DNA of 64,000 bases from the NCBI RefSeq assembly GCF_000798815.1, contig NZ_JTLD01000110.1, positions 3,325 through 67,324 of the forward strand, in the 5' to 3' direction. Position numbers and translations under genes: made by a program. Positions 1 to 64,000 of this stretch are shown here, piece by piece. The first letter of the stretch is position 1. Each line of letters opens with the position of its first letter. The stretch is from Alistipes sp. ZOR0009 (GTDB lineage Bacteria; Bacteroidota; Bacteroidia; Bacteroidales; ZOR0009). Under the pieces are notes generated by a model. It worked only from the letters and a program-made list of their open reading frames with translations, made no database searches and was not told where the DNA came from.

Positions 1-1908
1 GGCAGCCTGGTAAATGTTGATCCCGACAAGCTGGTTGGCGTGGGTACGATCCTAGACAACGACGGCGCTCCTACCCTTTCGGTAGGCGACGCAACGGTAG
101 CCGAAGGCGGCAAGCTGCAGTTTGTGGTGAGCCTCAGCGCAGCTAGCGGCAAGGCGGTAACCGTTAAGGCTTCCACCGCCGATGGCTCCGCTACTACGGC
201 TGATAACGACTACACTTCCGTATCCAACCTAGCGGTAACCTTTGCCCCAGGCGAGGTATCCAAGGTGGTGGAGGTACCAACTATGGCCGACACCAAGTTC
301 GAAAGCGACGAAACCATAGCGCTTGAGCTGACAGACGCCACCAACGCTACCATAGCCGATGGCAGTGCTACCGGAACGATAACCAACGATGATGCTACTC
401 CCGCTATCTCTGTTGCTGATGCTACAGCAATCGAGGGTGATAAGCTTCGCTTTAGGATTACTCTTGATAAGGTATCGGATAATGAGGTTTCTGTTAACAT
501 TGGACTTCAAGATATCACTACAAGTAGCAGCGACTACAGCGCTTTACCTTCTATTACCGTTACTTTTGCTGCTGGCGATCTTGAAAAATGGGTGGAGGTT
601 TCTACTCTTAAAGATGCTATTGTAGAGGGCAATGAGCAGGTTAAGCTGGTGCTATCGGGTGCTACAAATGCTACTATTGCTGTTCCAGAGGCTATAGGAA
701 CTATTACAGATGTGATGGTTAAACCGCTGAACTTCGACTTCGAGGTTTCGGGTACAGAGGATAGTCCGGTCTCTATTCCTAAGAACGGTTTTGCAGATAA
801 CTTCGACAAGGACTACAAGACCGAACTCTTAAAGGTTAAGATTGAATCGTTACCCGAAAATGGAAGTTTGGTGCTAAACGGTAGCCCCGTTAAGGTAGGC
901 GACGAAATCAGCTCGGCCGATCTAGATATGCTGACCTTTATCCCAACTCCTAACTGGAATGGAGAGACATCCTTTAAGTGGAAGGGACAAAATAGCGCTG
1001 GGTACGCTGATGTTCCTGCGGTTGTTACCATAAAGATTGCTGGGGTAAACGATCTTCCCGAAGCTACCAACGATAGCTTTATGATCGACGAAAAGGCCCT
1101 TCTTTCGGGTAATCTAGCGGCTAACGATAAGCTCTCGGGCGATGGTGGCAACACCTTTACGTTGGTTGGTCTTCCTGCTCATGGCGAGGTTATTCTTAAT
1201 AGCGATGGCTCGTTTACCTATACTCAAAAGGGTGGCTATGCGGCTAATGACAGCTTTACCTATAAGCTATGCGATGCAAATGGCGATTGCTCAACGGCAT
1301 CAGTCAACATCGTCATTACCCAAATAATTAACAACATAAAGCCACCTGTTGCGGCAAACGACAATGCCACAACTAAGGGTGATACGCCTGTTACAATAAG
1401 CGTACTAGCTAACGATTCCGATCCCGATAGCCAGCTGCTTCCCGAAACGCTGACAATTCTCGATCAGCCACAGCACGGAACCGTTGTGGTTAACGGTGAT
1501 GGAACGGTAACCTACACGGCCAACAAGGGTTATGTTGGCGAGGACACCTTCACCTACAGGATTTGCGATAACGGTAATCCTCAAATGTGCGCAACAGCAA
1601 CCGTTAACGTTACGGTTAGCGGCTTGGATGTAAAAATCCCCGATGGCTTCTCGCCTAACGGCGATGGCGTTAACGATCGCTTTGTAATTAAGGGGTTGGA
1701 AACCTATCCAAACAACGTGCTAAGAATCTTCAACCGCTGGGGTAACATCGTTTACCAGATGAAGGGTTACGACAACTCTTGGGACGGAAAGAATGGTGGC
1801 AAGGGGCTACATATCGGTGTAGATCTTCCGGATGGAACCTACTACTACATTCTCGATTTGGGAGATGGCTCGAAACCACAAACTAGCTTCGTTGTAATTA
1901 AGCGTTAA
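1..1908 (+). CDS. T9SS-exported surface adhesin, 5' end outside window (Calx-beta, cadherin-like repeats, type B C-terminal domain)
   Basis: The reading frame is open from base 1, so this is the 3' part of a longer gene. It shows two Calx-beta modules (about 67-390 and 394-715, each ending in an ATxTITDD-like strand), one less clear beta module (about 720-1050), two tandem cadherin/Ig-like modules of the 'VLANDSDPD...GTVTYTANKGYVGEDTFTYRICD' type (about 1050-1620), and a gliding-motility-associated C-terminal domain (about 1630-1905: FSPNGDGVNDRFVI, IFNRWGNIVY, WDGKNGGK, LPDGTYYYILDL). That tail is the type B signal of the type IX secretion system, so the product is expected to be exported and held at the cell surface, perhaps as a calcium-binding adhesin. 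A PorP/SprF gene follows after 25 bp, the usual partner arrangement. Ligand unknown. Confidence 0.9.
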   Translation, partial: GSLVNVDPDKLVGVGTILDNDGAPTLSVGDATVAEGGKLQFVVSLSAASGKAVTVKASTADGSATTADNDYTSVSNLAVTFAPGEVSKVVEVPTMADTKFESDETIALELTDATNATIADGSATGTITNDDATPAISVADATAIEGDKLRFRITLDKVSDNEVSVNIGLQDITTSSSDYSALPSITVTFAAGDLEKWVEVSTLKDAIVEGNEQVKLVLSGATNATIAVPEAIGTITDVMVKPLNFDFEVSGTEDSPVSIPKNGFADNFDKDYKTELLKVKIESLPENGSLVLNGSPVKVGDEISSADLDMLTFIPTPNWNGETSFKWKGQNSAGYADVPAVVTIKIAGVNDLPEATNDSFMIDEKALLSGNLAANDKLSGDGGNTFTLVGLPAHGEVILNSDGSFTYTQKGGYAANDSFTYKLCDANGDCSTASVNIVITQIINNIKPPVAANDNATTKGDTPVTISVLANDSDPDSQLLPETLTILDQPQHGTVVVNGDGTVTYTANKGYVGEDTFTYRICDNGNPQMCATATVNVTVSGLDVKIPDGFSPNGDGVNDRFVIKGLETYPNNVLRIFNRWGNIVYQMKGYDNSWDGKNGGKGLHIGVDLPDGTYYYILDLGDGSKPQTSFVVIKR

Positions 1909-1933
1909 CCCAACCCTAAGCAATAGAGTAATT

Positions 1934-2878
1934 ATGAAAAAAATAAATAAGCTGGTACTAACGCTAATCGCCCTTGCGGCGATTAGCTTAGCGCCAAAAA
2001 CAGGCAAGGCTCAGTACGATTTCATGTTTACGCAGTACATGTGGAATGAGGTGGCCATTAACCCAGCCTACACGGGCTCGCGCGATGCTATTTCGCTTGT
2101 CGGACTGTACCGCAACCAGTGGGTCGGAATGAAGGGTGCCCCTACAACCAAGAGCATATCGCTCAACGCACCGGTTTACAAGGAGCGCGTTGGCTTGGGC
2201 ATTAACTACCTGAAGGATGAGATTGGGGTAAACTCTACCGACTACCTTAACCTCTCCTACTCCTATAGCATTCGCTTTAAGAACTCCACCCTTGCATTTG
2301 GCCTATCTACCGCACTCGGTCTGATAAAGGAGTACTATTCGCGTGCCGAAACAACCGATCCGGGTGATGTACAGTTTCAGGAGGATTCGCCCAGGGCAAA
2401 GATGCCCAACGCAGGCTTTGGCGTTTACTACTATACCGACAGGTACTACGTGGGCTTCTCCATTCCCCGTCTTATAAAGAATCAGATAGACCCAAAGGAT
2501 AATTTTTCGGTTATCAATAAGGTCGACTATAAGTACATGCACTACTTCCTTACGGCTGGAACCTACTTCAACCTAAACGATGGGCTCAAGTTTCAACCCA
2601 GCGCCATGCTTAAGGTGGTAAATGCCGCACCTATCGAGCTCGACCTTACCGGGCAGCTGGTAATACGCGATACCTTTTGGGTAGGGGCCGGCTGGCGTAG
2701 CGGCGATGCGATAACCTTCCTCACGTCGGTTTACCTCACGCCGCAGCTGCGCATCGGGTATTCGTACGACCACACCACATCCGAGCTCTCGAAGTACAAC
2801 CATGGCACCCACGAGATATGCTTCGGCTACGACTTTAGCCTTAAGGCCAAAAAGATTGTATCCCCACGTATTTTTTAG
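1934..2878 (+). CDS. PorP/SprF family outer-membrane protein (T9SS-associated)
   Basis: 314 residues with a signal peptide ending near KAQYDFMF. The N-terminal FMFTQYMWNEVAINPAYTGSRD block is the hallmark of the PorP/SprF family, and the remainder is a run of alternating beta strands typical of its 14-strand barrel. In Flavobacterium, SprF is needed for the secretion or attachment of SprB, a protein with a type B C-terminal domain. By family knowledge this copy should serve the type B surface protein just upstream, 25 bp away, and it is followed after 8 bp by the PorE-like gene, so the three are probably one transcript. A second family member lies at 35665-36648. The family is clear; the specific cargo is inferred from position. 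Confidence 0.93.
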   Translation: MKKINKLVLTLIALAAISLAPKTGKAQYDFMFTQYMWNEVAINPAYTGSRDAISLVGLYRNQWVGMKGAPTTKSISLNAPVYKERVGLGINYLKDEIGVNSTDYLNLSYSYSIRFKNSTLAFGLSTALGLIKEYYSRAETTDPGDVQFQEDSPRAKMPNAGFGVYYYTDRYYVGFSIPRLIKNQIDPKDNFSVINKVDYKYMHYFLTAGTYFNLNDGLKFQPSAMLKVVNAAPIELDLTGQLVIRDTFWVGAGWRSGDAITFLTSVYLTPQLRIGYSYDHTTSELSKYNHGTHEICFGYDFSLKAKKIVSPRIF

Positions 2879-2886
2879 CGATATAG

Positions 2887-5103
2887 ATGATGAAGAAACT
2901 TTTAGTTGTAGCCCTGCTTGCATGCTTGCAGATGGGCGTTCAGGCGCAGTCGCTGAGCATGCGAAAGGCGGAAAAGAGCTACAAGGCGAAGGCCTATGCC
3001 GATGCCATCCCTAGCTACAAGAAGGCTATTAATGCCGACTCCACCAACAAGCTGGCCGTACATAGGCTGGCCGACTGCTACCGCCTGGTGGAGGATTACA
3101 GCAACGCTGCGGCCACCTATGCGGTGCTCGAAAAAAGAGGCCTGCTAGAGAACCGCGAACCCTACTACTACAGCCAAACGCTGATGCAGCTCGGGAATTT
3201 CGACAGGGCTAAGGAGGTGGCAAAAATCAACAACCCCTCGGATGGAAAGGATGTTACCTACAGCAACATCCTCGATGCCATAGAGAATCAGAAACCCTAC
3301 TACTTCGAGGATACTCTGGGCTTTTCCATAGTAAACCTCAAGCAGATAAACACCCCAAGCAGCGAAATCGGGGCGGCGTTCTTCGGATCGTCCATCCTAT
3401 ACTCATCCAACCAGTTCGTAAACGACTACCTCAACAACCGACATGGCTGGACGGGCAACGACTTCTACTCGCTTAGGGAGGCCAAGGGCACGGCAAAGCC
3501 TATCGTACACGACGAGCTCAACTCGCGCTACAACAACGGCCCATCGTTCTACAGCGCGGCAGAGCGGAAGCTCTACGTAACCCAAAACCTCACCTCCTAC
3601 CTAAAGATACGCAAGCAGGAACAAAGCGAATCGATACTAAAGGTGATGGTCTATACCTACGATAGCGCAAGGGCTAAATGGACAAACGAAACCCCGTTTG
3701 CATTCAACAACGACAGCTACAACGTGGCCCACGTATCGCTCAACGAGCGGGGCGACATCCTTGCCTTTGCCTCCGATATGCCCAACGGCTTTGGAGGGAT
3801 GGATATCTACCTTTCGTACAAAAAGGATGGGGTTTGGAGCCAGCCTGTAAATGCCGGGAAGAACATAAACACTAAAGGGAATGAAATCTTCCCCTCGTTT
3901 TATGGCAACACCGTCCTCTTCTTCTCCTCCGATGGACAGCGCGTTCATGGTGGGTTAGACATCCTTTACGCCAAGCTAACGCCTAACGGTGCCGCCAATC
4001 CCCGCATAATCCCCCTACCCGTAAACAGCAACAACGACGATTTCGGCATACAGTTCTCGGCCGACAAGCAAACCGCGCTGTTTGCCTCCAACCGAGCTGG
4101 CGGCGCTGGCGACGATGATATCTACCTGCTCACGCTAAAGCGCCCCTTCTCGACAGACTACATAATAAAGGGCGTGTCGATTAATAAGGAGACGCAAAAG
4201 GTACTTCCTAATGCAGCCATCACGCTTTCCGATTCGTTGGGTACCAAGCTGGGCAGCGCTACCTCCGACAGCCTAGGCCGATTCACCTTCATCGTCGAAG
4301 ATCCCCTAGCCTTTAAGGTCGACGGGTCGAAGCTCAGCTTTATCGATGGAAGCATCGCCTCAACATTCCCCAAGGGGAAGAGCAGCGTAGAGGTTACCGT
4401 TCCGCTAACACCTACCTTTAGCGTATCGCTATATGCCTTAATAGTGGATAAGCGCACCGCCAAGCCGCTCGATAAGGTAAAGGTCGAAATGGTGGATGCC
4501 AAAACGGGCGCCCCATTCCTTTCGCTCAATACGGACGAAAGCGGTAGCTTCCTAAAGGTCCTCGAAGGCGTTAAAATGAACGATCAGCTATCCTATAAGA
4601 TTAACCTAGAGCGAAACGGGTACATCCCCAAGCAGCTAACCTTTTCTAAGAGGATAACCCGTCCGGGGCAAATAGACATGATGTCGGAGCTCGATATCAC
4701 CCTCGAACCATTTGAGGTGGGCAAGGATATCGGTAAGTTGATAAGCATAAACCCCATTTACTTCGACCTTTCAAAATGGGATATCCGCCCCGATGCCTCT
4801 GTCGAGCTGGATAAGATCGTAAAGGTAATGCAGGAAAACCCAACGATGGAGATCGAGCTGGGCTCGCATACCGACTGCCGATCATCGGCCCAGTTTAACC
4901 AGACCCTCTCCGAAAAGCGTGCGAAATCATCCACCGAATACATCGTATCTAAGGGGATAGATGCAAAACGAATCACCTTTAAGGGGTATGGCGAAAGCCG
5001 CCTGATAAACAAGTGCGCCTGCGAAGGGCCAAAGAAATCGAAGTGCCCCGAAAGCGAGCACGCCAAAAATAGGCGCACCGAATTCGTAATCACCAAACTC
5101 TAG
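2887..5103 (+). CDS. PorE-like OmpA family protein (TPR, PD40 propeller, CarboxypepD_reg, OmpA_C)
   Basis: 738 residues with a signal peptide (MMKKLLVVALLACLQMGVQAQ). Domain order: TPR-like helices about residues 22-120; PD40/WD40-like blades with repeated 'GGxDIY' signatures near residues 295, 345 and 399; a carboxypeptidase-regulatory-like beta domain from about 426; and an OmpA C-terminal peptidoglycan-binding domain from about 623 (YFDLSKWDIRPDA, ELGSHTDCRS, NRRTEFVI). This is the order described for PorE of the T9SS, which ties the outer-membrane machinery to peptidoglycan. Two start codons are adjacent (2887 and 2890). It is last in the operon and ends at a clear terminator. The last 18 codons plus the terminator recur about 1.5 kb downstream. 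It could be a paralogue dedicated to the local PorP/SprF rather than the housekeeping PorE. Confidence 0.88.
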   Translation: MMKKLLVVALLACLQMGVQAQSLSMRKAEKSYKAKAYADAIPSYKKAINADSTNKLAVHRLADCYRLVEDYSNAAATYAVLEKRGLLENREPYYYSQTLMQLGNFDRAKEVAKINNPSDGKDVTYSNILDAIENQKPYYFEDTLGFSIVNLKQINTPSSEIGAAFFGSSILYSSNQFVNDYLNNRHGWTGNDFYSLREAKGTAKPIVHDELNSRYNNGPSFYSAAERKLYVTQNLTSYLKIRKQEQSESILKVMVYTYDSARAKWTNETPFAFNNDSYNVAHVSLNERGDILAFASDMPNGFGGMDIYLSYKKDGVWSQPVNAGKNINTKGNEIFPSFYGNTVLFFSSDGQRVHGGLDILYAKLTPNGAANPRIIPLPVNSNNDDFGIQFSADKQTALFASNRAGGAGDDDIYLLTLKRPFSTDYIIKGVSINKETQKVLPNAAITLSDSLGTKLGSATSDSLGRFTFIVEDPLAFKVDGSKLSFIDGSIASTFPKGKSSVEVTVPLTPTFSVSLYALIVDKRTAKPLDKVKVEMVDAKTGAPFLSLNTDESGSFLKVLEGVKMNDQLSYKINLERNGYIPKQLTFSKRITRPGQIDMMSELDITLEPFEVGKDIGKLISINPIYFDLSKWDIRPDASVELDKIVKVMQENPTMEIELGSHTDCRSSAQFNQTLSEKRAKSSTEYIVSKGIDAKRITFKGYGESRLINKCACEGPKKSKCPESEHAKNRRTEFVITKL

Positions 5104-5164
5104 CCATAGATCTTTTATCCAATAACCAACAGCAGGAATCGCATTGCGCGGCTCCTGCTGTTTT
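5050..5164 (+). repeat. Direct repeat copy 1: porE-like 3' end plus terminator
   Basis: The end of the PorE-like gene, its stop codon and its terminator. It matches 6551-6665 with about 12 differences in about 115 bp by eye, at a constant offset of 1501 bp. The two copies bracket the rsgA gene. Confidence 0.9.
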
Positions 5165-5166
5165 TT
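5128..5166 (+). terminator. Rho-independent terminator of the surface-protein operon
   Basis: Stem AACAGCAGGA / TCCTGCTGTT (10 bp) with a 15-nt loop, followed by a T run. It lies 24 bp after the stop codon of the PorE-like gene. Confidence 0.9.
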
Positions 5167-5292
5167 ATATAGGCATGCGATATGCCACTATACTCGCTCC
5201 TTTTATCTTAATCGGTAATACAACTTGAAAGGGAGTAGACTAGCCTACCAGAAGCAAGGCAATGCCCTCCGTTTTATATTCAAATTGTTGTA

Positions 5293-5323
5293 ATTGCAGT
5301 TAAAACAAAAAGTCCTACCTTTG
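5293..5323 (+). promoter_or_regulatory. Predicted sigma-ABfr-type promoter for rsgA
   Basis: -33-like ATTG (5293-5296), a 19-nt spacer and an exact -7 box TACCTTTG (5316-5323), the Bacteroidota TAnnTTTG form. The resulting leader would be about 150 nt. Confidence 0.6.
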
Positions 5324-5366
5324 CAGCCTATGTCAATAGCATTTAAATCGGATTTGGTTAAGTAAA

Positions 5367-5422
5367 CAATCTGTATTTTACGTACAGGTTGTCCCTTCAT
5401 TTTCGGAGAGTTCTTCTCTGAA
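5367..5422 (+). promoter_or_regulatory. Two hairpins in the rsgA leader
   Basis: First hairpin: CAATCTGTA / TACAGGTTG, 9-bp arms with one G-T pair and a 7-nt loop (5367-5391). Second: TTCGGAGA / TCTCTGAA, 8-bp arms with one G-T pair and a 5-nt loop (5402-5422). No T run follows, so they are not simple terminators. A role in translation control of a ribosome-biogenesis GTPase is only a guess. Confidence 0.35.
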
Positions 5423-5476
5423 GCATCTTTATATTATCATAACTTTAGGTTTCACTTGCGTTTAAAAACGGAAGCA

Positions 5477-6529
5477 ATGAATAACTTGTATCTATATGGT
5501 TGGAACGAGAATCTTTTCCAACAAAAACAAAATTCCAACTACAAAGACCTCATACACGCACGAGTAACCGTTACTCATAAAACTTGCTACGAAGTGGTTG
5601 CTGAAGCAGGTTTTTATACCTGCGAGCTAGCGGGCAATATGCTTTACGGAAAGAGCAGCTCCGAATATCCTTGCACTGGCGATTGGGTCATCTTTAATCC
5701 TTTAGATGCTCAAAAAGGCATCATCCTAGACCTACTCCCTCGACAAAAGGCGCTTTACCGGCAAAAAAGCGGAGCAATCTCAGAAAGGCAGGCGGTAGCT
5801 TCATTTATAGACAAAGCGTTTATCGTGCAAAGCCTAGACAGCAGCTTTAATGTACGCCGAATTGAACGCTTTATGCTTCAAGCCGCAGACGAAGAAATTC
5901 AGCCAATCTTAGTCTTAACGAAGGCAGACTTAGGCTTCAATCCAGACGAAACAGGTAGAGCCTTGAAGCATATCTCCGGTAGGTTGCCCATTTTTTATAC
6001 GAGCATACAAAAGCCCGAAAGCATCGATCGGCTTCGAGCATATATCGCTACGGGCGAAACAATTGTCGTTACAGGAATGTCGGGAGTAGGTAAAAGTACG
6101 CTTATAAATGCGCTTTGCAGGCAGGACATTTTGCAGACTGGTGAAATTAGCGACTCAACAGGAAAGGGTAAGCATACCTCCACTCGTAGAGAAATGGTTT
6201 TAATGCCCGATTCGGGTGTGCTGATTGACACTCCAGGTGTAAAGCTATTTGGCGTTACAAACGACAATTCCGATAGCCTATCGGAAATCTTAGATATATC
6301 AGACTATCAGGATAAATGCCGATTCAACGATTGCCAGCATATTAACGAAAAAGGATGTGCCGTAATCGAAGCCGTCGAAAATGGAGAAATAGACAGAGGC
6401 GTTTACGAAAGCTACCTTAAGCTCCGTAGGGAGGCATGGCACTATAACACCTCCGTTCATGAAAAACGTAAGTACGAAAAAACGTTTTCCAAGATGGTGA
6501 AGAGCCATAAGAATAGTAACAAAATGTAA
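5477..6529 (+). CDS. rsgA: Ribosome small-subunit-dependent GTPase A (RsgA/YjeQ-type)
   Basis: 350 residues from ATG 5477, chosen over the TTG at 5456 because GGAAG lies just upstream. RsgA is a circularly permuted GTPase that acts late in 30S subunit maturation. The permuted order is visible: G4 TKAD (148-151), then G1 GMSGVGKST (from 200), then G3 DTPG (251-254), after an OB-fold-like N-terminus. The zinc finger C281-x4-C286-x-H288-x5-C294 follows, with a basic C-terminal tail. Its N-terminus (LYGWNENLF, YPCTGDWVIF, RIERF) resembles the longer about 350-residue RsgA type often found as an additional paralogue, so the genome may hold another rsgA. It has its own promoter and lies between two copies of the neighbouring gene's 3' end, which suggests it arrived as a cassette. 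Confidence 0.9.
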   Translation: MNNLYLYGWNENLFQQKQNSNYKDLIHARVTVTHKTCYEVVAEAGFYTCELAGNMLYGKSSSEYPCTGDWVIFNPLDAQKGIILDLLPRQKALYRQKSGAISERQAVASFIDKAFIVQSLDSSFNVRRIERFMLQAADEEIQPILVLTKADLGFNPDETGRALKHISGRLPIFYTSIQKPESIDRLRAYIATGETIVVTGMSGVGKSTLINALCRQDILQTGEISDSTGKGKHTSTRREMVLMPDSGVLIDTPGVKLFGVTNDNSDSLSEILDISDYQDKCRFNDCQHINEKGCAVIEAVENGEIDRGVYESYLKLRREAWHYNTSVHEKRKYEKTFSKMVKSHKNSNKM

Positions 6530-6550
6530 TTGAGTAGAGCTGATGAAATA

Positions 6551-6604
6551 GAAAGCGAGCAAGCCAAGAATAGGCGCACCGAACTCGTAATAAACAAACT
6601 CTAA
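6551..6604 (+). pseudogene. Remnant of an OmpA/PorE-like gene (last 17 codons and stop)
   Basis: In frame it reads ESEQAKNRRTELVINKL-stop, against ESEHAKNRRTEFVITKL-stop at the true porE-like end. The reading frame, the stop codon position and the OmpA NRRTE motif are kept, but no upstream coding sequence remains. It is the tail of a diverged homologue rather than a fresh duplicate. Confidence 0.8.
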
Positions 6605-6665
6605 TAGTAGATCTTTTATCCAATAACGAACAGCAGGAATCGTATTGTGCGGCTCCTGCTGTTTT
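6551..6665 (+). repeat. Direct repeat copy 2: porE-like tail remnant plus terminator
   Basis: About 90% identical to 5050-5164. It begins 22 bp after the rsgA stop codon and runs through the terminator stem. Confidence 0.9.
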
Positions 6666-6666
6666 T
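6629..6666 (+). terminator. Terminator after rsgA (duplicated copy)
   Basis: Stem AACAGCAGGA / TCCTGCTGTT followed by TTTTA, a copy of the terminator at 5128-5166. Here it would end the rsgA transcript. Confidence 0.85.
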
Positions 6667-6752
6667 ACTATATAGCAAAATTCGTGTCTATCCTCAATAA
6701 AAAAATAATTGACGCTGCTACATATAACCGTAGATTAAAGGCTTTTGGAGAT

Positions 6753-7829
6753 TTACACCAATTTTATCGTAATTATATTATTAGAGTCCTTAACACTGAC
6801 TTTAAACCATCTTTCTAAACTCTTAATCTTTTTGAACCAATCCTCAAATGCTATGCAACGATTATCAATCTCCAAGGTAACAATCCCGTTATTCCCGTCT
6901 ACTTCAATGCTAATTTTTCCCAATAAGCAATCAGGGGTATGCTGGTTGAAGAATTTGATCGGTTCAATAGTATCAACTAGTGCGAGTAGGAAAAGAAACT
7001 GATTTTCTGGACTACATGCATGAGGTCCACGAATCAACTCTTTAAGGTCATTTTCTTGATAAGTATTTCTTGATTTTTTGTCTGCAAGCCAAATATTGTG
7101 ATCCATAATTGTACTTGCGGCTATACTATAATACTTTTTGTGGTTTTTATCATAATGTAGACCTTTGTATTTAAAATCATCAGGGTTGAATACTTCTCCT
7201 CTCTCTTTATAATAAGCTTCTGCAAGTTCTTGACACTTTACATAATTTTCATTCAGCCTATGATAAAGTACTAAACCTCCCACAATTCCATGATTAACAG
7301 TATTAATACACGATGTACGGCAATATTCATAGTATTTTTTTATCGTTTCAACCGAGTAAAGGGAACTTGATTCTCCCTCTTTGAGAAGGTCATAATACGT
7401 AGAATAAATTGGCAGCCAACACCCCAATCTTTGATTAAGTAATTCTAAACAAGTTTCTTCTGGAGGATATTCTTCCTTATTTAATTCAACCACATATCCC
7501 ATATCGTGGTAAAGACTGGTAAGAAACCATAAGTAAAGAAACCCAGGCCCTTCTTCTAAAAGTTTTGGGAAGAGCTTTTCTTTAATCAGGATTCCTAGAA
7601 AAAAAGATGAAACAGAATGAAGTTGGCGGTTTGATCTGTCCATTTTTAAAAGAGTCACATCCTTGTTTGCTGCTCCAAAATAAGACTCAATAAAACGCCT
7701 TGCATTTTCATTGTTATCGTGCCCACATCCCATGTGGAAAGGATTAGTTTCAATGGTAAGTTTGTCGTAATATTTCCATCTCTCACTATCCTCAAAAATA
7801 TCATGGTATTCTGCAAGTAGATTTTTCAT
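6753..7829 (-). CDS. HD-domain-like protein, putative metal-dependent phosphohydrolase
   Basis: 358 residues with no signal peptide or membrane segment. An HD-superfamily-like set of residues is spaced along the chain: H71 (LHSVSS), H108-D109 (LYHDMGY), H180 (NHGIVGG), H244 (IMDHNIW) and D286 (ALVDTIEP). In HD proteins these bind one or two metal ions and hydrolyse phosphoester or nucleotide substrates. The C-terminal about 60 residues form a beta-rich tail of unknown role. The gene is clearly AT-richer than the M50 gene 37 bp upstream on the same strand, so the pair may share a transcript but not an origin. Substrate unknown; the HD assignment rests on the residue pattern alone. Confidence 0.6.
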   Translation of the reverse strand: MKNLLAEYHDIFEDSERWKYYDKLTIETNPFHMGCGHDNNENARRFIESYFGAANKDVTLLKMDRSNRQLHSVSSFFLGILIKEKLFPKLLEEGPGFLYLWFLTSLYHDMGYVVELNKEEYPPEETCLELLNQRLGCWLPIYSTYYDLLKEGESSSLYSVETIKKYYEYCRTSCINTVNHGIVGGLVLYHRLNENYVKCQELAEAYYKERGEVFNPDDFKYKGLHYDKNHKKYYSIAASTIMDHNIWLADKKSRNTYQENDLKELIRGPHACSPENQFLFLLALVDTIEPIKFFNQHTPDCLLGKISIEVDGNNGIVTLEIDNRCIAFEDWFKKIKSLERWFKVSVKDSNNIITIKLV

Positions 7830-7866
7830 TCTCAGATCAGGTATATTTTATCAAGCTACTTATCAA

Positions 7867-8994
7867 TTAGGCTTTGCCAGCCATCTCGCGCACCCATTCT
7901 ATCAATTCGAGTTCGCTCTTAGCCTCCCCCTTATTTGGCGATCGCTCGGCCAAACGCTTGGCCTCGGCAAAAAGCCTATCGGCCTTAGCCGTGTCATTCT
8001 CCACAAGCAGAGCGTAGGCGTACAGCAGCCGCTTCTTCCCCACTTGGTAGCGCTCACTCTTGCCAACATACTTTTTCAACTCCTTGGTGTAAAGCGCCTC
8101 GACCTCATCGGAACGACGTGCCCCCATAAGCTCGCAGAAAAGCATTTCACATTGCCACTCCAAGCGGTAAAGCATTGCCAGCTTAGGGGCAAACGGGCGG
8201 ATAAGATCTAGGCACTCGGTAGCCTGCGCCAGCTCCTTCCTATCCATGTGCCAACCCGCACGCAGCAGCGCGACGAACATGTGCATGTAGCTGCCGTAGC
8301 GGGGCTGCTCGGGTAGAACAAACCACTCCTCAGGCATGTCACGCAGCCGCGTACCGCTACTCTGCAGCCCATTAACCTGAAGCATCAACCAAAATACGTG
8401 GCGCGCATAGTCGTCCTTCTTAAGGGTGAAGAGATTCTTCCCATCGTTGGGAACTCCCGATACCACCATAGGAATTCCGTTGGTAAGCACAATTAGGATT
8501 CCCGATGCAGCGAGCGTGGCAAGAATTATTACAGAAAAGAAAGAGGTAAAGCTAAATACGAACAGCAGCAACAGGCAGCTAGTTGATACAATAAAGTTCA
8601 TCAGCACCCCACCTAAGTTGTAGAGCACGTAAGGAACGGGTTGAATACCTTCGGGAGGCATCATTAGCGCCTGCCCACCAGTACCGGGAATATGGTAGCG
8701 TCGCACCTTCAGCTTACCGTTATCGCGGACTAGCATCACCCGAAGAATCCGAAACGAAACAAATCGGTAGCCCGAAATTGCCCCGAAAACCAGGTGACCA
8801 ACCTCGTGGACAATGATTTGCACAAAGAAACTAGCAAAAAAAATGAGCAGCGCCCAAAGGGGGTAAAGGTCGTTGTGCGATGAGCCCTTTGTCAGATGGT
8901 CAATAAATACCATTAAGAAGACACCCACAAAAGCTCCAAAAAGGAGAGATATGGCCAAGGTTATCCAATGACTATAATTCTTAGGTTTACTCAT
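7867..8994 (-). CDS. M50-type (site-2-protease-like) membrane metallopeptidase
   Basis: 375 residues. Membrane segments near residues 11-31, 45-62, 130-150 and 152-175 surround a zinc motif HEVGH (63-67) that lies inside a hydrophobic stretch, as in intramembrane M50 proteases. A later NDG (183-185) in a GVPNDGKN context stands where M50 enzymes carry their third metal ligand, Asp. The C-terminal half (from about 200) is cytosolic and helical, TPR-like, which may dock a substrate or partner. Base composition resembles the core genes. The HD-domain gene follows on the same strand after 37 bp. Substrate unknown; regulated intramembrane proteolysis is the family role. Confidence 0.78.
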   Translation of the reverse strand: MSKPKNYSHWITLAISLLFGAFVGVFLMVFIDHLTKGSSHNDLYPLWALLIFFASFFVQIIVHEVGHLVFGAISGYRFVSFRILRVMLVRDNGKLKVRRYHIPGTGGQALMMPPEGIQPVPYVLYNLGGVLMNFIVSTSCLLLLFVFSFTSFFSVIILATLAASGILIVLTNGIPMVVSGVPNDGKNLFTLKKDDYARHVFWLMLQVNGLQSSGTRLRDMPEEWFVLPEQPRYGSYMHMFVALLRAGWHMDRKELAQATECLDLIRPFAPKLAMLYRLEWQCEMLFCELMGARRSDEVEALYTKELKKYVGKSERYQVGKKRLLYAYALLVENDTAKADRLFAEAKRLAERSPNKGEAKSELELIEWVREMAGKA

Positions 8995-9516
8995 AGAATC
9001 GTAGAATTATTTAGGTTTCTAAGGTAGCACAATTATCGACCAATAGAGCAATCGCACCTGCTTCTACTATCGTTCACCCCTACCCTACGCCATCTAGCCA
9101 ACTTGCCGATAACTTTCTATTCAATCTTTTTGCGGATTCAATTATGCAATAGGCAGTCGCCGTTCCCAGAAAAACTAAAACACATCACCTCAATCACAAT
9201 TGTACTTGCAGTATCATTCTTTTCAATGGTATAGACCATAAACTTAAGCCTCTTAAAAAACAAACTCCATTCCTTTATCAGATGATCTCATTGTAGTAAA
9301 ATCCTCAGATTCAAATTACCGCTCCTTCTTTTTTCTCCTCAAATTCAAAACACAATACAAAATTAACGTTTAATAAACTTTTTTTCAGCCAAACTCTCTT
9401 GAATATTTCTTTTTAAAAATTCGCGCAAGCCAAACTTTCATTGTATATTTGTATACAATGAAACATGTATCATTGTATGCAATAACACACATTTTGACGT
9501 AATCCGACAATACCCC
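8995..9516. other. AT-rich intergenic region between the M50 gene and the XRE-ImmA gene
   Basis: 522 bp between divergent genes, marked by a drop in GC beginning near 9120. It holds the palindromic operator/promoter of the downstream gene (9439-9479). Nothing else was recognised; no tRNA or coding frame of note. Confidence 0.7.
9439..9479 (+). promoter_or_regulatory. Palindromic operator overlapping the -7 box of the XRE-ImmA gene
   Basis: Perfect inverted repeat CATTGTATA-TTTG-TATACAATG (9439-9460). The sequence TATATTTG (9444-9451), an exact Bacteroidota -7 box, lies inside it. A third half-site CATTGTATG lies at 9471-9479. A regulator bound here would block RNA polymerase. The adjacent gene encodes an XRE-type HTH, so autorepression is the simplest reading. 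No good -33 box is visible. Confidence 0.65.
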
Positions 9517-10725
9517 ATGTATATTTCAAAAAGCAACTCAGATAATTTTATCATAGACGGCAACACCTCCTTAGCTGAAATGTTAAACGCATTTCTGGTA
9601 GATAATGGAATCGTAGAATCCGCTATTGCAGAAGAAATAGGTATCAATAGGGAGACGCTGTCTAAGTTTTTAAAGGGTGAAACTGATTTAAAACTAAATC
9701 AGGCTATTAAAATAATGAAACTCCTAAATTTAACTGAGAGTCAATTTATTTCGCTATACAACAAGAAAATCGGAGACGAAGAACTAAAACAAATAGAAAA
9801 CTCAGAACGCTTATCTTACATAGCAAGAAATTTTGATATCCCTACTCTGAAAAATTTAGGAATTATTCCTAAGCGTGCAAGAATAGATATATTCGAAAAA
9901 CAAATCTGCGATTTTTTTGGCTTTAAGTCTATCTACGAATATGACGACACATCATTAATGCCAACCCTTTTTAGTAAGTCAAAGGCCTCAATTGCTCATG
10001 ATAAAGAGCAAAAAATGAAAACCTTTTGGCTAAAATGCTCTATTTATTCATTTTCTAAAATAAATAATCCAAATGAATATAATAGAGAACTGCTTTTAGA
10101 GTTTCTTAAAAGAATTAGAGAATTTACAGTTGACTCAAAACATGGCTATGAAAAAGTAGTTTTAATACTTTACAGATTAGGTATAACTGTATTAACTCAA
10201 TCATACATTCCTAAAACAGGTGCATTTGGTGTTACAATGATTTTAGATGGAAAGCCTTGTATCGTCATAACAGATATGAAAAAAAAATATCATAAACTAT
10301 GGCTTACCCTTCTCCATGAACTATATCATGTAATCAATGATTTTGACTTACTTGAAACAATGAAATATCATGTATCCAATCCCGAAAATCCAGATATTCT
10401 TTTAAACGAAGAAAGAGCAAATCAGTTTGCTATTGATGTACTTGTACATCCCAACATTCAGAGAGAATTACACAAAATTGTATCCCTCCCATTCAAAATG
10501 AATACATTATCAGAAAATCTACATATTGATATCAGTATTTTATATGGTGTCTACTTAGAAACTTTACCTAAAGAAAAGCAACCTTTAGAATTCGCTAAGT
10601 ACACTCACATGCTTAAAGAAACAAAAGAATCAATCAGATATGTCGAATTCGATGCGATACCGAGACGTTCTTTAGAGGAAGCCATTGAAAATATAAAAAA
10701 CAACTTGAATCGCATAGCCATTTAA
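9517..10725 (+). CDS. XRE-family HTH protein fused to ImmA/IrrE (M78) metallopeptidase
   Basis: 402 residues. An XRE-like helix-turn-helix occupies about residues 16-80 (core ESAIAEEIGINRETLSKFLKGE). A middle helical region follows, then a Zn-peptidase domain with HELYH (267-271) and the downstream NEERANQFA (from 297), the ImmA/IrrE signature. Family members such as phage ImmA and Deinococcus IrrE cleave transcriptional repressors in response to stress; here repressor and protease sit in one chain. The gene has an operator-like palindrome over its promoter and is followed after 16 bp by an unknown gene in the same orientation. The pair is strikingly AT-rich against the flanks, a sign of transfer. 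It could be a stress switch, a toxin-antitoxin-like unit or a phage remnant. Confidence 0.85.
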   Translation: MYISKSNSDNFIIDGNTSLAEMLNAFLVDNGIVESAIAEEIGINRETLSKFLKGETDLKLNQAIKIMKLLNLTESQFISLYNKKIGDEELKQIENSERLSYIARNFDIPTLKNLGIIPKRARIDIFEKQICDFFGFKSIYEYDDTSLMPTLFSKSKASIAHDKEQKMKTFWLKCSIYSFSKINNPNEYNRELLLEFLKRIREFTVDSKHGYEKVVLILYRLGITVLTQSYIPKTGAFGVTMILDGKPCIVITDMKKKYHKLWLTLLHELYHVINDFDLLETMKYHVSNPENPDILLNEERANQFAIDVLVHPNIQRELHKIVSLPFKMNTLSENLHIDISILYGVYLETLPKEKQPLEFAKYTHMLKETKESIRYVEFDAIPRRSLEEAIENIKNNLNRIAI

Positions 10726-10741
10726 CTAAAAGAACTTAATT

Positions 10742-11212
10742 ATGGAAATTTCAAAACAGAAACTTGACGATTTAATTAGTGCTGTTGAAAAAATAGTTGA
10801 AGCAAACAGTTCTCAAGAGCACAATTTATTTCCGACTCTTAAGTCGCCTGAAAATATTTCTGAAATTTTAGAAATCCCACTACAAGATCCTCAGAAATCA
10901 TACAATCTTTATTACAGCAACATACAAAAATTTCTAGGAACTTTCTTACCCAAAGACAATGAAATTAGCAAACCTATTCGTGAATTAGTTTGTATTTTAT
11001 TGACTGGCAAAGAAAAAAGCAACTTAACTTATGGAACTAGAGGAGCAGATTCAAGGATGGCAAGAACTAATGATATGGAGAATATGATTGACGTTCTTTC
11101 TGAGTGGTCTAGTACTCCTAATGAGTTTTTTAGACTTGGAATAATTCTTTTAGAGAAAAATAAAAAATTGGGATATATTTCAGAAGAAAGAACTTTACAG
11201 GATTACATCTAA
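10742..11212 (+). CDS. Unknown protein, partner of XRE-ImmA
   Basis: 156 residues, AT-rich like its neighbour, starting 16 bp after it, so co-transcription is very likely. I do not recognise a family. The sequence predicts mostly helix, with no signal peptide, no membrane segment and no cysteine cluster. A polar central stretch NLTYGTRGADSRMARTNDMENM is the most distinctive part and could be a loop at an active or binding site. Possible roles are the protease substrate, a toxin controlled by the HTH protein, or an adaptor; none is shown by the sequence. A terminator stands about 90 bp downstream. Confidence 0.7.
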   Translation: MEISKQKLDDLISAVEKIVEANSSQEHNLFPTLKSPENISEILEIPLQDPQKSYNLYYSNIQKFLGTFLPKDNEISKPIRELVCILLTGKEKSNLTYGTRGADSRMARTNDMENMIDVLSEWSSTPNEFFRLGIILLEKNKKLGYISEERTLQDYI

Positions 11213-11303
11213 CTATATATATCAATAGTTAATTCACTAAAACATCCCCTAAAAATCAGGTTGACCTCTTCTAATTCAAAATCATCTTCTTTTAAAATAT
11301 CGC

Positions 11304-11333
11304 GGTAGCAAGCAAATACTTGCTACCTTTTTT
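11304..11333 (+). terminator. Terminator of the XRE-ImmA unit
   Basis: Perfect 9-bp stem GGTAGCAAG / CTTGCTACC, 6-nt loop, then a run of seven T. Confidence 0.9.
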
Positions 11334-11393
11334 ATACCCGCTTGCAATTGCCATTGCTCCAAATCAGCCTACTTCTCCCTCCCCATAAAGCAT

Positions 11394-11420
11394 CAAAGCC
11401 CGGCTGTTAGCCGGGCTTTG
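11394..11420 (-). terminator. Terminator hairpin of the minus-strand gene at 11443
   Basis: Perfect 12-bp stem CAAAGCCCGGCT / AGCCGGGCTTTG with a 3-nt loop, 22 bp past the stop codon. The T tract is short and lies mainly within the stem end. Confidence 0.7.
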
Positions 11421-11442
11421 GTATAGGGTAGCACACCCACTG

Positions 11443-12462
11443 CTAGCGAGGTAGCCTATCGGGTAGCGGATCAAGCACCAACGAAATACGGGTAAGGTTA
11501 TGGTCGTTTACGGGATAGTAGCCCACCTTAATTTCGTAGCCGTTCATCTTACAGAATACGGTGTAGTAGCCTGCCGGCACATTCTTGCACCTAGAGATGC
11601 CCATGGTGGTGGTAATTCGGGTAAAGGTAGGCTGCAGCTGATCTTTACCTATAAGCTCCTTATGCTCCGAGTACTTATCGTAAATAGAGCCATCAGGATC
11701 GTAGTAAAACTCCAATATTGCGTTGTTCAGCTCCTTCCCGTCGCAGCCTCTTATCATAGCCGATATCGACATCTCGCCAGGGGTACGCGAAGGCTTTGCC
11801 TTAATTGCGCTTACCATCTGTGTCACATCGCGGTGGTGTACATCGTCTACGCTAGATACAAGCACCTGCACCTGTTTCAAAATGCTCTTCTGCTGTACGC
11901 TTTGCTCCTTGGCCTTGGTCTTCAGCGTCTCGCATAAGTTTTTGCTGCTGCTCTTATCCTTTGCTAGCTCCTTAAGCTCTGCAACACCATCCTGCAGCTT
12001 CTTAAGGCTAGCCATCGTGTAGTAGAATGGCTCTATATGAACCATGTGCTCAACTATCAGCGCCATCATTTTGTCAATACGTTCAAAGCTTTCCTGCTCG
12101 CTCTTACGTACAAAATCAGAGAGCTTCACGTTAACGCTGTGCTGTAGCATCACGTCGGTAGTAGTAGAGGCATACGCCACCAGCTTGGAGATTGGCTTTT
12201 TCATATCACCAACCAACCTCTTCAGCAAAATCTGTTGCATAGATGGGTAGTCGATGTTCTGCTCGTTAAGCCCAACAATAATCGCGTCAATCCCCTTAAC
12301 AGTACTTCTAAGCTCCTCCATAATGTCGCTTAGACTTGGAATAGTTTGCAGCTCCTCATTGCTATCGTAAATATCACAAACAACGGCCGATTGTTCGTTC
12401 TGAAATAAGATAGGATTCGATAAAATTGTCTTACTGTTCATACTCCTTGTTATTTGTTTCAC
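11443..12462 (-). CDS. Unknown protein: helical N-terminus with a C-terminal beta-sandwich-like domain
   Basis: 339 residues from GTG 12462; an ATG at 12441 (eight residues in) is an alternative and has AAGGAG immediately before it, too close for a good ribosome site. There is no signal peptide. Residues about 30-215 look like a long helical, partly coiled-coil bundle; residues about 225-335 resemble a carboxypeptidase-regulatory/CnaB-like beta fold (ISAMIRGCDGKELNNAILEF, VPAGYYTVFCKMNGYEIK). That fold is usually extracytoplasmic, so its presence in a chain without a signal is odd. No neighbour shares its strand nearby. Family not recognised. Confidence 0.7.
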   Translation of the reverse strand: MKQITRSMNSKTILSNPILFQNEQSAVVCDIYDSNEELQTIPSLSDIMEELRSTVKGIDAIIVGLNEQNIDYPSMQQILLKRLVGDMKKPISKLVAYASTTTDVMLQHSVNVKLSDFVRKSEQESFERIDKMMALIVEHMVHIEPFYYTMASLKKLQDGVAELKELAKDKSSSKNLCETLKTKAKEQSVQQKSILKQVQVLVSSVDDVHHRDVTQMVSAIKAKPSRTPGEMSISAMIRGCDGKELNNAILEFYYDPDGSIYDKYSEHKELIGKDQLQPTFTRITTTMGISRCKNVPAGYYTVFCKMNGYEIKVGYYPVNDHNLTRISLVLDPLPDRLPR

Positions 12463-12659
12463 AGGGACAATTTACGGCGCCACCAACAAAAAGTAAATAG
12501 TTAAAATACGTAACTAAACCATTACAAATCTTTATTTTACACATTTTAATTACAGCTTATAGCTTTAATTTTTTCTATACTTTTAATTTGATTTTTTCTA
12601 CCCATCAAAAATAACATTGTATTACTTCCATCTTTTATGCAAAAATCAAAATCACGGCT

Positions 12660-13105
12660 GCAAAATGCCAAATCACAGCTGCAAAATGGCTACTCACGCA
12701 TATACTTATAGAGGTCAAGCCGTATACTTAGGCCACGCATGGGGCAACACCGCCAAAGCAGCGCTGCACTTTGCCCAAACGCACCTGCAGCGGCATTACT
12801 CCCACCTGCAATACCCCTAAACACAACCGTAAAGAGCGAAATAGCAGCCGCAAAACGCCTCCACACGTATGCACAGCTACAGATCATGCCTCATACAGCG
12901 GCTCCGCACGAGGCAACATTGGCAGCACACGGCAGCACACAGCCCAAGCGCACCTGCAACGGCAGTGCGCCCACCTGTAATCGGACTAAGCAGAATGGAA
13001 AAGTCTTAAAATTGAAATGCAAAATGGCGCCACATCCCCTTACAGCTACAAAGCACCATAGCAACAGCGGCTGCTCATATGGCAGCATCGGTAATCCCCG
13101 TTCGG
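12660..13105. repeat. Degenerate tandem repeat, period 169 bp, about 2.5 copies
   Basis: Anchor GCAAAA(T/C)G(G/C)C recurs at 12681, 12850 and 13019, exactly 169 bp apart each time. A second anchor GCACCTGCA recurs at 12781 and 12950, again 169 bp. Units A and B are roughly two-thirds identical by eye; unit C is partial. Unit A has internal 21-bp echoes: GCAAAATG at 12660 and 12681, CACCTGCA at 12782 and 12803. Confidence 0.8.
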
Positions 13106-13138
13106 CGAGAAGGCTCGCACCGCAGAAACTCCGTTCGG

Positions 13139-13222
13139 CGAAGGCTCCTGCCTTCGTCGACCCTATCATTGCAGGCTACAGCCTGCAGAATAGATTCTGT
13201 AGAGGCGACAGCCTCTACAGAA
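13139..13222. repeat. Cluster of three REP-like palindromes
   Basis: Perfect hairpins: CGAAGGC / GCCTTCG, loop of 4 (13139-13156); TGCAGGCT / AGCCTGCA, loop of 2 (13170-13187); TTCTGTAGAGGC / GCCTCTACAGAA, loop of 4 (13195-13222). All share a GGC...GCC top. The stretch CCGTTCGGCGA also recurs directly at 13098 and 13131. No transposase lies nearby. Confidence 0.8.
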
Positions 13223-13464
13223 CAAAGCCTCTCCCGAACAAAGCACCCATCAAACGCCACCTTTACTTATTTACATAAAAACAGATCAAACAACCCAAAA
13301 TGTGAATAACCTATCCACATCTACGCCAAATCAAAAATCCAGCATAGAGCATCTTGCATGGGGCTCCACAAAAACGCTCGCCAGGCAACGCAAGCTTGCC
13401 GATTAAGCACATTTAGGGGCTATACGTTACATTGTGTAAATAAAAAGCGAAAAATCGCCATAAA

Positions 13465-13495
13465 TTGTTATACTTATTTGTTTTTTTTAACTTTG
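13465..13495 (+). promoter_or_regulatory. Predicted promoter of pruA
   Basis: TTG (13465-13467), a 20-nt spacer and an exact -7 box TAACTTTG (13488-13495), giving a leader of about 25 nt before the ATG at 13525. Confidence 0.65.
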
Positions 13496-13524
13496 ATTTG
13501 TAAGAAGAACTTAATACTACAATC

Positions 13525-15153
13525 ATGAATAGCGCAATTTTTAAATTTGAAAAGCCGAAGAACGAGACCGTTCTGTCGTATGCTCCCAACTCACCCGAGC
13601 GGAAAGAGCTAACGGCTGAATTGGAAAGAATGGCTGCTCAACAGATTGAAATTCCACTAATTATTGGCGGAAAAGAGGTAAGAACAGGCAACATCGGAAA
13701 GGTGGTTATGCCACACGACCACAACCACGTTTTGGCCACCTACCACATGGCTGGCGAAAAGGAGGTTAAGATGGCCATCGAAGCTGCTGTCGAAGCTCGC
13801 GCTAAATGGGAAAAGCTACCTTGGGTAGAGAGGGCATCTATCGCTCTTCGTATAGCCGAGCTTATCTCGAAAAAGTACAGAGCCGTAATGAATGCCGCCA
13901 CCATGCTTGGTCAAAGCAAGAATGCCTACCAAGCCGAGATCGACTCTGCCTGCGAAACTATCGACTTCCTTCGCTTTAACGCATACTACATGTCGCAAAT
14001 TTATAGCGACCAACCAATGTCGATTACCGACACCATCAACCGTGTAGAGTATCGTCCGCTTGAGGGTTTTGTGTTTGCAGTTACCCCATTCAACTTCACC
14101 GCCATTGCATCTAACTTGTGCATGTCGCCCGCCATTATGGGTAACGCGGTGGTTTGGAAACCTGCCACTACCTCAATCCTATCTAACTACTACCTGATGA
14201 AGATTTACAAGGAGGCTGGCCTTCCTGATGGCGTAATCAACTTCATCCCTGGTAAGGGTTCGGTTATTGGTAAGGAGATCTTCTCGCATAAGGAGTTTGC
14301 TGGCGTACACTTCACTGGTTCTACCTGGACCTTCAACGCCTTCTGGACCGAGATGGCTAAAAACCTACCAACCTACCGTTCGTATCCTAAGGTGGTAGGC
14401 GAAACTGGCGGAAAGGACTTTGTGATGGTTCACCCTTCAGCCGATCCTCAGCAGGTAGCCGTAGCGCTTGTTCGTGGTGCATTCGAGTACCAAGGACAGA
14501 AATGTTCGGCCGCTTCTCGTGCCTACCTTCCTAAGTCGATGTGGGCAACCGTAAAGGAGAGCGTTGGTAAAATGCTTGCCGATATAAAGGTGGGCGACGT
14601 TCGCTCGTTTACCAACTTCGTAAATGCCGTTATCGACGAGGCTGCATTTACCTCTATTACCCAGTACATCGAGAAGGCTCGCAACACAAAGGATGCTGAG
14701 ATTGTGTTTGGTGGTACCTACGATAAGAGCAAGGGCTACTTTATAAACCCAACGGTTATCCAAGCGCACGATCCTCATTTCGTAACCATGGAGGAGGAGA
14801 TCTTTGGACCAGTGCTTACCATCTACGTTTACGAGGACGAGAAGTTTGAGGAGACCCTCGATTTGGTTGACTCTACCTCTCCATACGCCCTTACCGGCTC
14901 TATCTTCTCGAACGATAGGTATGCTACAGAGGTAGCCTTCGAGCGCCTAAAGTATGCCGCTGGTAACTTCTACATTAACGACAAGCCAACTGGTGCAGTT
15001 GTCGGTCAGCAACCTTTTGGTGGTGCCCGTGCTTCTGGTACAAACGACAAGGCAGGTAGCTACCTTAACCTTATCCGCTGGACCAACCCACGCTCTATTA
15101 AGGAAAACCTTAATCCACCAGCCGACTACAAGTATCCATTCTTATCAGAATAA
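13525..15153 (+). CDS. pruA: L-glutamate gamma-semialdehyde dehydrogenase (1-pyrroline-5-carboxylate dehydrogenase)
   Basis: 542 residues, the usual length of the stand-alone ALDH4-type enzyme. It oxidises glutamate semialdehyde (from pyrroline-5-carboxylate) to glutamate with NAD+, the second step of proline breakdown, and also links arginine/ornithine catabolism to glutamate. Catalytic residues are in place: E293 in GETGGKDF and nucleophile C327 in GQKCSAASR, 34 residues apart as in the family. The motifs EGFVFAVTPFNFTAI, VHFTGST, EEIFGPV and PFGGARASGTNDKAG support the assignment. No proline dehydrogenase gene is adjacent. It is a single-gene unit with its own promoter and terminator. Confidence 0.96.
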   Translation: MNSAIFKFEKPKNETVLSYAPNSPERKELTAELERMAAQQIEIPLIIGGKEVRTGNIGKVVMPHDHNHVLATYHMAGEKEVKMAIEAAVEARAKWEKLPWVERASIALRIAELISKKYRAVMNAATMLGQSKNAYQAEIDSACETIDFLRFNAYYMSQIYSDQPMSITDTINRVEYRPLEGFVFAVTPFNFTAIASNLCMSPAIMGNAVVWKPATTSILSNYYLMKIYKEAGLPDGVINFIPGKGSVIGKEIFSHKEFAGVHFTGSTWTFNAFWTEMAKNLPTYRSYPKVVGETGGKDFVMVHPSADPQQVAVALVRGAFEYQGQKCSAASRAYLPKSMWATVKESVGKMLADIKVGDVRSFTNFVNAVIDEAAFTSITQYIEKARNTKDAEIVFGGTYDKSKGYFINPTVIQAHDPHFVTMEEEIFGPVLTIYVYEDEKFEETLDLVDSTSPYALTGSIFSNDRYATEVAFERLKYAAGNFYINDKPTGAVVGQQPFGGARASGTNDKAGSYLNLIRWTNPRSIKENLNPPADYKYPFLSE

Positions 15154-15160
15154 GAAAGGT

Positions 15161-15183
15161 GTGATATCTTAAAGGGATATCAC
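15161..15183 (+). other. Small inverted repeat after pruA
   Basis: GTGATATC / GATATCAC with a 7-nt spacer, directly after the stop codon and without a T run. It may protect the 3' end or be a protein site. Confidence 0.4.
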
Positions 15184-15208
15184 CCATTACGATATGCACA
15201 TAATAATA

Positions 15209-15249
15209 AGCTACCCCTACTTACTGCAAGCTGGGGTAGTTTTTTTATT
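15209..15249 (+). terminator. Terminator of pruA
   Basis: Stem CTACCCC / GGGGTAG around a 15-nt loop, followed by TTTTTTTAT. Confidence 0.8.
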
Positions 15250-15288
15250 TATAATGGTAGTGCTGTGATTCTTTTTGGAAGGAGCTTC

Positions 15289-16749
15289 CTACTTTTTCCG
15301 TCCTCTTCCCTGCTCAAATACCTTCCATCGCCAGGGTAGCTTGTAGCTCCGCTCGCCAAATAGGATATTTACCCCAAGCTGCACGTTTACCGATCGGGTT
15401 CGGCTTGGAATAGGAAGGCTGCTATAGAACGATTGATCGGTATTATTCTTTATAAAATGGGATAGTATGTTATCTGCGGCCAAGTAAAACTGCACGGGCG
15501 AGCTCCCCACAACAACACCCACCCCCACGTTATTCAATGTTTTATTGTAGTACGATAGGCTTAGCAATCCGCTAAAGTTGGGTACGGGCGTGGCCTTTGC
15601 CGAGATAACAATGGCCGGATCAATCACCTTATCGTAAATTGCTCCCTTTAAAAGAAAGCCGCCCTTTAGCCATCCGTTAAACTGATACTCGCAACCGGCA
15701 TACAGCTTGGTAAACAGCCCAGAGGAAAAGGTTGCCTCCCCCTGCTCTACCTTAAACTTATTTCGAAGGGTATCGACAACATCCTTTACCGCACGATCAA
15801 AATCTATATTCCCATTCTTATCGGGTGTCAGGTTGGCGCCATTAAAGGCGTAACTCCCATCGGTGTATATCTTAGAGCAGTCCGACTTCCACGAGATGAA
15901 CCCCAAATCAACCAAGCTACCAAATACCCTAAAGTTTCGAAGCGGCTTTGCCTCGATACCAAGGTCGACAGCCATCCCTAGGTTGGTTAGGTACGGAAAG
16001 CGCATAATGTTTCCCGATAGCGATACCCCGGTCACAAACCCCTTCTCGTCGGTCTCAAACTCCAAGCTCTTCGACGAGGCGTAAACGCTCGCATGCGCCT
16101 CAACGGTACTCGTCTTAAAATCGGACGAGGTCTTAACGCTCGAGCTAAACTGCGCCGTTTTAACCGCGCTCACTCCGCTAAGCAGCTTAAATCGCCCCCC
16201 AACTCTCAGGTTATCGTTAATCGGATATGACACGGCAAAGCCCGTTTCGTAGTAGAGGTAAACGTTCGCATCTACATCGTTTAGGATTATATCCTTTGCC
16301 GTCATGGTGGCCAAATCAACGTTCCCATTTTTAAAGGTCTCCAACGATTTGGGGTAAAACACGTTGCCAAACGACTTAAGGCTCATATTAAACGACCAGT
16401 ACACCTTCTTTCTCATAAAGCCAAACGAGAGGATATCCACGTTGGCATCCATCCGAACGTTGTTGTTGGCCTTCAGGTTATCTAAAATGCGGTTGCTATC
16501 AAAGATTAGGGAGTCTCCCTTAATCCCCTTTTTGGTCGAGGCCACATCCAGAAGCGAAAAGGTGGAGCTGTTGGCACTAAACGAGGTGGCCGACATTATC
16601 GGAATCCCTACATAGCGCGTATAATCTGGAATGAAAGCTGGATTTAGGTAGCTGCTTTGAGGTACAGCATCCAGAAACATCAACGTTTTATCCTGAGCCT
16701 TCACCAGTACGACAATACTCAACAGTATGATAGTTACAAAAATCTTCAT
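15289..16749 (-). CDS. DUF5723 family outer-membrane protein
   Basis: 486 residues with a signal peptide (MKIFVTIILLSIVVLVKAQ). After cleavage comes 'FLDAVPQSSYLNPAFIPDYTRYVGIP', a PorP/PorV-like opening in which 'NPAF' marks the first strand, then a long succession of amphipathic beta strands ending in an aromatic strand and a basic tail. This matches DUF5723, a Bacteroidota outer-membrane barrel family without assigned function. It starts 3 bp after the stop codon of the lipoprotein gene and is the last of three co-oriented genes (S8 protease, lipoprotein, DUF5723), so the three likely act together at the outer membrane. Confidence 0.8.
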   Translation of the reverse strand: MKIFVTIILLSIVVLVKAQDKTLMFLDAVPQSSYLNPAFIPDYTRYVGIPIMSATSFSANSSTFSLLDVASTKKGIKGDSLIFDSNRILDNLKANNNVRMDANVDILSFGFMRKKVYWSFNMSLKSFGNVFYPKSLETFKNGNVDLATMTAKDIILNDVDANVYLYYETGFAVSYPINDNLRVGGRFKLLSGVSAVKTAQFSSSVKTSSDFKTSTVEAHASVYASSKSLEFETDEKGFVTGVSLSGNIMRFPYLTNLGMAVDLGIEAKPLRNFRVFGSLVDLGFISWKSDCSKIYTDGSYAFNGANLTPDKNGNIDFDRAVKDVVDTLRNKFKVEQGEATFSSGLFTKLYAGCEYQFNGWLKGGFLLKGAIYDKVIDPAIVISAKATPVPNFSGLLSLSYYNKTLNNVGVGVVVGSSPVQFYLAADNILSHFIKNNTDQSFYSSLPIPSRTRSVNVQLGVNILFGERSYKLPWRWKVFEQGRGRKK

Positions 16750-16752
16750 TCT

Positions 16753-18354
16753 CTACTTATTATTCAGCCTAAATTGAGCCGCCCCCACAACGTTAACGTT
16801 CAAGCTATTCGTGGATAGTATCTTTACTTTTGTCCCCTCCGAAGCACCAGCTGTTGTTCCCAATGCTCGCAGCACCAAATACCTTCCTCTCTTAATTTTC
16901 AAAAGCCTCGATTGCTTAAACTCTACATCCACCGCTGTCTTGGTTTGCGATGTTGCAATACTATTCAATACCGCCGAGCTCTTCACGTTCACGTAATCCT
17001 TAAAAAGCGTATCAATAGCTACTTTATTTTCATCAAGCATATAGGCATTCAGCTTAAAATCAGCCGGAAACCCATTATATAGCGTTAGCATTACCTTAAA
17101 AATATCAATATCCTTATTATTGCCGATATCGTAAAAGTTGTACTTAATTGTATCGCACAAAACTACATTTTTTAGCAGCACCTGCATCGGCAAATCCATA
17201 TATCCTTTAATAATTATCTTATCCCCACGCTCAACTCTGTTGGTAACTACCTCTCCCTTAGGGTTAGATACAACATTGCCGCTAAAGTTAATATATTCGG
17301 GAAACCTAGAAAGCACGGTAATCAAGTTAGTCGTGCTCTCGAACGTTGCAAACGACTTTACCTCCTTGGGCACTATGGTAGCCCCCTTACGGATAAACGT
17401 TGCTTCGGGGAATCCGGATATGTGATATGTCTGATTCTTGGCATACGCCGAGATGTCGGAGCACCTATACTCAAAGGGTACATCTATCCCATTTTCAAAC
17501 TCCAGCCTCACCACTGGCGCCTCTATCAGGGCCTCCTCGCTCTCAAATATTTTCTTGCCGTAGTTCAGATCTATCTTCCCCATGCTTAGGTTATACAGCT
17601 TGCGCCCTAAATACCCTACCGTTGCCTTCGACTTCATTTTGGTTAGGCTGAATTTTAACATAACCGTATCCCACACAGGCCTTTTATCAACCTTTGTAAG
17701 GCTAAAGGAGAGCGAAAACTTTACCTTATTCAACGAGGAGGTTCGGATAACGGCGTCATTTAGCCAGACGGTTTTCTTTCTTATCGTGGGACTCAAGGTT
17801 GCCTCGTAGCGGCGCCCGTTGCCCATAGTAATATCGTCCGAAGATATGGTTAGCGCCCCATTCGAGCTTACCACCATATTGGTAAGCAGCTCAAGGGTCA
17901 GCTGGCCATCCTCCAGCTCCACGCTTTCAATTATCTGATCGGGACTGGTAAGCGATAGCGGAAAGTTGACATCCATATTTCCTTTCAGAGGATACCCTAC
18001 GGGTAAGTTTACAGGTATCGGCAGCAGGCTTACCTTTTGCTGCTGATCCTCAACCTTACCCACAAAATCGTCGTAGGTAATGGTTGCCAGGGTCTGCTTG
18101 TAGTAGAGATGCACCAGCTTATTCTCGTCGGCCCTTACAATCGGATTTCCGGTGGTGTCGTCTGGGAAAAGCTGAGCGATGGACATTGTCCCCTCGGCAA
18201 TAGGAATGGCAACGCTAGGGTTTAGCGCCACATCTACACCCACCTTACTAAAATCGTACGCGTCATCAATACACGACGAAAGCAGCAGCGCGCAAATAAG
18301 CCCCGACACTGCTCTACGTTGCCGTCTATGCAACCAAACACAACAATGCTTCAT
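16753..18354 (-). CDS. Unknown predicted lipoprotein, beta-rich
   Basis: 533 residues from ATG 18354, chosen because it falls 11 bp after the stop codon of the S8 gene; an upstream start at 18390 would overlap that gene. The N-terminus is basic and hydrophobic and runs to a lipobox LLLSSC, so the mature protein starts at Cys and should be lipid-anchored, probably in the outer membrane. The rest has repeating strand-turn patterns (for example the IPIPVNLPVGYPLKG and FESTTNLITVLSRFPEYINFSG regions) and no catalytic motif that I recognise. It is second in the three-gene set with an S8 protease and a DUF5723 barrel, 3 bp before the latter. Confidence 0.75.
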   Translation of the reverse strand: MKHCCVWLHRRQRRAVSGLICALLLSSCIDDAYDFSKVGVDVALNPSVAIPIAEGTMSIAQLFPDDTTGNPIVRADENKLVHLYYKQTLATITYDDFVGKVEDQQQKVSLLPIPVNLPVGYPLKGNMDVNFPLSLTSPDQIIESVELEDGQLTLELLTNMVVSSNGALTISSDDITMGNGRRYEATLSPTIRKKTVWLNDAVIRTSSLNKVKFSLSFSLTKVDKRPVWDTVMLKFSLTKMKSKATVGYLGRKLYNLSMGKIDLNYGKKIFESEEALIEAPVVRLEFENGIDVPFEYRCSDISAYAKNQTYHISGFPEATFIRKGATIVPKEVKSFATFESTTNLITVLSRFPEYINFSGNVVSNPKGEVVTNRVERGDKIIIKGYMDLPMQVLLKNVVLCDTIKYNFYDIGNNKDIDIFKVMLTLYNGFPADFKLNAYMLDENKVAIDTLFKDYVNVKSSAVLNSIATSQTKTAVDVEFKQSRLLKIKRGRYLVLRALGTTAGASEGTKVKILSTNSLNVNVVGAAQFRLNNK

Positions 18355-18365
18355 AACTCTACAGT

Positions 18366-20630
18366 TCAACGAACTACAGCCACCTTGCATTTCCCATTAG
18401 TCGAAATCCCATAGACCTTTATAAAGTACAAACCATTACCAAATGGACTTAAATCAACTATCTTATGATCTTCTATAAATCCGTTGTACAAAACTCGTCC
18501 CGATAGATCGGCAACGCTTAGGTTAAACCGCCCGCTCTCCTTACAAACAACATCAATAACCCCATCGCTGGTGCTATTTACCTGCCTGCAATCAATACCG
18601 ATTGTCCGCTTATTCTTCTCGGCGAGCAAATCTTTACCAGCCTGCGCAGATAAGGCTCCTATTGCCGAGAGCTTACCTGCCCCCCAGATGTTATCTGTCG
18701 CACGATCCATCAATCCTGTTTGCGGATCGCGTATGGCCCCCTTTGCGAGCAGCAGCTTCACCTCTTCGGGTGTCAGCTTCGGATTTTGCTGCAGCAGCAG
18801 GGCCACGGCTCCCGTAACCATTGGCGAGGCCATCGATGTTCCCTGCATCAAACCGAATATGTACGAGCGGCCTTGGTGCGTAAGCGCCTTTACGGCATTA
18901 GTCGAGTTAACGTTGTAGCCAGTGCAAAAGGAGTTGAGTGCAGCAACCACCCCGTTGCCGGGTGCGGTTATTTCTGGCTTTATTCTGCCATCAACCGTTG
19001 GACCTCTACTCGAGAATGGGGCAATAAGCCCTACCCGCGTAAAGTAGGACACCTCAATTCTAGAGTTGGATAGGTTGCGATAGGTGTTTTTGGAGGTATA
19101 GGCGCCAACGCTGATTATGCGCTTACCGGTACCCCCTATTTCGCCAACCGATGTCGAGACATTCCCTTCGGCATAGCCCGCCAACCCCATATTATTAAAG
19201 TTGGAGGCGTCGCCGTAGGCGTCGTTCCAGAAGTTAACCTGATGCTTATCCCTGCTAGGCGATGTTACCACCATCCTCAGCGAAGCGCCTGTTGGGTTAT
19301 TGGCATAAATAGTTATCCGAGGACGGCCGTTTACTGCCGCTGCAGACGATGCGTAGATGGAGATTGATGCATTGTAGCCCTCTGTACCCTTCAGTACTGT
19401 ACCGTAAAACTGATTGTCCGAAGTACAAATCCGATCTGTCTTGGCGATGTCTGTTCCCGTTACCTTGTTAAAAAGCGACAGCTGAATGCAGTAGTTCTTA
19501 TTCACCTCGCCCCACGAGTCAACGCTGGTAGCACCCCAGCCTCCTAACCCTACAAATGTTCGGTACAGGGTGTCGTTGGCCGTAAAGTTTAACCCCAAAT
19601 GGAGCTTTCGCATGCCCTCGTTCCCTGCCGCCCCAACAAGGATACGCCCCTCGCCAACCAGCTTATCGCACGCCTGGTCAAAAAGGGAGGTTCCGTCATG
19701 TGGCCCCATGTGAAAGCCAAGGCTAAGGTTAACAACCGCGGGCTTGCCCAGCTGCGAGGCCTTATCGAATATGTACTTCACCCCATCTAGCACCCCGCTC
19801 AACGAGGTGGACATGTACTCCTCCTCGGTGCTAGGGCCCTTGTAGGCAACTAAGATGATATCGGATTTAGGGGCAATGCCCACAAATGGAGCGGCTGCCG
19901 TTCCTGCCGCCGCTATAGAAAGGACGTGGGTGCCATGAGTGCCGTATGGCGTGTCTGTATGCGCATTTTTTATTTGGTTAGACGAGGTTAGCTCCGCCCC
20001 ATACCCAAAACCGTTGGGTGGTGTCCCCGAAACATTCTGATCCCATACCGATAAAATTCGCGATTGTCCAAGGCTATCCTCAAAGCTGGGATGCGTATAG
20101 TCAAAACCACCATCAACAACACCGACAACCACGTTCTTACCGTTGTAACCCGAAAGGGATATGGCATTAAAGAGCTTGCGGTTTGCCTTAACCAAGATGG
20201 CAGCGGTATCGAGCTTCGGACGGATAGGCATATCCGCCTCAAAGTATACAACCCCGCTAAGAGCCGATAGCTTTTCTAGATTTTCGAGGGGAACTGATAG
20301 CGTCCAGATATCATCTATTTGGCTGCCGATAGAAATACCGATGGCTAACAGCTCCGATTGCCGTATCGCTGCCAAATCTACTTTTGCGATTCCATTTACA
20401 ACAACTTTCCCTGAAGCCTTTTCTAAGATAAACGCCTTAGCGTATTGCGCCTTTTCGGCGACTCCGCGCTGCTGCAGCACCATCATCGACGAGGGTGAAA
20501 GGTTAGGAATAACAGGCCTACTTTCACTTACCGATTGACTATAAACGCTAATAACTCCAAGAGTGGTAAATCCAATCACACCTAAAGCACGCCTTACAGC
20601 ACGCCCGACTGGGTTTATTTGTTGGTCCAT
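18366..20630 (-). CDS. Subtilisin-like S8 serine protease with T9SS type A C-terminal domain
   Basis: 754 residues. After an N-terminal signal-like segment (about 14-31, ending VYSQS) comes a propeptide-like region to about 140, then the S8 catalytic domain: D173 in VVGVVDGGFDYTH, H232 in YGTHGTHVLS, and S599 in MQGTSMASPMVTG. The long insert between His and Ser is common in the C5a-peptidase/kexin-like branch. The last about 75 residues (DLSGRVLYNGFI, LSPFGNGLYFIKVYG) form a T9SS type A sorting domain, so the enzyme should be secreted to the surface or outside. It heads a set with a lipoprotein and a DUF5723 barrel. Likely role: extracellular protein breakdown or processing of surface proteins. 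Confidence 0.93.
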   Translation of the reverse strand: MDQQINPVGRAVRRALGVIGFTTLGVISVYSQSVSESRPVIPNLSPSSMMVLQQRGVAEKAQYAKAFILEKASGKVVVNGIAKVDLAAIRQSELLAIGISIGSQIDDIWTLSVPLENLEKLSALSGVVYFEADMPIRPKLDTAAILVKANRKLFNAISLSGYNGKNVVVGVVDGGFDYTHPSFEDSLGQSRILSVWDQNVSGTPPNGFGYGAELTSSNQIKNAHTDTPYGTHGTHVLSIAAAGTAAAPFVGIAPKSDIILVAYKGPSTEEEYMSTSLSGVLDGVKYIFDKASQLGKPAVVNLSLGFHMGPHDGTSLFDQACDKLVGEGRILVGAAGNEGMRKLHLGLNFTANDTLYRTFVGLGGWGATSVDSWGEVNKNYCIQLSLFNKVTGTDIAKTDRICTSDNQFYGTVLKGTEGYNASISIYASSAAAVNGRPRITIYANNPTGASLRMVVTSPSRDKHQVNFWNDAYGDASNFNNMGLAGYAEGNVSTSVGEIGGTGKRIISVGAYTSKNTYRNLSNSRIEVSYFTRVGLIAPFSSRGPTVDGRIKPEITAPGNGVVAALNSFCTGYNVNSTNAVKALTHQGRSYIFGLMQGTSMASPMVTGAVALLLQQNPKLTPEEVKLLLAKGAIRDPQTGLMDRATDNIWGAGKLSAIGALSAQAGKDLLAEKNKRTIGIDCRQVNSTSDGVIDVVCKESGRFNLSVADLSGRVLYNGFIEDHKIVDLSPFGNGLYFIKVYGISTNGKCKVAVVR

Positions 20631-20919
20631 CCTAACTGTTTTTTAAGCTACCTCACCAAAATATTCCTCAAGTTAAGGCGATTAAGCTGAAAAGTCAACA
20701 GTTTAAGCTAACAGACTGCACAAACAGTAAAAAAACAGGAAAAAGAAATAAAAAAAAGGTATCACAACACACGTACCACCTGCAAAAAGTTGGCAAATGT
20801 TGCCAAACTCTACGCTACCAATCACGAACAACCTTAACACATCCCTAGAGCAGATGCTTAGTAATTCGCAATTGGGGTGATACCCATATCGTGATACCTT
20901 TCTTATACAGCCCCTTCGA

Positions 20920-22737
20920 CTACTCTTCGAAGGTATAATCCGACTGATTAAATCGTTCTAGAATAGATTTGTCGTTAATCTCCTTTGATAGTGAGGTAAT
21001 AACGTTGAATGGAACTTCAAAGAGGTCTAGCACCAGCAAACCATCTATGCAGTCGTTAAAAAGAGGATCAACGTTTAATCCCACTATCTTACCTCCAAGA
21101 TTCAGGTACTTCTTCAGCAATACAGGCATACGGTAATCCTCCGGCTCCACATCGCTAATAAACTTATCAATCTTGTTGATATCAGCATCGGCCTGCTCTA
21201 TAATAATCTCAGAGTCAATATTGTCAAACTTAACCTTATACTTGTTACGCGGAGTAACCATCTTGGCAAACTCATAGTCAAAGTGGTTTTCCTTAAGGAA
21301 GTTCACAATTAGCTTCTTCGAGAAGGAGGAGTACCTATTGCTAATACTTACTGGTCCAATGAGGTAACGATACTCCGGATGCTTTAACAGGAAGTAGAGA
21401 ATACCCTTCCAAAGCAAAAACAGGGGCAACGGCTTACGCTGATAATCGGATACGATAAAAGAACGGCCCAGCTCTATGCTTTGACTGAGAGTAGGGGCAA
21501 ACTCGTCGCTAATCTTAAATAGCGTTTGGATATAAAACCCTTTCTTGCCGTAACGATCCAATATCTCCTGCCCCTTACCTACCCGGTAAGCACCTACAAT
21601 ACGGTTTTCGTCATCGTCCCAAATAAAGAGCTGGTTGTAGTATAGGTCAAATTCGTCGATGTCAATCTTCTGGTTTGTTCCCTCACCTACTTCACGGAAG
21701 GTTACCTCGCGCAAGCGCCCTATCTCGGTAATGATGTTAGGCATCTCTACCGAAGGTGCACAAATAACCGAATAGTTTTTGTTGGTAAAAAGGAGGTAAT
21801 CCTTCTTCAGGTTACGTACCTCTTCCTCTACAATGTTCGGCTCAACTGGCGCAATAATATCCTCCACAACCGTCTTCTTCGGAATACGGGGTTTGAAGAA
21901 CTTTTTCACCTCGCTATCGGTAATCGGAGAGCTAAGTGCATAGGTTTTCGCACGTAGGTAGCGGCCATACCTGGCAATATCGCCATCGGCAAACGTCTTT
22001 TGTTCGGCTACGGTTATCGGTGTGCCAATACGTATCTTAATTGTCTTATTCTTCTTGTTTAGCAGCTCGGATGGAAGCTTTACGGTACGCAGCATCGGAT
22101 GCACCATCCCCAACAGGTGGAACAGGTTGGAGTTGGATCCATGAAAGTAAACAGGAACAACTGGCACTTCGGCCCCCTTTATTAGCTTCAGGATCGAATC
22201 GTTCCACTGCTTATCGGCCACGTTAAATAAGCTTTGGTTGAATGCAGATACCTCCCCTGCCGGGAAAATACCCAAACCATGCCCATCTTTAACATGCTTA
22301 ATGGCGCTCTTAATACCCGCAAGACTCGAGTTGATAGACTTCTTACTCTCAAAAGGATTTACAGGGAGACAGAAATCTTCGATCGGCTTAATCTTCTGAA
22401 GCAAAAAGTTTACCATCACCTTAAAGTCGGGACGTTGCTCTAGGATTAATAGCATTAGCAAAATCCCATCTATACCTCCAAATGGATGGTTCGATACGGT
22501 GATAAAACCACCTTGTGGAATCCTTTTTAGCTCTTCTGGGTTTATTTCGTATTTGAGATCCAGCTCATCAAGCAGGCATTTTATAAAGTCAAGCCCCGTA
22601 TTATTACCAATCTTCGAATAAATGTCATTTACCTTATTGAAACCAAGCACAAACATAAGCAGCTTAGCAATCCCTTCACCACCAATCCCTTGAAGATTGG
22701 TTGCCTTCATTAAGTCTTCTTCTTTTACAAGTTTCAT
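20920..22737 (-). CDS. olsF: OlsF-like bifunctional acyltransferase (amino-acid lipid synthesis)
   Basis: 605 residues with two acyltransferase domains. The N-terminal part (about 60-270) is PlsC-like: SNHPFGGIDG (the H-x4-D block) and IFPAGEVSAF. The C-terminal part (about 310-560) is an OlsB/GNAT-like N-acyltransferase (RLREVTFREVGEGT, DEFDLYYNQLFIWDD, RIVGAYRVG, ELGRSFIV). The same O-acyl/N-acyl fusion order is known from Serratia and Flavobacterium OlsF, which makes ornithine or related amino-acid lipids without phosphate; Bacteroides uses separate GlsB/GlsA for glycine lipids. Which amino acid is used here cannot be read from sequence. The gene stands alone, with an inverted repeat just upstream. 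Confidence 0.85.
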   Translation of the reverse strand: MKLVKEEDLMKATNLQGIGGEGIAKLLMFVLGFNKVNDIYSKIGNNTGLDFIKCLLDELDLKYEINPEELKRIPQGGFITVSNHPFGGIDGILLMLLILEQRPDFKVMVNFLLQKIKPIEDFCLPVNPFESKKSINSSLAGIKSAIKHVKDGHGLGIFPAGEVSAFNQSLFNVADKQWNDSILKLIKGAEVPVVPVYFHGSNSNLFHLLGMVHPMLRTVKLPSELLNKKNKTIKIRIGTPITVAEQKTFADGDIARYGRYLRAKTYALSSPITDSEVKKFFKPRIPKKTVVEDIIAPVEPNIVEEEVRNLKKDYLLFTNKNYSVICAPSVEMPNIITEIGRLREVTFREVGEGTNQKIDIDEFDLYYNQLFIWDDDENRIVGAYRVGKGQEILDRYGKKGFYIQTLFKISDEFAPTLSQSIELGRSFIVSDYQRKPLPLFLLWKGILYFLLKHPEYRYLIGPVSISNRYSSFSKKLIVNFLKENHFDYEFAKMVTPRNKYKVKFDNIDSEIIIEQADADINKIDKFISDVEPEDYRMPVLLKKYLNLGGKIVGLNVDPLFNDCIDGLLVLDLFEVPFNVITSLSKEINDKSILERFNQSDYTFEE

Positions 22738-22757
22738 AATGGGTGTATTATAATTTG

Positions 22758-22779
22758 TCGAAAATAGCAGAATTTTCGA
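22758..22779. promoter_or_regulatory. Inverted repeat upstream of the OlsF-like gene
   Basis: TCGAAAAT / ATTTTCGA with a 6-nt spacer, 21-42 bp before the start. On the minus strand it contains TATTTTCG, one base off the -7 box, so it may be an operator over the olsF promoter. Confidence 0.4.
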
Positions 22780-22861
22780 ATGCCTAACCTCACTGCACCA
22801 TTAAAATACCATTTCCTAAAAATGAATTTTCGTATACCACAGCAATCATGCGCATCCGTAT

Positions 22862-22891
22862 TTTGTGATCTGCTGGTAAAAACTAACTTTG
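22862..22891 (+). promoter_or_regulatory. Consensus Bacteroidota promoter for the 23051 gene
   Basis: Exact TTTG (22862-22865), an 18-nt spacer and an exact TAACTTTG (22884-22891). It implies a leader of about 150 nt. Confidence 0.7.
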
Positions 22892-23050
22892 GATGCGGAT
22901 TACCATCAACCAAGCAGGCTGGCTACTACTTGAGGGGACAATCACTTGCATATTACAACAACGAAAAAGAACGCGTAATGGGTTACCGGAGGATGATTCC
23001 CGAACCTGTTATACCAACCATGTATTCACTTTGATAAAAACTATATTCGT

Positions 23051-23899
23051 ATGAAAAAATTGGTTTCTGTGGTGCTGCTGTCGTTACTTGCAGCTGCTGG
23101 TTTTGCGGGGAAGTACAAACCAACTACCGACGATGTAAACACGTTTCTAAAAAACACCACCTACGTGGTAATGGAAGGCAACCCAATGAGCGCCTACAAT
23201 ATGAAGATGAAGGAGATTATGGAGAAAAACTGGACGGTTACCAAGTTCGAGTACATCTCTGCATCTCAATTCGAGCAAATGCGCAAAGAGCGCGACAAGT
23301 CCTTCTTAGTGCTTGTTGCCTTTAAGTTTCCCGACGAGAATGTTTCGATAAACTACACGCACCTTTGTGCGCTAAACGGATCGGCAACCAGCAAGGTTAC
23401 CGACATGCCCGAGGTTATAGGCGTGCCAATGGCCTACGCCAAAGCCGACGAGGCGTCGTTCGTTTACAAGGTAGAGGGCGTTGTTCGCTTTATGCAGCAG
23501 CATATCCTAGCCATGAAGGCCAACCCTGCTATCCTAAAAAACGACATGCTCGAACCTTACAGCGACAATGCACCCAAGATTAAGGAAAAGGAGCTTTGGC
23601 TCACCGAAAAAGACTTGACAAAGGAGCTTCGCGATATTACCGTTCAACGCAAGTACTACCCATTCCCGCTAAAGGTTGTAACCCCCGAAGATATCGAGCA
23701 GGCAATTGCCGATGGCAACGACAACGTTCTTTTCGTGCATAAGGTTGGTCCAGAAGGACAGCGCATGCAGGAGCGCGTTTACAAAATGGTGTTTGGAGCA
23801 AAAGATGGAATGCTTTACTACTACGACATGCACCGCATTTCGGGTTCAAAAACAGACGGCCTACTAGAGTCCGATCTTAAAAAGATGGCCAAGAAGTAG
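23051..23899 (+). CDS. Unknown secreted protein, paralogue A
   Basis: 282 residues with a signal peptide (MKKLVSVVLLSLLAAAGFAG). I do not recognise the family. It is paralogous to the next gene: both start the mature part with a 'DVNTFLKNTT / DIDRFFKSTT' block, share '..EKNWTVTKFEYISASQFEQMR / QKYWKVTPVKYIGFTEFEDMR', 'DMPEVIGVPMAYA / EMPDLGFIPFSTT', and end with 'KMVFGAKDGMLYYYDMH / KMLFGTDDAKLYFYGYH'. No catalytic motif or anchor is visible, so a periplasmic binding or structural role is as likely as an enzyme. It has its own consensus promoter. Confidence 0.8.
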   Translation: MKKLVSVVLLSLLAAAGFAGKYKPTTDDVNTFLKNTTYVVMEGNPMSAYNMKMKEIMEKNWTVTKFEYISASQFEQMRKERDKSFLVLVAFKFPDENVSINYTHLCALNGSATSKVTDMPEVIGVPMAYAKADEASFVYKVEGVVRFMQQHILAMKANPAILKNDMLEPYSDNAPKIKEKELWLTEKDLTKELRDITVQRKYYPFPLKVVTPEDIEQAIADGNDNVLFVHKVGPEGQRMQERVYKMVFGAKDGMLYYYDMHRISGSKTDGLLESDLKKMAKK

Positions 23900-24013
23900 C
23901 CATAGCCTAGCACCAAAAAGCATTTGCTGTATATTGAGCTAATTAGGCTCAACGTCAGCATCGTTCCGAATTCGTTTTATATTTTTGTTCACTTACAACC
24001 AACTCGAAACACA

Positions 24014-24850
24014 ATGAAAAAAATTGTAACCTTACTGTTTGTAGCAACGCTATCGGTAACGGCATTCTCGCAAGGAAAGAAGCCGCTACCTTCCGATATC
24101 GACCGTTTTTTTAAGTCAACCACCAGCGTGCTGCTATTCAACGAGAATAAATTTTTGGATCTTACGGTAAAGGAGAACATCCAAAAGTACTGGAAGGTAA
24201 CACCGGTAAAGTATATCGGATTCACGGAGTTTGAAGACATGAGAACGGATGCCAAAAACTCGTTCCTAGGAATTAGCGAGGTAACCTACAGCAACGATAA
24301 GAGCGAAAAGCCCTACTACTTTTTAACCCTTTCGGTAGGTGGCAATGCCGGCTCCTATGCCGAAATGCCCGACCTTGGCTTCATCCCTTTTAGCACCACC
24401 ATCGACGATGCTGATGAGAATACCTACATGCTGCCAATCCTGCTTGAGTTCCTACAAAAGCACGTAGACAACCTAAAAAGGAATCCAAAAGTCGTAGATG
24501 AAAGCCTTCGCTACTACAACAAAAACGTAGCCGAGCTCGAGAATAAGACCATCCTTATTTGCAAGGACGATGTTACTTCGGGCGTTAGCGAAGAGCGCAT
24601 GAACAAAAAGGTAAAAAATGACGTGCGCTTCGTATCTCGCGAAGAGATCATCAAAGCAGTAGAGGAACGCCGCCCAAACACGGTAGTCTCCTTTTTGGTT
24701 TACCCTAAAGGTGATGGCTACGCCCGCTGCTACAAGATGCTTTTCGGTACCGACGATGCAAAGCTCTACTTCTACGGCTACCACAAGGCAAACGCCCTTC
24801 AAAGAGGCGGCTTCACCCGTTGGGATATCGAACGAATTGCCAGATACTAG
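24014..24850 (+). CDS. Unknown secreted protein, paralogue B
   Basis: 278 residues from ATG 24014, chosen because the signal peptide MKKIVTLLFVATLSVTAFSQ starts there; the frame is open upstream to 23924 but those residues look non-coding. It is the tandem paralogue of the preceding gene, with low overall identity but the same block order and similar length. A TATTTTTG -7-like box at 23980-23987 suggests separate transcription. The ABC-F gene ettA follows after an inverted repeat and is probably unrelated. Function unknown. Confidence 0.8.
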   Translation: MKKIVTLLFVATLSVTAFSQGKKPLPSDIDRFFKSTTSVLLFNENKFLDLTVKENIQKYWKVTPVKYIGFTEFEDMRTDAKNSFLGISEVTYSNDKSEKPYYFLTLSVGGNAGSYAEMPDLGFIPFSTTIDDADENTYMLPILLEFLQKHVDNLKRNPKVVDESLRYYNKNVAELENKTILICKDDVTSGVSEERMNKKVKNDVRFVSREEIIKAVEERRPNTVVSFLVYPKGDGYARCYKMLFGTDDAKLYFYGYHKANALQRGGFTRWDIERIARY

Positions 24851-24921
24851 ATATGAGGTGTAAGATTTGCGATGTGAGACATGAGAACCCATCACATATC
24901 GCATATCACAAATCGCATATC
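24850..24921. repeat. Imperfect inverted repeat of GATATG/GATTTGCGAT type
   Basis: The left arm begins at the stop codon (GATATGAGGTGTAAGATTTG...) and the right arm runs 24892-24921; both are made of GATATG, GATTTGCGAT and GTGA words and pair imperfectly. Similar words (AGAGATAGGAGATGTGATAT) occur at 34896-34915. It may end the upstream transcript and looks like a dispersed non-coding element. Confidence 0.5.
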
Positions 24922-24952
24922 GCTTTTGTAAAGTCTAATATCTAACAACAAT

Positions 24953-26635
24953 ATGTCCGACGACAAAAAGATTATCTTCTCGATGGTTGGGGTGAGCAAA
25001 GTTCTCCCCAACAACAATAAAAAGATCTTAAACAACATTTACCTATCGTTCTTTTACGGAGCCAAAATCGGTATCATCGGTTTAAACGGTTCGGGTAAAT
25101 CTACCCTACTACGCATCATTGCTGGACTAGACAAGTCTATCCAAGGTGATGTGGTGTTCTCGCCTGGCTACAGCGTAGGCTACCTCGAGCAGGAGCCTCA
25201 GCTCGACGAGAGCAAAACCGTTAAGGATATCGTAATGGAGGGTGTACAGCCCGTTGTGGATCTGCTTAAGGAGTATGAAGAGGTAAACGCCAAGTTTATG
25301 GAGCCCATGAGCGACGATGAGATGAACAAGCTTATCGAACGCCAAGGCGAGCTAACCGAACAGATCGACCACGTAAACGGATGGGAGCTCGACAGCATGC
25401 TAGAGCGCGCCATGGACGCCCTTCGCTGCCCCGAACCCGACCAGGTGGTTGGCGTACTATCAGGAGGCGAACGCCGCCGTGTGGCCCTTTGCCGCCTGCT
25501 GCTTCAGCAACCCGACGTGCTGCTGCTCGATGAGCCGACCAACCACCTTGATGCCGAAAGTATCCAGTGGCTCGAAATGCACCTACAGCAGTACAAGGGT
25601 ACCGTTATTGCCGTTACCCACGACCGCTACTTCCTCGATAACGCTGCGGGATGGATCCTTGAACTCGACCGTGGAGAAGGTATTCCATGGAAGGGCAACT
25701 ACAGCAGCTGGCTAGAACAAAAGAGCAAGCGCCTAGAGCAGGAGGAAAAAACGGAAAGCAAGCGCCGTAAAACCCTCGAACGCGAGCTCGAATGGGTACG
25801 TATGGCTCCCAAAGCACGTCAGGCAAAGAGCAAGGCGCGCCTTTCGGCCTACGACAAGCTGCTTAACGAGGATAGCAAGGAGAAGGAAGAAAAGCTGGAG
25901 ATATTTATCCCCAACGGCCCCCGCTTGGGCAACCACGTTATCGACGTGCAGGGCGTAAGCAAGGCCTATGGAGACAAGGTGCTATTCGAAAACCTGAACT
26001 TCTCGCTTCCACCAGCAGGTATTGTTGGGGTTATCGGTCCGAATGGGGTAGGAAAAACTACGCTATTTAAGCTTATCATGGGACTTGAAACCCCAGATAG
26101 CGGAACCTTCTCGGTTGGAGACACCGTAAAGGTGGGATATGCCGACCAGCTGCACAAAAGCATCGACCAGGAGAAGAGCGTATACAACGTAATCTCCGAA
26201 GGAAACGAGCTGATGATGCTTGGCGGAAAGTCAATCAACGCCCGAGCCTACGTATCGCGCTTTAACTTCGGTGGCGCCGATCAGGAAAAGCTGGTTAAGA
26301 ACCTTTCGGGAGGTGAGCGCAACCGCCTACACCTTGCGCTAACGCTTAAAGAGGAGGCAAACGTGCTGCTACTCGACGAGCCTACCAACGACATCGACGT
26401 GAATACGCTACGTGCGCTAGAGGAAGGCCTAGAAGGCTTCGCTGGCTGCGCTGTGGTAATCTCGCACGACCGCTGGTTCCTCGACCGTATCGCCACGCAC
26501 ATTTTGGCCTTCGAGGGCGACTCGCAGGTGGTGTTCTTCGAAGGGGGCTACACCGACTACGAGGAGAACAAGAAGAAGCGCCTTGGCGATGTAACACCCC
26601 ACCGCGTGAAGTACAAAAAGCTCATTAAAGAGTAA
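24953..26635 (+). CDS. ettA: Energy-dependent translational throttle protein EttA (ABC-F ATPase)
   Basis: 560 residues, the standard EttA length. Two ABC domains in tandem, no membrane segments: Walker A GLNGSGKST (from 44) and GPNGVGKTT; signatures LSGGERRR and LSGGERNR; Walker B LLDEPTNHLD and LLDEPTNDID. The linker between the domains (KRLEQEEKTESKRRKTLERELEWVRMAPKARQAKSKARL) is the ABC-F P-site-interacting motif region. EttA binds the ribosomal E site and gates the first elongation step according to the ATP/ADP ratio. A short N-terminal extension MSDDKKIIFSMVGVSK is typical. It is a single gene ending at a strong terminator. Confidence 0.96.
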   Translation: MSDDKKIIFSMVGVSKVLPNNNKKILNNIYLSFFYGAKIGIIGLNGSGKSTLLRIIAGLDKSIQGDVVFSPGYSVGYLEQEPQLDESKTVKDIVMEGVQPVVDLLKEYEEVNAKFMEPMSDDEMNKLIERQGELTEQIDHVNGWELDSMLERAMDALRCPEPDQVVGVLSGGERRRVALCRLLLQQPDVLLLDEPTNHLDAESIQWLEMHLQQYKGTVIAVTHDRYFLDNAAGWILELDRGEGIPWKGNYSSWLEQKSKRLEQEEKTESKRRKTLERELEWVRMAPKARQAKSKARLSAYDKLLNEDSKEKEEKLEIFIPNGPRLGNHVIDVQGVSKAYGDKVLFENLNFSLPPAGIVGVIGPNGVGKTTLFKLIMGLETPDSGTFSVGDTVKVGYADQLHKSIDQEKSVYNVISEGNELMMLGGKSINARAYVSRFNFGGADQEKLVKNLSGGERNRLHLALTLKEEANVLLLDEPTNDIDVNTLRALEEGLEGFAGCAVVISHDRWFLDRIATHILAFEGDSQVVFFEGGYTDYEENKKKRLGDVTPHRVKYKKLIKE

Positions 26636-27019
26636 CCTATAAAAATAGCCTGGCTAAAAAGCAGTATCGTGATACTTTTCAGCCAGGCTATTTGCTTTTT
26701 ATATCCCCGCAAATCCATCCTCTGCAGCTATACTAATTGCCACAAACGGAAGATTGCAAGCCGCGCTTTCTTTAGCATCCCCCAAAAAAACAAGTGTTAC
26801 CCCCTTGTGGAGAGCAACACCTGCCTTGAATGAATTAATTTAAGGCTCTTGTCTTCGCAGATGGGGAACCCTATTCAAATAACACTAAACTTTTATATTC
26901 TAATAGTCGATGATCGAGCTTCGTCATACGCGCAAGGTCCTGCCTCTATGCGGCCAGCTGCAAATGGCTCCCCAAATCCTCCCTACGGGCTAACTTGGAG
27001 CATAAAACACGCCACCAGC
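26636..27019. other. Intergenic region between convergent ettA and the helical unknown gene
   Basis: 384 bp. Apart from the ettA terminator at its left end I see no gene, hairpin or repeat. Confidence 0.6.
26643..26700 (+). terminator. Terminator of ettA
   Basis: 13-bp stem AAATAGCCTGGCT / AGCCAGGCTATTT, an inner GTATC/GATAC helix, then GCTTTTT. Confidence 0.9.
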
Positions 27020-27772
27020 CTACTTTTTACCCTCACGCTTCTTCTTTTCGTCTTCGATGGCCTGCTTGTGCAGCGTCTCGCGCGTCTTAAGCCCAGCCTT
27101 GTAGCGCGTAATAACGCTATTTACCTCGTTGGCAAACGCCACCAGCTCGGGTGTCGACTCAAACTCCAGCTTGTTATTCACAAAGCGAACAAGCTTACCG
27201 ATGCTTTCGCCAAGCGGGATGGATGCCTCAAAGGTAGACTCAGCCATCTTGTCGGCTTGGCTTCCGGTACGCTTTGCCAAGGCCTGCTTTACCATCTGCT
27301 GCCCATCTCTGATATCCTGCACCCAAATATCCCCCTGTATGATGGTTATGCTCTTCTTTAAATCGGGATTCTTGTCTATCTCATTTAGCAGGTTGTCCAC
27401 CACGGCCGTTTCCTGAGCATGTGGCAGGTAGGCAATCCCCTCGTCGAACTTCCGAAAAGCTTGCAGCACCAGCCTACCGGCATTCTGCCAGGCCGGATCG
27501 AGGCGCGATGCACCGCGGGTAGCCGTCGATTTCAACCCACCCAAGCCGCCATCGCGCATGTCGTCGCCAGCCACCAGCTCGGCAGCAAACTCCGGATGCC
27601 CAATTCCTTGGGTTGTTTTTACTAGATTATTATAACAGGTGTCAACGGATTCGAGCAAATCCTTATAGACAGGCTTGTCTTTAAAATACTTGGTTGCGGC
27701 AGTAAGAAACTCGTCCGCAAATGCTTGTTTTTCCTCTAAGAGAAGCTTTCGGTATCTTAAATCTTCTATCAT
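27020..27772 (-). CDS. Unknown helical protein (possibly DUF6261-like)
   Basis: 250 residues with no signal peptide or membrane segment, almost wholly helical, with a highly charged lysine-rich tail (KQAIEDEKKKREGKK). It shows a repeat-like arrangement of two related halves, each a helix pair (about 1-100 and 120-230). This resembles the Bacteroidota helical family DUF6261, but I am not certain. It stands alone on the minus strand, with TTG-N19-TATTTTTA about 30 bp upstream. Function unknown. Confidence 0.65.
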   Translation of the reverse strand: MIEDLRYRKLLLEEKQAFADEFLTAATKYFKDKPVYKDLLESVDTCYNNLVKTTQGIGHPEFAAELVAGDDMRDGGLGGLKSTATRGASRLDPAWQNAGRLVLQAFRKFDEGIAYLPHAQETAVVDNLLNEIDKNPDLKKSITIIQGDIWVQDIRDGQQMVKQALAKRTGSQADKMAESTFEASIPLGESIGKLVRFVNNKLEFESTPELVAFANEVNSVITRYKAGLKTRETLHKQAIEDEKKKREGKK

Positions 27773-27798
27773 AATCGAGATAGTTGGTTAGACTCCGA

Positions 27799-27828
27799 TA
27801 AAAATAGAAAACAATCATTAACATTCAA
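27799..27828 (-). promoter_or_regulatory. Predicted promoter of the 27020-27772 gene
   Basis: On the minus strand: TTG, a 19-nt spacer and TATTTTTA (one base off TAnnTTTG), about 26 nt before the start. Confidence 0.45.
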
Positions 27829-28079
27829 TTGCTATTGTTATATTTTTTTCACACTCAAATTTCATTTTTTACCATAAAACAACCAAAACATCCCGTCAAA
27901 ACGGTCCTTAAGGGCAACAACACCCGCAGCATCCAGCCAAAGCAGCAGCACCCAAATTAACCTACAAGCCAAGCACCTAAAAAGGAACAAACGCCCAACA
28001 AAGCACCCTACAAATACCTCCAATACCGTTTTAGGGGGATTTATGCACAGGCTACCCCACCCCTAGGCGTCCAAATCTT

Positions 28080-28309
28080 GGCTCGTTGGATGGCGAATAG
28101 AGCCTCTGCTCGCTTTTTAGCCATTCGTCACCAGACGAATGGCCTTCAAAAAGCTTTAATTAGCTTTCAACAGGTGTTGAATGGATTTCTAAAAGCTTTA
28201 TTTAACTTTCAACAGGTGACGAATGGCTTTTCAATAACTTTGATTAACATTCAACCGGTGATGAATGGGTTTTCATTAAGTTTAGATAACATTCGACACC
28301 CGTCGAATA
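28080..28309. repeat. 42-bp tandem array with a palindromic head in each unit
   Basis: Units start at 28122, 28164, 28206, 28248 and 28290 (last one partial), exactly 42 bp apart; a more diverged unit precedes at 28080. Each unit opens with a 20-bp head of the form CATTCGTC-ACCA-GACGAATG, followed by a 22-bp AT-rich body. Head changes are often paired: CATTCGTC with GACGAATG, TTCAAC with GTTGAA, ATTCGAC with GTCGAAT. No cas gene is in the window. Confidence 0.85.
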
Positions 28310-28461
28310 CCCAACGCACCCAAGTACCGAGCTGTAAGGGGCTACAAAGGCGCTTTTCGAAAGCACCAGCGACCATTCGGTGGGCGCCGACAGCCTCAGA
28401 AAGGGCCTACGCACCGCATCGGCAGGTGGTAAGTGCCAAGCGTGCGCAGCCATCCCCAAAC

Positions 28462-28494
28462 AAAAAGGGAGGCTGCTCCGAAGAACAGCCTCCC
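28462..28494 (-). terminator. Terminator of the TonB receptor/HMA gene set
   Basis: Stem GGGAGGCTG / CAGCCTCCC (9 bp), followed on the minus strand by TTTTTG. Confidence 0.8.
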
Positions 28495-28662
28495 GCTATC
28501 GTTTAAGCTACGGCCTCACCATAAAAAGGCTCCGTTTGCCACCATCAGGCCATACTTGTAGCCCAAAACTAGGCGTCTGGCAGCGCTGCCAACATCCACC
28601 CTTTAGGGATTATCAAAAATCAGCAATACCGAAGACGCCACAGCTGACCGCAAGTGGGGCTG

Positions 28663-29007
28663 CTAGTGCTTCCCCATGCCCGAATCCTCCTTGCAGCAGG
28701 CGGGCAGCTTGTCGTAGGCCTTGGCATCGCGCTTCACCTCGTCGGCATCGTAGCCCAGCTTGGCAATGGCCGCTCTAATCTTGTCGACGCTGGTTTTGGA
28801 GGCATCAAACTGCACCCACACGGTTTTGTTGTCCACATTCACCTTCAAATCCTTCACCCCCTTTTCGAAGGGGATGTTCTTCATTATGCGCTTTTCGCAC
28901 ATCGAGCACTGAATGGTTGTTTTGATGGTGGCGGTCTCCACCTTTGCCTGAGCGGCGGCAACGATCACCATCAGCACGGCCGCCATCATTCCTAAAATTC
29001 GTTTCAT
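28663..29007 (-). CDS. Periplasmic heavy-metal-associated (HMA) domain protein
   Basis: 114 residues: a signal peptide (to AAAQA) and one ferredoxin-like HMA domain with the metal motif TIQCSMCEKRI (C-x2-C), then 'DLKVNVDNKTVWVQFDASKTSVDKIRAAIAKLGYDAD' typical of MerP/CopZ folds. A second Cys pair CC in the tail (LPACCKEDSGMGKH) and a terminal His may add metal binding. It should carry a soft metal such as copper in the periplasm. It follows a TonB receptor gene by 61 bp on the same strand, an arrangement seen in Bacteroidota metal-uptake loci. The metal identity is inferred. Confidence 0.88.
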   Translation of the reverse strand: MKRILGMMAAVLMVIVAAAQAKVETATIKTTIQCSMCEKRIMKNIPFEKGVKDLKVNVDNKTVWVQFDASKTSVDKIRAAIAKLGYDADEVKRDAKAYDKLPACCKEDSGMGKH

Positions 29008-29068
29008 ATTCGTCTGTTTTTATGATTCTGATACAACATCTTTCTTTTTGCAAGATAGGGATCATCCG

Positions 29069-31291
29069 CTAATTTCGGGAGATGGTCCAGCGCAGCCCGC
29101 CATAAATCTTGCGGCCCATCAGCGGTCCCCAAATAATCGACGAGTCGAAGTAGGGCCCAAATGGGGCGTCGGCACCCACAATGGCGTGCATCTGGCGGTA
29201 GTCGAGAATGTTTTCGACGCCCACGTACAGGTCTACCGTTCTAAATTTTTTGGTAACCTGCGCAAAGAGCATCGGGTACACGGGCGAGTAGTCGCCCATA
29301 CGGTACTTTTCGGGAAAGCCGCTCATGTCGGGGAGCTTGCTCCTACCGTTTAGCTGGGCGGTAAAGTCGAACTTCCACTTGTCGAAGCGCGTGGCGTACG
29401 ACAGGTTGGCCAACGCCCTGTACTTGCCCACCAGCGGCTTATCCTCCAAAACCCCGTTGATGGTTTGCTTCACATCGTTAAAGCGGTAGGCCAGGTAAAC
29501 CTCAAACCGCTCCAATGGCTCGGCCCTCAAATCGACCTGAAAGCTGTTGGAGTACGATTTGCCGGCCAGGTTGTAGAAGTAGACGTGGCTGGCGTCGCGC
29601 TCCATATCCACCACCAGCTGGTTCTGGAAGTCGGTGCGGTAGTAATCTACGCTAATAGACGCCGGGCGGCCTCCCCATAGCTTAAACTCCTTGGTTAGGT
29701 TGATGCCGTAGTTCCAAGCACGCTCCATCCCGATATCCTCCAAGAAGGTAACCTCCCTCGAACTGGCCAAAACGCCCAGATTTTCCGAAAGCGGATTGGG
29801 AGAATGGAAGCCTTTGCCTGCCGAGGCCCTTAGCGATAGGCTAGGCATGATGGCATACTTTAGGTGGAGCCGTGGGGTGAAGAGCCACCCGTAACGGGAG
29901 CTATGGTCGCCCCTTGCGCCTACAATAACGTTCAACTTTTCGCCCAGCGAGTAGGTGTACTGGGCAAAAATCCCCGGAACAACCTCCCTTTTATCAAACG
30001 AGCGGCTGTCTAAATCGGTACGAATATCGTCGTACGAGAAGCTAACGCCTGCCACATACTTGTGGTTGGTATTTCCGATGATGGATTGAAAAAGGAAGTT
30101 GGCGTAAGCGCTGTTCTGCTGCGCATCGTAGTTCCTTAGCCCAAAAAATCCATCCTGATTGTAGTGCGTAAAGCTGGTAACCACGCCAATACTCTGGTAG
30201 GGCTTTCCGGCAAAGGGGATGCCGGTCTTATTGAACACCGAGAAGCTCTCGTTGGCAATATGCGTTCCCCAAATAGCCGACGATCCCTTATCGGCCAAGC
30301 CGAATCCGAGCTGGCCACCCGTACGCTCGTCTCTTAGATACTTAAAACCAGTACGCGACTCGAGCTTTTCGCCCATGTAGTTTAGCCGTCCAAATAGGTT
30401 GGCCTGCCTAGCCAGAGGCATATCCATAAAGCCATCGCTGTTATGATCCTTTTCGGCAAAATTTCCGGAGAGATGCACCAGCCCCATGGCGCTCCACCTC
30501 TCGTTTAGCTTTCCTCCACCATCTACGTTTAGCTCAAAACGGCTGTCCGAATCGCCGTAAAGGTTCACAAAAAGCGGATCGGTGCTCTCGGGTTTCTTGT
30601 ACTCCACGTTAACCTGCCCCGTTATAGATTCGTAGCCGTTAACCACCGAGCTGGCCCCCTTCGAAACCTGAATGGACTGCATCCAAGAGCCAGGCACCGC
30701 ACCTAAACCGTAAGCGGCAGGCACGCCTCGCATCAGCGATATGTTCTCCTCTAGCATTTGGCTGTAAATACCGGCTAAGCCCAGCATTTCGACCTGCTTG
30801 GCGCCAGTTACCGCATCGGAGTAGCCAACCGTAACCGAAGCGCTGTTCTCGAAGCTCTCGGCAAGGTTGCAGCAGGCCAGCTTTTGGAGGCCGCTTTGGG
30901 TAATCACCTCCACCTTTACGGGGTTTAGCTTGGAGATAAAGCTGCCGCCAGTACGTGCCCGAACGGTAACCCCCTCCATTGCTACGCCTGCCTCGTTAAG
31001 CAGCACCTCCATAGGCTTCGACGAGGATGAAACCGCCACCGTATCGTTGCGGTAGCCCACAAAGCTTACCACCAACTTCTTTCCTACCTTCGATTGGGGC
31101 AGCTTAAACGTCCCCTTCGCATCGGAGGTAACCCCTTTGGTTGTCCCCAACCAAACTACGCTAGCACCCGGCAGTGGCGTTTTAGCGCCATCGGGTCCAA
31201 CTCCATAAACCACCCCCACAGCGTTTGATCCCTGAGAGTGGGCGCTTCCCCAAGCAAGCAAAAGGAAGCCTAAAAGCATTATATTCTTCAT
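29069..31291 (-). CDS. TonB-dependent outer-membrane receptor, putative metal receptor
   Basis: 740 residues. Signal peptide, then a carboxypeptidase-regulatory-like extension (about 24-105: VYGVGPDGAKTPLPGASVVWLGTTKGVTSDAKGTFKLP), a plug domain (about 115-230: LNPVKVEVITQSGLQKLACCNLAESFENSASV, SSVVNGYESITGQVNVEYK) and a beta barrel to the aromatic end. The plug's LACCNLAESFE block, with a Cys pair, is typical of the receptors found next to HMA proteins. Its neighbours are a Cys-rich membrane protein upstream and an HMA protein downstream, so copper or a similar metal, free or chelated, is the likely substrate; this is inference from context. Confidence 0.9.
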   Translation of the reverse strand: MKNIMLLGFLLLAWGSAHSQGSNAVGVVYGVGPDGAKTPLPGASVVWLGTTKGVTSDAKGTFKLPQSKVGKKLVVSFVGYRNDTVAVSSSSKPMEVLLNEAGVAMEGVTVRARTGGSFISKLNPVKVEVITQSGLQKLACCNLAESFENSASVTVGYSDAVTGAKQVEMLGLAGIYSQMLEENISLMRGVPAAYGLGAVPGSWMQSIQVSKGASSVVNGYESITGQVNVEYKKPESTDPLFVNLYGDSDSRFELNVDGGGKLNERWSAMGLVHLSGNFAEKDHNSDGFMDMPLARQANLFGRLNYMGEKLESRTGFKYLRDERTGGQLGFGLADKGSSAIWGTHIANESFSVFNKTGIPFAGKPYQSIGVVTSFTHYNQDGFFGLRNYDAQQNSAYANFLFQSIIGNTNHKYVAGVSFSYDDIRTDLDSRSFDKREVVPGIFAQYTYSLGEKLNVIVGARGDHSSRYGWLFTPRLHLKYAIMPSLSLRASAGKGFHSPNPLSENLGVLASSREVTFLEDIGMERAWNYGINLTKEFKLWGGRPASISVDYYRTDFQNQLVVDMERDASHVYFYNLAGKSYSNSFQVDLRAEPLERFEVYLAYRFNDVKQTINGVLEDKPLVGKYRALANLSYATRFDKWKFDFTAQLNGRSKLPDMSGFPEKYRMGDYSPVYPMLFAQVTKKFRTVDLYVGVENILDYRQMHAIVGADAPFGPYFDSSIIWGPLMGRKIYGGLRWTISRN

Positions 31292-31477
31292 TTTTTCGAT
31301 TCATCTATTATGAGACATAGGGCGAGGCACTGCGCTTAACGCTCGGCAGCAGCCCGCTTTGGGTTGATCCTGTACCAAATTCTGGCCTCGAAACGAAACG
31401 CCAGCAACAGGTGCAGAAAAGCGCATTGTAGCATCATGCCACAACGGCTAAAAGCCGTAAGACTTAAAATAGATGAA

Positions 31478-31927
31478 TCACAGACGCAGCTGACGGGTTA
31501 TACCGAAAATTATATCGGTACCCGAGAGTATACGCTTATCAGGCGGGATATCGTCTCTCCAGCAACCATAAGCGGTAGGAGGAGCAACAGCTACTAGAGT
31601 AAAAACAGAATGAGTAAAAAGCCTCTGCATAGAACCGCCATCATCCAGCACACGCTTAGGACTAAACGAGTAGTCATCAACGCTAAGAATTTTGGATGAT
31701 AAGCTGCAGCACCCTTCCTCGTTAACCGATTCGGATGGATTAGAAAGTTTGCCAGCAGTAGGCGCATCGGAGCAGCAGCAAGACGAGAGCTCGTTTATGG
31801 AAACAGAGCTTTTCTGCATACCCTCGCACGAAGAGAAATAGGCAACATAGCTTCCTGAAGCAAGAAGCGCGATTACAGCAAAAAGAGTTGCTGCAAAAAT
31901 TCGCTGTATATGTTGTATTTTTCTCAT
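31478..31927 (-). CDS. Cys-rich exported protein, HYC_CC_PP-like
   Basis: 149 residues from ATG 31927 (the frame is open to 31957 through a TTG start). One hydrophobic N-terminal segment (about 9-25), then a cysteine-rich stretch: SSCEG, SSCCCSDAP and GCCSL, followed by a hydrophobic patch and a PP pair near VAPPTAYG. This resembles the Bacteroidota family named for HYC, CC and PP motifs, which sits beside metal receptors, though here HYC is replaced by SSC. It is upstream of the TonB receptor on the same strand with a 186-bp gap. Likely periplasmic metal binding. Confidence 0.7.
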   Translation of the reverse strand: MRKIQHIQRIFAATLFAVIALLASGSYVAYFSSCEGMQKSSVSINELSSCCCSDAPTAGKLSNPSESVNEEGCCSLSSKILSVDDYSFSPKRVLDDGGSMQRLFTHSVFTLVAVAPPTAYGCWRDDIPPDKRILSGTDIIFGITRQLRL

Positions 31928-31932
31928 TGCGC

Positions 31933-31940
31933 CAAATATA
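31933..31940 (-). promoter_or_regulatory. -7 box of the Cys-rich gene
   Basis: On the minus strand an exact TATATTTG ends 5 nt before the ATG at 31927, which would give a leaderless or nearly leaderless transcript. No clear -33 box. Confidence 0.45.
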
Positions 31941-32046
31941 ACACTCCTTGCCAACATTTGTTGCCCAATTATAACTTTTAAGCTAGCCTAAGCCTAAAAT
32001 ATATGCTTGAGAGCCCCTCGGCATCATAACGAATAGTACAGATACC

Positions 32047-32076
32047 AAAAAGCCTCCCAGCATTGCTGTGGGAGGC
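32047..32076 (-). terminator. Terminator of the P-type ATPase gene
   Basis: Stem GCCTCCCA / TGGGAGGC, 9-nt loop, followed on the minus strand by a T run. Confidence 0.85.
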
Positions 32077-32098
32077 CTATAATGGAAAAGAAATAATC

Positions 32099-34795
32099 CT
32101 AAATCTTATTTTTATTTAGCAGCTTAAACAGCTCCCCAAAGATTAAGACTACAGCACCAGCAGCGGCAGCCACCAGCCATCCCTGTAGGTTGATATAGGT
32201 ATTGCCAAATGCAGTTTGAAGCACGGGCACGGCAGTTGTTGTCCACACTACCAGCATCCCAATTATGCTAGAAACGATTAGCGGCTTATTGGTAAGAGGA
32301 TTCATGGTAAACGCCGAAGCATTAAGCGAACGGTTGTTTAAGCTATTGAATAGGCGTGCAAAGATTAGGGTTAGGAAGAATAGCGTTTGTGATTCTACAA
32401 GTCCTAATCCGTAAACCTTATGAGCAAAGTAGTAAACTCCAAAAGTTACGATAGCAATAACAACGCCTAACGTCATAATACGAAGCAACCCTTTACCCGA
32501 AATGATACCTTCGGCCACCTTGCGAGGTTTACGTCCCATAATACCCGCTTCTGTAGGCTCTAAGCTTATTGCAATAGCAATAAGTCCATCCATAATAAAG
32601 TTTATAAACAGAATTTGAACAGGCGTCATTGGGAGCTCTAATCCAAAGGCAAACGCTAGCATTAGGGCAAAAACGGTTCCCGCATTACCGCTAAGTAGGA
32701 AAATAAGGAACTTCTTAATGTTCTCAAAAATGGTACGACCTTCTTCGACCGCAGAAACAATGGTAACAAAGTTGTCATCGGTAAGAATCATATCAGCAGC
32801 TTCCTTACTTACATCGGTACCAGTTATACCCATTGCCACACCAATGTTAGCCTTCTTAAGTGCTGGAGCATCGTTTACTCCATCCCCAGTCATGGCGGCA
32901 ACGTTACCTTGGTTCATCAACGACTCCACAATACGAAGCTTATGCTCTGGAGCAATACGAGCAAACACTGAAGCCTCATTCACCGCCTTATCAAGTTCAG
33001 ACTGGCTCATGTTAGCAACCTCTACACCTGAATAAACCTGCGAGTCCCTATCAGCAATCTTCAACTCCTTGGCAATTGCAAACGCGGTTGCCTTATGGTC
33101 GCCTGTGATCATTATGGTACGAATACCTGCCTTCTTACAGGTTGCAATGGCAGGTTTCACCTCCTCACGTGGAGGATCAATCATAGCCACAAAACCAGCA
33201 AGGGTTAAATCTTTCAATATCGATTCGTCGAGCGCTACATCGTCGGCCACAAAAGAGTAGGCTACCGCAATAACACGTAATGCCTGCGAAGCAAACTCGT
33301 CGGTAACCTTCAGAATATTTGTTTCGATATCGGAGGTAATTGTAACAGCACCAGCGCTAGTATCAACCTTCGAACATTTACCTAGTATCACCTCAAAAGC
33401 GCCCTTAAGGACAATCAGTTTCCCGGCATCCGTCTTATGGGCCGTCGCCATATATTTTTTATCGGACGAAAAAGGAATCTCCTCTACACGAGGGTTATTA
33501 CGCTCGACAGCAATCGTATCTATATGCGCCTTCTTTGCCGCTGTAACAATTGCACCTTCGGTTGGATCGCCAAGCACGTCCCACCCCTCCTCTGTAAGCT
33601 TCAGCTCGGCATCGCTACATAGGATTCCATAGGTAAGCACCTTCGAAAGAATCGCGTTATCGACATGGGTTACTTTGCTTCCCTTGTGCTTAACTGCACC
33701 TTCGGGCGAATACCCACTACCATCTACATCAAAAACTAAGCTGTCAGCAAATACCTTGCGGATAGTCATTTCATCCTTAGTTAGCGTTCCCGTTTTATCG
33801 GTACAGATAACGTTAACGGCACCCAAGGTTTCCACTGCAGGAAGCTTACGAATAAGCGCCTGGCGCTTAACCATTCGCTTTACGCCCAAAGCCAAACCTA
33901 TGGTTACCACCGCAGGCAATGCTTCTGGGATGATAGCAACCGCTAGCGCAACAGCCCAAATAAAGGCATCGAGAATGGTACCTCCATTAAAGATATAAGA
34001 GAATGTAGATAGCGCCAATGCCACCACAATGGCAATAATGCCTATTTGGCTTCCCAGCTTATCCAAGTTCTTTTGAAGAGGCGTCTGCTCCGTTTTTGTA
34101 TTTTGAAGTAAAGACGCTATTTTCCCAAACTCCGTATTAGCCCCAGTTCCTACAACTATTCCTTTCCCTCTTCCATGCGAAATTGAAGTCCCCATAAAGA
34201 GAAGATTCTTTCTATCACCAAGAGGAACATTATCACCTTCAATAGCGGCAGTCATCTTCTCTACCGCCAAAGATTCTCCCGTAAGAGCAGCTTCCTCTAC
34301 CTGTAGGTTATTACTCTCGATAATACGGATATCGGCGGGAACCTTGTTTCCGTAATTCACCACCACAATATCGCCAGGCACCAAATCTGACGCCGGAATT
34401 TCGGTTGTTTCTCCATCACGAATAACAGTTGCTGACGGAGATGCCATGCGACGAAGCGCCTCCAGCGCCTTACCTGCCTGAAACTCCTGCAGCGTACCAA
34501 GCACTGCAGCAAGAATTACTATGATAAAAATAGAAATAGACTCGACCTGCTTACCTAGTATCAACGAAATTGTAGCCGAAACTAGTAGCACTATAATTAG
34601 CACATTGATAAACTGCGAAGCAAGTATTGACAACAACGAAGCCTTCTCCTCTGCAGCCAGCTCGTTCTTGCCATAATCCTCCAATCTCCGAGCAGCCTCA
34701 TCTCTAGTTAACCCCTTTTCCTGAGTTTTCAAATCGGATAGCACATCGGAAACTTCCACGGTGTGCCATTGCTTAAGATGTTTTTCTGTTCCCAT
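32099..34795 (-). CDS. P2-type cation-transporting ATPase (calcium-pump-like)
   Basis: 898 residues. Order: N-terminal cation ATPase domain (WHTVEVSDVLSDLKTQEKGLTRDEA), paired membrane helices, actuator domain with TGES (near LTGESLAVEK), TM4 with the ion-site motif IPEALPAVV, phosphorylation site D333 in CTDKTGTLT, nucleotide domain (KGAFEVILGKCS), hinge MTGDGVNDAPALKKA, and a C-terminal six-helix part. This is the SERCA/PMCA-like P2A-P2B layout; PEALP instead of PEGLP is common in bacterial calcium pumps. It most likely exports Ca2+ or Mn2+ from the cytosol. It is a single gene with its own terminator; the metal genes downstream are a separate unit. Confidence 0.92.
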   Translation of the reverse strand: MGTEKHLKQWHTVEVSDVLSDLKTQEKGLTRDEAARRLEDYGKNELAAEEKASLLSILASQFINVLIIVLLVSATISLILGKQVESISIFIIVILAAVLGTLQEFQAGKALEALRRMASPSATVIRDGETTEIPASDLVPGDIVVVNYGNKVPADIRIIESNNLQVEEAALTGESLAVEKMTAAIEGDNVPLGDRKNLLFMGTSISHGRGKGIVVGTGANTEFGKIASLLQNTKTEQTPLQKNLDKLGSQIGIIAIVVALALSTFSYIFNGGTILDAFIWAVALAVAIIPEALPAVVTIGLALGVKRMVKRQALIRKLPAVETLGAVNVICTDKTGTLTKDEMTIRKVFADSLVFDVDGSGYSPEGAVKHKGSKVTHVDNAILSKVLTYGILCSDAELKLTEEGWDVLGDPTEGAIVTAAKKAHIDTIAVERNNPRVEEIPFSSDKKYMATAHKTDAGKLIVLKGAFEVILGKCSKVDTSAGAVTITSDIETNILKVTDEFASQALRVIAVAYSFVADDVALDESILKDLTLAGFVAMIDPPREEVKPAIATCKKAGIRTIMITGDHKATAFAIAKELKIADRDSQVYSGVEVANMSQSELDKAVNEASVFARIAPEHKLRIVESLMNQGNVAAMTGDGVNDAPALKKANIGVAMGITGTDVSKEAADMILTDDNFVTIVSAVEEGRTIFENIKKFLIFLLSGNAGTVFALMLAFAFGLELPMTPVQILFINFIMDGLIAIAISLEPTEAGIMGRKPRKVAEGIISGKGLLRIMTLGVVIAIVTFGVYYFAHKVYGLGLVESQTLFFLTLIFARLFNSLNNRSLNASAFTMNPLTNKPLIVSSIIGMLVVWTTTAVPVLQTAFGNTYINLQGWLVAAAAGAVVLIFGELFKLLNKNKI

Positions 34796-34935
34796 TTATT
34801 TACGCATTAGCATTACTTTACACGTTGACTTGAGTTCGTTATAAAAGTAAGCAATAGCGAGCATATTTTTTACATGCAACCATCTTTTTGACAAGAGATA
34901 GGAGATGTGATATTTGATTTTTAGCCATTAAACAG

Positions 34936-34963
34936 AAAAAGGCCACCTTAAGGTGGCCTTTCT
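34936..34963 (-). terminator. Terminator of the OmpH-like gene
   Basis: Perfect 24-bp palindrome, arms AAAGGCCACCTT / AAGGTGGCCTTT (34938-34961), followed on the minus strand by TT. Confidence 0.85.
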
Positions 34964-34981
34964 TATATCATCAGGTTAAAT

Positions 34982-35575
34982 CTACTTGCTGCTATCGTAT
35001 TTGCTATTAAGACCCTTTACTACATCGCTAGTAATATCTAAGGCCTTATTTCCAACAAGTACAGGTCCACCATATAGAGTCGTACTAATAATCATAGAAT
35101 ACCCTTTAGTCTTGTTGTACTCTTGCAGAAATTCAACAATTTTAGCATGGATATTACGAAGAGCCACCTGTTGTTCTTCGGCTAGCTGCATGCGGTATTG
35201 GTTCTCTTGCTGAGAAAGCGACTGCTGCTTTTGTTGTAATTTCCCTTGCATATCTTCTGCCTGAGAGCGGGTAATTAACCCCTTTTGAGCCTTATCTTGG
35301 AAATCTACAGCTTCACGTTGAAAGCTCTGTACCTTCGAACCAAAATCAGCTTCGATTTTCTTTGTTTTATCTTCTAGTTTCTTATTTAAATCTGTAGCCA
35401 TATCATATTTAGCCACAAGAGTATCAATATTTACGTAAGCAATGGTGCCACCATTCGAACCTGCAGGAGCTACGACTTGTGGTTCTGAGCTACCACCCTT
35501 AACGAAGAAAAGTACGTAAAGCGCCACAACGGCTACTGAAATGATCACATAAAAAATTAAAGCTCCTTTTTTCAT
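34982..35575 (-). CDS. OmpH/Skp family periplasmic chaperone-like protein
   Basis: 197 residues. An uncleaved-looking N-terminal membrane segment (about 5-25), a low-complexity linker, then the Skp pattern: a short beta start 'IAYVNIDTLVAKYD', a long helical coiled-coil hairpin (about 60-150, rich in Q, K and E), and a return beta segment 'GYSMIISTTLYGGPVLVGNKALDITSDVVKGLN'. Skp/OmpH proteins hold unfolded outer-membrane proteins in the periplasm. The membrane anchor in place of a cleavable signal is common in Bacteroidota copies. It is downstream of the PorP/SprF gene on the same strand but has its own promoter-like TATATTTG. Confidence 0.88.
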   Translation of the reverse strand: MKKGALIFYVIISVAVVALYVLFFVKGGSSEPQVVAPAGSNGGTIAYVNIDTLVAKYDMATDLNKKLEDKTKKIEADFGSKVQSFQREAVDFQDKAQKGLITRSQAEDMQGKLQQKQQSLSQQENQYRMQLAEEQQVALRNIHAKIVEFLQEYNKTKGYSMIISTTLYGGPVLVGNKALDITSDVVKGLNSKYDSSK

Positions 35576-35600
35576 ACAGTTTAGATTTTCGTGTTTGATG

Positions 35601-35608
35601 CAAATATA
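35601..35608 (-). promoter_or_regulatory. -7 box of the OmpH-like gene
   Basis: On the minus strand an exact TATATTTG, 25 nt before the start. No convincing -33 box. Confidence 0.45.
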
Positions 35609-35664
35609 TACGAATTTCTTTACGCTATACCGCTTTACTCCAAAAAATAGGCTCTTTTAGAAGG

Positions 35665-36648
35665 CTAGAATTCTGGACAAGGAACAGCTTTCCACCTTTT
35701 TCGACCAACGGTGCTAAATTCGTAAGTAATAGAAATCTCGTGAGCACCGCCAGAGTCTACTCCAAAATTGGACAAAGTAAGATCGTAACTATATCCTATA
35801 TTAAAATTAGGAACCTTAATACCAATAAGAAAGGCTAAAGCATCAGTCCCAAAATCGCTTTTAACAACGGGGATACCACGATACCATACTCCAACCATTA
35901 GGGGCTGCTTATACCAGTATAGCCCCACATCAAATTGCTTATGGCTAGCCTGCTGCTTATAGTTAAAAGCAGCCGTAACGCTCTCACGAACGGTACGCAT
36001 GTAGTATCCTTTAATTACAAAACGGTAGCCTCCATGAACTGAAAACTTCATAGGCAGCCGATCCTCCTGCCCCAACAAACTCCTATCTGGACGAAGCATA
36101 TGGTCTGCAGCAACCCCCATCCAAACATTGTTACCAACAAGCAACGCAGATGCTGAAAAGTCTAACTCCCTATTCGACATCTTTCCATTTAAATTTGTGG
36201 TTGATGATGTAGGGCCTCCAGGGATCATTTCGTCTACAAATTTGGCTCCAGACATATCAACTGAGCGCTGAGAGTAGTAAAATCCCGCTCCAGGTCTTAC
36301 ATACCATTCATAGGTAATAGGAATATTGTATGAATACAGCAAACCGACAGATGTCGTTGCTAAATTCAAGGCTCCAGCTCCATCCCTCATAGCAATAAGG
36401 CCTAAGCCGCTTTTAATGTTGTAAAAATAGTGATCGAGCGAAATATTATAGGTATTGAACGGCTTGGCAATTCCATTCCACTGATTTCTAAAACTCGCAG
36501 AAACCCTCGAATCTTTTACCGCCCCAGCAAAAGAGGGCGATAAGTAGAGCGTGTTGGCGTAAAACTGCGTAAACTGAGGATCCTGTGCCTTTGAAAGCAT
36601 TGCTCCACAAAGCAACACTACCAATAATAAAAATCTTTTAAAACTCAT
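35665..36648 (-). CDS. PorP/SprF family outer-membrane protein, partner of the PKD giant
   Basis: 327 residues: signal peptide (to KAQDPQFTQ), then 'DPQFTQFYANTLYLSPSFAGAVKDSRVSASFRNQWNGI', the PorP/SprF opening, and a barrel to the end ('INIGYSYDLTLSNFGVDSGGAHEISITYEF', where the GGxHE block is characteristic). It starts 17 bp after the stop codon of the giant PKD gene. This is the same order as sprB-sprF in Flavobacterium, where the SprF-type protein is required for the export of its type B cargo. It is a second family member besides 1934-2878 and probably a dedicated partner. Confidence 0.94.
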   Translation of the reverse strand: MSFKRFLLLVVLLCGAMLSKAQDPQFTQFYANTLYLSPSFAGAVKDSRVSASFRNQWNGIAKPFNTYNISLDHYFYNIKSGLGLIAMRDGAGALNLATTSVGLLYSYNIPITYEWYVRPGAGFYYSQRSVDMSGAKFVDEMIPGGPTSSTTNLNGKMSNRELDFSASALLVGNNVWMGVAADHMLRPDRSLLGQEDRLPMKFSVHGGYRFVIKGYYMRTVRESVTAAFNYKQQASHKQFDVGLYWYKQPLMVGVWYRGIPVVKSDFGTDALAFLIGIKVPNFNIGYSYDLTLSNFGVDSGGAHEISITYEFSTVGRKRWKAVPCPEF

Positions 36649-36665
36649 AACAAAAATCCTCTTGT

Positions 36666-39600
36666 TTAGCGAAGCAATGTTACATCACCTCTAACATCAT
36701 ATGTCTTACCATTTGTATATCGACCTGTTGCTCGATATACATACACCCCTTGCTCACAAAGTTTTCCCTTATAGTAGCCATCCCAACCTACATTAATATC
36801 ATTGCTTTCAAATAGGAGATTCCCCCAACGATTGTAGATAAGGAGCCTGTACACCACAACACCAGCACTTACAGGATGGAAAACCTCATTTTTATAATCT
36901 GGAGTTTCAAAGACTCCGCCATTTCCACCGTTTATGTTAGGAATAAATGCATTAGGGAATTTAATAATCCCTTCGCCAATAACCTTTACACCTGCTTTTA
37001 CCAGCGTATCATCAACACAACCGTTGGCTGATGTTGCAGTTAATCGGACATCATAGTTCCCTAAATTTTTGTACAAATATTCTGGTGATTGAACCGTTGA
37101 AGATCCAACGCCATCCCCAAAGTCCCATGAGAACGTAGAACCTTCAGTCGATGTATTATAAAAATGCACCTTCGCTTCTGGCAGCATAGCCTCCGCTGGA
37201 GCCAACTTGAAGCTGGCTATAGGATTCGGGAAAACATCGAGCGTATGGTAGGAATATGTTGTCCCTCCATCGCCTTTTACAGTTAGCTGAACATGATACT
37301 TCCCTGGTTTAGGATACGTATGCTTAGGACTCTCCTCTGTAGACTTAGTTCCATCTCCAAAATCCCACTCCAAAGATTTATAGTACTTAGCCTGATGCAT
37401 AAACTGTGTTTCTAAAGGCGCACAGCTACTACTTGTAGTTGCGGAAAAGATAGATATAGGAACACCTGGCTTTAAATACAAAAATTGAGTCATCTCATCT
37501 TTACAATTCCCATTGGAAACCTTCAATGTTACATTGTACTTATACTCATTAGCCTCAGGTCCCCATGTCTTATAGGTATAGACAGGTGGAGTTATACCGA
37601 CATACTTACCTCCATCACCAAAAGTCCACTCATAGTTCCAATTTGGAGACATTGGAGCGGTTTTATTCGTAATCAAGAATGACGCATCGGGATAGGTTCG
37701 CAAAGGAGGTTCTATTGTAAAGTATGCTGTTGGCGCTGCAAATACCGTAAAATCTTTAGTAGAAGAGTTTACGCATCCAAATTCTGATTTTGCAGTCAGC
37801 TTAACCCTAAACGTCTTGTCATCCTGACTTAAATTTTGAAATACATGGCTAGGCGAAGCAATATGAGCAGTAACTCCATCAGCAAAATCCCAGTCAAAAT
37901 AGGTTGCATTCTTCGACTCATTGGCAAAAGTTACTGTAAGAGGATTACATCCTGCATCTGAAGGTGTGTAACTAAACAACGATTTCACATGAGGATAAGT
38001 ATACACCTTTTGCGAGGTGCTGTCTTTACAGCCAAAATCGCTCACAACTTTTTGCCAAACAATAGTCTCCTTCGTTACATCATTCAAGTTGTCTATACTA
38101 AACTGAACGTTAGAATTTCCATTGCGAACAATAGAATTATCTCTATCAGCATCCAACCAAAAGATGTAAGACGGCATTGCTCCTACCGATAAATTCTTAA
38201 CATCAACACTAAAAGGAGCACAACCAGTTGAAGTGCCAATTACCATTTGAGCCTTAGGTACAGGACGAACAACTACTGTTTTAGTCGTAAAATCTGTACA
38301 CCCATGAGCCGAACTAGATCGAAGTTGAACTGAATAACTTTTATTCTGAGTATTCGATAAGTTAGTAAATGTAAATTTGGGATTGGCCTCTGCCGAGCTC
38401 CCTAAATCACCAAATGTCCAACTATACGAAGTTGCATTACTGAATGATTTTGTACGATTAGTGAAGTTTACCACGAGCGGGTTACATGCTTCAGTAACAT
38501 CCATATCGAAATCACTATGCGTTCCTGGGTAGACATTCACAGAACGTTCGACCTCCTTAAAGCATCCTGCATCGCCCTTATAGAACACTTTCAACTTAAT
38601 TTTTTCAGTTTGTATACTATAATCGGGCGTTGAATTAATAAAATTCAAAGTAGGAATCTGCTGCGTTGTATTCTGTCCATTTGACCCCAAAGTCCACTCA
38701 TAACGATAGGCGGAAGATGGATAAGCATTCGTTACATTCACGGCCAAAGGAGTACACCCATCTATCTTATCTAAAGAAAAATCGGCCATTACCTTAGGGA
38801 AAACATCAACACGCTTAGTTGAAGTGCTGGTACATCCATCAGCATTTCTGGAGACTAACGTAACATTATAAATCTTCACATTTACGGTATCCGTATTGTT
38901 GTAAACAATAGGATCTGGAGTAATCTTTGAAGATGTTATACCATTACCAAAAGACCAAGTATAGCCAGAGGCTCCTGTTGTATTGTTTGTAAATGAAACC
39001 GTCAACGGATTACATCCTCTATTGGAGCTCAAATCAAAAGCAGATTTAACTTCGGGCTGTGCATCTACAGTTTTTGTTGCCTCCGCAGAACATCCAGTTG
39101 TGACATCGCGAGCGATAAGTTTCATCGTATAGGTATTAGTCGCCGCTCCCTCATTATAAATATAAGTTCGGAATCCATTTTTATCGGTAGTCAATGTGTC
39201 GCGCTTTGTTCCATTAACCGAATGGCCAAAATCCCAACTAAACTCGGTTCCATTCAAGGAGGCATTCGTTACATCAATTGGAAATGGCGTACATTTTGAG
39301 GGCTGAGTAAAAGTAAAGGCCGCCTCCACCTTGGGATACACATTTATTGTTCTATTAGCAATAGCCTTACATCCCTTCTGATTTACAGCCGTAACCGCCA
39401 CTGTATAAGCCTTAGTGACTGCACCTCTATTGATAAACGTATGGTTAACAACCTCATCAACCGCAGCCGTTTTGGCCGATTCTCCATCTCCAAAATCCCA
39501 TGCGTAGGCGAGAACTCCACCTGTCGAAGTATTAGTAATTGAAATTGGCAGATCTGAACATCCTGCTATTTTATCAGGCGTAAATGATGGTATTACGCGA

Positions 39601-42600
39601 GGATATACAGTTAGGGTTCTTGTAAACACATCTGAACAAGAAGTATTCTTATCAACAACGGTTAATGAAATTGGATAATTTTGAATCGTATTAGGAGATT
39701 CGCTATCAATAATTTTATCAAACGCGGCTTTATCAGACTTTACCTCTTTCTGAGGAACCGCCCCAATTGTATGCCCGTAATCCCACTGAAACTCCTGACC
39801 ATTAAGCGATGTGTTGGTTAGCTTCACCCTAACAGGCGTACAAATATCCAACTCGTCTAACGTAAAGCTAGATTCGACACGAGGAACGATTGTAACATCC
39901 TGAACAACTTCAGCAATACAACCAATAGCATTTACCGCTTTCAATCGAGCATTAAATATTCTATCCGCAGCATTTCTATTAAGGTAGGCATGTTTTACAG
40001 GATCCAACTTATCGGTACTATAGGTTGAAGATTCATCACCAAATGTCCAGCTGTAGCCATTCGCGCCTGTCGTTTTATTTTCGAAGGACACAATCCCCTT
40101 ACACTTATCTACAACAGTTGCCACAAACGAGGGAACAACACGAGGATAAATTGTAATATCACGAGTGGATACGGCAGAGCACCCCGTATTTTTATCGGTA
40201 ACCGTGAGCGTTATGGTATAGGTTAGCACATTCGAAGGCTCTTCGCTATCCAATATCTTCTCAAAAGGATTTTTACTTGTGCGCGTTTCAACCTGAGCAA
40301 CACCACCAATAGTATGGCCGTAATCCCACTTAAATTCGGTTCCATTTAGCGAAGAGTTTACCAAATTTACCTTGACTGGAGTACATTTCTCCAATACATC
40401 AAATGTAAAAGAGGATTCCACCCTAGGTTCTATGGCAACAGAAAATGTTTGTATCGATTTGCACCCCTTGTCATTTTCTGCCGTCAATACTGCGCTAAAG
40501 GTCTTTTGTGCGGCCGTTCTGTTTTCGTACACATGCTTTACGGGTGCTGTTGTAGTCACATTTAGCGACTGTCCATCACCAAAATCCCATGTATACTTTG
40601 TGCTTCCTTTAGAGGTATTCGTAAAGGTAACAGTTCCCGTACATTTGTCGTCAACAGTAAAAGCACCCTTTGCCTCAACTCGTGGATTAACGGTAATGGT
40701 TGCACTTGCCGCAGTTGCCTGGCAAACTCCTCCTGCATTGGTAGCAACCATCGAAATCGTATAATTCTGAGGAGCAGCCGTTACATTATCATAGTTTACC
40801 GTAAACGGAGTTCCAGTTGTTTTAGTTGCCGTTCCATTTCCAAAGTTCCAAACATAAGAAGTTGCACCCAAAGAGTTTGGAGTAATTGTCACATCAAATG
40901 GAGTACAAACGGAAGGCTGTTCAAGCGTAAAAGCCGCCTTTAAGAATGGGTAAACCGTAACTGGTTTAGTTTTAGAGGCAGAACAACCATATATGGAGCT
41001 AACTGTTAACGTCGGATTAAACAGCACATTGTTAATCGGATCAAAATTATTGTACGTATGAGAAACATTTGCACCAACACCCGTACCAGCATCATCAAAC
41101 GACCAAGAGTAGTCGTACTTTGCCTCTGCCGTTGATGCTCTAAAAGCAACTGGCAGCGGATTACATCCCAAATTTTTGTCTAACGAAAAATCGGCAACAG
41201 GCTGAGGGTACACTCTCGCAAAATGAGAATTTGTTTCAAAACATCCACCCTCATTGGTAACTTTCAGATCTATAGAATAGTCCTTAGGATCTGCGGTTGT
41301 ATTCGCAAAAGAATGCTGCCTCTCTAATACAAATCCATTTTCAACTAAAACAGGAGATCCGTCGTTAAAAGTCCACTCGTACTTATTTGCAGGATTTCCT
41401 TTTGATGTATTTACAATAGTCGCATTAAAAGGAGCACAACCTCCTAAGTCTTTAACAACAAAGTTTGGATCAATCTTAGAGTAAACAGTTATAGTTGTAG
41501 GCAAGGTATAAACGCTCTGGCAACCATCATCAGATTTAGCGGTTAACTTTACGCTATAGTTTACAGGAGCAGTAGTATTGTTATAGTAGGTATGAATTGG
41601 ATTCTTGTCTGAGGAAGTCATTCCATCACCAAATTCCCAGTAAAAACTCGTAGATCCAGCGGATGAGTTGTTTGTTATGTTAGCTATAGTCCCGTCACAA
41701 GTTTTTGTACTTCCAAATGTAAAAAGAGCATTCACGTACGGCAGAATCGTAACCGTTTCCTGATGAGTATCCTTACAACCTCCAGCGCCTGTAACCTCAA
41801 GTTGTATTGTCCGCACATCTTTAGATGATTGATTTGCAGTAGAGTTAGCACCTGTAATTATGTGTACATTGGGATCTGTAGGCGACACATGCGAAAATCC
41901 GTTGGCAGCCCAATTCCACGTTTTAGAAGCAATCATACCCGAAGATGCATCTGTAATTACTGCCGTAAAATCGGGATTAGGACAACCTGTATTTTTATCA
42001 AGCGTAAAATATGCATCAACTTTACCGTACACGTCAATAGTATCTTTCGCAACCGACTTACAACCATACTTATTCATCATAGTCAAAGTCACGTCATGCG
42101 TCTTTTTTGCCTTATCTAGAACTGTAAATTCATGTTGAACAGACAGATTCTTCGTATTTAAGCTAACACCATCGCCAAAATCCCAAATAAAGGAGATATC
42201 CCCAGCTGGTAATGCCGTTGTTGGGGACGTATTTTCAAACTTTACTGTACGCGGAGAACAATATGTAGGAGTTGGATCAACCCGATTCAAAGATGCAGTT
42301 ACAGCAGGATAAACCGTAATCTGCTTTTCAATAATGCTCCCGCAGTAGCCTGCGTTTTTTGCTACCAGCTGAACAGTGTAGGTAATAGGCTTATCCGTAT
42401 TATTGACATAATCATGGGTAAATTCCTCTACAAGGCCTGCTGGATCAAATTTACTAGAAGAAGCAACCGTCCCATCACCAAAATTCCAGTCGAGGAGCGC
42501 GGCATTTAACGACGTGTTTTTAAAAGTAACTTTTAAAGGAGAACATCCTGTAATATTATCAACACTAAAATTCGCATTGATTGGATCAAAAATTTCTACA

Positions 42601-44297
42601 TCAATATCCTTAGTTGCCTTCATTCCACAAGCACCAGAAATCTCTACGGTGTATCGCTTAGTTCCTGCTGCAGGCACATTAGCAACAGGGTTGTAAATAG
42701 CAGGATCGCTCAAATAATCAACAGGAGTCCACTTGTAGGTTGTTCCACCTTGAGCGTAAAGTTGCACAGGTGCTCCATAACAAACTCTTACAGAAGAAGC
42801 ATCAACTCCCGATACATTGGCAGACAACTTCAACTCATTGAAATCTGAGAAGTAGCCATAATTACAACTACTATTTGGTCCGCCATAAAAGACTCCAAAG
42901 TGAAATAAATCCCCCTTATTACTAAGAATATTGGAAGTACCAACAATCAAATCTGGAGATGTAGCCTTCCTCCAGTCCAATATTTGAAGAAACCACCAGT
43001 CTGTTCCAGGAAGCTGCTTCCATGTTGTTCCAGCAACAACTTCAATATTTATTTTTTTCCCGTTGAGGTAAAATTCATCTTTACCTGCAGATCGAACCAT
43101 TATATTTACATTAAAAGTCTTACCTGATTCCTGTAAATAATTGAAGGCAACCTGCGTACTCCCCGTACACTTATCAATAGAAGGAATCATTGCACCTCCT
43201 AGCTCGCAACCAAAACCTCCGACATGAAGCACAGAAACCGGCTTATCAGCATTCAGAGAACAGTAACTTCCTGAAAGAACGACCCGATGCTGCTGTCCAG
43301 CATTTATTGTAGCAGAAGTAAGAACTGTCCCATTGTTATTTCTCACTGTAATTACAGTGTTATCCTCGTAAGCTGTAATGTAACAGTCCTCCTCGTCTGC
43401 TGCAAAAAGTCCCGTTTTAAAAACAACAAATGTTTTACCTAACGCATCTTCATTTAGTATCTGATCACCAATAGTGTCGTCACAACCGGTTAGCCCTGAG
43501 ACGGAATCGTCATTTGTCGTAATCGCAACTTTTTTATCGGAAGTGACCAATGTTCCCGCCAACCGATCAGCTGCAGCCTTGCTCGGGCTCCCAGGTTTCG
43601 AGGGTGTCCCACCTTTTAATGCAGGAACGACACATATCGCCTCTCCCTTTTTTAAAACAATCTGTCTACTGGTTCCCTTAGGAATTGCAATACCGTGCAT
43701 ATAAGCATCCTGGCTTGGAGTAATTGTAACAAGCGTATTATCTTCTGTAGCAACAATATTTATTGAAGAATATGGCTGAACGCCATAGTTTCCATTTATT
43801 CGTCGAGTCTGAAAAGGAACATAAAATTTAGATCCTAGCGCATTCTTGCCTTTCAGCGCATAAATCTCAGCATTCAATGGATTCTTAATCTGATAGTATG
43901 CAGTTACTGGCGTTGTCGCAGAAATTTTCAAACCGCATTTATTGGGAATTCCGGGAGTTCCATTCTCATACTTATTCTCCAAATCAGGAACTCCTGCTGC
44001 AGGATCAATAAAATTATTCAGATTTATGGTTCGAGAAGCGTGAGCGGGAATCGTGACCACTATGGGAACAAACCGAGAATCTGCCGGCATCGAAATAGTC
44101 ACCGTAGACTCCATATCGAAGCTCGAAAATGTGAGTAAGGCATCCTTCCCCCCTGGGGCACCATGCGATGAAGTTACATCAGGAACGACGAACCAAAACT
44201 CTGTATCTACCTGTGCGAACGAATGAAGTCCCAAAATGGAGAAACAACAAATAAGCACAAAGCGCCTAATAAATTTAGGCACAACCTCCAATCTCAT
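36666..44297 (-). CDS. Giant T9SS surface protein: IgGFc-binding-like head, about 21 PKD modules, type B C-terminal domain
   Basis: 2543 residues from ATG 44297 (an in-frame TTG lies 9 bp upstream). A signal peptide ends LHSFAQ. Residues about 30-480 match the IgGFc-binding-like head found on many Bacteroidota adhesins (TEFWFVVPDV, VTAYYQIKNP, ATEDNTLVTITP). Then about 21 PKD-like modules follow, recognisable by WxFGDG-type turns (WNFGDG, WDFGDG, WDYGHT, WTFGDE, WSFGNG and variants), each about 80-95 residues. The last about 100 residues (FPNAFIPNINGGNGG, IYNRWGNLLFES, WDGYYKGKLCEQGVYVYRA) are the type B sorting domain. SprB of gliding bacteria has a comparable build, but no orthology is claimed. 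An internal higher-order repeat is described in the findings. The PorP/SprF gene follows by 17 bp. Confidence 0.93.
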   Translation of the reverse strand: MRLEVVPKFIRRFVLICCFSILGLHSFAQVDTEFWFVVPDVTSSHGAPGGKDALLTFSSFDMESTVTISMPADSRFVPIVVTIPAHASRTINLNNFIDPAAGVPDLENKYENGTPGIPNKCGLKISATTPVTAYYQIKNPLNAEIYALKGKNALGSKFYVPFQTRRINGNYGVQPYSSINIVATEDNTLVTITPSQDAYMHGIAIPKGTSRQIVLKKGEAICVVPALKGGTPSKPGSPSKAAADRLAGTLVTSDKKVAITTNDDSVSGLTGCDDTIGDQILNEDALGKTFVVFKTGLFAADEEDCYITAYEDNTVITVRNNNGTVLTSATINAGQQHRVVLSGSYCSLNADKPVSVLHVGGFGCELGGAMIPSIDKCTGSTQVAFNYLQESGKTFNVNIMVRSAGKDEFYLNGKKINIEVVAGTTWKQLPGTDWWFLQILDWRKATSPDLIVGTSNILSNKGDLFHFGVFYGGPNSSCNYGYFSDFNELKLSANVSGVDASSVRVCYGAPVQLYAQGGTTYKWTPVDYLSDPAIYNPVANVPAAGTKRYTVEISGACGMKATKDIDVEIFDPINANFSVDNITGCSPLKVTFKNTSLNAALLDWNFGDGTVASSSKFDPAGLVEEFTHDYVNNTDKPITYTVQLVAKNAGYCGSIIEKQITVYPAVTASLNRVDPTPTYCSPRTVKFENTSPTTALPAGDISFIWDFGDGVSLNTKNLSVQHEFTVLDKAKKTHDVTLTMMNKYGCKSVAKDTIDVYGKVDAYFTLDKNTGCPNPDFTAVITDASSGMIASKTWNWAANGFSHVSPTDPNVHIITGANSTANQSSKDVRTIQLEVTGAGGCKDTHQETVTILPYVNALFTFGSTKTCDGTIANITNNSSAGSTSFYWEFGDGMTSSDKNPIHTYYNNTTAPVNYSVKLTAKSDDGCQSVYTLPTTITVYSKIDPNFVVKDLGGCAPFNATIVNTSKGNPANKYEWTFNDGSPVLVENGFVLERQHSFANTTADPKDYSIDLKVTNEGGCFETNSHFARVYPQPVADFSLDKNLGCNPLPVAFRASTAEAKYDYSWSFDDAGTGVGANVSHTYNNFDPINNVLFNPTLTVSSIYGCSASKTKPVTVYPFLKAAFTLEQPSVCTPFDVTITPNSLGATSYVWNFGNGTATKTTGTPFTVNYDNVTAAPQNYTISMVATNAGGVCQATAASATITVNPRVEAKGAFTVDDKCTGTVTFTNTSKGSTKYTWDFGDGQSLNVTTTAPVKHVYENRTAAQKTFSAVLTAENDKGCKSIQTFSVAIEPRVESSFTFDVLEKCTPVKVNLVNSSLNGTEFKWDYGHTIGGVAQVETRTSKNPFEKILDSEEPSNVLTYTITLTVTDKNTGCSAVSTRDITIYPRVVPSFVATVVDKCKGIVSFENKTTGANGYSWTFGDESSTYSTDKLDPVKHAYLNRNAADRIFNARLKAVNAIGCIAEVVQDVTIVPRVESSFTLDELDICTPVRVKLTNTSLNGQEFQWDYGHTIGAVPQKEVKSDKAAFDKIIDSESPNTIQNYPISLTVVDKNTSCSDVFTRTLTVYPRVIPSFTPDKIAGCSDLPISITNTSTGGVLAYAWDFGDGESAKTAAVDEVVNHTFINRGAVTKAYTVAVTAVNQKGCKAIANRTINVYPKVEAAFTFTQPSKCTPFPIDVTNASLNGTEFSWDFGHSVNGTKRDTLTTDKNGFRTYIYNEGAATNTYTMKLIARDVTTGCSAEATKTVDAQPEVKSAFDLSSNRGCNPLTVSFTNNTTGASGYTWSFGNGITSSKITPDPIVYNNTDTVNVKIYNVTLVSRNADGCTSTSTKRVDVFPKVMADFSLDKIDGCTPLAVNVTNAYPSSAYRYEWTLGSNGQNTTQQIPTLNFINSTPDYSIQTEKIKLKVFYKGDAGCFKEVERSVNVYPGTHSDFDMDVTEACNPLVVNFTNRTKSFSNATSYSWTFGDLGSSAEANPKFTFTNLSNTQNKSYSVQLRSSSAHGCTDFTTKTVVVRPVPKAQMVIGTSTGCAPFSVDVKNLSVGAMPSYIFWLDADRDNSIVRNGNSNVQFSIDNLNDVTKETIVWQKVVSDFGCKDSTSQKVYTYPHVKSLFSYTPSDAGCNPLTVTFANESKNATYFDWDFADGVTAHIASPSHVFQNLSQDDKTFRVKLTAKSEFGCVNSSTKDFTVFAAPTAYFTIEPPLRTYPDASFLITNKTAPMSPNWNYEWTFGDGGKYVGITPPVYTYKTWGPEANEYKYNVTLKVSNGNCKDEMTQFLYLKPGVPISIFSATTSSSCAPLETQFMHQAKYYKSLEWDFGDGTKSTEESPKHTYPKPGKYHVQLTVKGDGGTTYSYHTLDVFPNPIASFKLAPAEAMLPEAKVHFYNTSTEGSTFSWDFGDGVGSSTVQSPEYLYKNLGNYDVRLTATSANGCVDDTLVKAGVKVIGEGIIKFPNAFIPNINGGNGGVFETPDYKNEVFHPVSAGVVVYRLLIYNRWGNLLFESNDINVGWDGYYKGKLCEQGVYVYRATGRYTNGKTYDVRGDVTLLR

Positions 44298-44484
44298 ATC
44301 CAACAACCTTAAATGTATAATCTATAGTTAAGGGATAGCCCCTTATATGTCCCCATTCACAAGGATAAAGAAAGTAAAGTTTTTTTAAAAAAGACATTAA
44401 AAAATTTAACATCTCACCTTTTTTTAACTGCTTTTTAACGCTAAATTTCCCGTCGATATTGGCTATAAGAAATAATGAGGGAAT

Positions 44485-47400
44485 ATGAAAGAAAGGTTGT
44501 TGAGGATATTTGTGTGCATATCCATTTTCATTATTAGCGATTTAACCGCTGTCAAAGCACAGACGATTTACTTCAGTGAGGGGTTCGAATTAGGGAAAAA
44601 ACCCAATAATTGGTCGGAAGAAACTATTGAAGGCTCCATTCCTTGGAGATTTAGAAACGGAGGGTACAACCCCGCAGATCCGAACCTCAGCTCCCCGTCC
44701 GAAAAATTCGATATGCTCCGAAATCCAAACCATGCGTACAAGGGCACCTTCAACTCTTGGTTTTTCACCCAAGGTATCGGAAAAGAGCAAACACGCTTGA
44801 TAACACCTCCCATCGATTTAAGTTTCGGGATTACCCCCACGCTTTCCTTCTGGTTAGCTCTTCACGAATGGAGGGTTGCTACAGGAATCAACAATGACAT
44901 TTTACGGGTATACTATAAGGTCGGTTCAACTGGTGGCTGGAGGCTACTACAAACCTACAACTTTATCCAAAATAGCTGGAGAGATTTTCAAATTGCCATT
45001 CCAGCCGAAGCTTGCCAAAAACAGGTCTACTTTGCCTTCGAAGGGTTAAGCCGTTGGGGTATGGGGGTTTGTCTCGATGAAATAAAAATAGAGGAAACAG
45101 GATCGTTAGATCGTTTTTTGGCCGCGGCAAGCATCGAAAATGCCTCTGAAGATATAATCCCTAACGGAACCAATAACAACCCGATCCTTTGCACCCGATT
45201 AAGGATATCTGGAAACCAAGGAAACGCCATACTAAACAAGCTTACCGTAAATGCTACAGGAACAAACGTTGCTGATATTACAAAGGTAAAGCTATATGCG
45301 ACCAAGGAGCCCTTTTTCAACACGTCGACGTTGCTTGCAGCCGAGTCTTTAAACGGATCAAGCGTAACATTTAGTCCAAACACCAACCTAGAGACTGGCT
45401 ATACCTATATATGGGTAACCTACGACATCTCGGCTGCAGCAAAAAGTAAAAACATAGTAGATGCATCTATTCCTGTTGATGGAATCCTCGTTAACACGGT
45501 TAAAGCGCCTTCAACAGTACTCAATTCTCCTGGAACAAGAGTAATAAAGCAGAATCTTTTTTTCGATGACTTCGAATCAGACAAAGGATGGGCTATAAAC
45601 GGAGATTTTGAGATTGATGTACCCCAGGGTAAAAAGGGACTATACGGAAACCCAGACCCTTCCATCGCATATAGCGGCACCAAAGTTTTGGGTAACGACT
45701 TAACCCACGATGGAGTTTACGATCCAAATGTACGATCCAATGCTCCCTACACCGCTACATCTCCCAAAATAAACGCATCCTTTTATAGAGGCGTCGTAAT
45801 CAACTACAAGAGATGGTTGAATGCCGATCTTTTTGACACACTAAAAGTGCAAGCGAGTAATGACAACGGCGTTACATGGAAAACCGTATGGTACAACTCC
45901 ACCTATGCTCTCGACGACAGCTGGCAGTCGCACTCCATCACGCTTCCATCCGAATTTGACCGCAAAGAGGAGATTCGAGTTCGTTTCACCCTCTCCTACT
46001 CCAACGATACCAGAGAGTTTACCGGCTGGAACATTGACGACTTTTCGGTAATCGGAAACTTTATGGAAAAAGATCTTGCAATGGGAGCCATCATTAGCCC
46101 AACAAGCAGCTGCGGTAGCGCCACTGCAGGCCAACCCATCACCTTAAAGGTAAAAAATGCAGGCTCTAAAGAGGCTGTTGCTCCTATTCCTGTTAAGATA
46201 TTTCTGAATGAAACAACGGTTCTTAACGACAATATTCAGCAAAATATTGCGCCTGGCACTGAAGCAACGGTTACCTTAACTCAAACGCTTCCGGCCAACC
46301 TTTACGGAGATATAAACGTAAAAGCGCAGCTGCTGCTACCCAATGACGAGGACTTATCTAACGATACGCTCTCCACAAATGTCTTTATCTCCCGTACCTT
46401 TGACACCCCCTACAACAATAGTTTTGATGTAGCCGACGACTGGTTTGCCAAAGGAGCGAACTGGAAGCATGGCACCTCTGCCATTACCAACATCCAAGGC
46501 GATTCTCCGAATGATCAAATGTGGATTACCAACCTAAACGGAAACTACGAGAATAACTCTAGGTCTACCCTTACGGGACCTTGCTTTAACATCGTTGGTC
46601 TCGAAAAACCGATGCTCGAATTCAAAACCAACTACATTACAGAGAAGGGGAAGGATGGCTTTACCGTCGAATATTCGGCAGACAATGGCCAAACATGGCA
46701 GCCTATTGGAAATAATACCGACGCATGGGATAATCTATGGAATTGGAATAAGCAGGAGACCATTGCTTCCGCTGCAAAGGTTGGATTTACGGGTAACAGC
46801 AACGGATGGCTAACGGTAAACCACCTCCTACCTGCATCGCTTTACGGATTAAAGGGAATAAAATTCCGTTTTAACTTTACCAGCGACGCCCAAAACAACA
46901 TTTTTGAGGGAGCAGCAATCAACTCCTTCACCATAAAAGAATCACCCGACGATTTTGGCGTATCGGCACTTGTTGCACCCGTAGAAATTACAACAGGCGA
47001 TATCTGCGCAAGCTATACCAACGCAGAAAAAATCACCTTTAAGATCAAAAATTACGGCATAAAGACTGCAAAAGCAGGCACTAAAATTAAGGTAGCCTTC
47101 CAATCGAACTACTCTAAGCCTTTATTAACCGTAGTTAACAAGGTAGAAAAATTCGAGGAGGAATTCACGCTACCAACCGATCTTGCCATTAATGCGGAAC
47201 AAACCTTTACAACCGTAAAGACCATTAACATGGACCGAGGTGGAAAGTACGAGATCATCATTAAATCTTTTGACGATCCAGATAACTTCTACCAAACCAA
47301 CAACGACAGCTTTACCAAAACTATTAGAGTAAACAAGCCAGTTGTAGACCTTGGTCCTACTGTTTACCTTCTTGCTGGAGTAAAAGAACAGCATCAATTT

Positions 47401-50400
47401 AATATTTCCGAGTATTCGATTGGATATACGGTAGATTGGGAGACAAAAGTTAACGGGACTTGGTCGCCCAGCGCAGGTGGTGGTGATACAAGAATCGCAA
47501 AGATTACCGACTTTATTGCCCCCAACAATAAGATAACCTACCGCGTTACCCTCACCGACGCTGTTTCGGGCTGTAAGGTTAGTAGCAACACCGATGTTTA
47601 CAAGCGCAACCCCGACATTACCATGCTGAAGATTGTAACCCCTATTGATAGCTGCAGCCATAAGCAAAAACAGCAGTTTAAGGTTATAATTAAGAATACA
47701 GGTAGGGATATAGATACCATAAGAGCCAACGAGATCCTTACGCTTCAGCTAAACTTTAAGGGCATCCCCGGGCCAGCCCATCAGCTTAAGCTCGATAAGG
47801 ACTTAGCTCCCGGCGCAACCCTCGAATATATCTACCCCGACGTTTTTGACATGTCGGCAACTGGAACAACCTACAGCGTAAAGCCATCGGTTACCATGAT
47901 GTACGATGTAAACGCCGCCAACGATATACTCGATGCAACCATCAAATCGTTTGGATACCCCAACTTTGTGCTTACGCCTAAAACACAAGTTGTGGAAGCG
48001 CTAGACTATACCTACGATGCCGGAGCAGGCTATAAAGGTTACAAGTGGTACGATGCATCCACCTTACAAACCAATAAGGTTAGCGCACCAGGTCCCGACG
48101 GTGGTAAAATTTGGTGCGCGGTTACCGACAACAACGGCTGTACTACCAAATCGGAGGCAACCATCACCTTTGCCATAAAAGATATTGCCATAAAAAGCCT
48201 CAACAACATCCAAACAAAATGTACGCAGGAGGCAGGTTTAAAGCCATCTATCACCATCGAAAATAAGGGAAATGTAGCCATTCCCAATGGGACAACTATC
48301 CCTTTCGAAGTTGAAGTAAATGGGGTTAAGCATGCCGATAGCTTTGTGCTAACTTCCGACTTTGCAGCAGGAACAACGTTAGACGCTACGCTAAGCAAGC
48401 CTATCGACATACAAACCAAGGGAGACTACGCCGTTAAAGTAATCTCTCAGCTGGCTGGAGACCTTATTGCTGACAACAACGCCCTATCGGCCAACATTAA
48501 GACCTTTGGGCTTCCAGTATCTACTCTCCCTGCGACGGTAAATACTAAAGATGTCGATGCGAAACTTGATGCTGGTGCTGGATTTGTAGATTACCTTTGG
48601 AGTACGACAGAAATTAGTCAAGCCATTACCGTATCAAAAAATGGCGTATACACCGTTCGCATTACCGATGGCAATGGCTGCTCCGACAATTTCTCCTCTA
48701 CCGTTACCTTTATCCGTAACGACTTGGCCATCGACTTAACATCGAGCTATGGCACCAACAACAACGTTTGTACAGGCACAACAGAGTATCCTGTATCTGT
48801 AAGAATTAGAAACACCGGAAATGACATTCTTAAAGTTGGCGCGATAGTCCCTGTATCGTACAAAGTAGGTGATGTAACCGTTGACGAAAATATAACGCTT
48901 ACCGAAGAGCTCAAGCCTACAGGCAACACAATCTACACCTTTACCAAAAAGGTTGTATTTGATGCTGCGGGCACCAAAGCCCTTTCGGCTATGATTAAGA
49001 TGGACGACGAAACCTTTGCCAACAACTTTACCGAAGTTGTAAACGTTCAGGTTGCGCAAACACCAACTGTATCGTTAGGCGATGACATTACCAGCACCAA
49101 TGCCAACGTCACCATATTTCCTACAATTACCCCCGAATTGGCAGACTACACCTACCTTTGGAGCAATGCCGTTACCACCCGCAACAACACCGTTAGCCAG
49201 TCGGGCGAGTACACTCTGACGGTAAACAATAAGGGATGTAGCGCAAGCGATAAGATTATTGTCACCCTCAACAAGTTTGATATTGCTGCCGAAGCCGCCG
49301 CCATAGAAACTCCAGGTAACGGTTGCTTCTCTGCAGAAAGTAGAAAAGTTAGCCTTAACATTAAAAATAGCGGCTACGAACCCATACCTGCAAAAGAAAA
49401 AATTACGCTCACCTACAAGATAGCAGCAACTTCAGGAACTGAGATTGCAACCGCCACCGAAGAGTTAATCCTTGATGCACCTCTTGCCGTTGGCGAAAGC
49501 AAGGCTTATACCTTTACAAAAGTTGTGACAGCCCTTGCAGCCAATAGCTACAAGCTTACCGTAGGGGCTACCTTTGCCGCCGATGGCATAAGCGCCAATA
49601 ACAGCGCAAGCAAGGAACTTACGGTTAATCCGCTTCCTGAAATAGCATTCCCTACAAGCATCAGCGCAGCTGGAACAGAGTATACTCTTACAGGGCCTGC
49701 TGACATGGCTAAATGGGAATGGAATACAGGTGCAACCACCCAATCGATAAAGGTTACCACCAGCGGAACCTACACCCTAACCGCCACCAACGCCTTTGGC
49801 TGTGCGGCCACCAAAACTACCACCGTTTCTTTTAGCGCAGATATAAGTCTTACCGCTATAAAGAATGGCAATGCCTGCCAGAATACGGAAGCTGCGCCTC
49901 TGATGGTTACCATTACCAATACAGGAACCAAAACAATTCCCAACGGGACTGCTCTTACCTTTAGCGGATCGGTAAATGGAACGGCCTTTAATCAAACAAA
50001 AACCTTAACGGCCGATTTAATACCCAATGCAACTATAGATGTTACGCTAACAACCACCCTTCCAACTAGCACAGCAGGCACCTACAAGGTAAACGTTGTA
50101 GTTGCGTTAGAAGGCGAGGTGGTAACAGCCAACAATTCGGCAGAAAAGAGCATAACCATCAATTCGGCTCCTACGGTTACGCTTCCTGCGGAGATTGTAG
50201 CTCCCGAAAACACCCAAAAACTTACAGGTCCGGATGGCTATACTTCATACGAATGGAAGAATGGCGCTACTGTTGTAGGAAAAGAGCAAAGCATTACGGT
50301 AAATGCGGCAGGAACTTATACGCTTACGGTAACCAACAGCAGCGGATGTTCGGCATCTGCAGCAACCCGCGTCATCTTTAAGCTTGGCGATATTGCCTTA

Positions 50401-51795
50401 AAGAGCATAAAGAATAGCGAAAAGGCTTGCCAATCTACCTCCGGCAATCCGTTAATCCTCGAAATTGGAAACGACGGACTATCGGCTATTGTAAAAGGTG
50501 AAACCATCAGCATAAACGGTACCGCAGATGGAGTTCCCTTTAATGCGACCTATACGCTTACCGACGACTTGCAGCCAAAAGCCACCACCATTATTACCAC
50601 CACAGCCCTGATTCCTGCAACCACCGAAGGCAAGACGGTAGCGGTTGTGGCCAACGTATCATACCAGTTCGACAATAACCATAGCAACGAATCGGCCACC
50701 AAAAATATGCTGGTGGTCGCCAATCCAACCTTTAGCATCGACATGAAAACCGTTGCGGATAAGAGCGAGGCAACATTAACGGCCAACAAAACCGATTTGA
50801 CCTACCTATGGTCAACAGGAAGCACCTCTCGCATTACAACAGTTTACGAAAATGCAATCTTCAAGGTAACAGGTACCAACGCCAACGGATGTAGCCTTAC
50901 CAAGAATGTTCAGATAGACTTCATCGTTCCGAAATCGAAGAACTTCCTGATGGTTTATCCCGCTGTAAGCGAAACCAAGTGCCTACAGGATGCCTCTGCA
51001 CCATTTGAAGTTTTCGTTACCAACGAAAGCCTCAACACTACCGTTGCAAAGGGCACCAACGTTAGCATCGAATGCAGTTACAAAATTACAAAGGCTGATG
51101 GCAAGCTGGAGGAGTACAAGTTTAGCGGAAGTTTAACCCTACCAACCGACTTGAAGTCTACCGGAAAAGAGAGATACAAGTTCGAAAACATGACCTCGCT
51201 CGGAAAACAAACCGAAAATATCATAAAGGAGGTTCCTGGAAAGCAGATTGTAACCGGCTTTACTACCGTAAACGGGATAAAAGGTCTCGAAAAAAGCACT
51301 CAATTCGAGATTTATCCGCTTCCGGTTGTTGAGTTTGGCAAGGATGTTATCTACCGTTCGCTACCAGGCGTTCTGAAGATAGATCTTCCTACCAACGGGT
51401 ACACATTCCTTTGGAGCACCGGCGAGCAAACCAACAACATTATCGTAAAAGAGGAAGGCGAGTACTCCGTAACCGTTACCAGCAAGCAAGGCTGCGTTGC
51501 CAGCGATAAGGTGGAGGTTAAAGAGGGCTCCGAAAAGGCAAGTATAGATGTAAACGTTTACCCTAACCCCGCCTCTAACCTGGTTAATATCGAAGCTTTC
51601 GCAAAGGAAACCGAGGATATCATTGTAGAGGTATACACCTCTAGCGGAATTCTAATGCACAACCAGGAGTTTAAGCAATCGCGCCAAGCAGTTCTCGTAA
51701 ACTTTGATGTAAGCAGCTACACATCGGGTAGCTACATTGTTATGGTTAGAACCAAAAGCACCAAAGTTGCCAAAATGCTAATTGTAGGCAAATAG
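44485..51795 (+). CDS. Giant T9SS surface protein with jellyroll and CARDB-like modules and type A C-terminal domain
   Basis: 2436 residues, signal peptide ending AVKAQ. The N-terminal third has jellyroll/MAM-like 'choice-of-anchor' modules (YFSEGFELGKKPNNW...; FFDDFESDKGWAINGDFEID; NSFDVADDWFAKGANW). The remainder alternates CARDB-like domains (VTITNTGTKTIPNGTALTF, TIENKGNVAIPNGTTIPFEV) with Ig/PKD-like strands carrying WSTG-type turns (YLWSTTE, YLWSNA, WEWNTGATTQSIKVTTSGTYTLTATNAFGCAA). The last about 80 residues (VNVYPNPASNLVNIEA, EVYTSSGILMHNQEF, YTSGSYIVMVRTKSTKVAKMLIVG) are the T9SS type A sorting domain. It is divergent from the PKD giant across a shared 187-bp region. It is probably a long stalk-like adhesin. 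Confidence 0.92.
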   Translation: MKERLLRIFVCISIFIISDLTAVKAQTIYFSEGFELGKKPNNWSEETIEGSIPWRFRNGGYNPADPNLSSPSEKFDMLRNPNHAYKGTFNSWFFTQGIGKEQTRLITPPIDLSFGITPTLSFWLALHEWRVATGINNDILRVYYKVGSTGGWRLLQTYNFIQNSWRDFQIAIPAEACQKQVYFAFEGLSRWGMGVCLDEIKIEETGSLDRFLAAASIENASEDIIPNGTNNNPILCTRLRISGNQGNAILNKLTVNATGTNVADITKVKLYATKEPFFNTSTLLAAESLNGSSVTFSPNTNLETGYTYIWVTYDISAAAKSKNIVDASIPVDGILVNTVKAPSTVLNSPGTRVIKQNLFFDDFESDKGWAINGDFEIDVPQGKKGLYGNPDPSIAYSGTKVLGNDLTHDGVYDPNVRSNAPYTATSPKINASFYRGVVINYKRWLNADLFDTLKVQASNDNGVTWKTVWYNSTYALDDSWQSHSITLPSEFDRKEEIRVRFTLSYSNDTREFTGWNIDDFSVIGNFMEKDLAMGAIISPTSSCGSATAGQPITLKVKNAGSKEAVAPIPVKIFLNETTVLNDNIQQNIAPGTEATVTLTQTLPANLYGDINVKAQLLLPNDEDLSNDTLSTNVFISRTFDTPYNNSFDVADDWFAKGANWKHGTSAITNIQGDSPNDQMWITNLNGNYENNSRSTLTGPCFNIVGLEKPMLEFKTNYITEKGKDGFTVEYSADNGQTWQPIGNNTDAWDNLWNWNKQETIASAAKVGFTGNSNGWLTVNHLLPASLYGLKGIKFRFNFTSDAQNNIFEGAAINSFTIKESPDDFGVSALVAPVEITTGDICASYTNAEKITFKIKNYGIKTAKAGTKIKVAFQSNYSKPLLTVVNKVEKFEEEFTLPTDLAINAEQTFTTVKTINMDRGGKYEIIIKSFDDPDNFYQTNNDSFTKTIRVNKPVVDLGPTVYLLAGVKEQHQFNISEYSIGYTVDWETKVNGTWSPSAGGGDTRIAKITDFIAPNNKITYRVTLTDAVSGCKVSSNTDVYKRNPDITMLKIVTPIDSCSHKQKQQFKVIIKNTGRDIDTIRANEILTLQLNFKGIPGPAHQLKLDKDLAPGATLEYIYPDVFDMSATGTTYSVKPSVTMMYDVNAANDILDATIKSFGYPNFVLTPKTQVVEALDYTYDAGAGYKGYKWYDASTLQTNKVSAPGPDGGKIWCAVTDNNGCTTKSEATITFAIKDIAIKSLNNIQTKCTQEAGLKPSITIENKGNVAIPNGTTIPFEVEVNGVKHADSFVLTSDFAAGTTLDATLSKPIDIQTKGDYAVKVISQLAGDLIADNNALSANIKTFGLPVSTLPATVNTKDVDAKLDAGAGFVDYLWSTTEISQAITVSKNGVYTVRITDGNGCSDNFSSTVTFIRNDLAIDLTSSYGTNNNVCTGTTEYPVSVRIRNTGNDILKVGAIVPVSYKVGDVTVDENITLTEELKPTGNTIYTFTKKVVFDAAGTKALSAMIKMDDETFANNFTEVVNVQVAQTPTVSLGDDITSTNANVTIFPTITPELADYTYLWSNAVTTRNNTVSQSGEYTLTVNNKGCSASDKIIVTLNKFDIAAEAAAIETPGNGCFSAESRKVSLNIKNSGYEPIPAKEKITLTYKIAATSGTEIATATEELILDAPLAVGESKAYTFTKVVTALAANSYKLTVGATFAADGISANNSASKELTVNPLPEIAFPTSISAAGTEYTLTGPADMAKWEWNTGATTQSIKVTTSGTYTLTATNAFGCAATKTTTVSFSADISLTAIKNGNACQNTEAAPLMVTITNTGTKTIPNGTALTFSGSVNGTAFNQTKTLTADLIPNATIDVTLTTTLPTSTAGTYKVNVVVALEGEVVTANNSAEKSITINSAPTVTLPAEIVAPENTQKLTGPDGYTSYEWKNGATVVGKEQSITVNAAGTYTLTVTNSSGCSASAATRVIFKLGDIALKSIKNSEKACQSTSGNPLILEIGNDGLSAIVKGETISINGTADGVPFNATYTLTDDLQPKATTIITTTALIPATTEGKTVAVVANVSYQFDNNHSNESATKNMLVVANPTFSIDMKTVADKSEATLTANKTDLTYLWSTGSTSRITTVYENAIFKVTGTNANGCSLTKNVQIDFIVPKSKNFLMVYPAVSETKCLQDASAPFEVFVTNESLNTTVAKGTNVSIECSYKITKADGKLEEYKFSGSLTLPTDLKSTGKERYKFENMTSLGKQTENIIKEVPGKQIVTGFTTVNGIKGLEKSTQFEIYPLPVVEFGKDVIYRSLPGVLKIDLPTNGYTFLWSTGEQTNNIIVKEEGEYSVTVTSKQGCVASDKVEVKEGSEKASIDVNVYPNPASNLVNIEAFAKETEDIIVEVYTSSGILMHNQEFKQSRQAVLVNFDVSSYTSGSYIVMVRTKSTKVAKMLIVGK

Positions 51796-51817
51796 TTTGC
51801 AAACATCATAAAAGGAG

Positions 51818-51852
51818 AGGCTACCTCATAGCGGGTAGCCTTTCTCTTTTTC
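51818..51852 (+). terminator. Terminator of the type A giant gene
   Basis: Stem AGGCTACC / GGTAGCCT with an 8-nt loop, followed by TTCTCTTTTTC. Confidence 0.8.
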
Positions 51853-52000
51853 AAAAAAACAGGTAAATCAAATAGAAGAACCTTATCCTGTAGCAAAAGT
51901 GCTGATTATTTGAGCACATAGACATCTTTACTCGCAAGCATTAGCAGCATTCGGCACATCAAAAACACCAAATACAACGTTAACAGGGGGTACTGTAAGT

Positions 52001-52186
52001 GTTGAAATCGACGATTTCAACATTGTTTTTGGCAAAAACGACATTGTTTTTGCCAAATTCAACGTCGTTTTTGGCAAATTCAACATTGTTTTTGGCAAAT
52101 TCAGCGTTGTTTTTGGCATCTCCATTGATGAAATCGTCGTTTTCAACGTTGTTTTTGGCGTTTCCTTCGTTGAAAATGCCATTTTT
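52001..52186. repeat. 21-bp tandem array headed by a perfect palindrome
   Basis: A palindrome with arms GTTGAAATCG / CGATTTCAAC around one A (52001-52021) leads into units of exactly 21 bp starting at 52019, 52040, 52061, 52082, 52103, 52124 and 52145. Most units read AAC(A/G)TTGTTTTTGGCAAATTC; the sixth is diverged, and a trailing eighth (52166) is recognisable only by its GTTGAAA and TGCC words. No long gene fits it in either strand. Confidence 0.88.
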
Positions 52187-52348
52187 AAAAGCAAAAAAAC
52201 ACCTAACCACCCAGTACTTGTAACCTAATAAGTACCCAATAGTATATTCTGCAGCAGATCTACTTCTTGCTCCAAATAAGGTTTATAGCAGCAGGATTGC
52301 TCTAATACTTTTCGCACCCAATTTTATAAAAGCATCAAATACCTGCAC

Positions 52349-52382
52349 AAAAAAGGCTGGCAACCCTTAATTGTTGCCAGCC
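52349..52382 (-). terminator. Terminator of the FecR-family gene
   Basis: Stem GGCTGGCAAC / GTTGCCAGCC (10 bp), 8-nt loop, followed on the minus strand by TTTTTTG. Confidence 0.9.
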
Positions 52383-52407
52383 ATATATCAAGTTGCCATA
52401 TTCCTTT

Positions 52408-53355
52408 TTAGTAAAACACTACCTGATCTTTATCTTCCTTATACGACAATCCTAACCGCTGCGATAGGGTATCTAAGGTAGCCAAGGCAGATACCGGGGA
52501 GATGGTAAATGTTAGCGGATTGCTCATGCTAACGCTGGCTCTAAACACAAGCCTTTTCCCTACCAGCTTTTCAATTGGCTTTACCAGCTTAGCCAAGGGT
52601 GTTTTATCCGCCACAAGCTTATTGCTGCGCCAAGCAATTAGGTTTAGGTCGGCAGAAATAACCGTAACGGCTCCTGTAGAGTCGAGCGTAGCCATATTTT
52701 GCATCGGAACTTTATACGTTTTTCCCGCAACCAGCACCTCCACCGCCCCTTTTATGGCAATAACTTCAAAAGACGATGCGCCTGCGGCCACCACATTTAC
52801 AATAGCATCGTTTGCAAACACCTTCGCGGCTGCAGTTCGTATGGTTAGAGGTCTTTCTGCAACCAGCGAAACCTCCAGCATCGCTTCTCCACTTAATGTT
52901 ATCGTCCTATTTCGAGTTCCAAATGTTTTTCCATACCTAACGGCTGCGCCGCTATCCATGTACGCTCGGGTACCATCGGCAAGCAGCAGCAGCTCCGCTC
53001 TTTTCGAGGCCTTCACCTGCCAGTTGCCTCCTATATTTAGCACCAACGACGCAACCCCAGCGATGGCAAATAGGGCTGCAATCAACACCACCATTTTTAC
53101 GATAGATCGGCTCAACGATTTTTGCTCCTCGGTGGATATCGGCCTTATTTCGGAGGCCATCATCTGCCAGGCTGCGGCACGATCTTGCGTAAACGCCTCC
53201 GACGCAAAGCCAAGCTCCTGCCACATTGCCTGTGCTTGCTCGTAAATCGAGCGGTTGTCTGCCGATTCAGCAATCCAGCTATCGAGCCTTGCCCGCTCCT
53301 GCTCCGAAGCAATTCCTCTAAATACGTTAGATAGTATATCCGTTGGTGTTTTCAT
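52408..53355 (-). CDS. FecR-family anti-sigma/signal-transduction protein
   Basis: 315 residues from ATG 53355 (MKTPTDILSNVFRG); the frame runs further upstream but the family's N-terminal helix starts here. Cytosolic anti-sigma-like N-terminus with W and DSWIAES motifs (about 1-85), one membrane segment (about 88-108), then the periplasmic FecR domain (LADGTRAYMDSGAAVRYGKTFGTRNRTITLSGEAMLEVS) and a C-terminal DUF4974-like domain (LVFRASVSMSNPLTFTISPVSALATLDTLSQRLGLSYKED). Such proteins normally hold an ECF sigma factor and answer a TonB receptor. Here no sigma gene or TonB receptor is adjacent; the upstream neighbour is a CotH gene with its own terminator. A -7-like TATCTTTA lies just before the start. 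Confidence 0.85.
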   Translation of the reverse strand: MKTPTDILSNVFRGIASEQERARLDSWIAESADNRSIYEQAQAMWQELGFASEAFTQDRAAAWQMMASEIRPISTEEQKSLSRSIVKMVVLIAALFAIAGVASLVLNIGGNWQVKASKRAELLLLADGTRAYMDSGAAVRYGKTFGTRNRTITLSGEAMLEVSLVAERPLTIRTAAAKVFANDAIVNVVAAGASSFEVIAIKGAVEVLVAGKTYKVPMQNMATLDSTGAVTVISADLNLIAWRSNKLVADKTPLAKLVKPIEKLVGKRLVFRASVSMSNPLTFTISPVSALATLDTLSQRLGLSYKEDKDQVVFY

Positions 53356-53411
53356 AACCAGCATTTGTTTAGGTAAAGATAACCATTGGCAGGATGCGGA
53401 ACTCATCAACA

Positions 53412-53444
53412 TAAAAAAGCCTCCCCACTTTTAAAGTGAGGAGG
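53412..53444 (-). terminator. Terminator of the CotH gene
   Basis: Arms CCTCCCCACTTT / AAAGTGAGGAGG (11 of 12 pair), followed on the minus strand by a run of six T. Confidence 0.85.
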
Positions 53445-53449
53445 AGTAT

Positions 53450-54880
53450 CTAGTTGGCAGGTATCGATCTGATTTTTGTTTTAAAGAAGTTGGCCTCTGT
53501 GCCTCCTCCTGCGCCATCGCCGCTAAGTAGACGGTAAAAACCACAGTTTCCCCAGCTGGCTGGCCTATCTTCTATAGTATTATCCTCCTTGGTATCATTA
53601 GCAACGTAACGCGACACCATGCTTTGCCACCTAACAATTCGGGGTACGCTCCTTTCAAAAGCAAATAAATCCTTACTTGGGTTGGCCAGCTCGTTTAGGT
53701 AGGATATGTAGGCCGAGCGATAAGCGGGAATCGACAAAATTTTCTTTACAATGGGATTGCTATCCTTCCCCCAGTTGGTTGGGTCTTGAGTTCCTGAATT
53801 ACCAACAATAAGCGAGGTTCCTAAGGTGTTGTCGTAATCGTATGGAATGAAGAAAAACTTTCCGCTAGCATTAAAGTAGAAATAAAAATTGTTGGAATTG
53901 CCCCAATAGTCGTCCCACATCCCAACCATAACGCTTACGGCGTAGGTTTTAAGAAACAGCTGCACGTCCATTTGTCCTTGCAGCCAACTTTGGAAGTCTG
54001 CACCAGCCTTTGCATTGAAATTTTGGATAAATGATGCCAGCTGAGCCTTTGCTTCGGCCAGCCTTTTATCGTTTGTTTTCAGGTCGTACACAAAATACTT
54101 CGAGAGGTTAGCATCTAGCTTAACATCCTCAACCCCCATACGCGACTGATCGGCATTTCGCAAATCGGCTCCATAGTTTGCCTTCCATAAAAAGCCATCC
54201 GTATCGCCAAAACCTACTTTTCTATTGGCAATATAGTCCTCGTCGACGCTCTCGACTAGCTGGTAAACGCCAAAGTAAGCAGCTTTTCCATCCTCCTTAA
54301 TCTTTATGGTCAAGCGCACGTAGCTCGATTTAGGTGCAGTCCAAATTCCATAGCGCTCAAAGAGGTCGTAGCAGTACACCTCGCGAGAATAGGTCGGATC
54401 ATCCTTAAACCACTTCAGGTTTATCTTTTGTAGCGTATTGAAGCGCTTACTTTTTACATACTTCTTAAAGTTTATCGCAAAATGGGCATGATGCCAGCTG
54501 GGGTTAATGCCATTATGAGCCTCTCCATGGGCACCTTCAGGCCTACGACGGCTGGTGTTTCCTCTAATTCTAATCCCAACGCTATCAATTTTCGCCTCCT
54601 TTCCGGTTTTTGTAAACAAGTAGTTGGCCATAATGTACTCCTCATTCTGCGGGTTGGTATCGAAGTTCGACAAAAGGGTATTCCACTGAGCAGTGGTAAC
54701 CTCCAGTACGATTTCCGGTAACGCCTCGATGTCAAAAACATAGCGTAATGCTTCCACATCTCCAGGCAATGTAGGTACTTCGGGAGTTGGTTTAACCTCC
54801 TCAACATCTTTACTTCTACTACAGGAGAGTAGCAAAGCAACCGTAAATACAGAGAATATGACAAGTGCTTTTCGTTTCAT
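53450..54880 (-). CDS. CotH kinase-like lipoprotein
   Basis: 476 residues. A signal with lipobox LLLSCS puts the mature protein on the outer side of a membrane. After a short linker rich in E, P and T, the CotH fold begins ('LPEIVLEVTTAQWNTLL', 'VGIRIRGNTSRRR', 'FAINFKKYVKSKRFNTLQKINLK'), with the family core 'YFGVYQLVESVDEDYI', 'GMWDDYWGNSNNFYFYF' and the Asp pair in 'FIPYDYDNTLGTS' that binds metal/ATP in CotH. CotH of Bacillus is an atypical protein kinase of spore-coat proteins; the role of secreted bacterial copies is unknown. It forms a single-gene unit closed by a terminator. Confidence 0.9.
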   Translation of the reverse strand: MKRKALVIFSVFTVALLLSCSRSKDVEEVKPTPEVPTLPGDVEALRYVFDIEALPEIVLEVTTAQWNTLLSNFDTNPQNEEYIMANYLFTKTGKEAKIDSVGIRIRGNTSRRRPEGAHGEAHNGINPSWHHAHFAINFKKYVKSKRFNTLQKINLKWFKDDPTYSREVYCYDLFERYGIWTAPKSSYVRLTIKIKEDGKAAYFGVYQLVESVDEDYIANRKVGFGDTDGFLWKANYGADLRNADQSRMGVEDVKLDANLSKYFVYDLKTNDKRLAEAKAQLASFIQNFNAKAGADFQSWLQGQMDVQLFLKTYAVSVMVGMWDDYWGNSNNFYFYFNASGKFFFIPYDYDNTLGTSLIVGNSGTQDPTNWGKDSNPIVKKILSIPAYRSAYISYLNELANPSKDLFAFERSVPRIVRWQSMVSRYVANDTKEDNTIEDRPASWGNCGFYRLLSGDGAGGGTEANFFKTKIRSIPAN

Positions 54881-55069
54881 CTATACGTCAATCTAATTTG
54901 CCTAAATATGATGCTATTGGTGTAAACTTCAAAATTCCACACTCCGACTACCTTCTATTCTATTTATAACGATTATGTAGCCATTCGAACAGCAGCAAAC
55001 AATATTTAAACAACCGTGTGGGTAGTTTAACTAACCCAATATTTCTACTTTTACGTAAAATAAACTGGC

Positions 55070-55903
55070 ATGATTAACCTTATACTTCAGCTAACCATTG
55101 CAATCTCCTCAATGGTTGGCTTCAGCAACCAAAGTCCAACTAAAAATATTTCAGACGGAAGTCATTACGAGCTTCCTAAGGAAAAAAGAAAAGGAGAAAT
55201 AGTAAAGCACACCGCCTATACCCTTAACTACATCGAAAAATATGAGCAGGCATCGTGGGTAGCCTACCAGCTAACCGGCAATAATGTTGGTGGAGGTTTT
55301 GAGCGAACCAACAAGTTTATTGAAGACCCTCTCGTTTCAACGGGGTCGGCCACCAACAAGGATTACTCAAAGTCGGGGTACGACAGAGGACACCTTGCCC
55401 CTGCTGCAGACATGTCGTGGTCGGAAGAAACCATGAAAGAATCCTTCTTCTTTAGCAACATGAGCCCTCAAACGCCCGAATTCAACCGTGGAATTTGGAA
55501 AAAGTTGGAGGAGCAGGTTAGGGAATGGGCAAAGGATAACGAAAAGCTTTATATTGCAACTGGACCGATCCTAAAAGGCGACATGGAAACTATTGGGCCC
55601 AGCCATGTGGCTGTTCCAAAATACTACTACAAGGCTATACTCGACTATACCGATCCTGAAATTAAGGCAATCGGCTTCATCCTTCCCAACGAAGGGAGTA
55701 CAGAACCTTTAAAAACCTTCGCAGTATCGGTTGACAGCCTCGAAAAAGTTACCGGCATCGATTTTTTTTACCAGCTACCCGACGATGTTGAAAAAAAGTT
55801 GGAAAGCAAATTTGACGCCAGCCTGTGGAGGTGGGAGAAGGCCAAGAAAAAAAGAAAAAATGCAGCTTCCAACGCCGACACAAACCATACAACGAGATTT
55901 TAA
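55070..55903 (+). CDS. DNA/RNA non-specific endonuclease (NUC1/EndoG type), exported
   Basis: 277 residues. A signal-like N-terminus (about 1-20) is followed by the beta-beta-alpha-metal nuclease domain: D105-R106-G107-H108 in YDRGHLAPAAD is the catalytic motif (His activates water), and the Mg2+ ligand Asn lies in the FNRGIW block (N139). It should degrade both DNA and RNA without strong sequence preference, in the periplasm or outside, for nutrient scavenging or matrix turnover. The C-terminus is lysine-rich. No immunity protein is adjacent, consistent with export. A TACTTTTA -7-like box precedes the gene. Confidence 0.92.
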   Translation: MINLILQLTIAISSMVGFSNQSPTKNISDGSHYELPKEKRKGEIVKHTAYTLNYIEKYEQASWVAYQLTGNNVGGGFERTNKFIEDPLVSTGSATNKDYSKSGYDRGHLAPAADMSWSEETMKESFFFSNMSPQTPEFNRGIWKKLEEQVREWAKDNEKLYIATGPILKGDMETIGPSHVAVPKYYYKAILDYTDPEIKAIGFILPNEGSTEPLKTFAVSVDSLEKVTGIDFFYQLPDDVEKKLESKFDASLWRWEKAKKKRKNAASNADTNHTTRF

Positions 55904-55954
55904 ATACCAATATATCGGGTCAAATTTTTAACATTCATCAAATAGTAGACACCC

Positions 55955-56608
55955 ATGAAAAAGTTCGCAATTGTACTTTCAGGATGTGGCGTTCAAGATG
56001 GAGCGGAAATCCACGAATCGGTAATGGCAATGCTTTCGGTTGATATGGCGGGCGCCACCTACCAACTTTTTGCACCAAACATTAACCAAACAAGGGTGAT
56101 AAACCACCTCTCGGGTCAACCAACTAGCGAAACACGCAACGTACTTGTAGAGTCGGCAAGAATTGCTCGTGGAAATATAAAACCGCTTAACGAATACAAC
56201 CCTTCCGAGTTTGATGCCATCCTATTTCCTGGTGGATTTGGGGCAGCACTCAACCTCAGCACCTTTGCAACAGAAGGAGCAAACATGAGCGTTAATCCAG
56301 ATGTAGAAAAAGCGGTTAAAGCAACTCACAGCGCAGGCAAAGCGATTGGCGCAATGTGCATTGCTCCTGTAGTTATTGCCAAAATACTTGGAAAAGTTAA
56401 TGTTACCATTGGTAACGATAGCGGTGTTGCTGCTGCAATTAGCGAATTTGGCTCGAAACACACCAATACCCATAAAGGAGAAGTGGTAGAAGATGGCGAG
56501 AATAAGATTTTCACAACCCCCTGCTACATGCTAGATTCGAGCATTAAAGATATTTTTGAGGGAGCGACAAATCTTGTTCAACAAATTTTAAAAAGCCTCA
56601 GCAAGTAA
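55955..56608 (+). CDS. elbB: Glyoxalase-like ElbB (DJ-1/PfpI superfamily)
   Basis: 217 residues, the usual ElbB length. The DJ-1-like fold is marked by 'KKFAIVLSGCGVQDGAEIHE' at the start, 'FDAILFPGGFGAALNLSTFA' with the conserved Glu/Gly turn, and the nucleophile elbow C135 in AMCIAPVVIAK. ElbB of E. coli was linked to isoprenoid biosynthesis and has weak glyoxalase activity; its role in the cell is not settled. It lies 51 bp after the endonuclease gene in the same direction; the link is probably only positional. Confidence 0.94.
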   Translation: MKKFAIVLSGCGVQDGAEIHESVMAMLSVDMAGATYQLFAPNINQTRVINHLSGQPTSETRNVLVESARIARGNIKPLNEYNPSEFDAILFPGGFGAALNLSTFATEGANMSVNPDVEKAVKATHSAGKAIGAMCIAPVVIAKILGKVNVTIGNDSGVAAAISEFGSKHTNTHKGEVVEDGENKIFTTPCYMLDSSIKDIFEGATNLVQQILKSLSK

Positions 56609-56858
56609 CACATTTCCTCAGAAAATCGCTCAAAAACGCAAAATGGGAAGAAATGCGCCTCAAAAAAAACACTTTTTTAAACAAAATGCATCGACGTAAA
56701 AATAAAAAGATGTCTAACAAAAATATTTCACACCAATTTACAGGTGCAAAACCAGCCTTAAACAGGCTAAAAGACGATATACAAAGATTAAGAAGAATTT
56801 CCCTTACAAATATCCACACATCTAACAATGTTAATGTTTCAAAATTCACCAACAATGC

Positions 56859-56866
56859 TATCTTTG
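56859..56866 (+). promoter_or_regulatory. -7 box upstream of the small membrane protein
   Basis: Exact TATCTTTG with TTTC 19 nt upstream (-33 has TTTG in consensus). Transcription would start near 56871. Confidence 0.5.
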
Positions 56867-56893
56867 TCGATGGGGAAATTAAAAAAGGGGATT

Positions 56894-57022
56894 ATGGGAA
56901 TTTTTCTTACTTCAGCAATTATCCTTTGGTTTGGCTTGTTGGGCTATATCGCCAACGATTACTACAAGCTATGGAAAGCTTTAAACGAGAATTCCATTGG
57001 GGCGACAAAGCCAAAGGTGTAA
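56894..57022 (+). CDS. Predicted small single-pass membrane protein
   Basis: 42 residues: a hydrophobic helix MGIFLTSAIILWFGLLGYIA, then NDYYKLWKALNENSIGATKPKV, a polar tail. The start at 56894 is chosen because AAAAAAGGGG lies just before it and a -7 box stands 28 nt upstream; the frame is open further up to 56828. It ends at a strong terminator. A longer frame (56653-57033) overlaps it but is unlike a protein. I do not recognise a family; the case rests on promoter, ribosome site, hydrophobic profile and terminator together. Confidence 0.45.
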   Translation: MGIFLTSAIILWFGLLGYIANDYYKLWKALNENSIGATKPKV

Positions 57023-57025
57023 ATG

Positions 57026-57059
57026 AAAAATAGCGCTACCGTGTGATAGCGCTATTTTT
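57026..57059. terminator. Bidirectional terminator between the small gene and gcvP
   Basis: 13-bp arms AAAAATAGCGCTA / TAGCGCTATTTTT with an 8-nt loop; T runs on both strands serve the convergent genes. Confidence 0.92.
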
Positions 57060-57072
57060 TATTCTATTAATC

Positions 57073-59931
57073 TTATAGGTAAGATTCGATTGGAGCACAA
57101 GTACAAACCAAGTTTCTATCTCCGTATCCGTTATCTACACGAGTAGATGCAGGCCAGAATTTATTCTCCTCGATCCATTTAAGCGGATAAGCCGCTTTCA
57201 TTCTGCTATATTTATGGTTCCACTCATCTGCTGAAACCTCTGTAGCCACGTGCGGAGCCATCTTAAGAACGTTATCCTCAGCATCTGCTGTTCCGTTCTT
57301 AATTTCCTCACATTCGTTCTTAATAGAAATCATAGCCTCCACAAAACGGTCAATTTCTTGAACCGATTCGCTCTCTGTTGGCTCAACCATTAAGGTTTCA
57401 TGAACTGGGAACGATAAGGTTGGAGCATGGAATCCATAGTCCATCAAACGTTTTGCCACATCTGTAGCGTCCACACCATACTCTCTCTTAAGATGCTGAA
57501 CATCGATAATACACTCGTGACCAACACGCCCAGTCTCTCCTGTATAAAGGGTGCTAAAGCAACCTTCCAACTTCTTAGACAGGTAGTTTGCGTTTAGAAT
57601 AGCCATTTCTGTAGCATTCTTCAAGCCTTCGCCACCAAGCATTTTGATGTATCCATAAGAAATAGGAAGAACGCTTGCACTACCAAATGGAGCTGCAGCA
57701 ACAGCGCTAATACCTTCGCTACCTCCTGCCTTAACCAACTTATGAGAAGGAAGGAACTTAGCAAGATGAGCAGCTACGCAGATAGGTCCAACCCCAGGAC
57801 CACCACCACCGTGAGGAATTGCAAAGGTCTTGTGCAAGTTTAGGTGACAAACATCGGCGCCAATCGTACCTGGATTGGTTAACCCAACCTGTGCATTCAT
57901 ATTTGCACCATCCATATAAACCTGACCACCTGCGTTGTGAATGATATCCATCATATCCTTAATACGGCTTTCGAATACACCGTGTGTAGAAGGATAGGTA
58001 ACCATCAACCCTGAAAGGGTATCGCTATACTTAGCAGCCTTTTCTTTTAGGTCATCAACATTAATGTTTCCCTTTTCGTCGCAAGCAACAACAACAACCT
58101 CCATTCCGGCCATCGCCGCAGAAGCAGGGTTGGTTCCGTGTGCCGATGCAGGGATTAAGACAATGTTTCTATGCCCTTGACCATTAGCTCGGTGGTATTC
58201 ACGAATTACCATAAGGCCTGTGTACTCGCCATTCGCACCAGAGTTAGGCTGAAGAGAGGTGGCAGCAAAGCCGGTGATAACCGCTAAATCTTTCTCAAGA
58301 TCAGCGATTAGCTCCAAGTAACCTTCAACCTGATTGCTAGGAGCAAATGGGTGTAGCGAGCTGAACTCGGGGAAACTCAAAGGAAGCATTTCAGCAGCAG
58401 CATTCAACTTCATTGTACAAGATCCCAATGAAATCATGCTATGCGTCAATGAAATATCTTTACGCTCCAACTTTTTGATGTAGCGCATCATTTCAGTCTC
58501 AGAATGGTACTTATTAAATACCTTTTCGGTCAAGATGGCTGATTCTCTTGCAAACTTTTTATCAAAAGCAACCTCTTCTCCAATTACAGCGGCGCTGCCA
58601 TTGTTTTTTCCTGCAGCAACTGCAAAAATGTCAAGGACAGCCGCAATTTCCGCTTCGGTGGTTACCTCATCAAAGCTCATACGAACAACGTTGCTAGATG
58701 GGAAGAAGAAGTTAATTTCTTTCGCCAACGCCAGCTCTTCTATTTTCTTTACATCCGCCACTTCAACTTCTAAAGTATCAAAGAAGTTTACGTTACGTTG
58801 GGTATAACCAAGAACTTTTAAGCCGTTATTCACGGCTACAGCAGCATTATGAGCATGCAGCGCAATTCGTTTTACCCCTTCTGCCCCATAGTACACTGCA
58901 AACATACCAGCCATAGAAGCAAGTAGCGCTTGAGCGGTACAAATATTAGAAGTAGCCTTCTCACGCTTAATATGTTGCTCACGAGTTTGGAGCGCCATAC
59001 GAAGAGATGGATTTCCGAGGCGATCTACAGAAACTCCAATAATACGGCCTGGCATGCTACGCTTGTATTCATCCTTGGTGGCAAGATAGGCAGCATGAGG
59101 ACCGCCGAATCCCATTGGAATACCAAAACGTTGAGTAGATCCAACTGCAATATCAGCCCCCCACTCTGCAGGCGACTTAACCATTACAAGGCTTAAAATA
59201 TCGCAGGCAGCGGTTACCAAAATCCCCTTTTCGTGACAAGCAGCAGCAAAAGCCGCGTAATCCTTAATCTCTCCTGAAGCGGTAGGGTACTGAACAATGG
59301 CGCCAAACATACGATCTGTTAGGCTAACCTCTTCGAACTTACCAACAACAACCTCTATTCCAAAAGGAACAGAACGAAGGTTAATAACATCAAGAGTTTG
59401 AGGAAAAATGTCCTCATCTACAAATAGAACATTCTTCCCAGCCTTTACAGCAGTACGCGAACGAGCACCAAACATCATTCCCATGGCTTCAGCAGCAGCT
59501 GTTGCCTCATCCAAAAGCGAACAGTTGCTAATCTCCATTCCTGTAAGGCTAATTACAGCAGTTTGGAAATTAAGCAGCGCCTCTAAACGTCCTTGAGATA
59601 TTTCAGCCTGATATGGAGTGTAGGAAGTATACCAGCTAGGGTTCTCGAAGATGTTGCGTTGAATTACAGCTGGAGTATAGGTTGGATAGTAGCCCATACC
59701 TATAAAACTTCTGTAAATCTTATTCTTCGCTCCAATAGCCTTAATTTTTTGAGCAAATTCGTACTCGCTAATTCCCTTATCGAGCTTCAACGGTTCCTGC
59801 AGCCTAATAGACGTAGGAACAATTTGATTGATTAGCTCATCTACCGAAGAAACCCCAACAACCTTAAGCATTTCAGCTATCTCATGCTGACGTGGTCCAT
59901 TATGTCTTCCGACAAATTTATCGTTTGCCAT
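57073..59931 (-). CDS. gcvP: Glycine dehydrogenase (decarboxylating), P-protein of the glycine cleavage system
   Basis: 952 residues, the size of the single-chain P protein in which the two subunit-like halves are joined. It decarboxylates glycine with PLP and passes the aminomethyl group to the lipoyl H protein. Visible markers: N-terminal 'FVGRHNGPRQHEIAEML', 'SFIGMGYYPTYTPAVIQRNIFENPSWYTSYTPYQAEISQGRLEALLNFQ', and the PLP lysine K701 in NLHKTFAIPHGGGGPG. The C-terminus has 'ECEEIKNGTADAEDNVLKMAPH'. The H and T protein genes are not in the window, so the system is split in this genome. No glycine riboswitch is visible in the 111 bp upstream. Confidence 0.97.
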   Translation of the reverse strand: MANDKFVGRHNGPRQHEIAEMLKVVGVSSVDELINQIVPTSIRLQEPLKLDKGISEYEFAQKIKAIGAKNKIYRSFIGMGYYPTYTPAVIQRNIFENPSWYTSYTPYQAEISQGRLEALLNFQTAVISLTGMEISNCSLLDEATAAAEAMGMMFGARSRTAVKAGKNVLFVDEDIFPQTLDVINLRSVPFGIEVVVGKFEEVSLTDRMFGAIVQYPTASGEIKDYAAFAAACHEKGILVTAACDILSLVMVKSPAEWGADIAVGSTQRFGIPMGFGGPHAAYLATKDEYKRSMPGRIIGVSVDRLGNPSLRMALQTREQHIKREKATSNICTAQALLASMAGMFAVYYGAEGVKRIALHAHNAAVAVNNGLKVLGYTQRNVNFFDTLEVEVADVKKIEELALAKEINFFFPSSNVVRMSFDEVTTEAEIAAVLDIFAVAAGKNNGSAAVIGEEVAFDKKFARESAILTEKVFNKYHSETEMMRYIKKLERKDISLTHSMISLGSCTMKLNAAAEMLPLSFPEFSSLHPFAPSNQVEGYLELIADLEKDLAVITGFAATSLQPNSGANGEYTGLMVIREYHRANGQGHRNIVLIPASAHGTNPASAAMAGMEVVVVACDEKGNINVDDLKEKAAKYSDTLSGLMVTYPSTHGVFESRIKDMMDIIHNAGGQVYMDGANMNAQVGLTNPGTIGADVCHLNLHKTFAIPHGGGGPGVGPICVAAHLAKFLPSHKLVKAGGSEGISAVAAAPFGSASVLPISYGYIKMLGGEGLKNATEMAILNANYLSKKLEGCFSTLYTGETGRVGHECIIDVQHLKREYGVDATDVAKRLMDYGFHAPTLSFPVHETLMVEPTESESVQEIDRFVEAMISIKNECEEIKNGTADAEDNVLKMAPHVATEVSADEWNHKYSRMKAAYPLKWIEENKFWPASTRVDNGYGDRNLVCTCAPIESYL

Positions 59932-60042
59932 TATTTAGCTAATTACAAAGTGAGTATTCGAAATCAAAGCTTAAAATTACAAATTGCCTTTATATTTCTA
60001 GCTTAAATGGAACAAAAAAATTTCGTACTGTAAATTTTTATG

Positions 60043-60699
60043 TTAAAGTTCGAAAGGATGCTCATTCACAAAGGGGTTATACCTTCGCTCTTGCCCCAAC
60101 GTACTCGATTCGCCATGACCAGAGTAGTAGCGAACTTCATCGCCAAGCGGCAAAACTTTCTTTATTATAGAACGAATGATCTCCTCATAGTCTCCTCCTG
60201 GCAAGTCGGTTCTTCCAATGCTCCCATTAAACAGGGTATCACCAACCATAATAATCTTTTGCTCATCACTATAGAAGCCGACCCCTCCTTTTGTGTGGCC
60301 TGGTAAACCAATTACCTTAAGTAGCGATTTTCCAAAAGAGATATCATCTCCATCTGAAATAAAATTCACCTTACAAGTTGGTTTTTCAATAACAAAACCA
60401 AAAGCGGAGCCCATTGCTGCCGACCTATTTATATTTTCCACTTCGTCAGCATGAATATACAGCTCGACCCCATATTTTTTACTCAAATACTCAACTCCAG
60501 AAATATGGTCAAGATGCCCGTGCGTATTTATCAGCTTTACCGGCTTCAGATTAAGCGCTGCAATAAAGCTATCCATATCCTCCTGCTCCTCGGAACCATA
60601 TACTCCCGCATCTACAATTACGCATTCGCCTGTTTCGTCGTAAAGGATGTAGGTATTTTCCTTAAATGGATTGCAAACAAAAGTCTTAACTGTAATCAT
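60043..60699 (-). CDS. MBL-fold metallo-hydrolase (glyoxalase II-like)
   Basis: 218 residues from ATG 60699; the longer frame would run back into pcm. The zinc motif THGHLDH (H60, H62, D64, H65) and the later 'GLPGHTKGGVGFY', 'MVGDTLFNGSIGRTDLPGGD' and 'YYSGHGESSTLGQERRYNPF' blocks fit the hydroxyacylglutathione-hydrolase-like branch of the metallo-beta-lactamase fold, often thioesterases. In a bacterium likely lacking glutathione the natural substrate is unclear. It starts 16 bp after the pcm stop codon and is surely co-transcribed with it. Confidence 0.92.
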   Translation of the reverse strand: MITVKTFVCNPFKENTYILYDETGECVIVDAGVYGSEEQEDMDSFIAALNLKPVKLINTHGHLDHISGVEYLSKKYGVELYIHADEVENINRSAAMGSAFGFVIEKPTCKVNFISDGDDISFGKSLLKVIGLPGHTKGGVGFYSDEQKIIMVGDTLFNGSIGRTDLPGGDYEEIIRSIIKKVLPLGDEVRYYSGHGESSTLGQERRYNPFVNEHPFEL

Positions 60700-60715
60700 A
60701 TTGTAAAATTGTGAA

Positions 60716-61378
60716 TTATCTGCCATTAACACCTTTGAGCATTGGAACAAAAACAAAGTTTCCGTGCTCACAAACAGCCACCTCGGTTGATGATACTTTA
60801 TCAATAGAAGTCATCACCTGATTATTAATGGGGCCAACAGGTATAACCATTCGTCCTCCAACAGCCAGCTGCTCCACCAGCAATCGAGGAATTTCAGGCG
60901 CCCCTGCTGTAACAATTATCTTATCGTAGGGAGCATAGGTTGGTTTTCCTTCGTATCCATCTCCCAAAAAAAATTGAGGATTGTATCCCAAGCGATTTAA
61001 AAGATGCCTACATGATAAAAACAGTTCCTGCTGCCTTTCGATGGTATACACCTTCGCCCCCAACTCCGACAGTATGGCCGCCTGATAACCAGAGCCAGTA
61101 CCAACTTCAAGAACCTTATCCCACTGCTTTAAGGATAGAAGTTCTGTCATAAAAGCAACGGTGTAGGGCTGCGATATCGTTTGTCCGGCAGCAATAGGGA
61201 AAGCCTTATCCTGATAGGCGAATTCTACAAACCCGCTATCCATAAAAAGATGGCGAGGCACCTTATCAAAAGCAATCAAAACACGCTCATCTCGAATCCC
61301 CTTCATTCGAAGCTCATCGATAAGCCTACGTCTCAACCCTTTATGCCTAAAGTTATCTTCAAATTCAGCAATTGACAT
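60716..61378 (-). CDS. pcm: Protein-L-isoaspartate O-methyltransferase
   Basis: 220 residues from ATG 61378 (a GTG lies two codons upstream). It methylates isoaspartyl residues in aged proteins with SAM, starting their repair. Markers: 'VPRHLFMDSGFVEFAYQDKAFPIAAGQTISQPYTVAFMTELL' (substrate site with the IxxGQTISQP block), the SAM loop 'VLEVGTGSGYQAAIL', 'VYTIERQQEL' and 'YDKIIVTAGAPEIPRLLVEQL'. It is first of a two-gene unit with an MBL-fold hydrolase and has a well-formed promoter. Confidence 0.96.
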   Translation of the reverse strand: MSIAEFEDNFRHKGLRRRLIDELRMKGIRDERVLIAFDKVPRHLFMDSGFVEFAYQDKAFPIAAGQTISQPYTVAFMTELLSLKQWDKVLEVGTGSGYQAAILSELGAKVYTIERQQELFLSCRHLLNRLGYNPQFFLGDGYEGKPTYAPYDKIIVTAGAPEIPRLLVEQLAVGGRMVIPVGPINNQVMTSIDKVSSTEVAVCEHGNFVFVPMLKGVNGR

Positions 61379-61393
61379 TACCACTATTTTTTA

Positions 61394-61424
61394 CAAAGAT
61401 ACCTTTTGAAAGGAGTTTCCCAAT
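61394..61424 (-). promoter_or_regulatory. Promoter of pcm
   Basis: On the minus strand ATTG, a 19-nt spacer and an exact TATCTTTG, about 15 nt before the start. Confidence 0.65.
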
Positions 61425-61473
61425 CCGTTTTAAACAAAGGTTGAACGTACGGAAAACTTTATAGCTAAAAGCG

Positions 61474-61504
61474 TTTCTAGGAACTGTACTTATTGCTACA
61501 TTTG
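61474..61504 (+). promoter_or_regulatory. Promoter of the 61525 gene
   Basis: TTTC (one base off TTTG), a 19-nt spacer and an exact TACATTTG; 20 nt before the start. Confidence 0.6.
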
Positions 61505-61524
61505 AACTATAAACCATTCAACCC

Positions 61525-62355
61525 ATGCAAATCGGACTCTTCAAAAACTCAAAATCGCCTCTTCAAGAGCTGATGCTTGACCTTTCGAAAGAGCTAAACT
61601 TCGATTTAATAACAATCAACAGCCTTGAAGATAAAGCCATAAGCAACGTTGATGGACTTATCGTATCTGACGAATTTAAAAGTTCGGCAGACATTGCCAA
61701 TACGCTTAAACGCTTTAAGAACATCCTATTCCTAAATCCTGATGTAGCATCAACAATTCTAACCCAAGACCTTTCCATAATCTGCGAAGAGGCAGAAGTT
61801 GAGCTACAGATTGCAGGACCGGCCATCCATCCTCAAGTTTTCAATTTCATAGCAAGAAATAGCTCTGCGCCATACTATGTTAGGGTTATTAAAGAGACGC
61901 ACTCGTTGGAGGATATTTCGTTTAACACCCTTTACCGTTTGCTGTACTGGTGTGCGTTTTTTTCGGAAGGAGATGTTCGTAAGTTTAAGATGAGCGTTTC
62001 GCCTGCGATAAGTTCTGAAGGCATACTGCTATATGGAAGGACAGAATCTGCGCTTAGCGTACCCGTTGACATCTGGTTTACCAACCTAGGATTTAAGGAC
62101 AAGGAGGTTGTAAAGGTATTTACCCAAACCGAAGTTTTGGACTTAGACTGCCAAACGAACGTCCTAATGGCAAAAAACAAAGACGGTGAAGCCATCGAAA
62201 GTTATGAGCCTATCGCCCACTCAGGAGAAGTGTACGTCCGCTCTTTCATCGGACATCTGCAAAAAAAAGGAGCCAAACCGCACAACTTGGCCCTCGCCAA
62301 ATTCTTAAAAATGGTCGAGTTTTACAACTCCATGAAAAGAAGCATCAACTTATAG
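61525..62355 (+). CDS. Unknown protein, possibly Rossmann-fold oxidoreductase-like
   Basis: 276 residues with no signal peptide. The N-terminal 110 residues alternate beta and alpha (MQIGLFKNSKSPLQELMLDLSKEL, DGLIVSDEF, ILFLNPDVAS), and from 115 a larger alpha/beta domain follows (YVRVIKETHSLEDISFNTLYRLLYWCAFFSEGDVRKFKMSVSP). This two-domain layout recalls Gfo/Idh/MocA-type oxidoreductases, but a glycine-rich nucleotide loop is missing, so it may be a non-catalytic relative. It is a single gene with a promoter and terminator; no neighbours give a clue. Confidence 0.75.
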   Translation: MQIGLFKNSKSPLQELMLDLSKELNFDLITINSLEDKAISNVDGLIVSDEFKSSADIANTLKRFKNILFLNPDVASTILTQDLSIICEEAEVELQIAGPAIHPQVFNFIARNSSAPYYVRVIKETHSLEDISFNTLYRLLYWCAFFSEGDVRKFKMSVSPAISSEGILLYGRTESALSVPVDIWFTNLGFKDKEVVKVFTQTEVLDLDCQTNVLMAKNKDGEAIESYEPIAHSGEVYVRSFIGHLQKKGAKPHNLALAKFLKMVEFYNSMKRSINL

Positions 62356-62361
62356 AAAATT

Positions 62362-62391
62362 AAAAAGGCTACCGAAAGGCAGCCTTTTTAA
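62362..62391 (+). terminator. Terminator between the 61525 gene and rpmH
   Basis: 9-bp stem AAAAAGGCT / AGCCTTTTT with a 10-nt loop; T runs on both strands, so it may also serve rpmH on the minus strand. Confidence 0.85.
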
Positions 62392-62409
62392 TATCTTGCA
62401 GGTTAAATA

Positions 62410-62568
62410 CTAGTATTTACCTCTTGACTCGTCAGAAACGGTAAGTTTTTTTCTACCTTTTGCTCTACGAGAAGCAAGCACACGACGACCATTAGCAGTC
62501 GACATTCTTTCTCTGAAACCGTGCTTGTTTCTTCTCTTCCTCTTCGATGGTTGGTATGTCCTTTTCAT
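62410..62568 (-). CDS. rpmH: 50S ribosomal protein L34
   Basis: 52 residues read directly from the minus strand: it begins [20 protein letters not shown], continues [20 protein letters not shown], and ends [12 protein letters not shown]. This is the classical L34 with its basic, arginine-rich sequence and the FRERM(S/A)T and [13 protein letters not shown] blocks. L34 binds 23S rRNA in the large subunit. It is too short for ordinary ORF listing. A promoter with both consensus boxes lies 53 nt upstream. In many bacteria rpmH adjoins rnpA and dnaA; here it stands alone, with rsmG as the next gene upstream. Confidence 0.97.
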
Positions 62569-62620
62569 TGGGAGACTCTTTAAACTATATTGTTAACTTG
62601 TTACTCTTTTTTTCGAATTG

Positions 62621-62650
62621 CAAAAATAGCCTTTTTTTCGTTCTCGCAAA
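62621..62650 (-). promoter_or_regulatory. Consensus promoter of rpmH
   Basis: On the minus strand an exact TTTG, an 18-nt spacer and an exact TATTTTTG; leader about 50 nt. Confidence 0.75.
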
Positions 62651-62699
62651 TACAATTGTATTAAAAAATTGCAGTGCTAAGATGTTTTTTAGCCTTTAA

Positions 62700-63320
62700 T
62701 CACTTTTGGAGGTAAACCACCTTCTTTGTTTCAAAGAACTCATCATCAAAGAAGTCTGGAATATTAAAAATATCACGGCTGTAAGGAACTGTGCTTAACT
62801 CTTCTGTCAAATCGCCTCCTTTTAGGTACAAAATACCGTTGGGAATCGCGTGATTTCCTCGAGGAATGATCTTTTTCCAAACCCAAGAGCAAAATGTTTT
62901 GATGTCCGTCACGGCACGGCTCACCACGAAATCGTAGTTTTCGGGTAAGTTTTCGGCTCTAGCTTGCATTGCCTTTACATTTTTAAGGCCTAACGCCTCT
63001 GCCACATTTTGAACCACAGTTATTTTCTTACCTATAGAATCAACCAACGTAAACTGCACCTCTGGGAATAGTATGGCAAGAGGAATCCCTGGGAAGCCTC
63101 CCCCTGTTCCCACATCGAGGATTTTTGTTCCCGGCTTAAACGTCACAACCTTGGCTATAGCCAACGAGTGCAGCACATGCTTAACGTAGAGGTTATCTAT
63201 ATCCTTCCGAGAAATTACATTGATTTTATCATTCCATTCAGAGTACAAGTCCTTCAGCATTCCAAATTGGCGTTTTTGTTCGTCAGTTAGGTTGGGGAAG
63301 TACTTTTCTACGATTTCCAT
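62700..63320 (-). CDS. rsmG: 16S rRNA (guanine527-N7)-methyltransferase RsmG
   Basis: 206 residues, normal length. It methylates G527 in the 530 loop of 16S rRNA with SAM; loss gives low-level streptomycin resistance in several bacteria. Markers: 'LYVKHVLHSLAIAKV', SAM loop 'KILDVGTGGGFPGIPLAILFPEVQFTLVDSIGKKI', 'MQARAENLPENYDFVVSRAVTDI' with the catalytic-region Arg. Its start codon overlaps the stop of the sigma-factor gene by one base (TAATG), so the two are translationally coupled. Such coupling of a sigma factor with an rRNA methyltransferase is unusual but may be only economy. Confidence 0.96.
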   Translation of the reverse strand: MEIVEKYFPNLTDEQKRQFGMLKDLYSEWNDKINVISRKDIDNLYVKHVLHSLAIAKVVTFKPGTKILDVGTGGGFPGIPLAILFPEVQFTLVDSIGKKITVVQNVAEALGLKNVKAMQARAENLPENYDFVVSRAVTDIKTFCSWVWKKIIPRGNHAIPNGILYLKGGDLTEELSTVPYSRDIFNIPDFFDDEFFETKKVVYLQK

Positions 63321-63928
63321 TACAGCGGATTATCTTTATTGTGTTTCATATAACTCGAGAGGAGCTCTTTTGCCCTAAAAAGTTGAGCCTTAACCGTCCC
63401 TATTGGAAGTTCCAACTCTTCGGCAATCTCCTCGTACGAGTATTCCTTAAAATAGCGAAGTTCTAACAGCCTTCTATACCTCGGTTTCAACTTCGAAACT
63501 AGGTCTTGTATAAGCTTTACATTTTGCTCCTTTATCATCGACTCTTCTGGATTCGGCGTACTTGCCACGATATCCACGTGCGAAGGAGAGTTGTCGTCGG
63601 TGTCGTTTGGCTGATCAATTGACACGATGTTTGCCTTGTTTTTTCGAATAAAATCGATACAGTTGTTGGTCGCAATTTTAAACAGCCAAGTACTAAATGC
63701 GAAGTTGGGTGTGTAAAGGTGAATGTTTCGAAAAGCCTTACCAAAAGCTTCGATAGTTAGATCTTCTGCATCAATTTTGTTGTTAACCATTTTGAGCAAA
63801 AGAAAAAACAACGCATCCTTATACCTATCCATCAGCTCGGCATACGCCTTTTGGTCGCCTACCAGTGCTTGCTGAACAAGTTTGTAGTCATATCTTGCCT
63901 TATCCGATAAATTAGGGTCTAGCTCCAT
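63320..63928 (-). CDS. ECF-like sigma-70 family RNA polymerase sigma factor
   Basis: 202 residues. Region 2 (about 30-95: YKDALFFLLLKMVNNKIDAEDLTIEAFGKAFRNI, FSTWLFKIATNNCIDFIRK) and region 4 (about 140-195: LKPRYRRLLELRYFKEYSYEEIAEELELPIGTVKAQLFRAKELL) are complete; region 3 is replaced by an acidic linker (PNDTDDNSPSHVDIVASTPNPEES), as in the ECF group. No anti-sigma gene is adjacent, so control must come from elsewhere, possibly transcriptional. Bacteroidota carry one sigma of this size as a conserved housekeeping-like ECF next to rsmG in some genomes; which type this is cannot be decided here. Confidence 0.93.
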   Translation of the reverse strand: MELDPNLSDKARYDYKLVQQALVGDQKAYAELMDRYKDALFFLLLKMVNNKIDAEDLTIEAFGKAFRNIHLYTPNFAFSTWLFKIATNNCIDFIRKNKANIVSIDQPNDTDDNSPSHVDIVASTPNPEESMIKEQNVKLIQDLVSKLKPRYRRLLELRYFKEYSYEEIAEELELPIGTVKAQLFRAKELLSSYMKHNKDNPL

Positions 63929-64000
63929 TGTTGCCGCTTGGGTGTAAATTTGCGCTTAAGGTAAATTGCAAGATACAAAACAGGCGATACAATATCAAAA

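Follow-up and report, generated by a model that had tools for sequence, protein, structure and literature searches.

The window is a stretch of 64,000 nt from the genome of Alistipes sp. ZOR0009 (G000:C110:3325-67324; genome size 4.4 Mb, 125 contigs), and all of its features described here are located on the plus strand. A PorE-like gene (2887..5103) encoding 738 aa with TPR, PD40 and OmpA domains, which does not reach the curated thresholds of the two NCBIfam models PorE and CHU_0125, is closed by a terminator at its 3′-end. It is followed by a leader region (5294-5476) comprising a promoter, an ORF of 11 codons and two hairpins, by rsgA2 (5477..6529), coding for a second RsgA-type GTPase of 350 aa, and by a second copy of the tail and terminator of the PorE-like gene.

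Repeat of the porE tail around rsgA2

The last 17 codons of the PorE-like gene, its stop codon and its terminator (copy 1, 5050..5171) recur as a direct repeat of 122 nt with a spacing of 1501 (copy 2, 6551..6672). The two copies are identical at 108 of 122 positions without any indels, and the edges are sharp, since in 20-nt bins just outside the repeat the identity is at background level on both sides. The original prediction of a porE tail recurring 1501 bp downstream, with a complete rsgA in between, was confirmed by direct comparison; the tail repeat stood as described, while its size was corrected from about 12 differences in about 115 bp to 14 in 122, and from 18 codons to 17 codons plus the stop codon. 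When the whole genome was searched, the repeat matched at these two places only, and in two congeners four matches of 16-22 bases with E-values of 0.15 to 0.89, i.e. at chance level, were obtained. A PorE comparable to the one in the window was not found in relatives, the best match reaching about 30% in congeners and 44% when 393 genomes of the order were searched.

The downstream tail is in frame, as had been claimed, and differs from copy 1 by three replacements (H to Q, F to L, T to N), two silent changes and the stop codon (TAG in copy 1, TAA in copy 2). Among PorE relatives the tail keeps the H in 17/17 and the F of the RRTEF motif in 15/17 cases, based on the 17 usable of 19 tails (L146 was dropped due to a different end and L148 due to truncation), and copy 2 has Q and L at these positions. 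Because conserved residues have been lost and three replacement changes stand beside two silent ones, the downstream tail looks like a decaying, untranslated relic rather than the C-terminal part of a functional homologue, although five changed codons are few. The earlier reading of this tail as a diverged homologue's end and not a copy was therefore not upheld.

Identity and probable acquisition of rsgA2

The rsgA2 product was assigned with the Pfam model RsgA_GTPase (E 5.4e-47, 160.3 bits against a cut-off of 30) and with TIGR00157 (150.3 bits against a cut-off of 100), and scores below the cut-offs of the RsgA models PRK12288 and PRK12289. It contains GMSGVGKST, DTPG and a C-terminal Cys/His cluster, which we take to be hallmarks of RsgA. 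The suspicion that this gene is an additional paralogue was borne out by the search for a second rsgA elsewhere in the genome: a canonical rsgA is present at G000:C2:38541-39374, the two proteins are 34% identical, and the congeners G001 and G002 possess the canonical kind only.

Among 60 genomes (own genome included), relatives with 47-60% identity were found only in G025, G032 and G022; the remaining genomes gave 51% over a 55-residue piece (G018) and otherwise 43% and below. In 395 genomes of the class only G132 (Bacteroides ihuae, 71%) passed 45% identity at E 1e-60. A scan of genome contigs for rsgA2 relatives revealed 105 loci, of which the best 80, which are 54-82% identical, were kept for the counts of rsgA2 loci. 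The best 80 belong mostly to Bacteroidales and also to Flavobacteriales, Sphingobacteriales and Chitinophagales, and they include Oxalobacter paraformigenes and three Akkermansia-type bins. Phylogenetically, the window protein was placed in a starred set of 12 rows (99/97) of an 81-row tree, with members from Tannerellaceae, Dysgonomonadaceae, Bacteroidaceae and Oxalobacter, the genera being Parabacteroides, Dysgonomonas, Proteiniphilum, Bacteroides and Oxalobacter; the tree program cautions that taxonomic mixing by itself does not prove transfer. Since the congeners lack the paralogue and the nearest relatives belong to other families, with one in Oxalobacter, rsgA2 was apparently acquired laterally. 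Plasmids and phages yielded only distant RsgA proteins (<60% identity) and viral contigs none; therefore, no vehicle was found for rsgA2.

The DNA similarity to other rsgA2 loci spans positions 5294-6517 only and thus covers promoter, leader and gene, leaving out the 122 bp ahead of the promoter and the 21 bp that precede the second tail. The assumption of a cassette carrying only a ribosome-biogenesis GTPase had to be modified with respect to the cargo, as the shared unit consists of promoter, leader and rsgA.

Proposed insertion behind the PorE-like gene

We propose that a one-gene unit of promoter, leader-peptide attenuator and rsgA2 arrived laterally and was inserted just behind the porE terminator, and that the insertion event may have left the second porE tail with its terminator, which would have decayed later. 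The earlier interpretation is thereby retained for the acquisition of an extra paralogue inserted after porE and abandoned for the tail as a diverged homologue.

How the second tail came about may be explained in two further ways. A serious possibility, to which we give somewhat less than even chances, is an ordinary rearrangement in which a tandem porE paralogue located downstream lost all but its last 17 codons, through replacement or deletion, as rsgA2 arrived. The divergence of 11% between the tail copies is consistent with such an origin, and tandem PorE-like genes do exist in the relative G671 (C17:53822-55978 and 56000-58168), but no trace of a further porE body was detected upstream of 6551. 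That the conserved H and F have disappeared is not decisive here, because decay after the loss of a paralogue and a simple duplicated fragment fit equally well. Site-specific integration, in which a small rsgA2 element recombined within the porE tail, provided a new tail upstream and moved the old tail downstream, appears unlikely. The position of the repeat (last codons, stop codon and terminator) and its sharp edges do resemble attachment-site duplications, the PorE-like gene is left with an intact 3′-end as in integrative elements that use gene 3′-ends, and lateral acquisition of rsgA2 would be consistent with this mechanism. However, neither an integrase nor a recombinase is encoded between the repeats, where rsgA2 is the sole gene-like ORF, the tail occurs only twice in the genome, and by eye no integrase was recognised in the ORFs listed (first 90 residues) for five rsgA2 loci. 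Moreover, no flanking repeats comparable to the pair of porE tails were found at ten RsgA loci of relatives, comprising three close rsgA2 loci and seven RsgA loci at 36-41%; the best pair was an AT-rich one of 27 nt with 81% identity (L003). For the route of insertion, a fragment left by a tandem paralogue and integration through recombination within the tail are therefore both candidates.

Leader peptide and RNA structure upstream of rsgA2

The leader of rsgA2 begins with a probable promoter (5294..5323) read from the sequence, with TTG at 5294-5296, a spacer of 19 nt and TACCTTTG at 5316-5323, which is presumably of the Bacteroidota type, as judged by the consensus of this phylum. The DNA similarity to other loci starts at 5294. 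Six bases after TACCTTTG an ORF for the peptide MSIAFKSDLVK (5330..5365) begins, which contains the usual motif [DE]-x-V; peptides are given here without the stop codon that ends each of them. Directly 3′ of this stop codon hairpin 1 is located (5366..5392), followed by the terminator-like hairpin 2 (5401..5423), which has a counterpart in relatives and is off the consensus register in the window and in many leaders of the rsgA2 type. A third hairpin is also present near the start codon. Leader peptides of relatives are MFPILFNSDLVL, MVNILLKSDLVA, MFKFNMDLVK and the divergent MKNQLFTYSQAFSSDIV.

For the analysis of conservation 53 chosen leaders were aligned (A3). The Val codon is GTN in 53/53 leaders (third base G28 A13 T9 C3); as 17 of the 53 had been picked by a pattern demanding GTN, the remaining 36 were considered separately, and all of them have GTN too (G20 A9 T5 C2). 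The codon after Val varies (K in 22, L in 11, stop in 10, R in 6, and four singles) and is followed by TAA in 53/53. A short ORF starting with ATG is also present in 51 of the 52 matches of the leader model R1, the only exception being L200, and in 51/51 of these ORFs Val is the last or next to last codon (GTG28 GTA13 GTT9 GTC1). The Asp or Glu of [DE]-x-V is not universal, as seen for KSASVL in Akkermansia, QILVR in L191, KYLVL in L196 and EILVG in L222. By its codon pattern, the leader ORF appears conserved in a codon-like manner and under selection at the protein level. Since Val is constant while the next codon is free, the alignment suggests that Val is the P-site residue at arrest.

The leader RNA comprises 19 pairs in two helices, and two-sided changes were observed at 19/19 pairs. 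In the alignment, from which the structure itself had been derived, 79.1% of the cells are paired (87.5% for helix 1 and 70.0% for helix 2) compared to 25-45% when the partners were slid by 1-3 columns, and the covariation score was reached by 0/500 shuffles. For positions 4900-8900 of the window, a search of Rfam 15 with E-values up to 5 gave two sub-threshold matches, both outside the leader; for 13 loci, Rfam gave 0 matches. For an antiterminator switch in which the 3′ arm of hairpin 1 pairs with the 5′ arm of hairpin 2, calculations on the 53 leaders gave no support: the mean for hairpin 2 was 0.44 both with and without the ribosome footprint blocked, with values of 0.13 to 0.22 for the 2:3 pairing of the arms.

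Occurrence of the leader and its target genes

Model R1 was built from 33 chosen leaders, and the E-values of the models R1-R3 are rough. R1 matched 52 times in 44/393 genomes of the order; as the training set included the leaders of the window, G132 (L063), G025 (L107) and G032 (L109), these were hit by construction. The gene next to the match encodes a BT_2972-type methyltransferase in 44 cases, an RsgA-type protein in 5 and a second type of methyltransferase in 2, and one match lies at a contig end, so that 51/52 matches immediately precede a gene for a methyltransferase or an RsgA. In 6 of the 44 loci with the BT_2972-type gene, rsgA2 then follows within the stretch covered. The genome of the window itself has a second leader (C14:165178-165291; MFNLKKDLVR) in front of a BT_2972-type methyltransferase gene, and in the congeners the leader also precedes their methyltransferase. 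In one of the 5 matches with an RsgA-type gene, a single case (L218, E 0.002), an RsgA of another lineage (33% identical) is situated behind a leader with the peptide MFNITSERVK.

In the family of Bacteroides ihuae (G132), model R2 matched at 14 places in 11/151 genomes, which lie before a methyltransferase gene (11), rsgA2 (1), a methyltransferase remnant of 33 residues (1, L210) or neither target gene type (1, L215, E 4.8e-4). In a wider sample of the class R2 matched in 3/287 genomes, all of them Bacteroidales.

Viewed from rsgA2, a leader of this first type was present in 53 of the best 80 of the 105 loci, 50 being found by nhmmer and 3 more by eye (L070, L094, L101), and in 31 of the 50 nhmmer-found loci a methyltransferase gene lies between leader and rsgA2. 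A second leader type, typically M[QK][KR]QLFTYYSL..GMIA, is located directly before rsgA2 in 20 of the best 80 loci; 18 of these 20 belong to Flavobacteriia, Sphingobacteriia or Chitinophagaceae, and 17 of the 20 leaders were aligned. For 7 of the best 80 loci, one of which is ended by a contig end, no leader of either type was found. The second type was detected in 0/295 genomes of the class, a count that shows little as the sample was drawn without any genome known to hold it. Based on this count and on the 3/287 genomes matched by R2, the leader element is rare or unseen outside Bacteroidales. Leader, methyltransferase and rsgA2 occur together in Oxalobacter (L062) and in Akkermansia bins (L121, L133), with a deviant leader peptide, MFNTSFKSASVL, in L121. 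Visual inspection of the listed ORFs of L062 and L121 revealed no mobile genes.

Proposed function of the leader and rsgA2

Taking together the repeat, the paralogy of rsgA2, its transfer-like phylogeny, the conserved, codon-like leader ORF and the covarying hairpins, all of which are visible in the sequences compared, we consider it fairly probable that the unit of promoter, leader-peptide attenuator and rsgA2 behind the porE terminator was acquired, that it responds to ribosome stalling, and that it forms one module with the methyltransferase. In known leader-peptide attenuators, arrest near the end of a short ORF alters the fate of the RNA downstream, and by analogy we infer stalling, response to an inducer and a switch for the present leader. 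In the presence of, for instance, a ribosome-targeting compound, a ribosome translating the leader ORF would stall while its P site holds the conserved Val codon. The arrested ribosome would sit against hairpin 1 and might alter either the termination at hairpin 2 or how accessible the start codon is, and the changed fate of the leader RNA would raise the expression of rsgA2. RsgA2 could then aid the maturation or recovery of 30S subunits. Because the same leader precedes the methyltransferase gene in the same genome (C14) and in relatives, the BT_2972-type methyltransferase and RsgA2 may constitute a single stress-response module.

That the leader RNA is instead a ligand-binding element, e.g. 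for SAM, with the short ORF translated only in passing, is very improbable, as the two covarying stems and the SAM-dependent methyltransferase as the commonest gene after the leader (44/52) are outweighed by the codon-like conservation of the Val codon, by the presence of only simple hairpins with no Rfam match, and by the RsgA GTPase genes behind the same leader.

Beyond the locus, we tentatively put forward a wider view, which we hold somewhat less likely than not: leader, methyltransferase and RsgA2 may represent a transferable, stall-inducible module for ribosome rescue or protection in Bacteroidota, in which a compound arresting ribosomes on the Val-ending leader peptide would turn on a second 30S-assembly GTPase together with the methyltransferase. 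A second, unrelated leader peptide would then control this rsgA2 family, chiefly in Flavobacteriia and Sphingobacteriia. The orphan, structurally solved methyltransferase of the BT_2972 family and the extra RsgA would be tied to translation stress, and a compound causing arrest on the leader would make the functions of both directly testable. Should the inducer turn out to be a ribosome-targeting drug, the module would represent a transferable response of a new kind, which may act through ribosome assembly.

Comparison with known systems

Leader-peptide attenuators are a known kind of regulator and RsgA itself is ordinary, while the recurrent combination of a cis-regulatory RNA and a leader peptide in Bacteroidales is apparently undescribed; among the open-licence papers listed by literature searches, none dealt with the present leader or with an additional RsgA of Bacteroides. 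In a transcript map of Bacteroides thetaiotaomicron, short ORFs that resemble leader peptides are noted in long 5′-UTRs; passages of that study name BT_4401 and not BT_2972, whose leader could be contained in the supplementary lists (PMC7366714).

The methyltransferase behind the leader groups with BT_2972 and BVU_3255, five solved sequences being matched at E <1e-118 (PDB 3f4k, 3kkz, 3svz, 3t7r, 3e7p). According to the available portion of the BT_2972 paper, which covers structure, cofactor binding and a resistance test and mentions neither a leader nor RsgA, BT_2972 did not make E. coli resistant to kanamycin, tetracyclines, erythromycin or chloramphenicol (PMC3225368).

The attenuators of ermB, msrD and tetQ (CTnDOT), the last of which is listed in a table as a translational attenuator of Bacteroides (PMC5418344), resemble the present leader in the order of their parts, with a short ORF close to the start of the transcript, then hairpins and then a gene related to the ribosome. 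The present leader differs from them in its motif (usually [DE]-x-V before the stop codon) and in the downstream genes, the likeness to tetQ being drawn from its description. The regulatory uORF of TopAI-YjhQ in E. coli, which is reported to sense several antibiotic classes, is likewise short and responds to translation stress; it was likened by description, and its genes and phylum are other than those of the present leader (PMC12121999).

With RsgA (YjeQ/EngC), finally, rsgA2 has in common the RsgA_GTPase domain, the match to TIGR00157 and the motifs, and it differs in being a second copy with 34% identity to the canonical protein, in its patchy distribution and in its location behind a leader-peptide element.

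Leader peptides upstream of rsgA2 and other genes

A second, highly conserved leader peptide was found directly upstream of rsgA2, the gene of a second RsgA-type GTPase, in 20 of the best 80 of 105 rsgA2 loci from other genomes (L075, L077, L104, L105, L108, L110-L113, L116, L117, L119, L120, L122, L123, L125, L127, L129, L131 and L132). Its typical form is M[QK][KR]QLFTYYSL..GMIA*, and it occurs mainly in Flavobacteriia/Sphingobacteriia. Among 17 aligned leaders of this type the stop codon was TGA in 9 and TAA in 8, with the peptide unchanged.

The type-1 leader, a short ORF followed by two hairpins, was also observed upstream of a different methyltransferase type (SGPGGLRLVDFLAKKMG...) at L191 (G690:C1) and L196 (G521:C1), where GNAT-like proteins, recognised by eye, are encoded downstream. 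A weaker match (MISHYMDIVL*, E 4.8e-4) at L215 (G918:C1) precedes the gene of a 416-aa protein that is neither an RsgA nor a methyltransferase. At L218 (G745:C2), the type-1 leader is located upstream of an RsgA of a different lineage (33% identical); this leader may have been recruited to RsgA on more than one occasion. At L087 and L128, the N-terminal residues of RsgA2 (MNNENQTIH... and MNNEFKATI..., respectively) resemble a methyltransferase N-terminus joined to RsgA2, as if a methyltransferase gene between leader and rsgA2 had been lost by deletion.

Genomic surroundings of rsgA2 and tandem repeats in the window

Tandem repeats with units of 21 and 42 nt were observed at window positions 51995-52183 and 28137-28262. 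Behind the PorE-like gene (2887-5103), the GC content is mostly low between 5172 and 11400 (about 0.29-0.46), interrupted by a peak of 0.5 near 8000-8750. This stretch, perhaps an accessory island, contains rsgA2 (5477-6529, plus strand), the gene of an unnamed 358-aa protein (6753-7829, minus strand), for which an HDMGY motif was recognised by eye and no Pfam match was obtained, and, at 9517-10725, a gene whose HTH-type product contains the motif HELYH.
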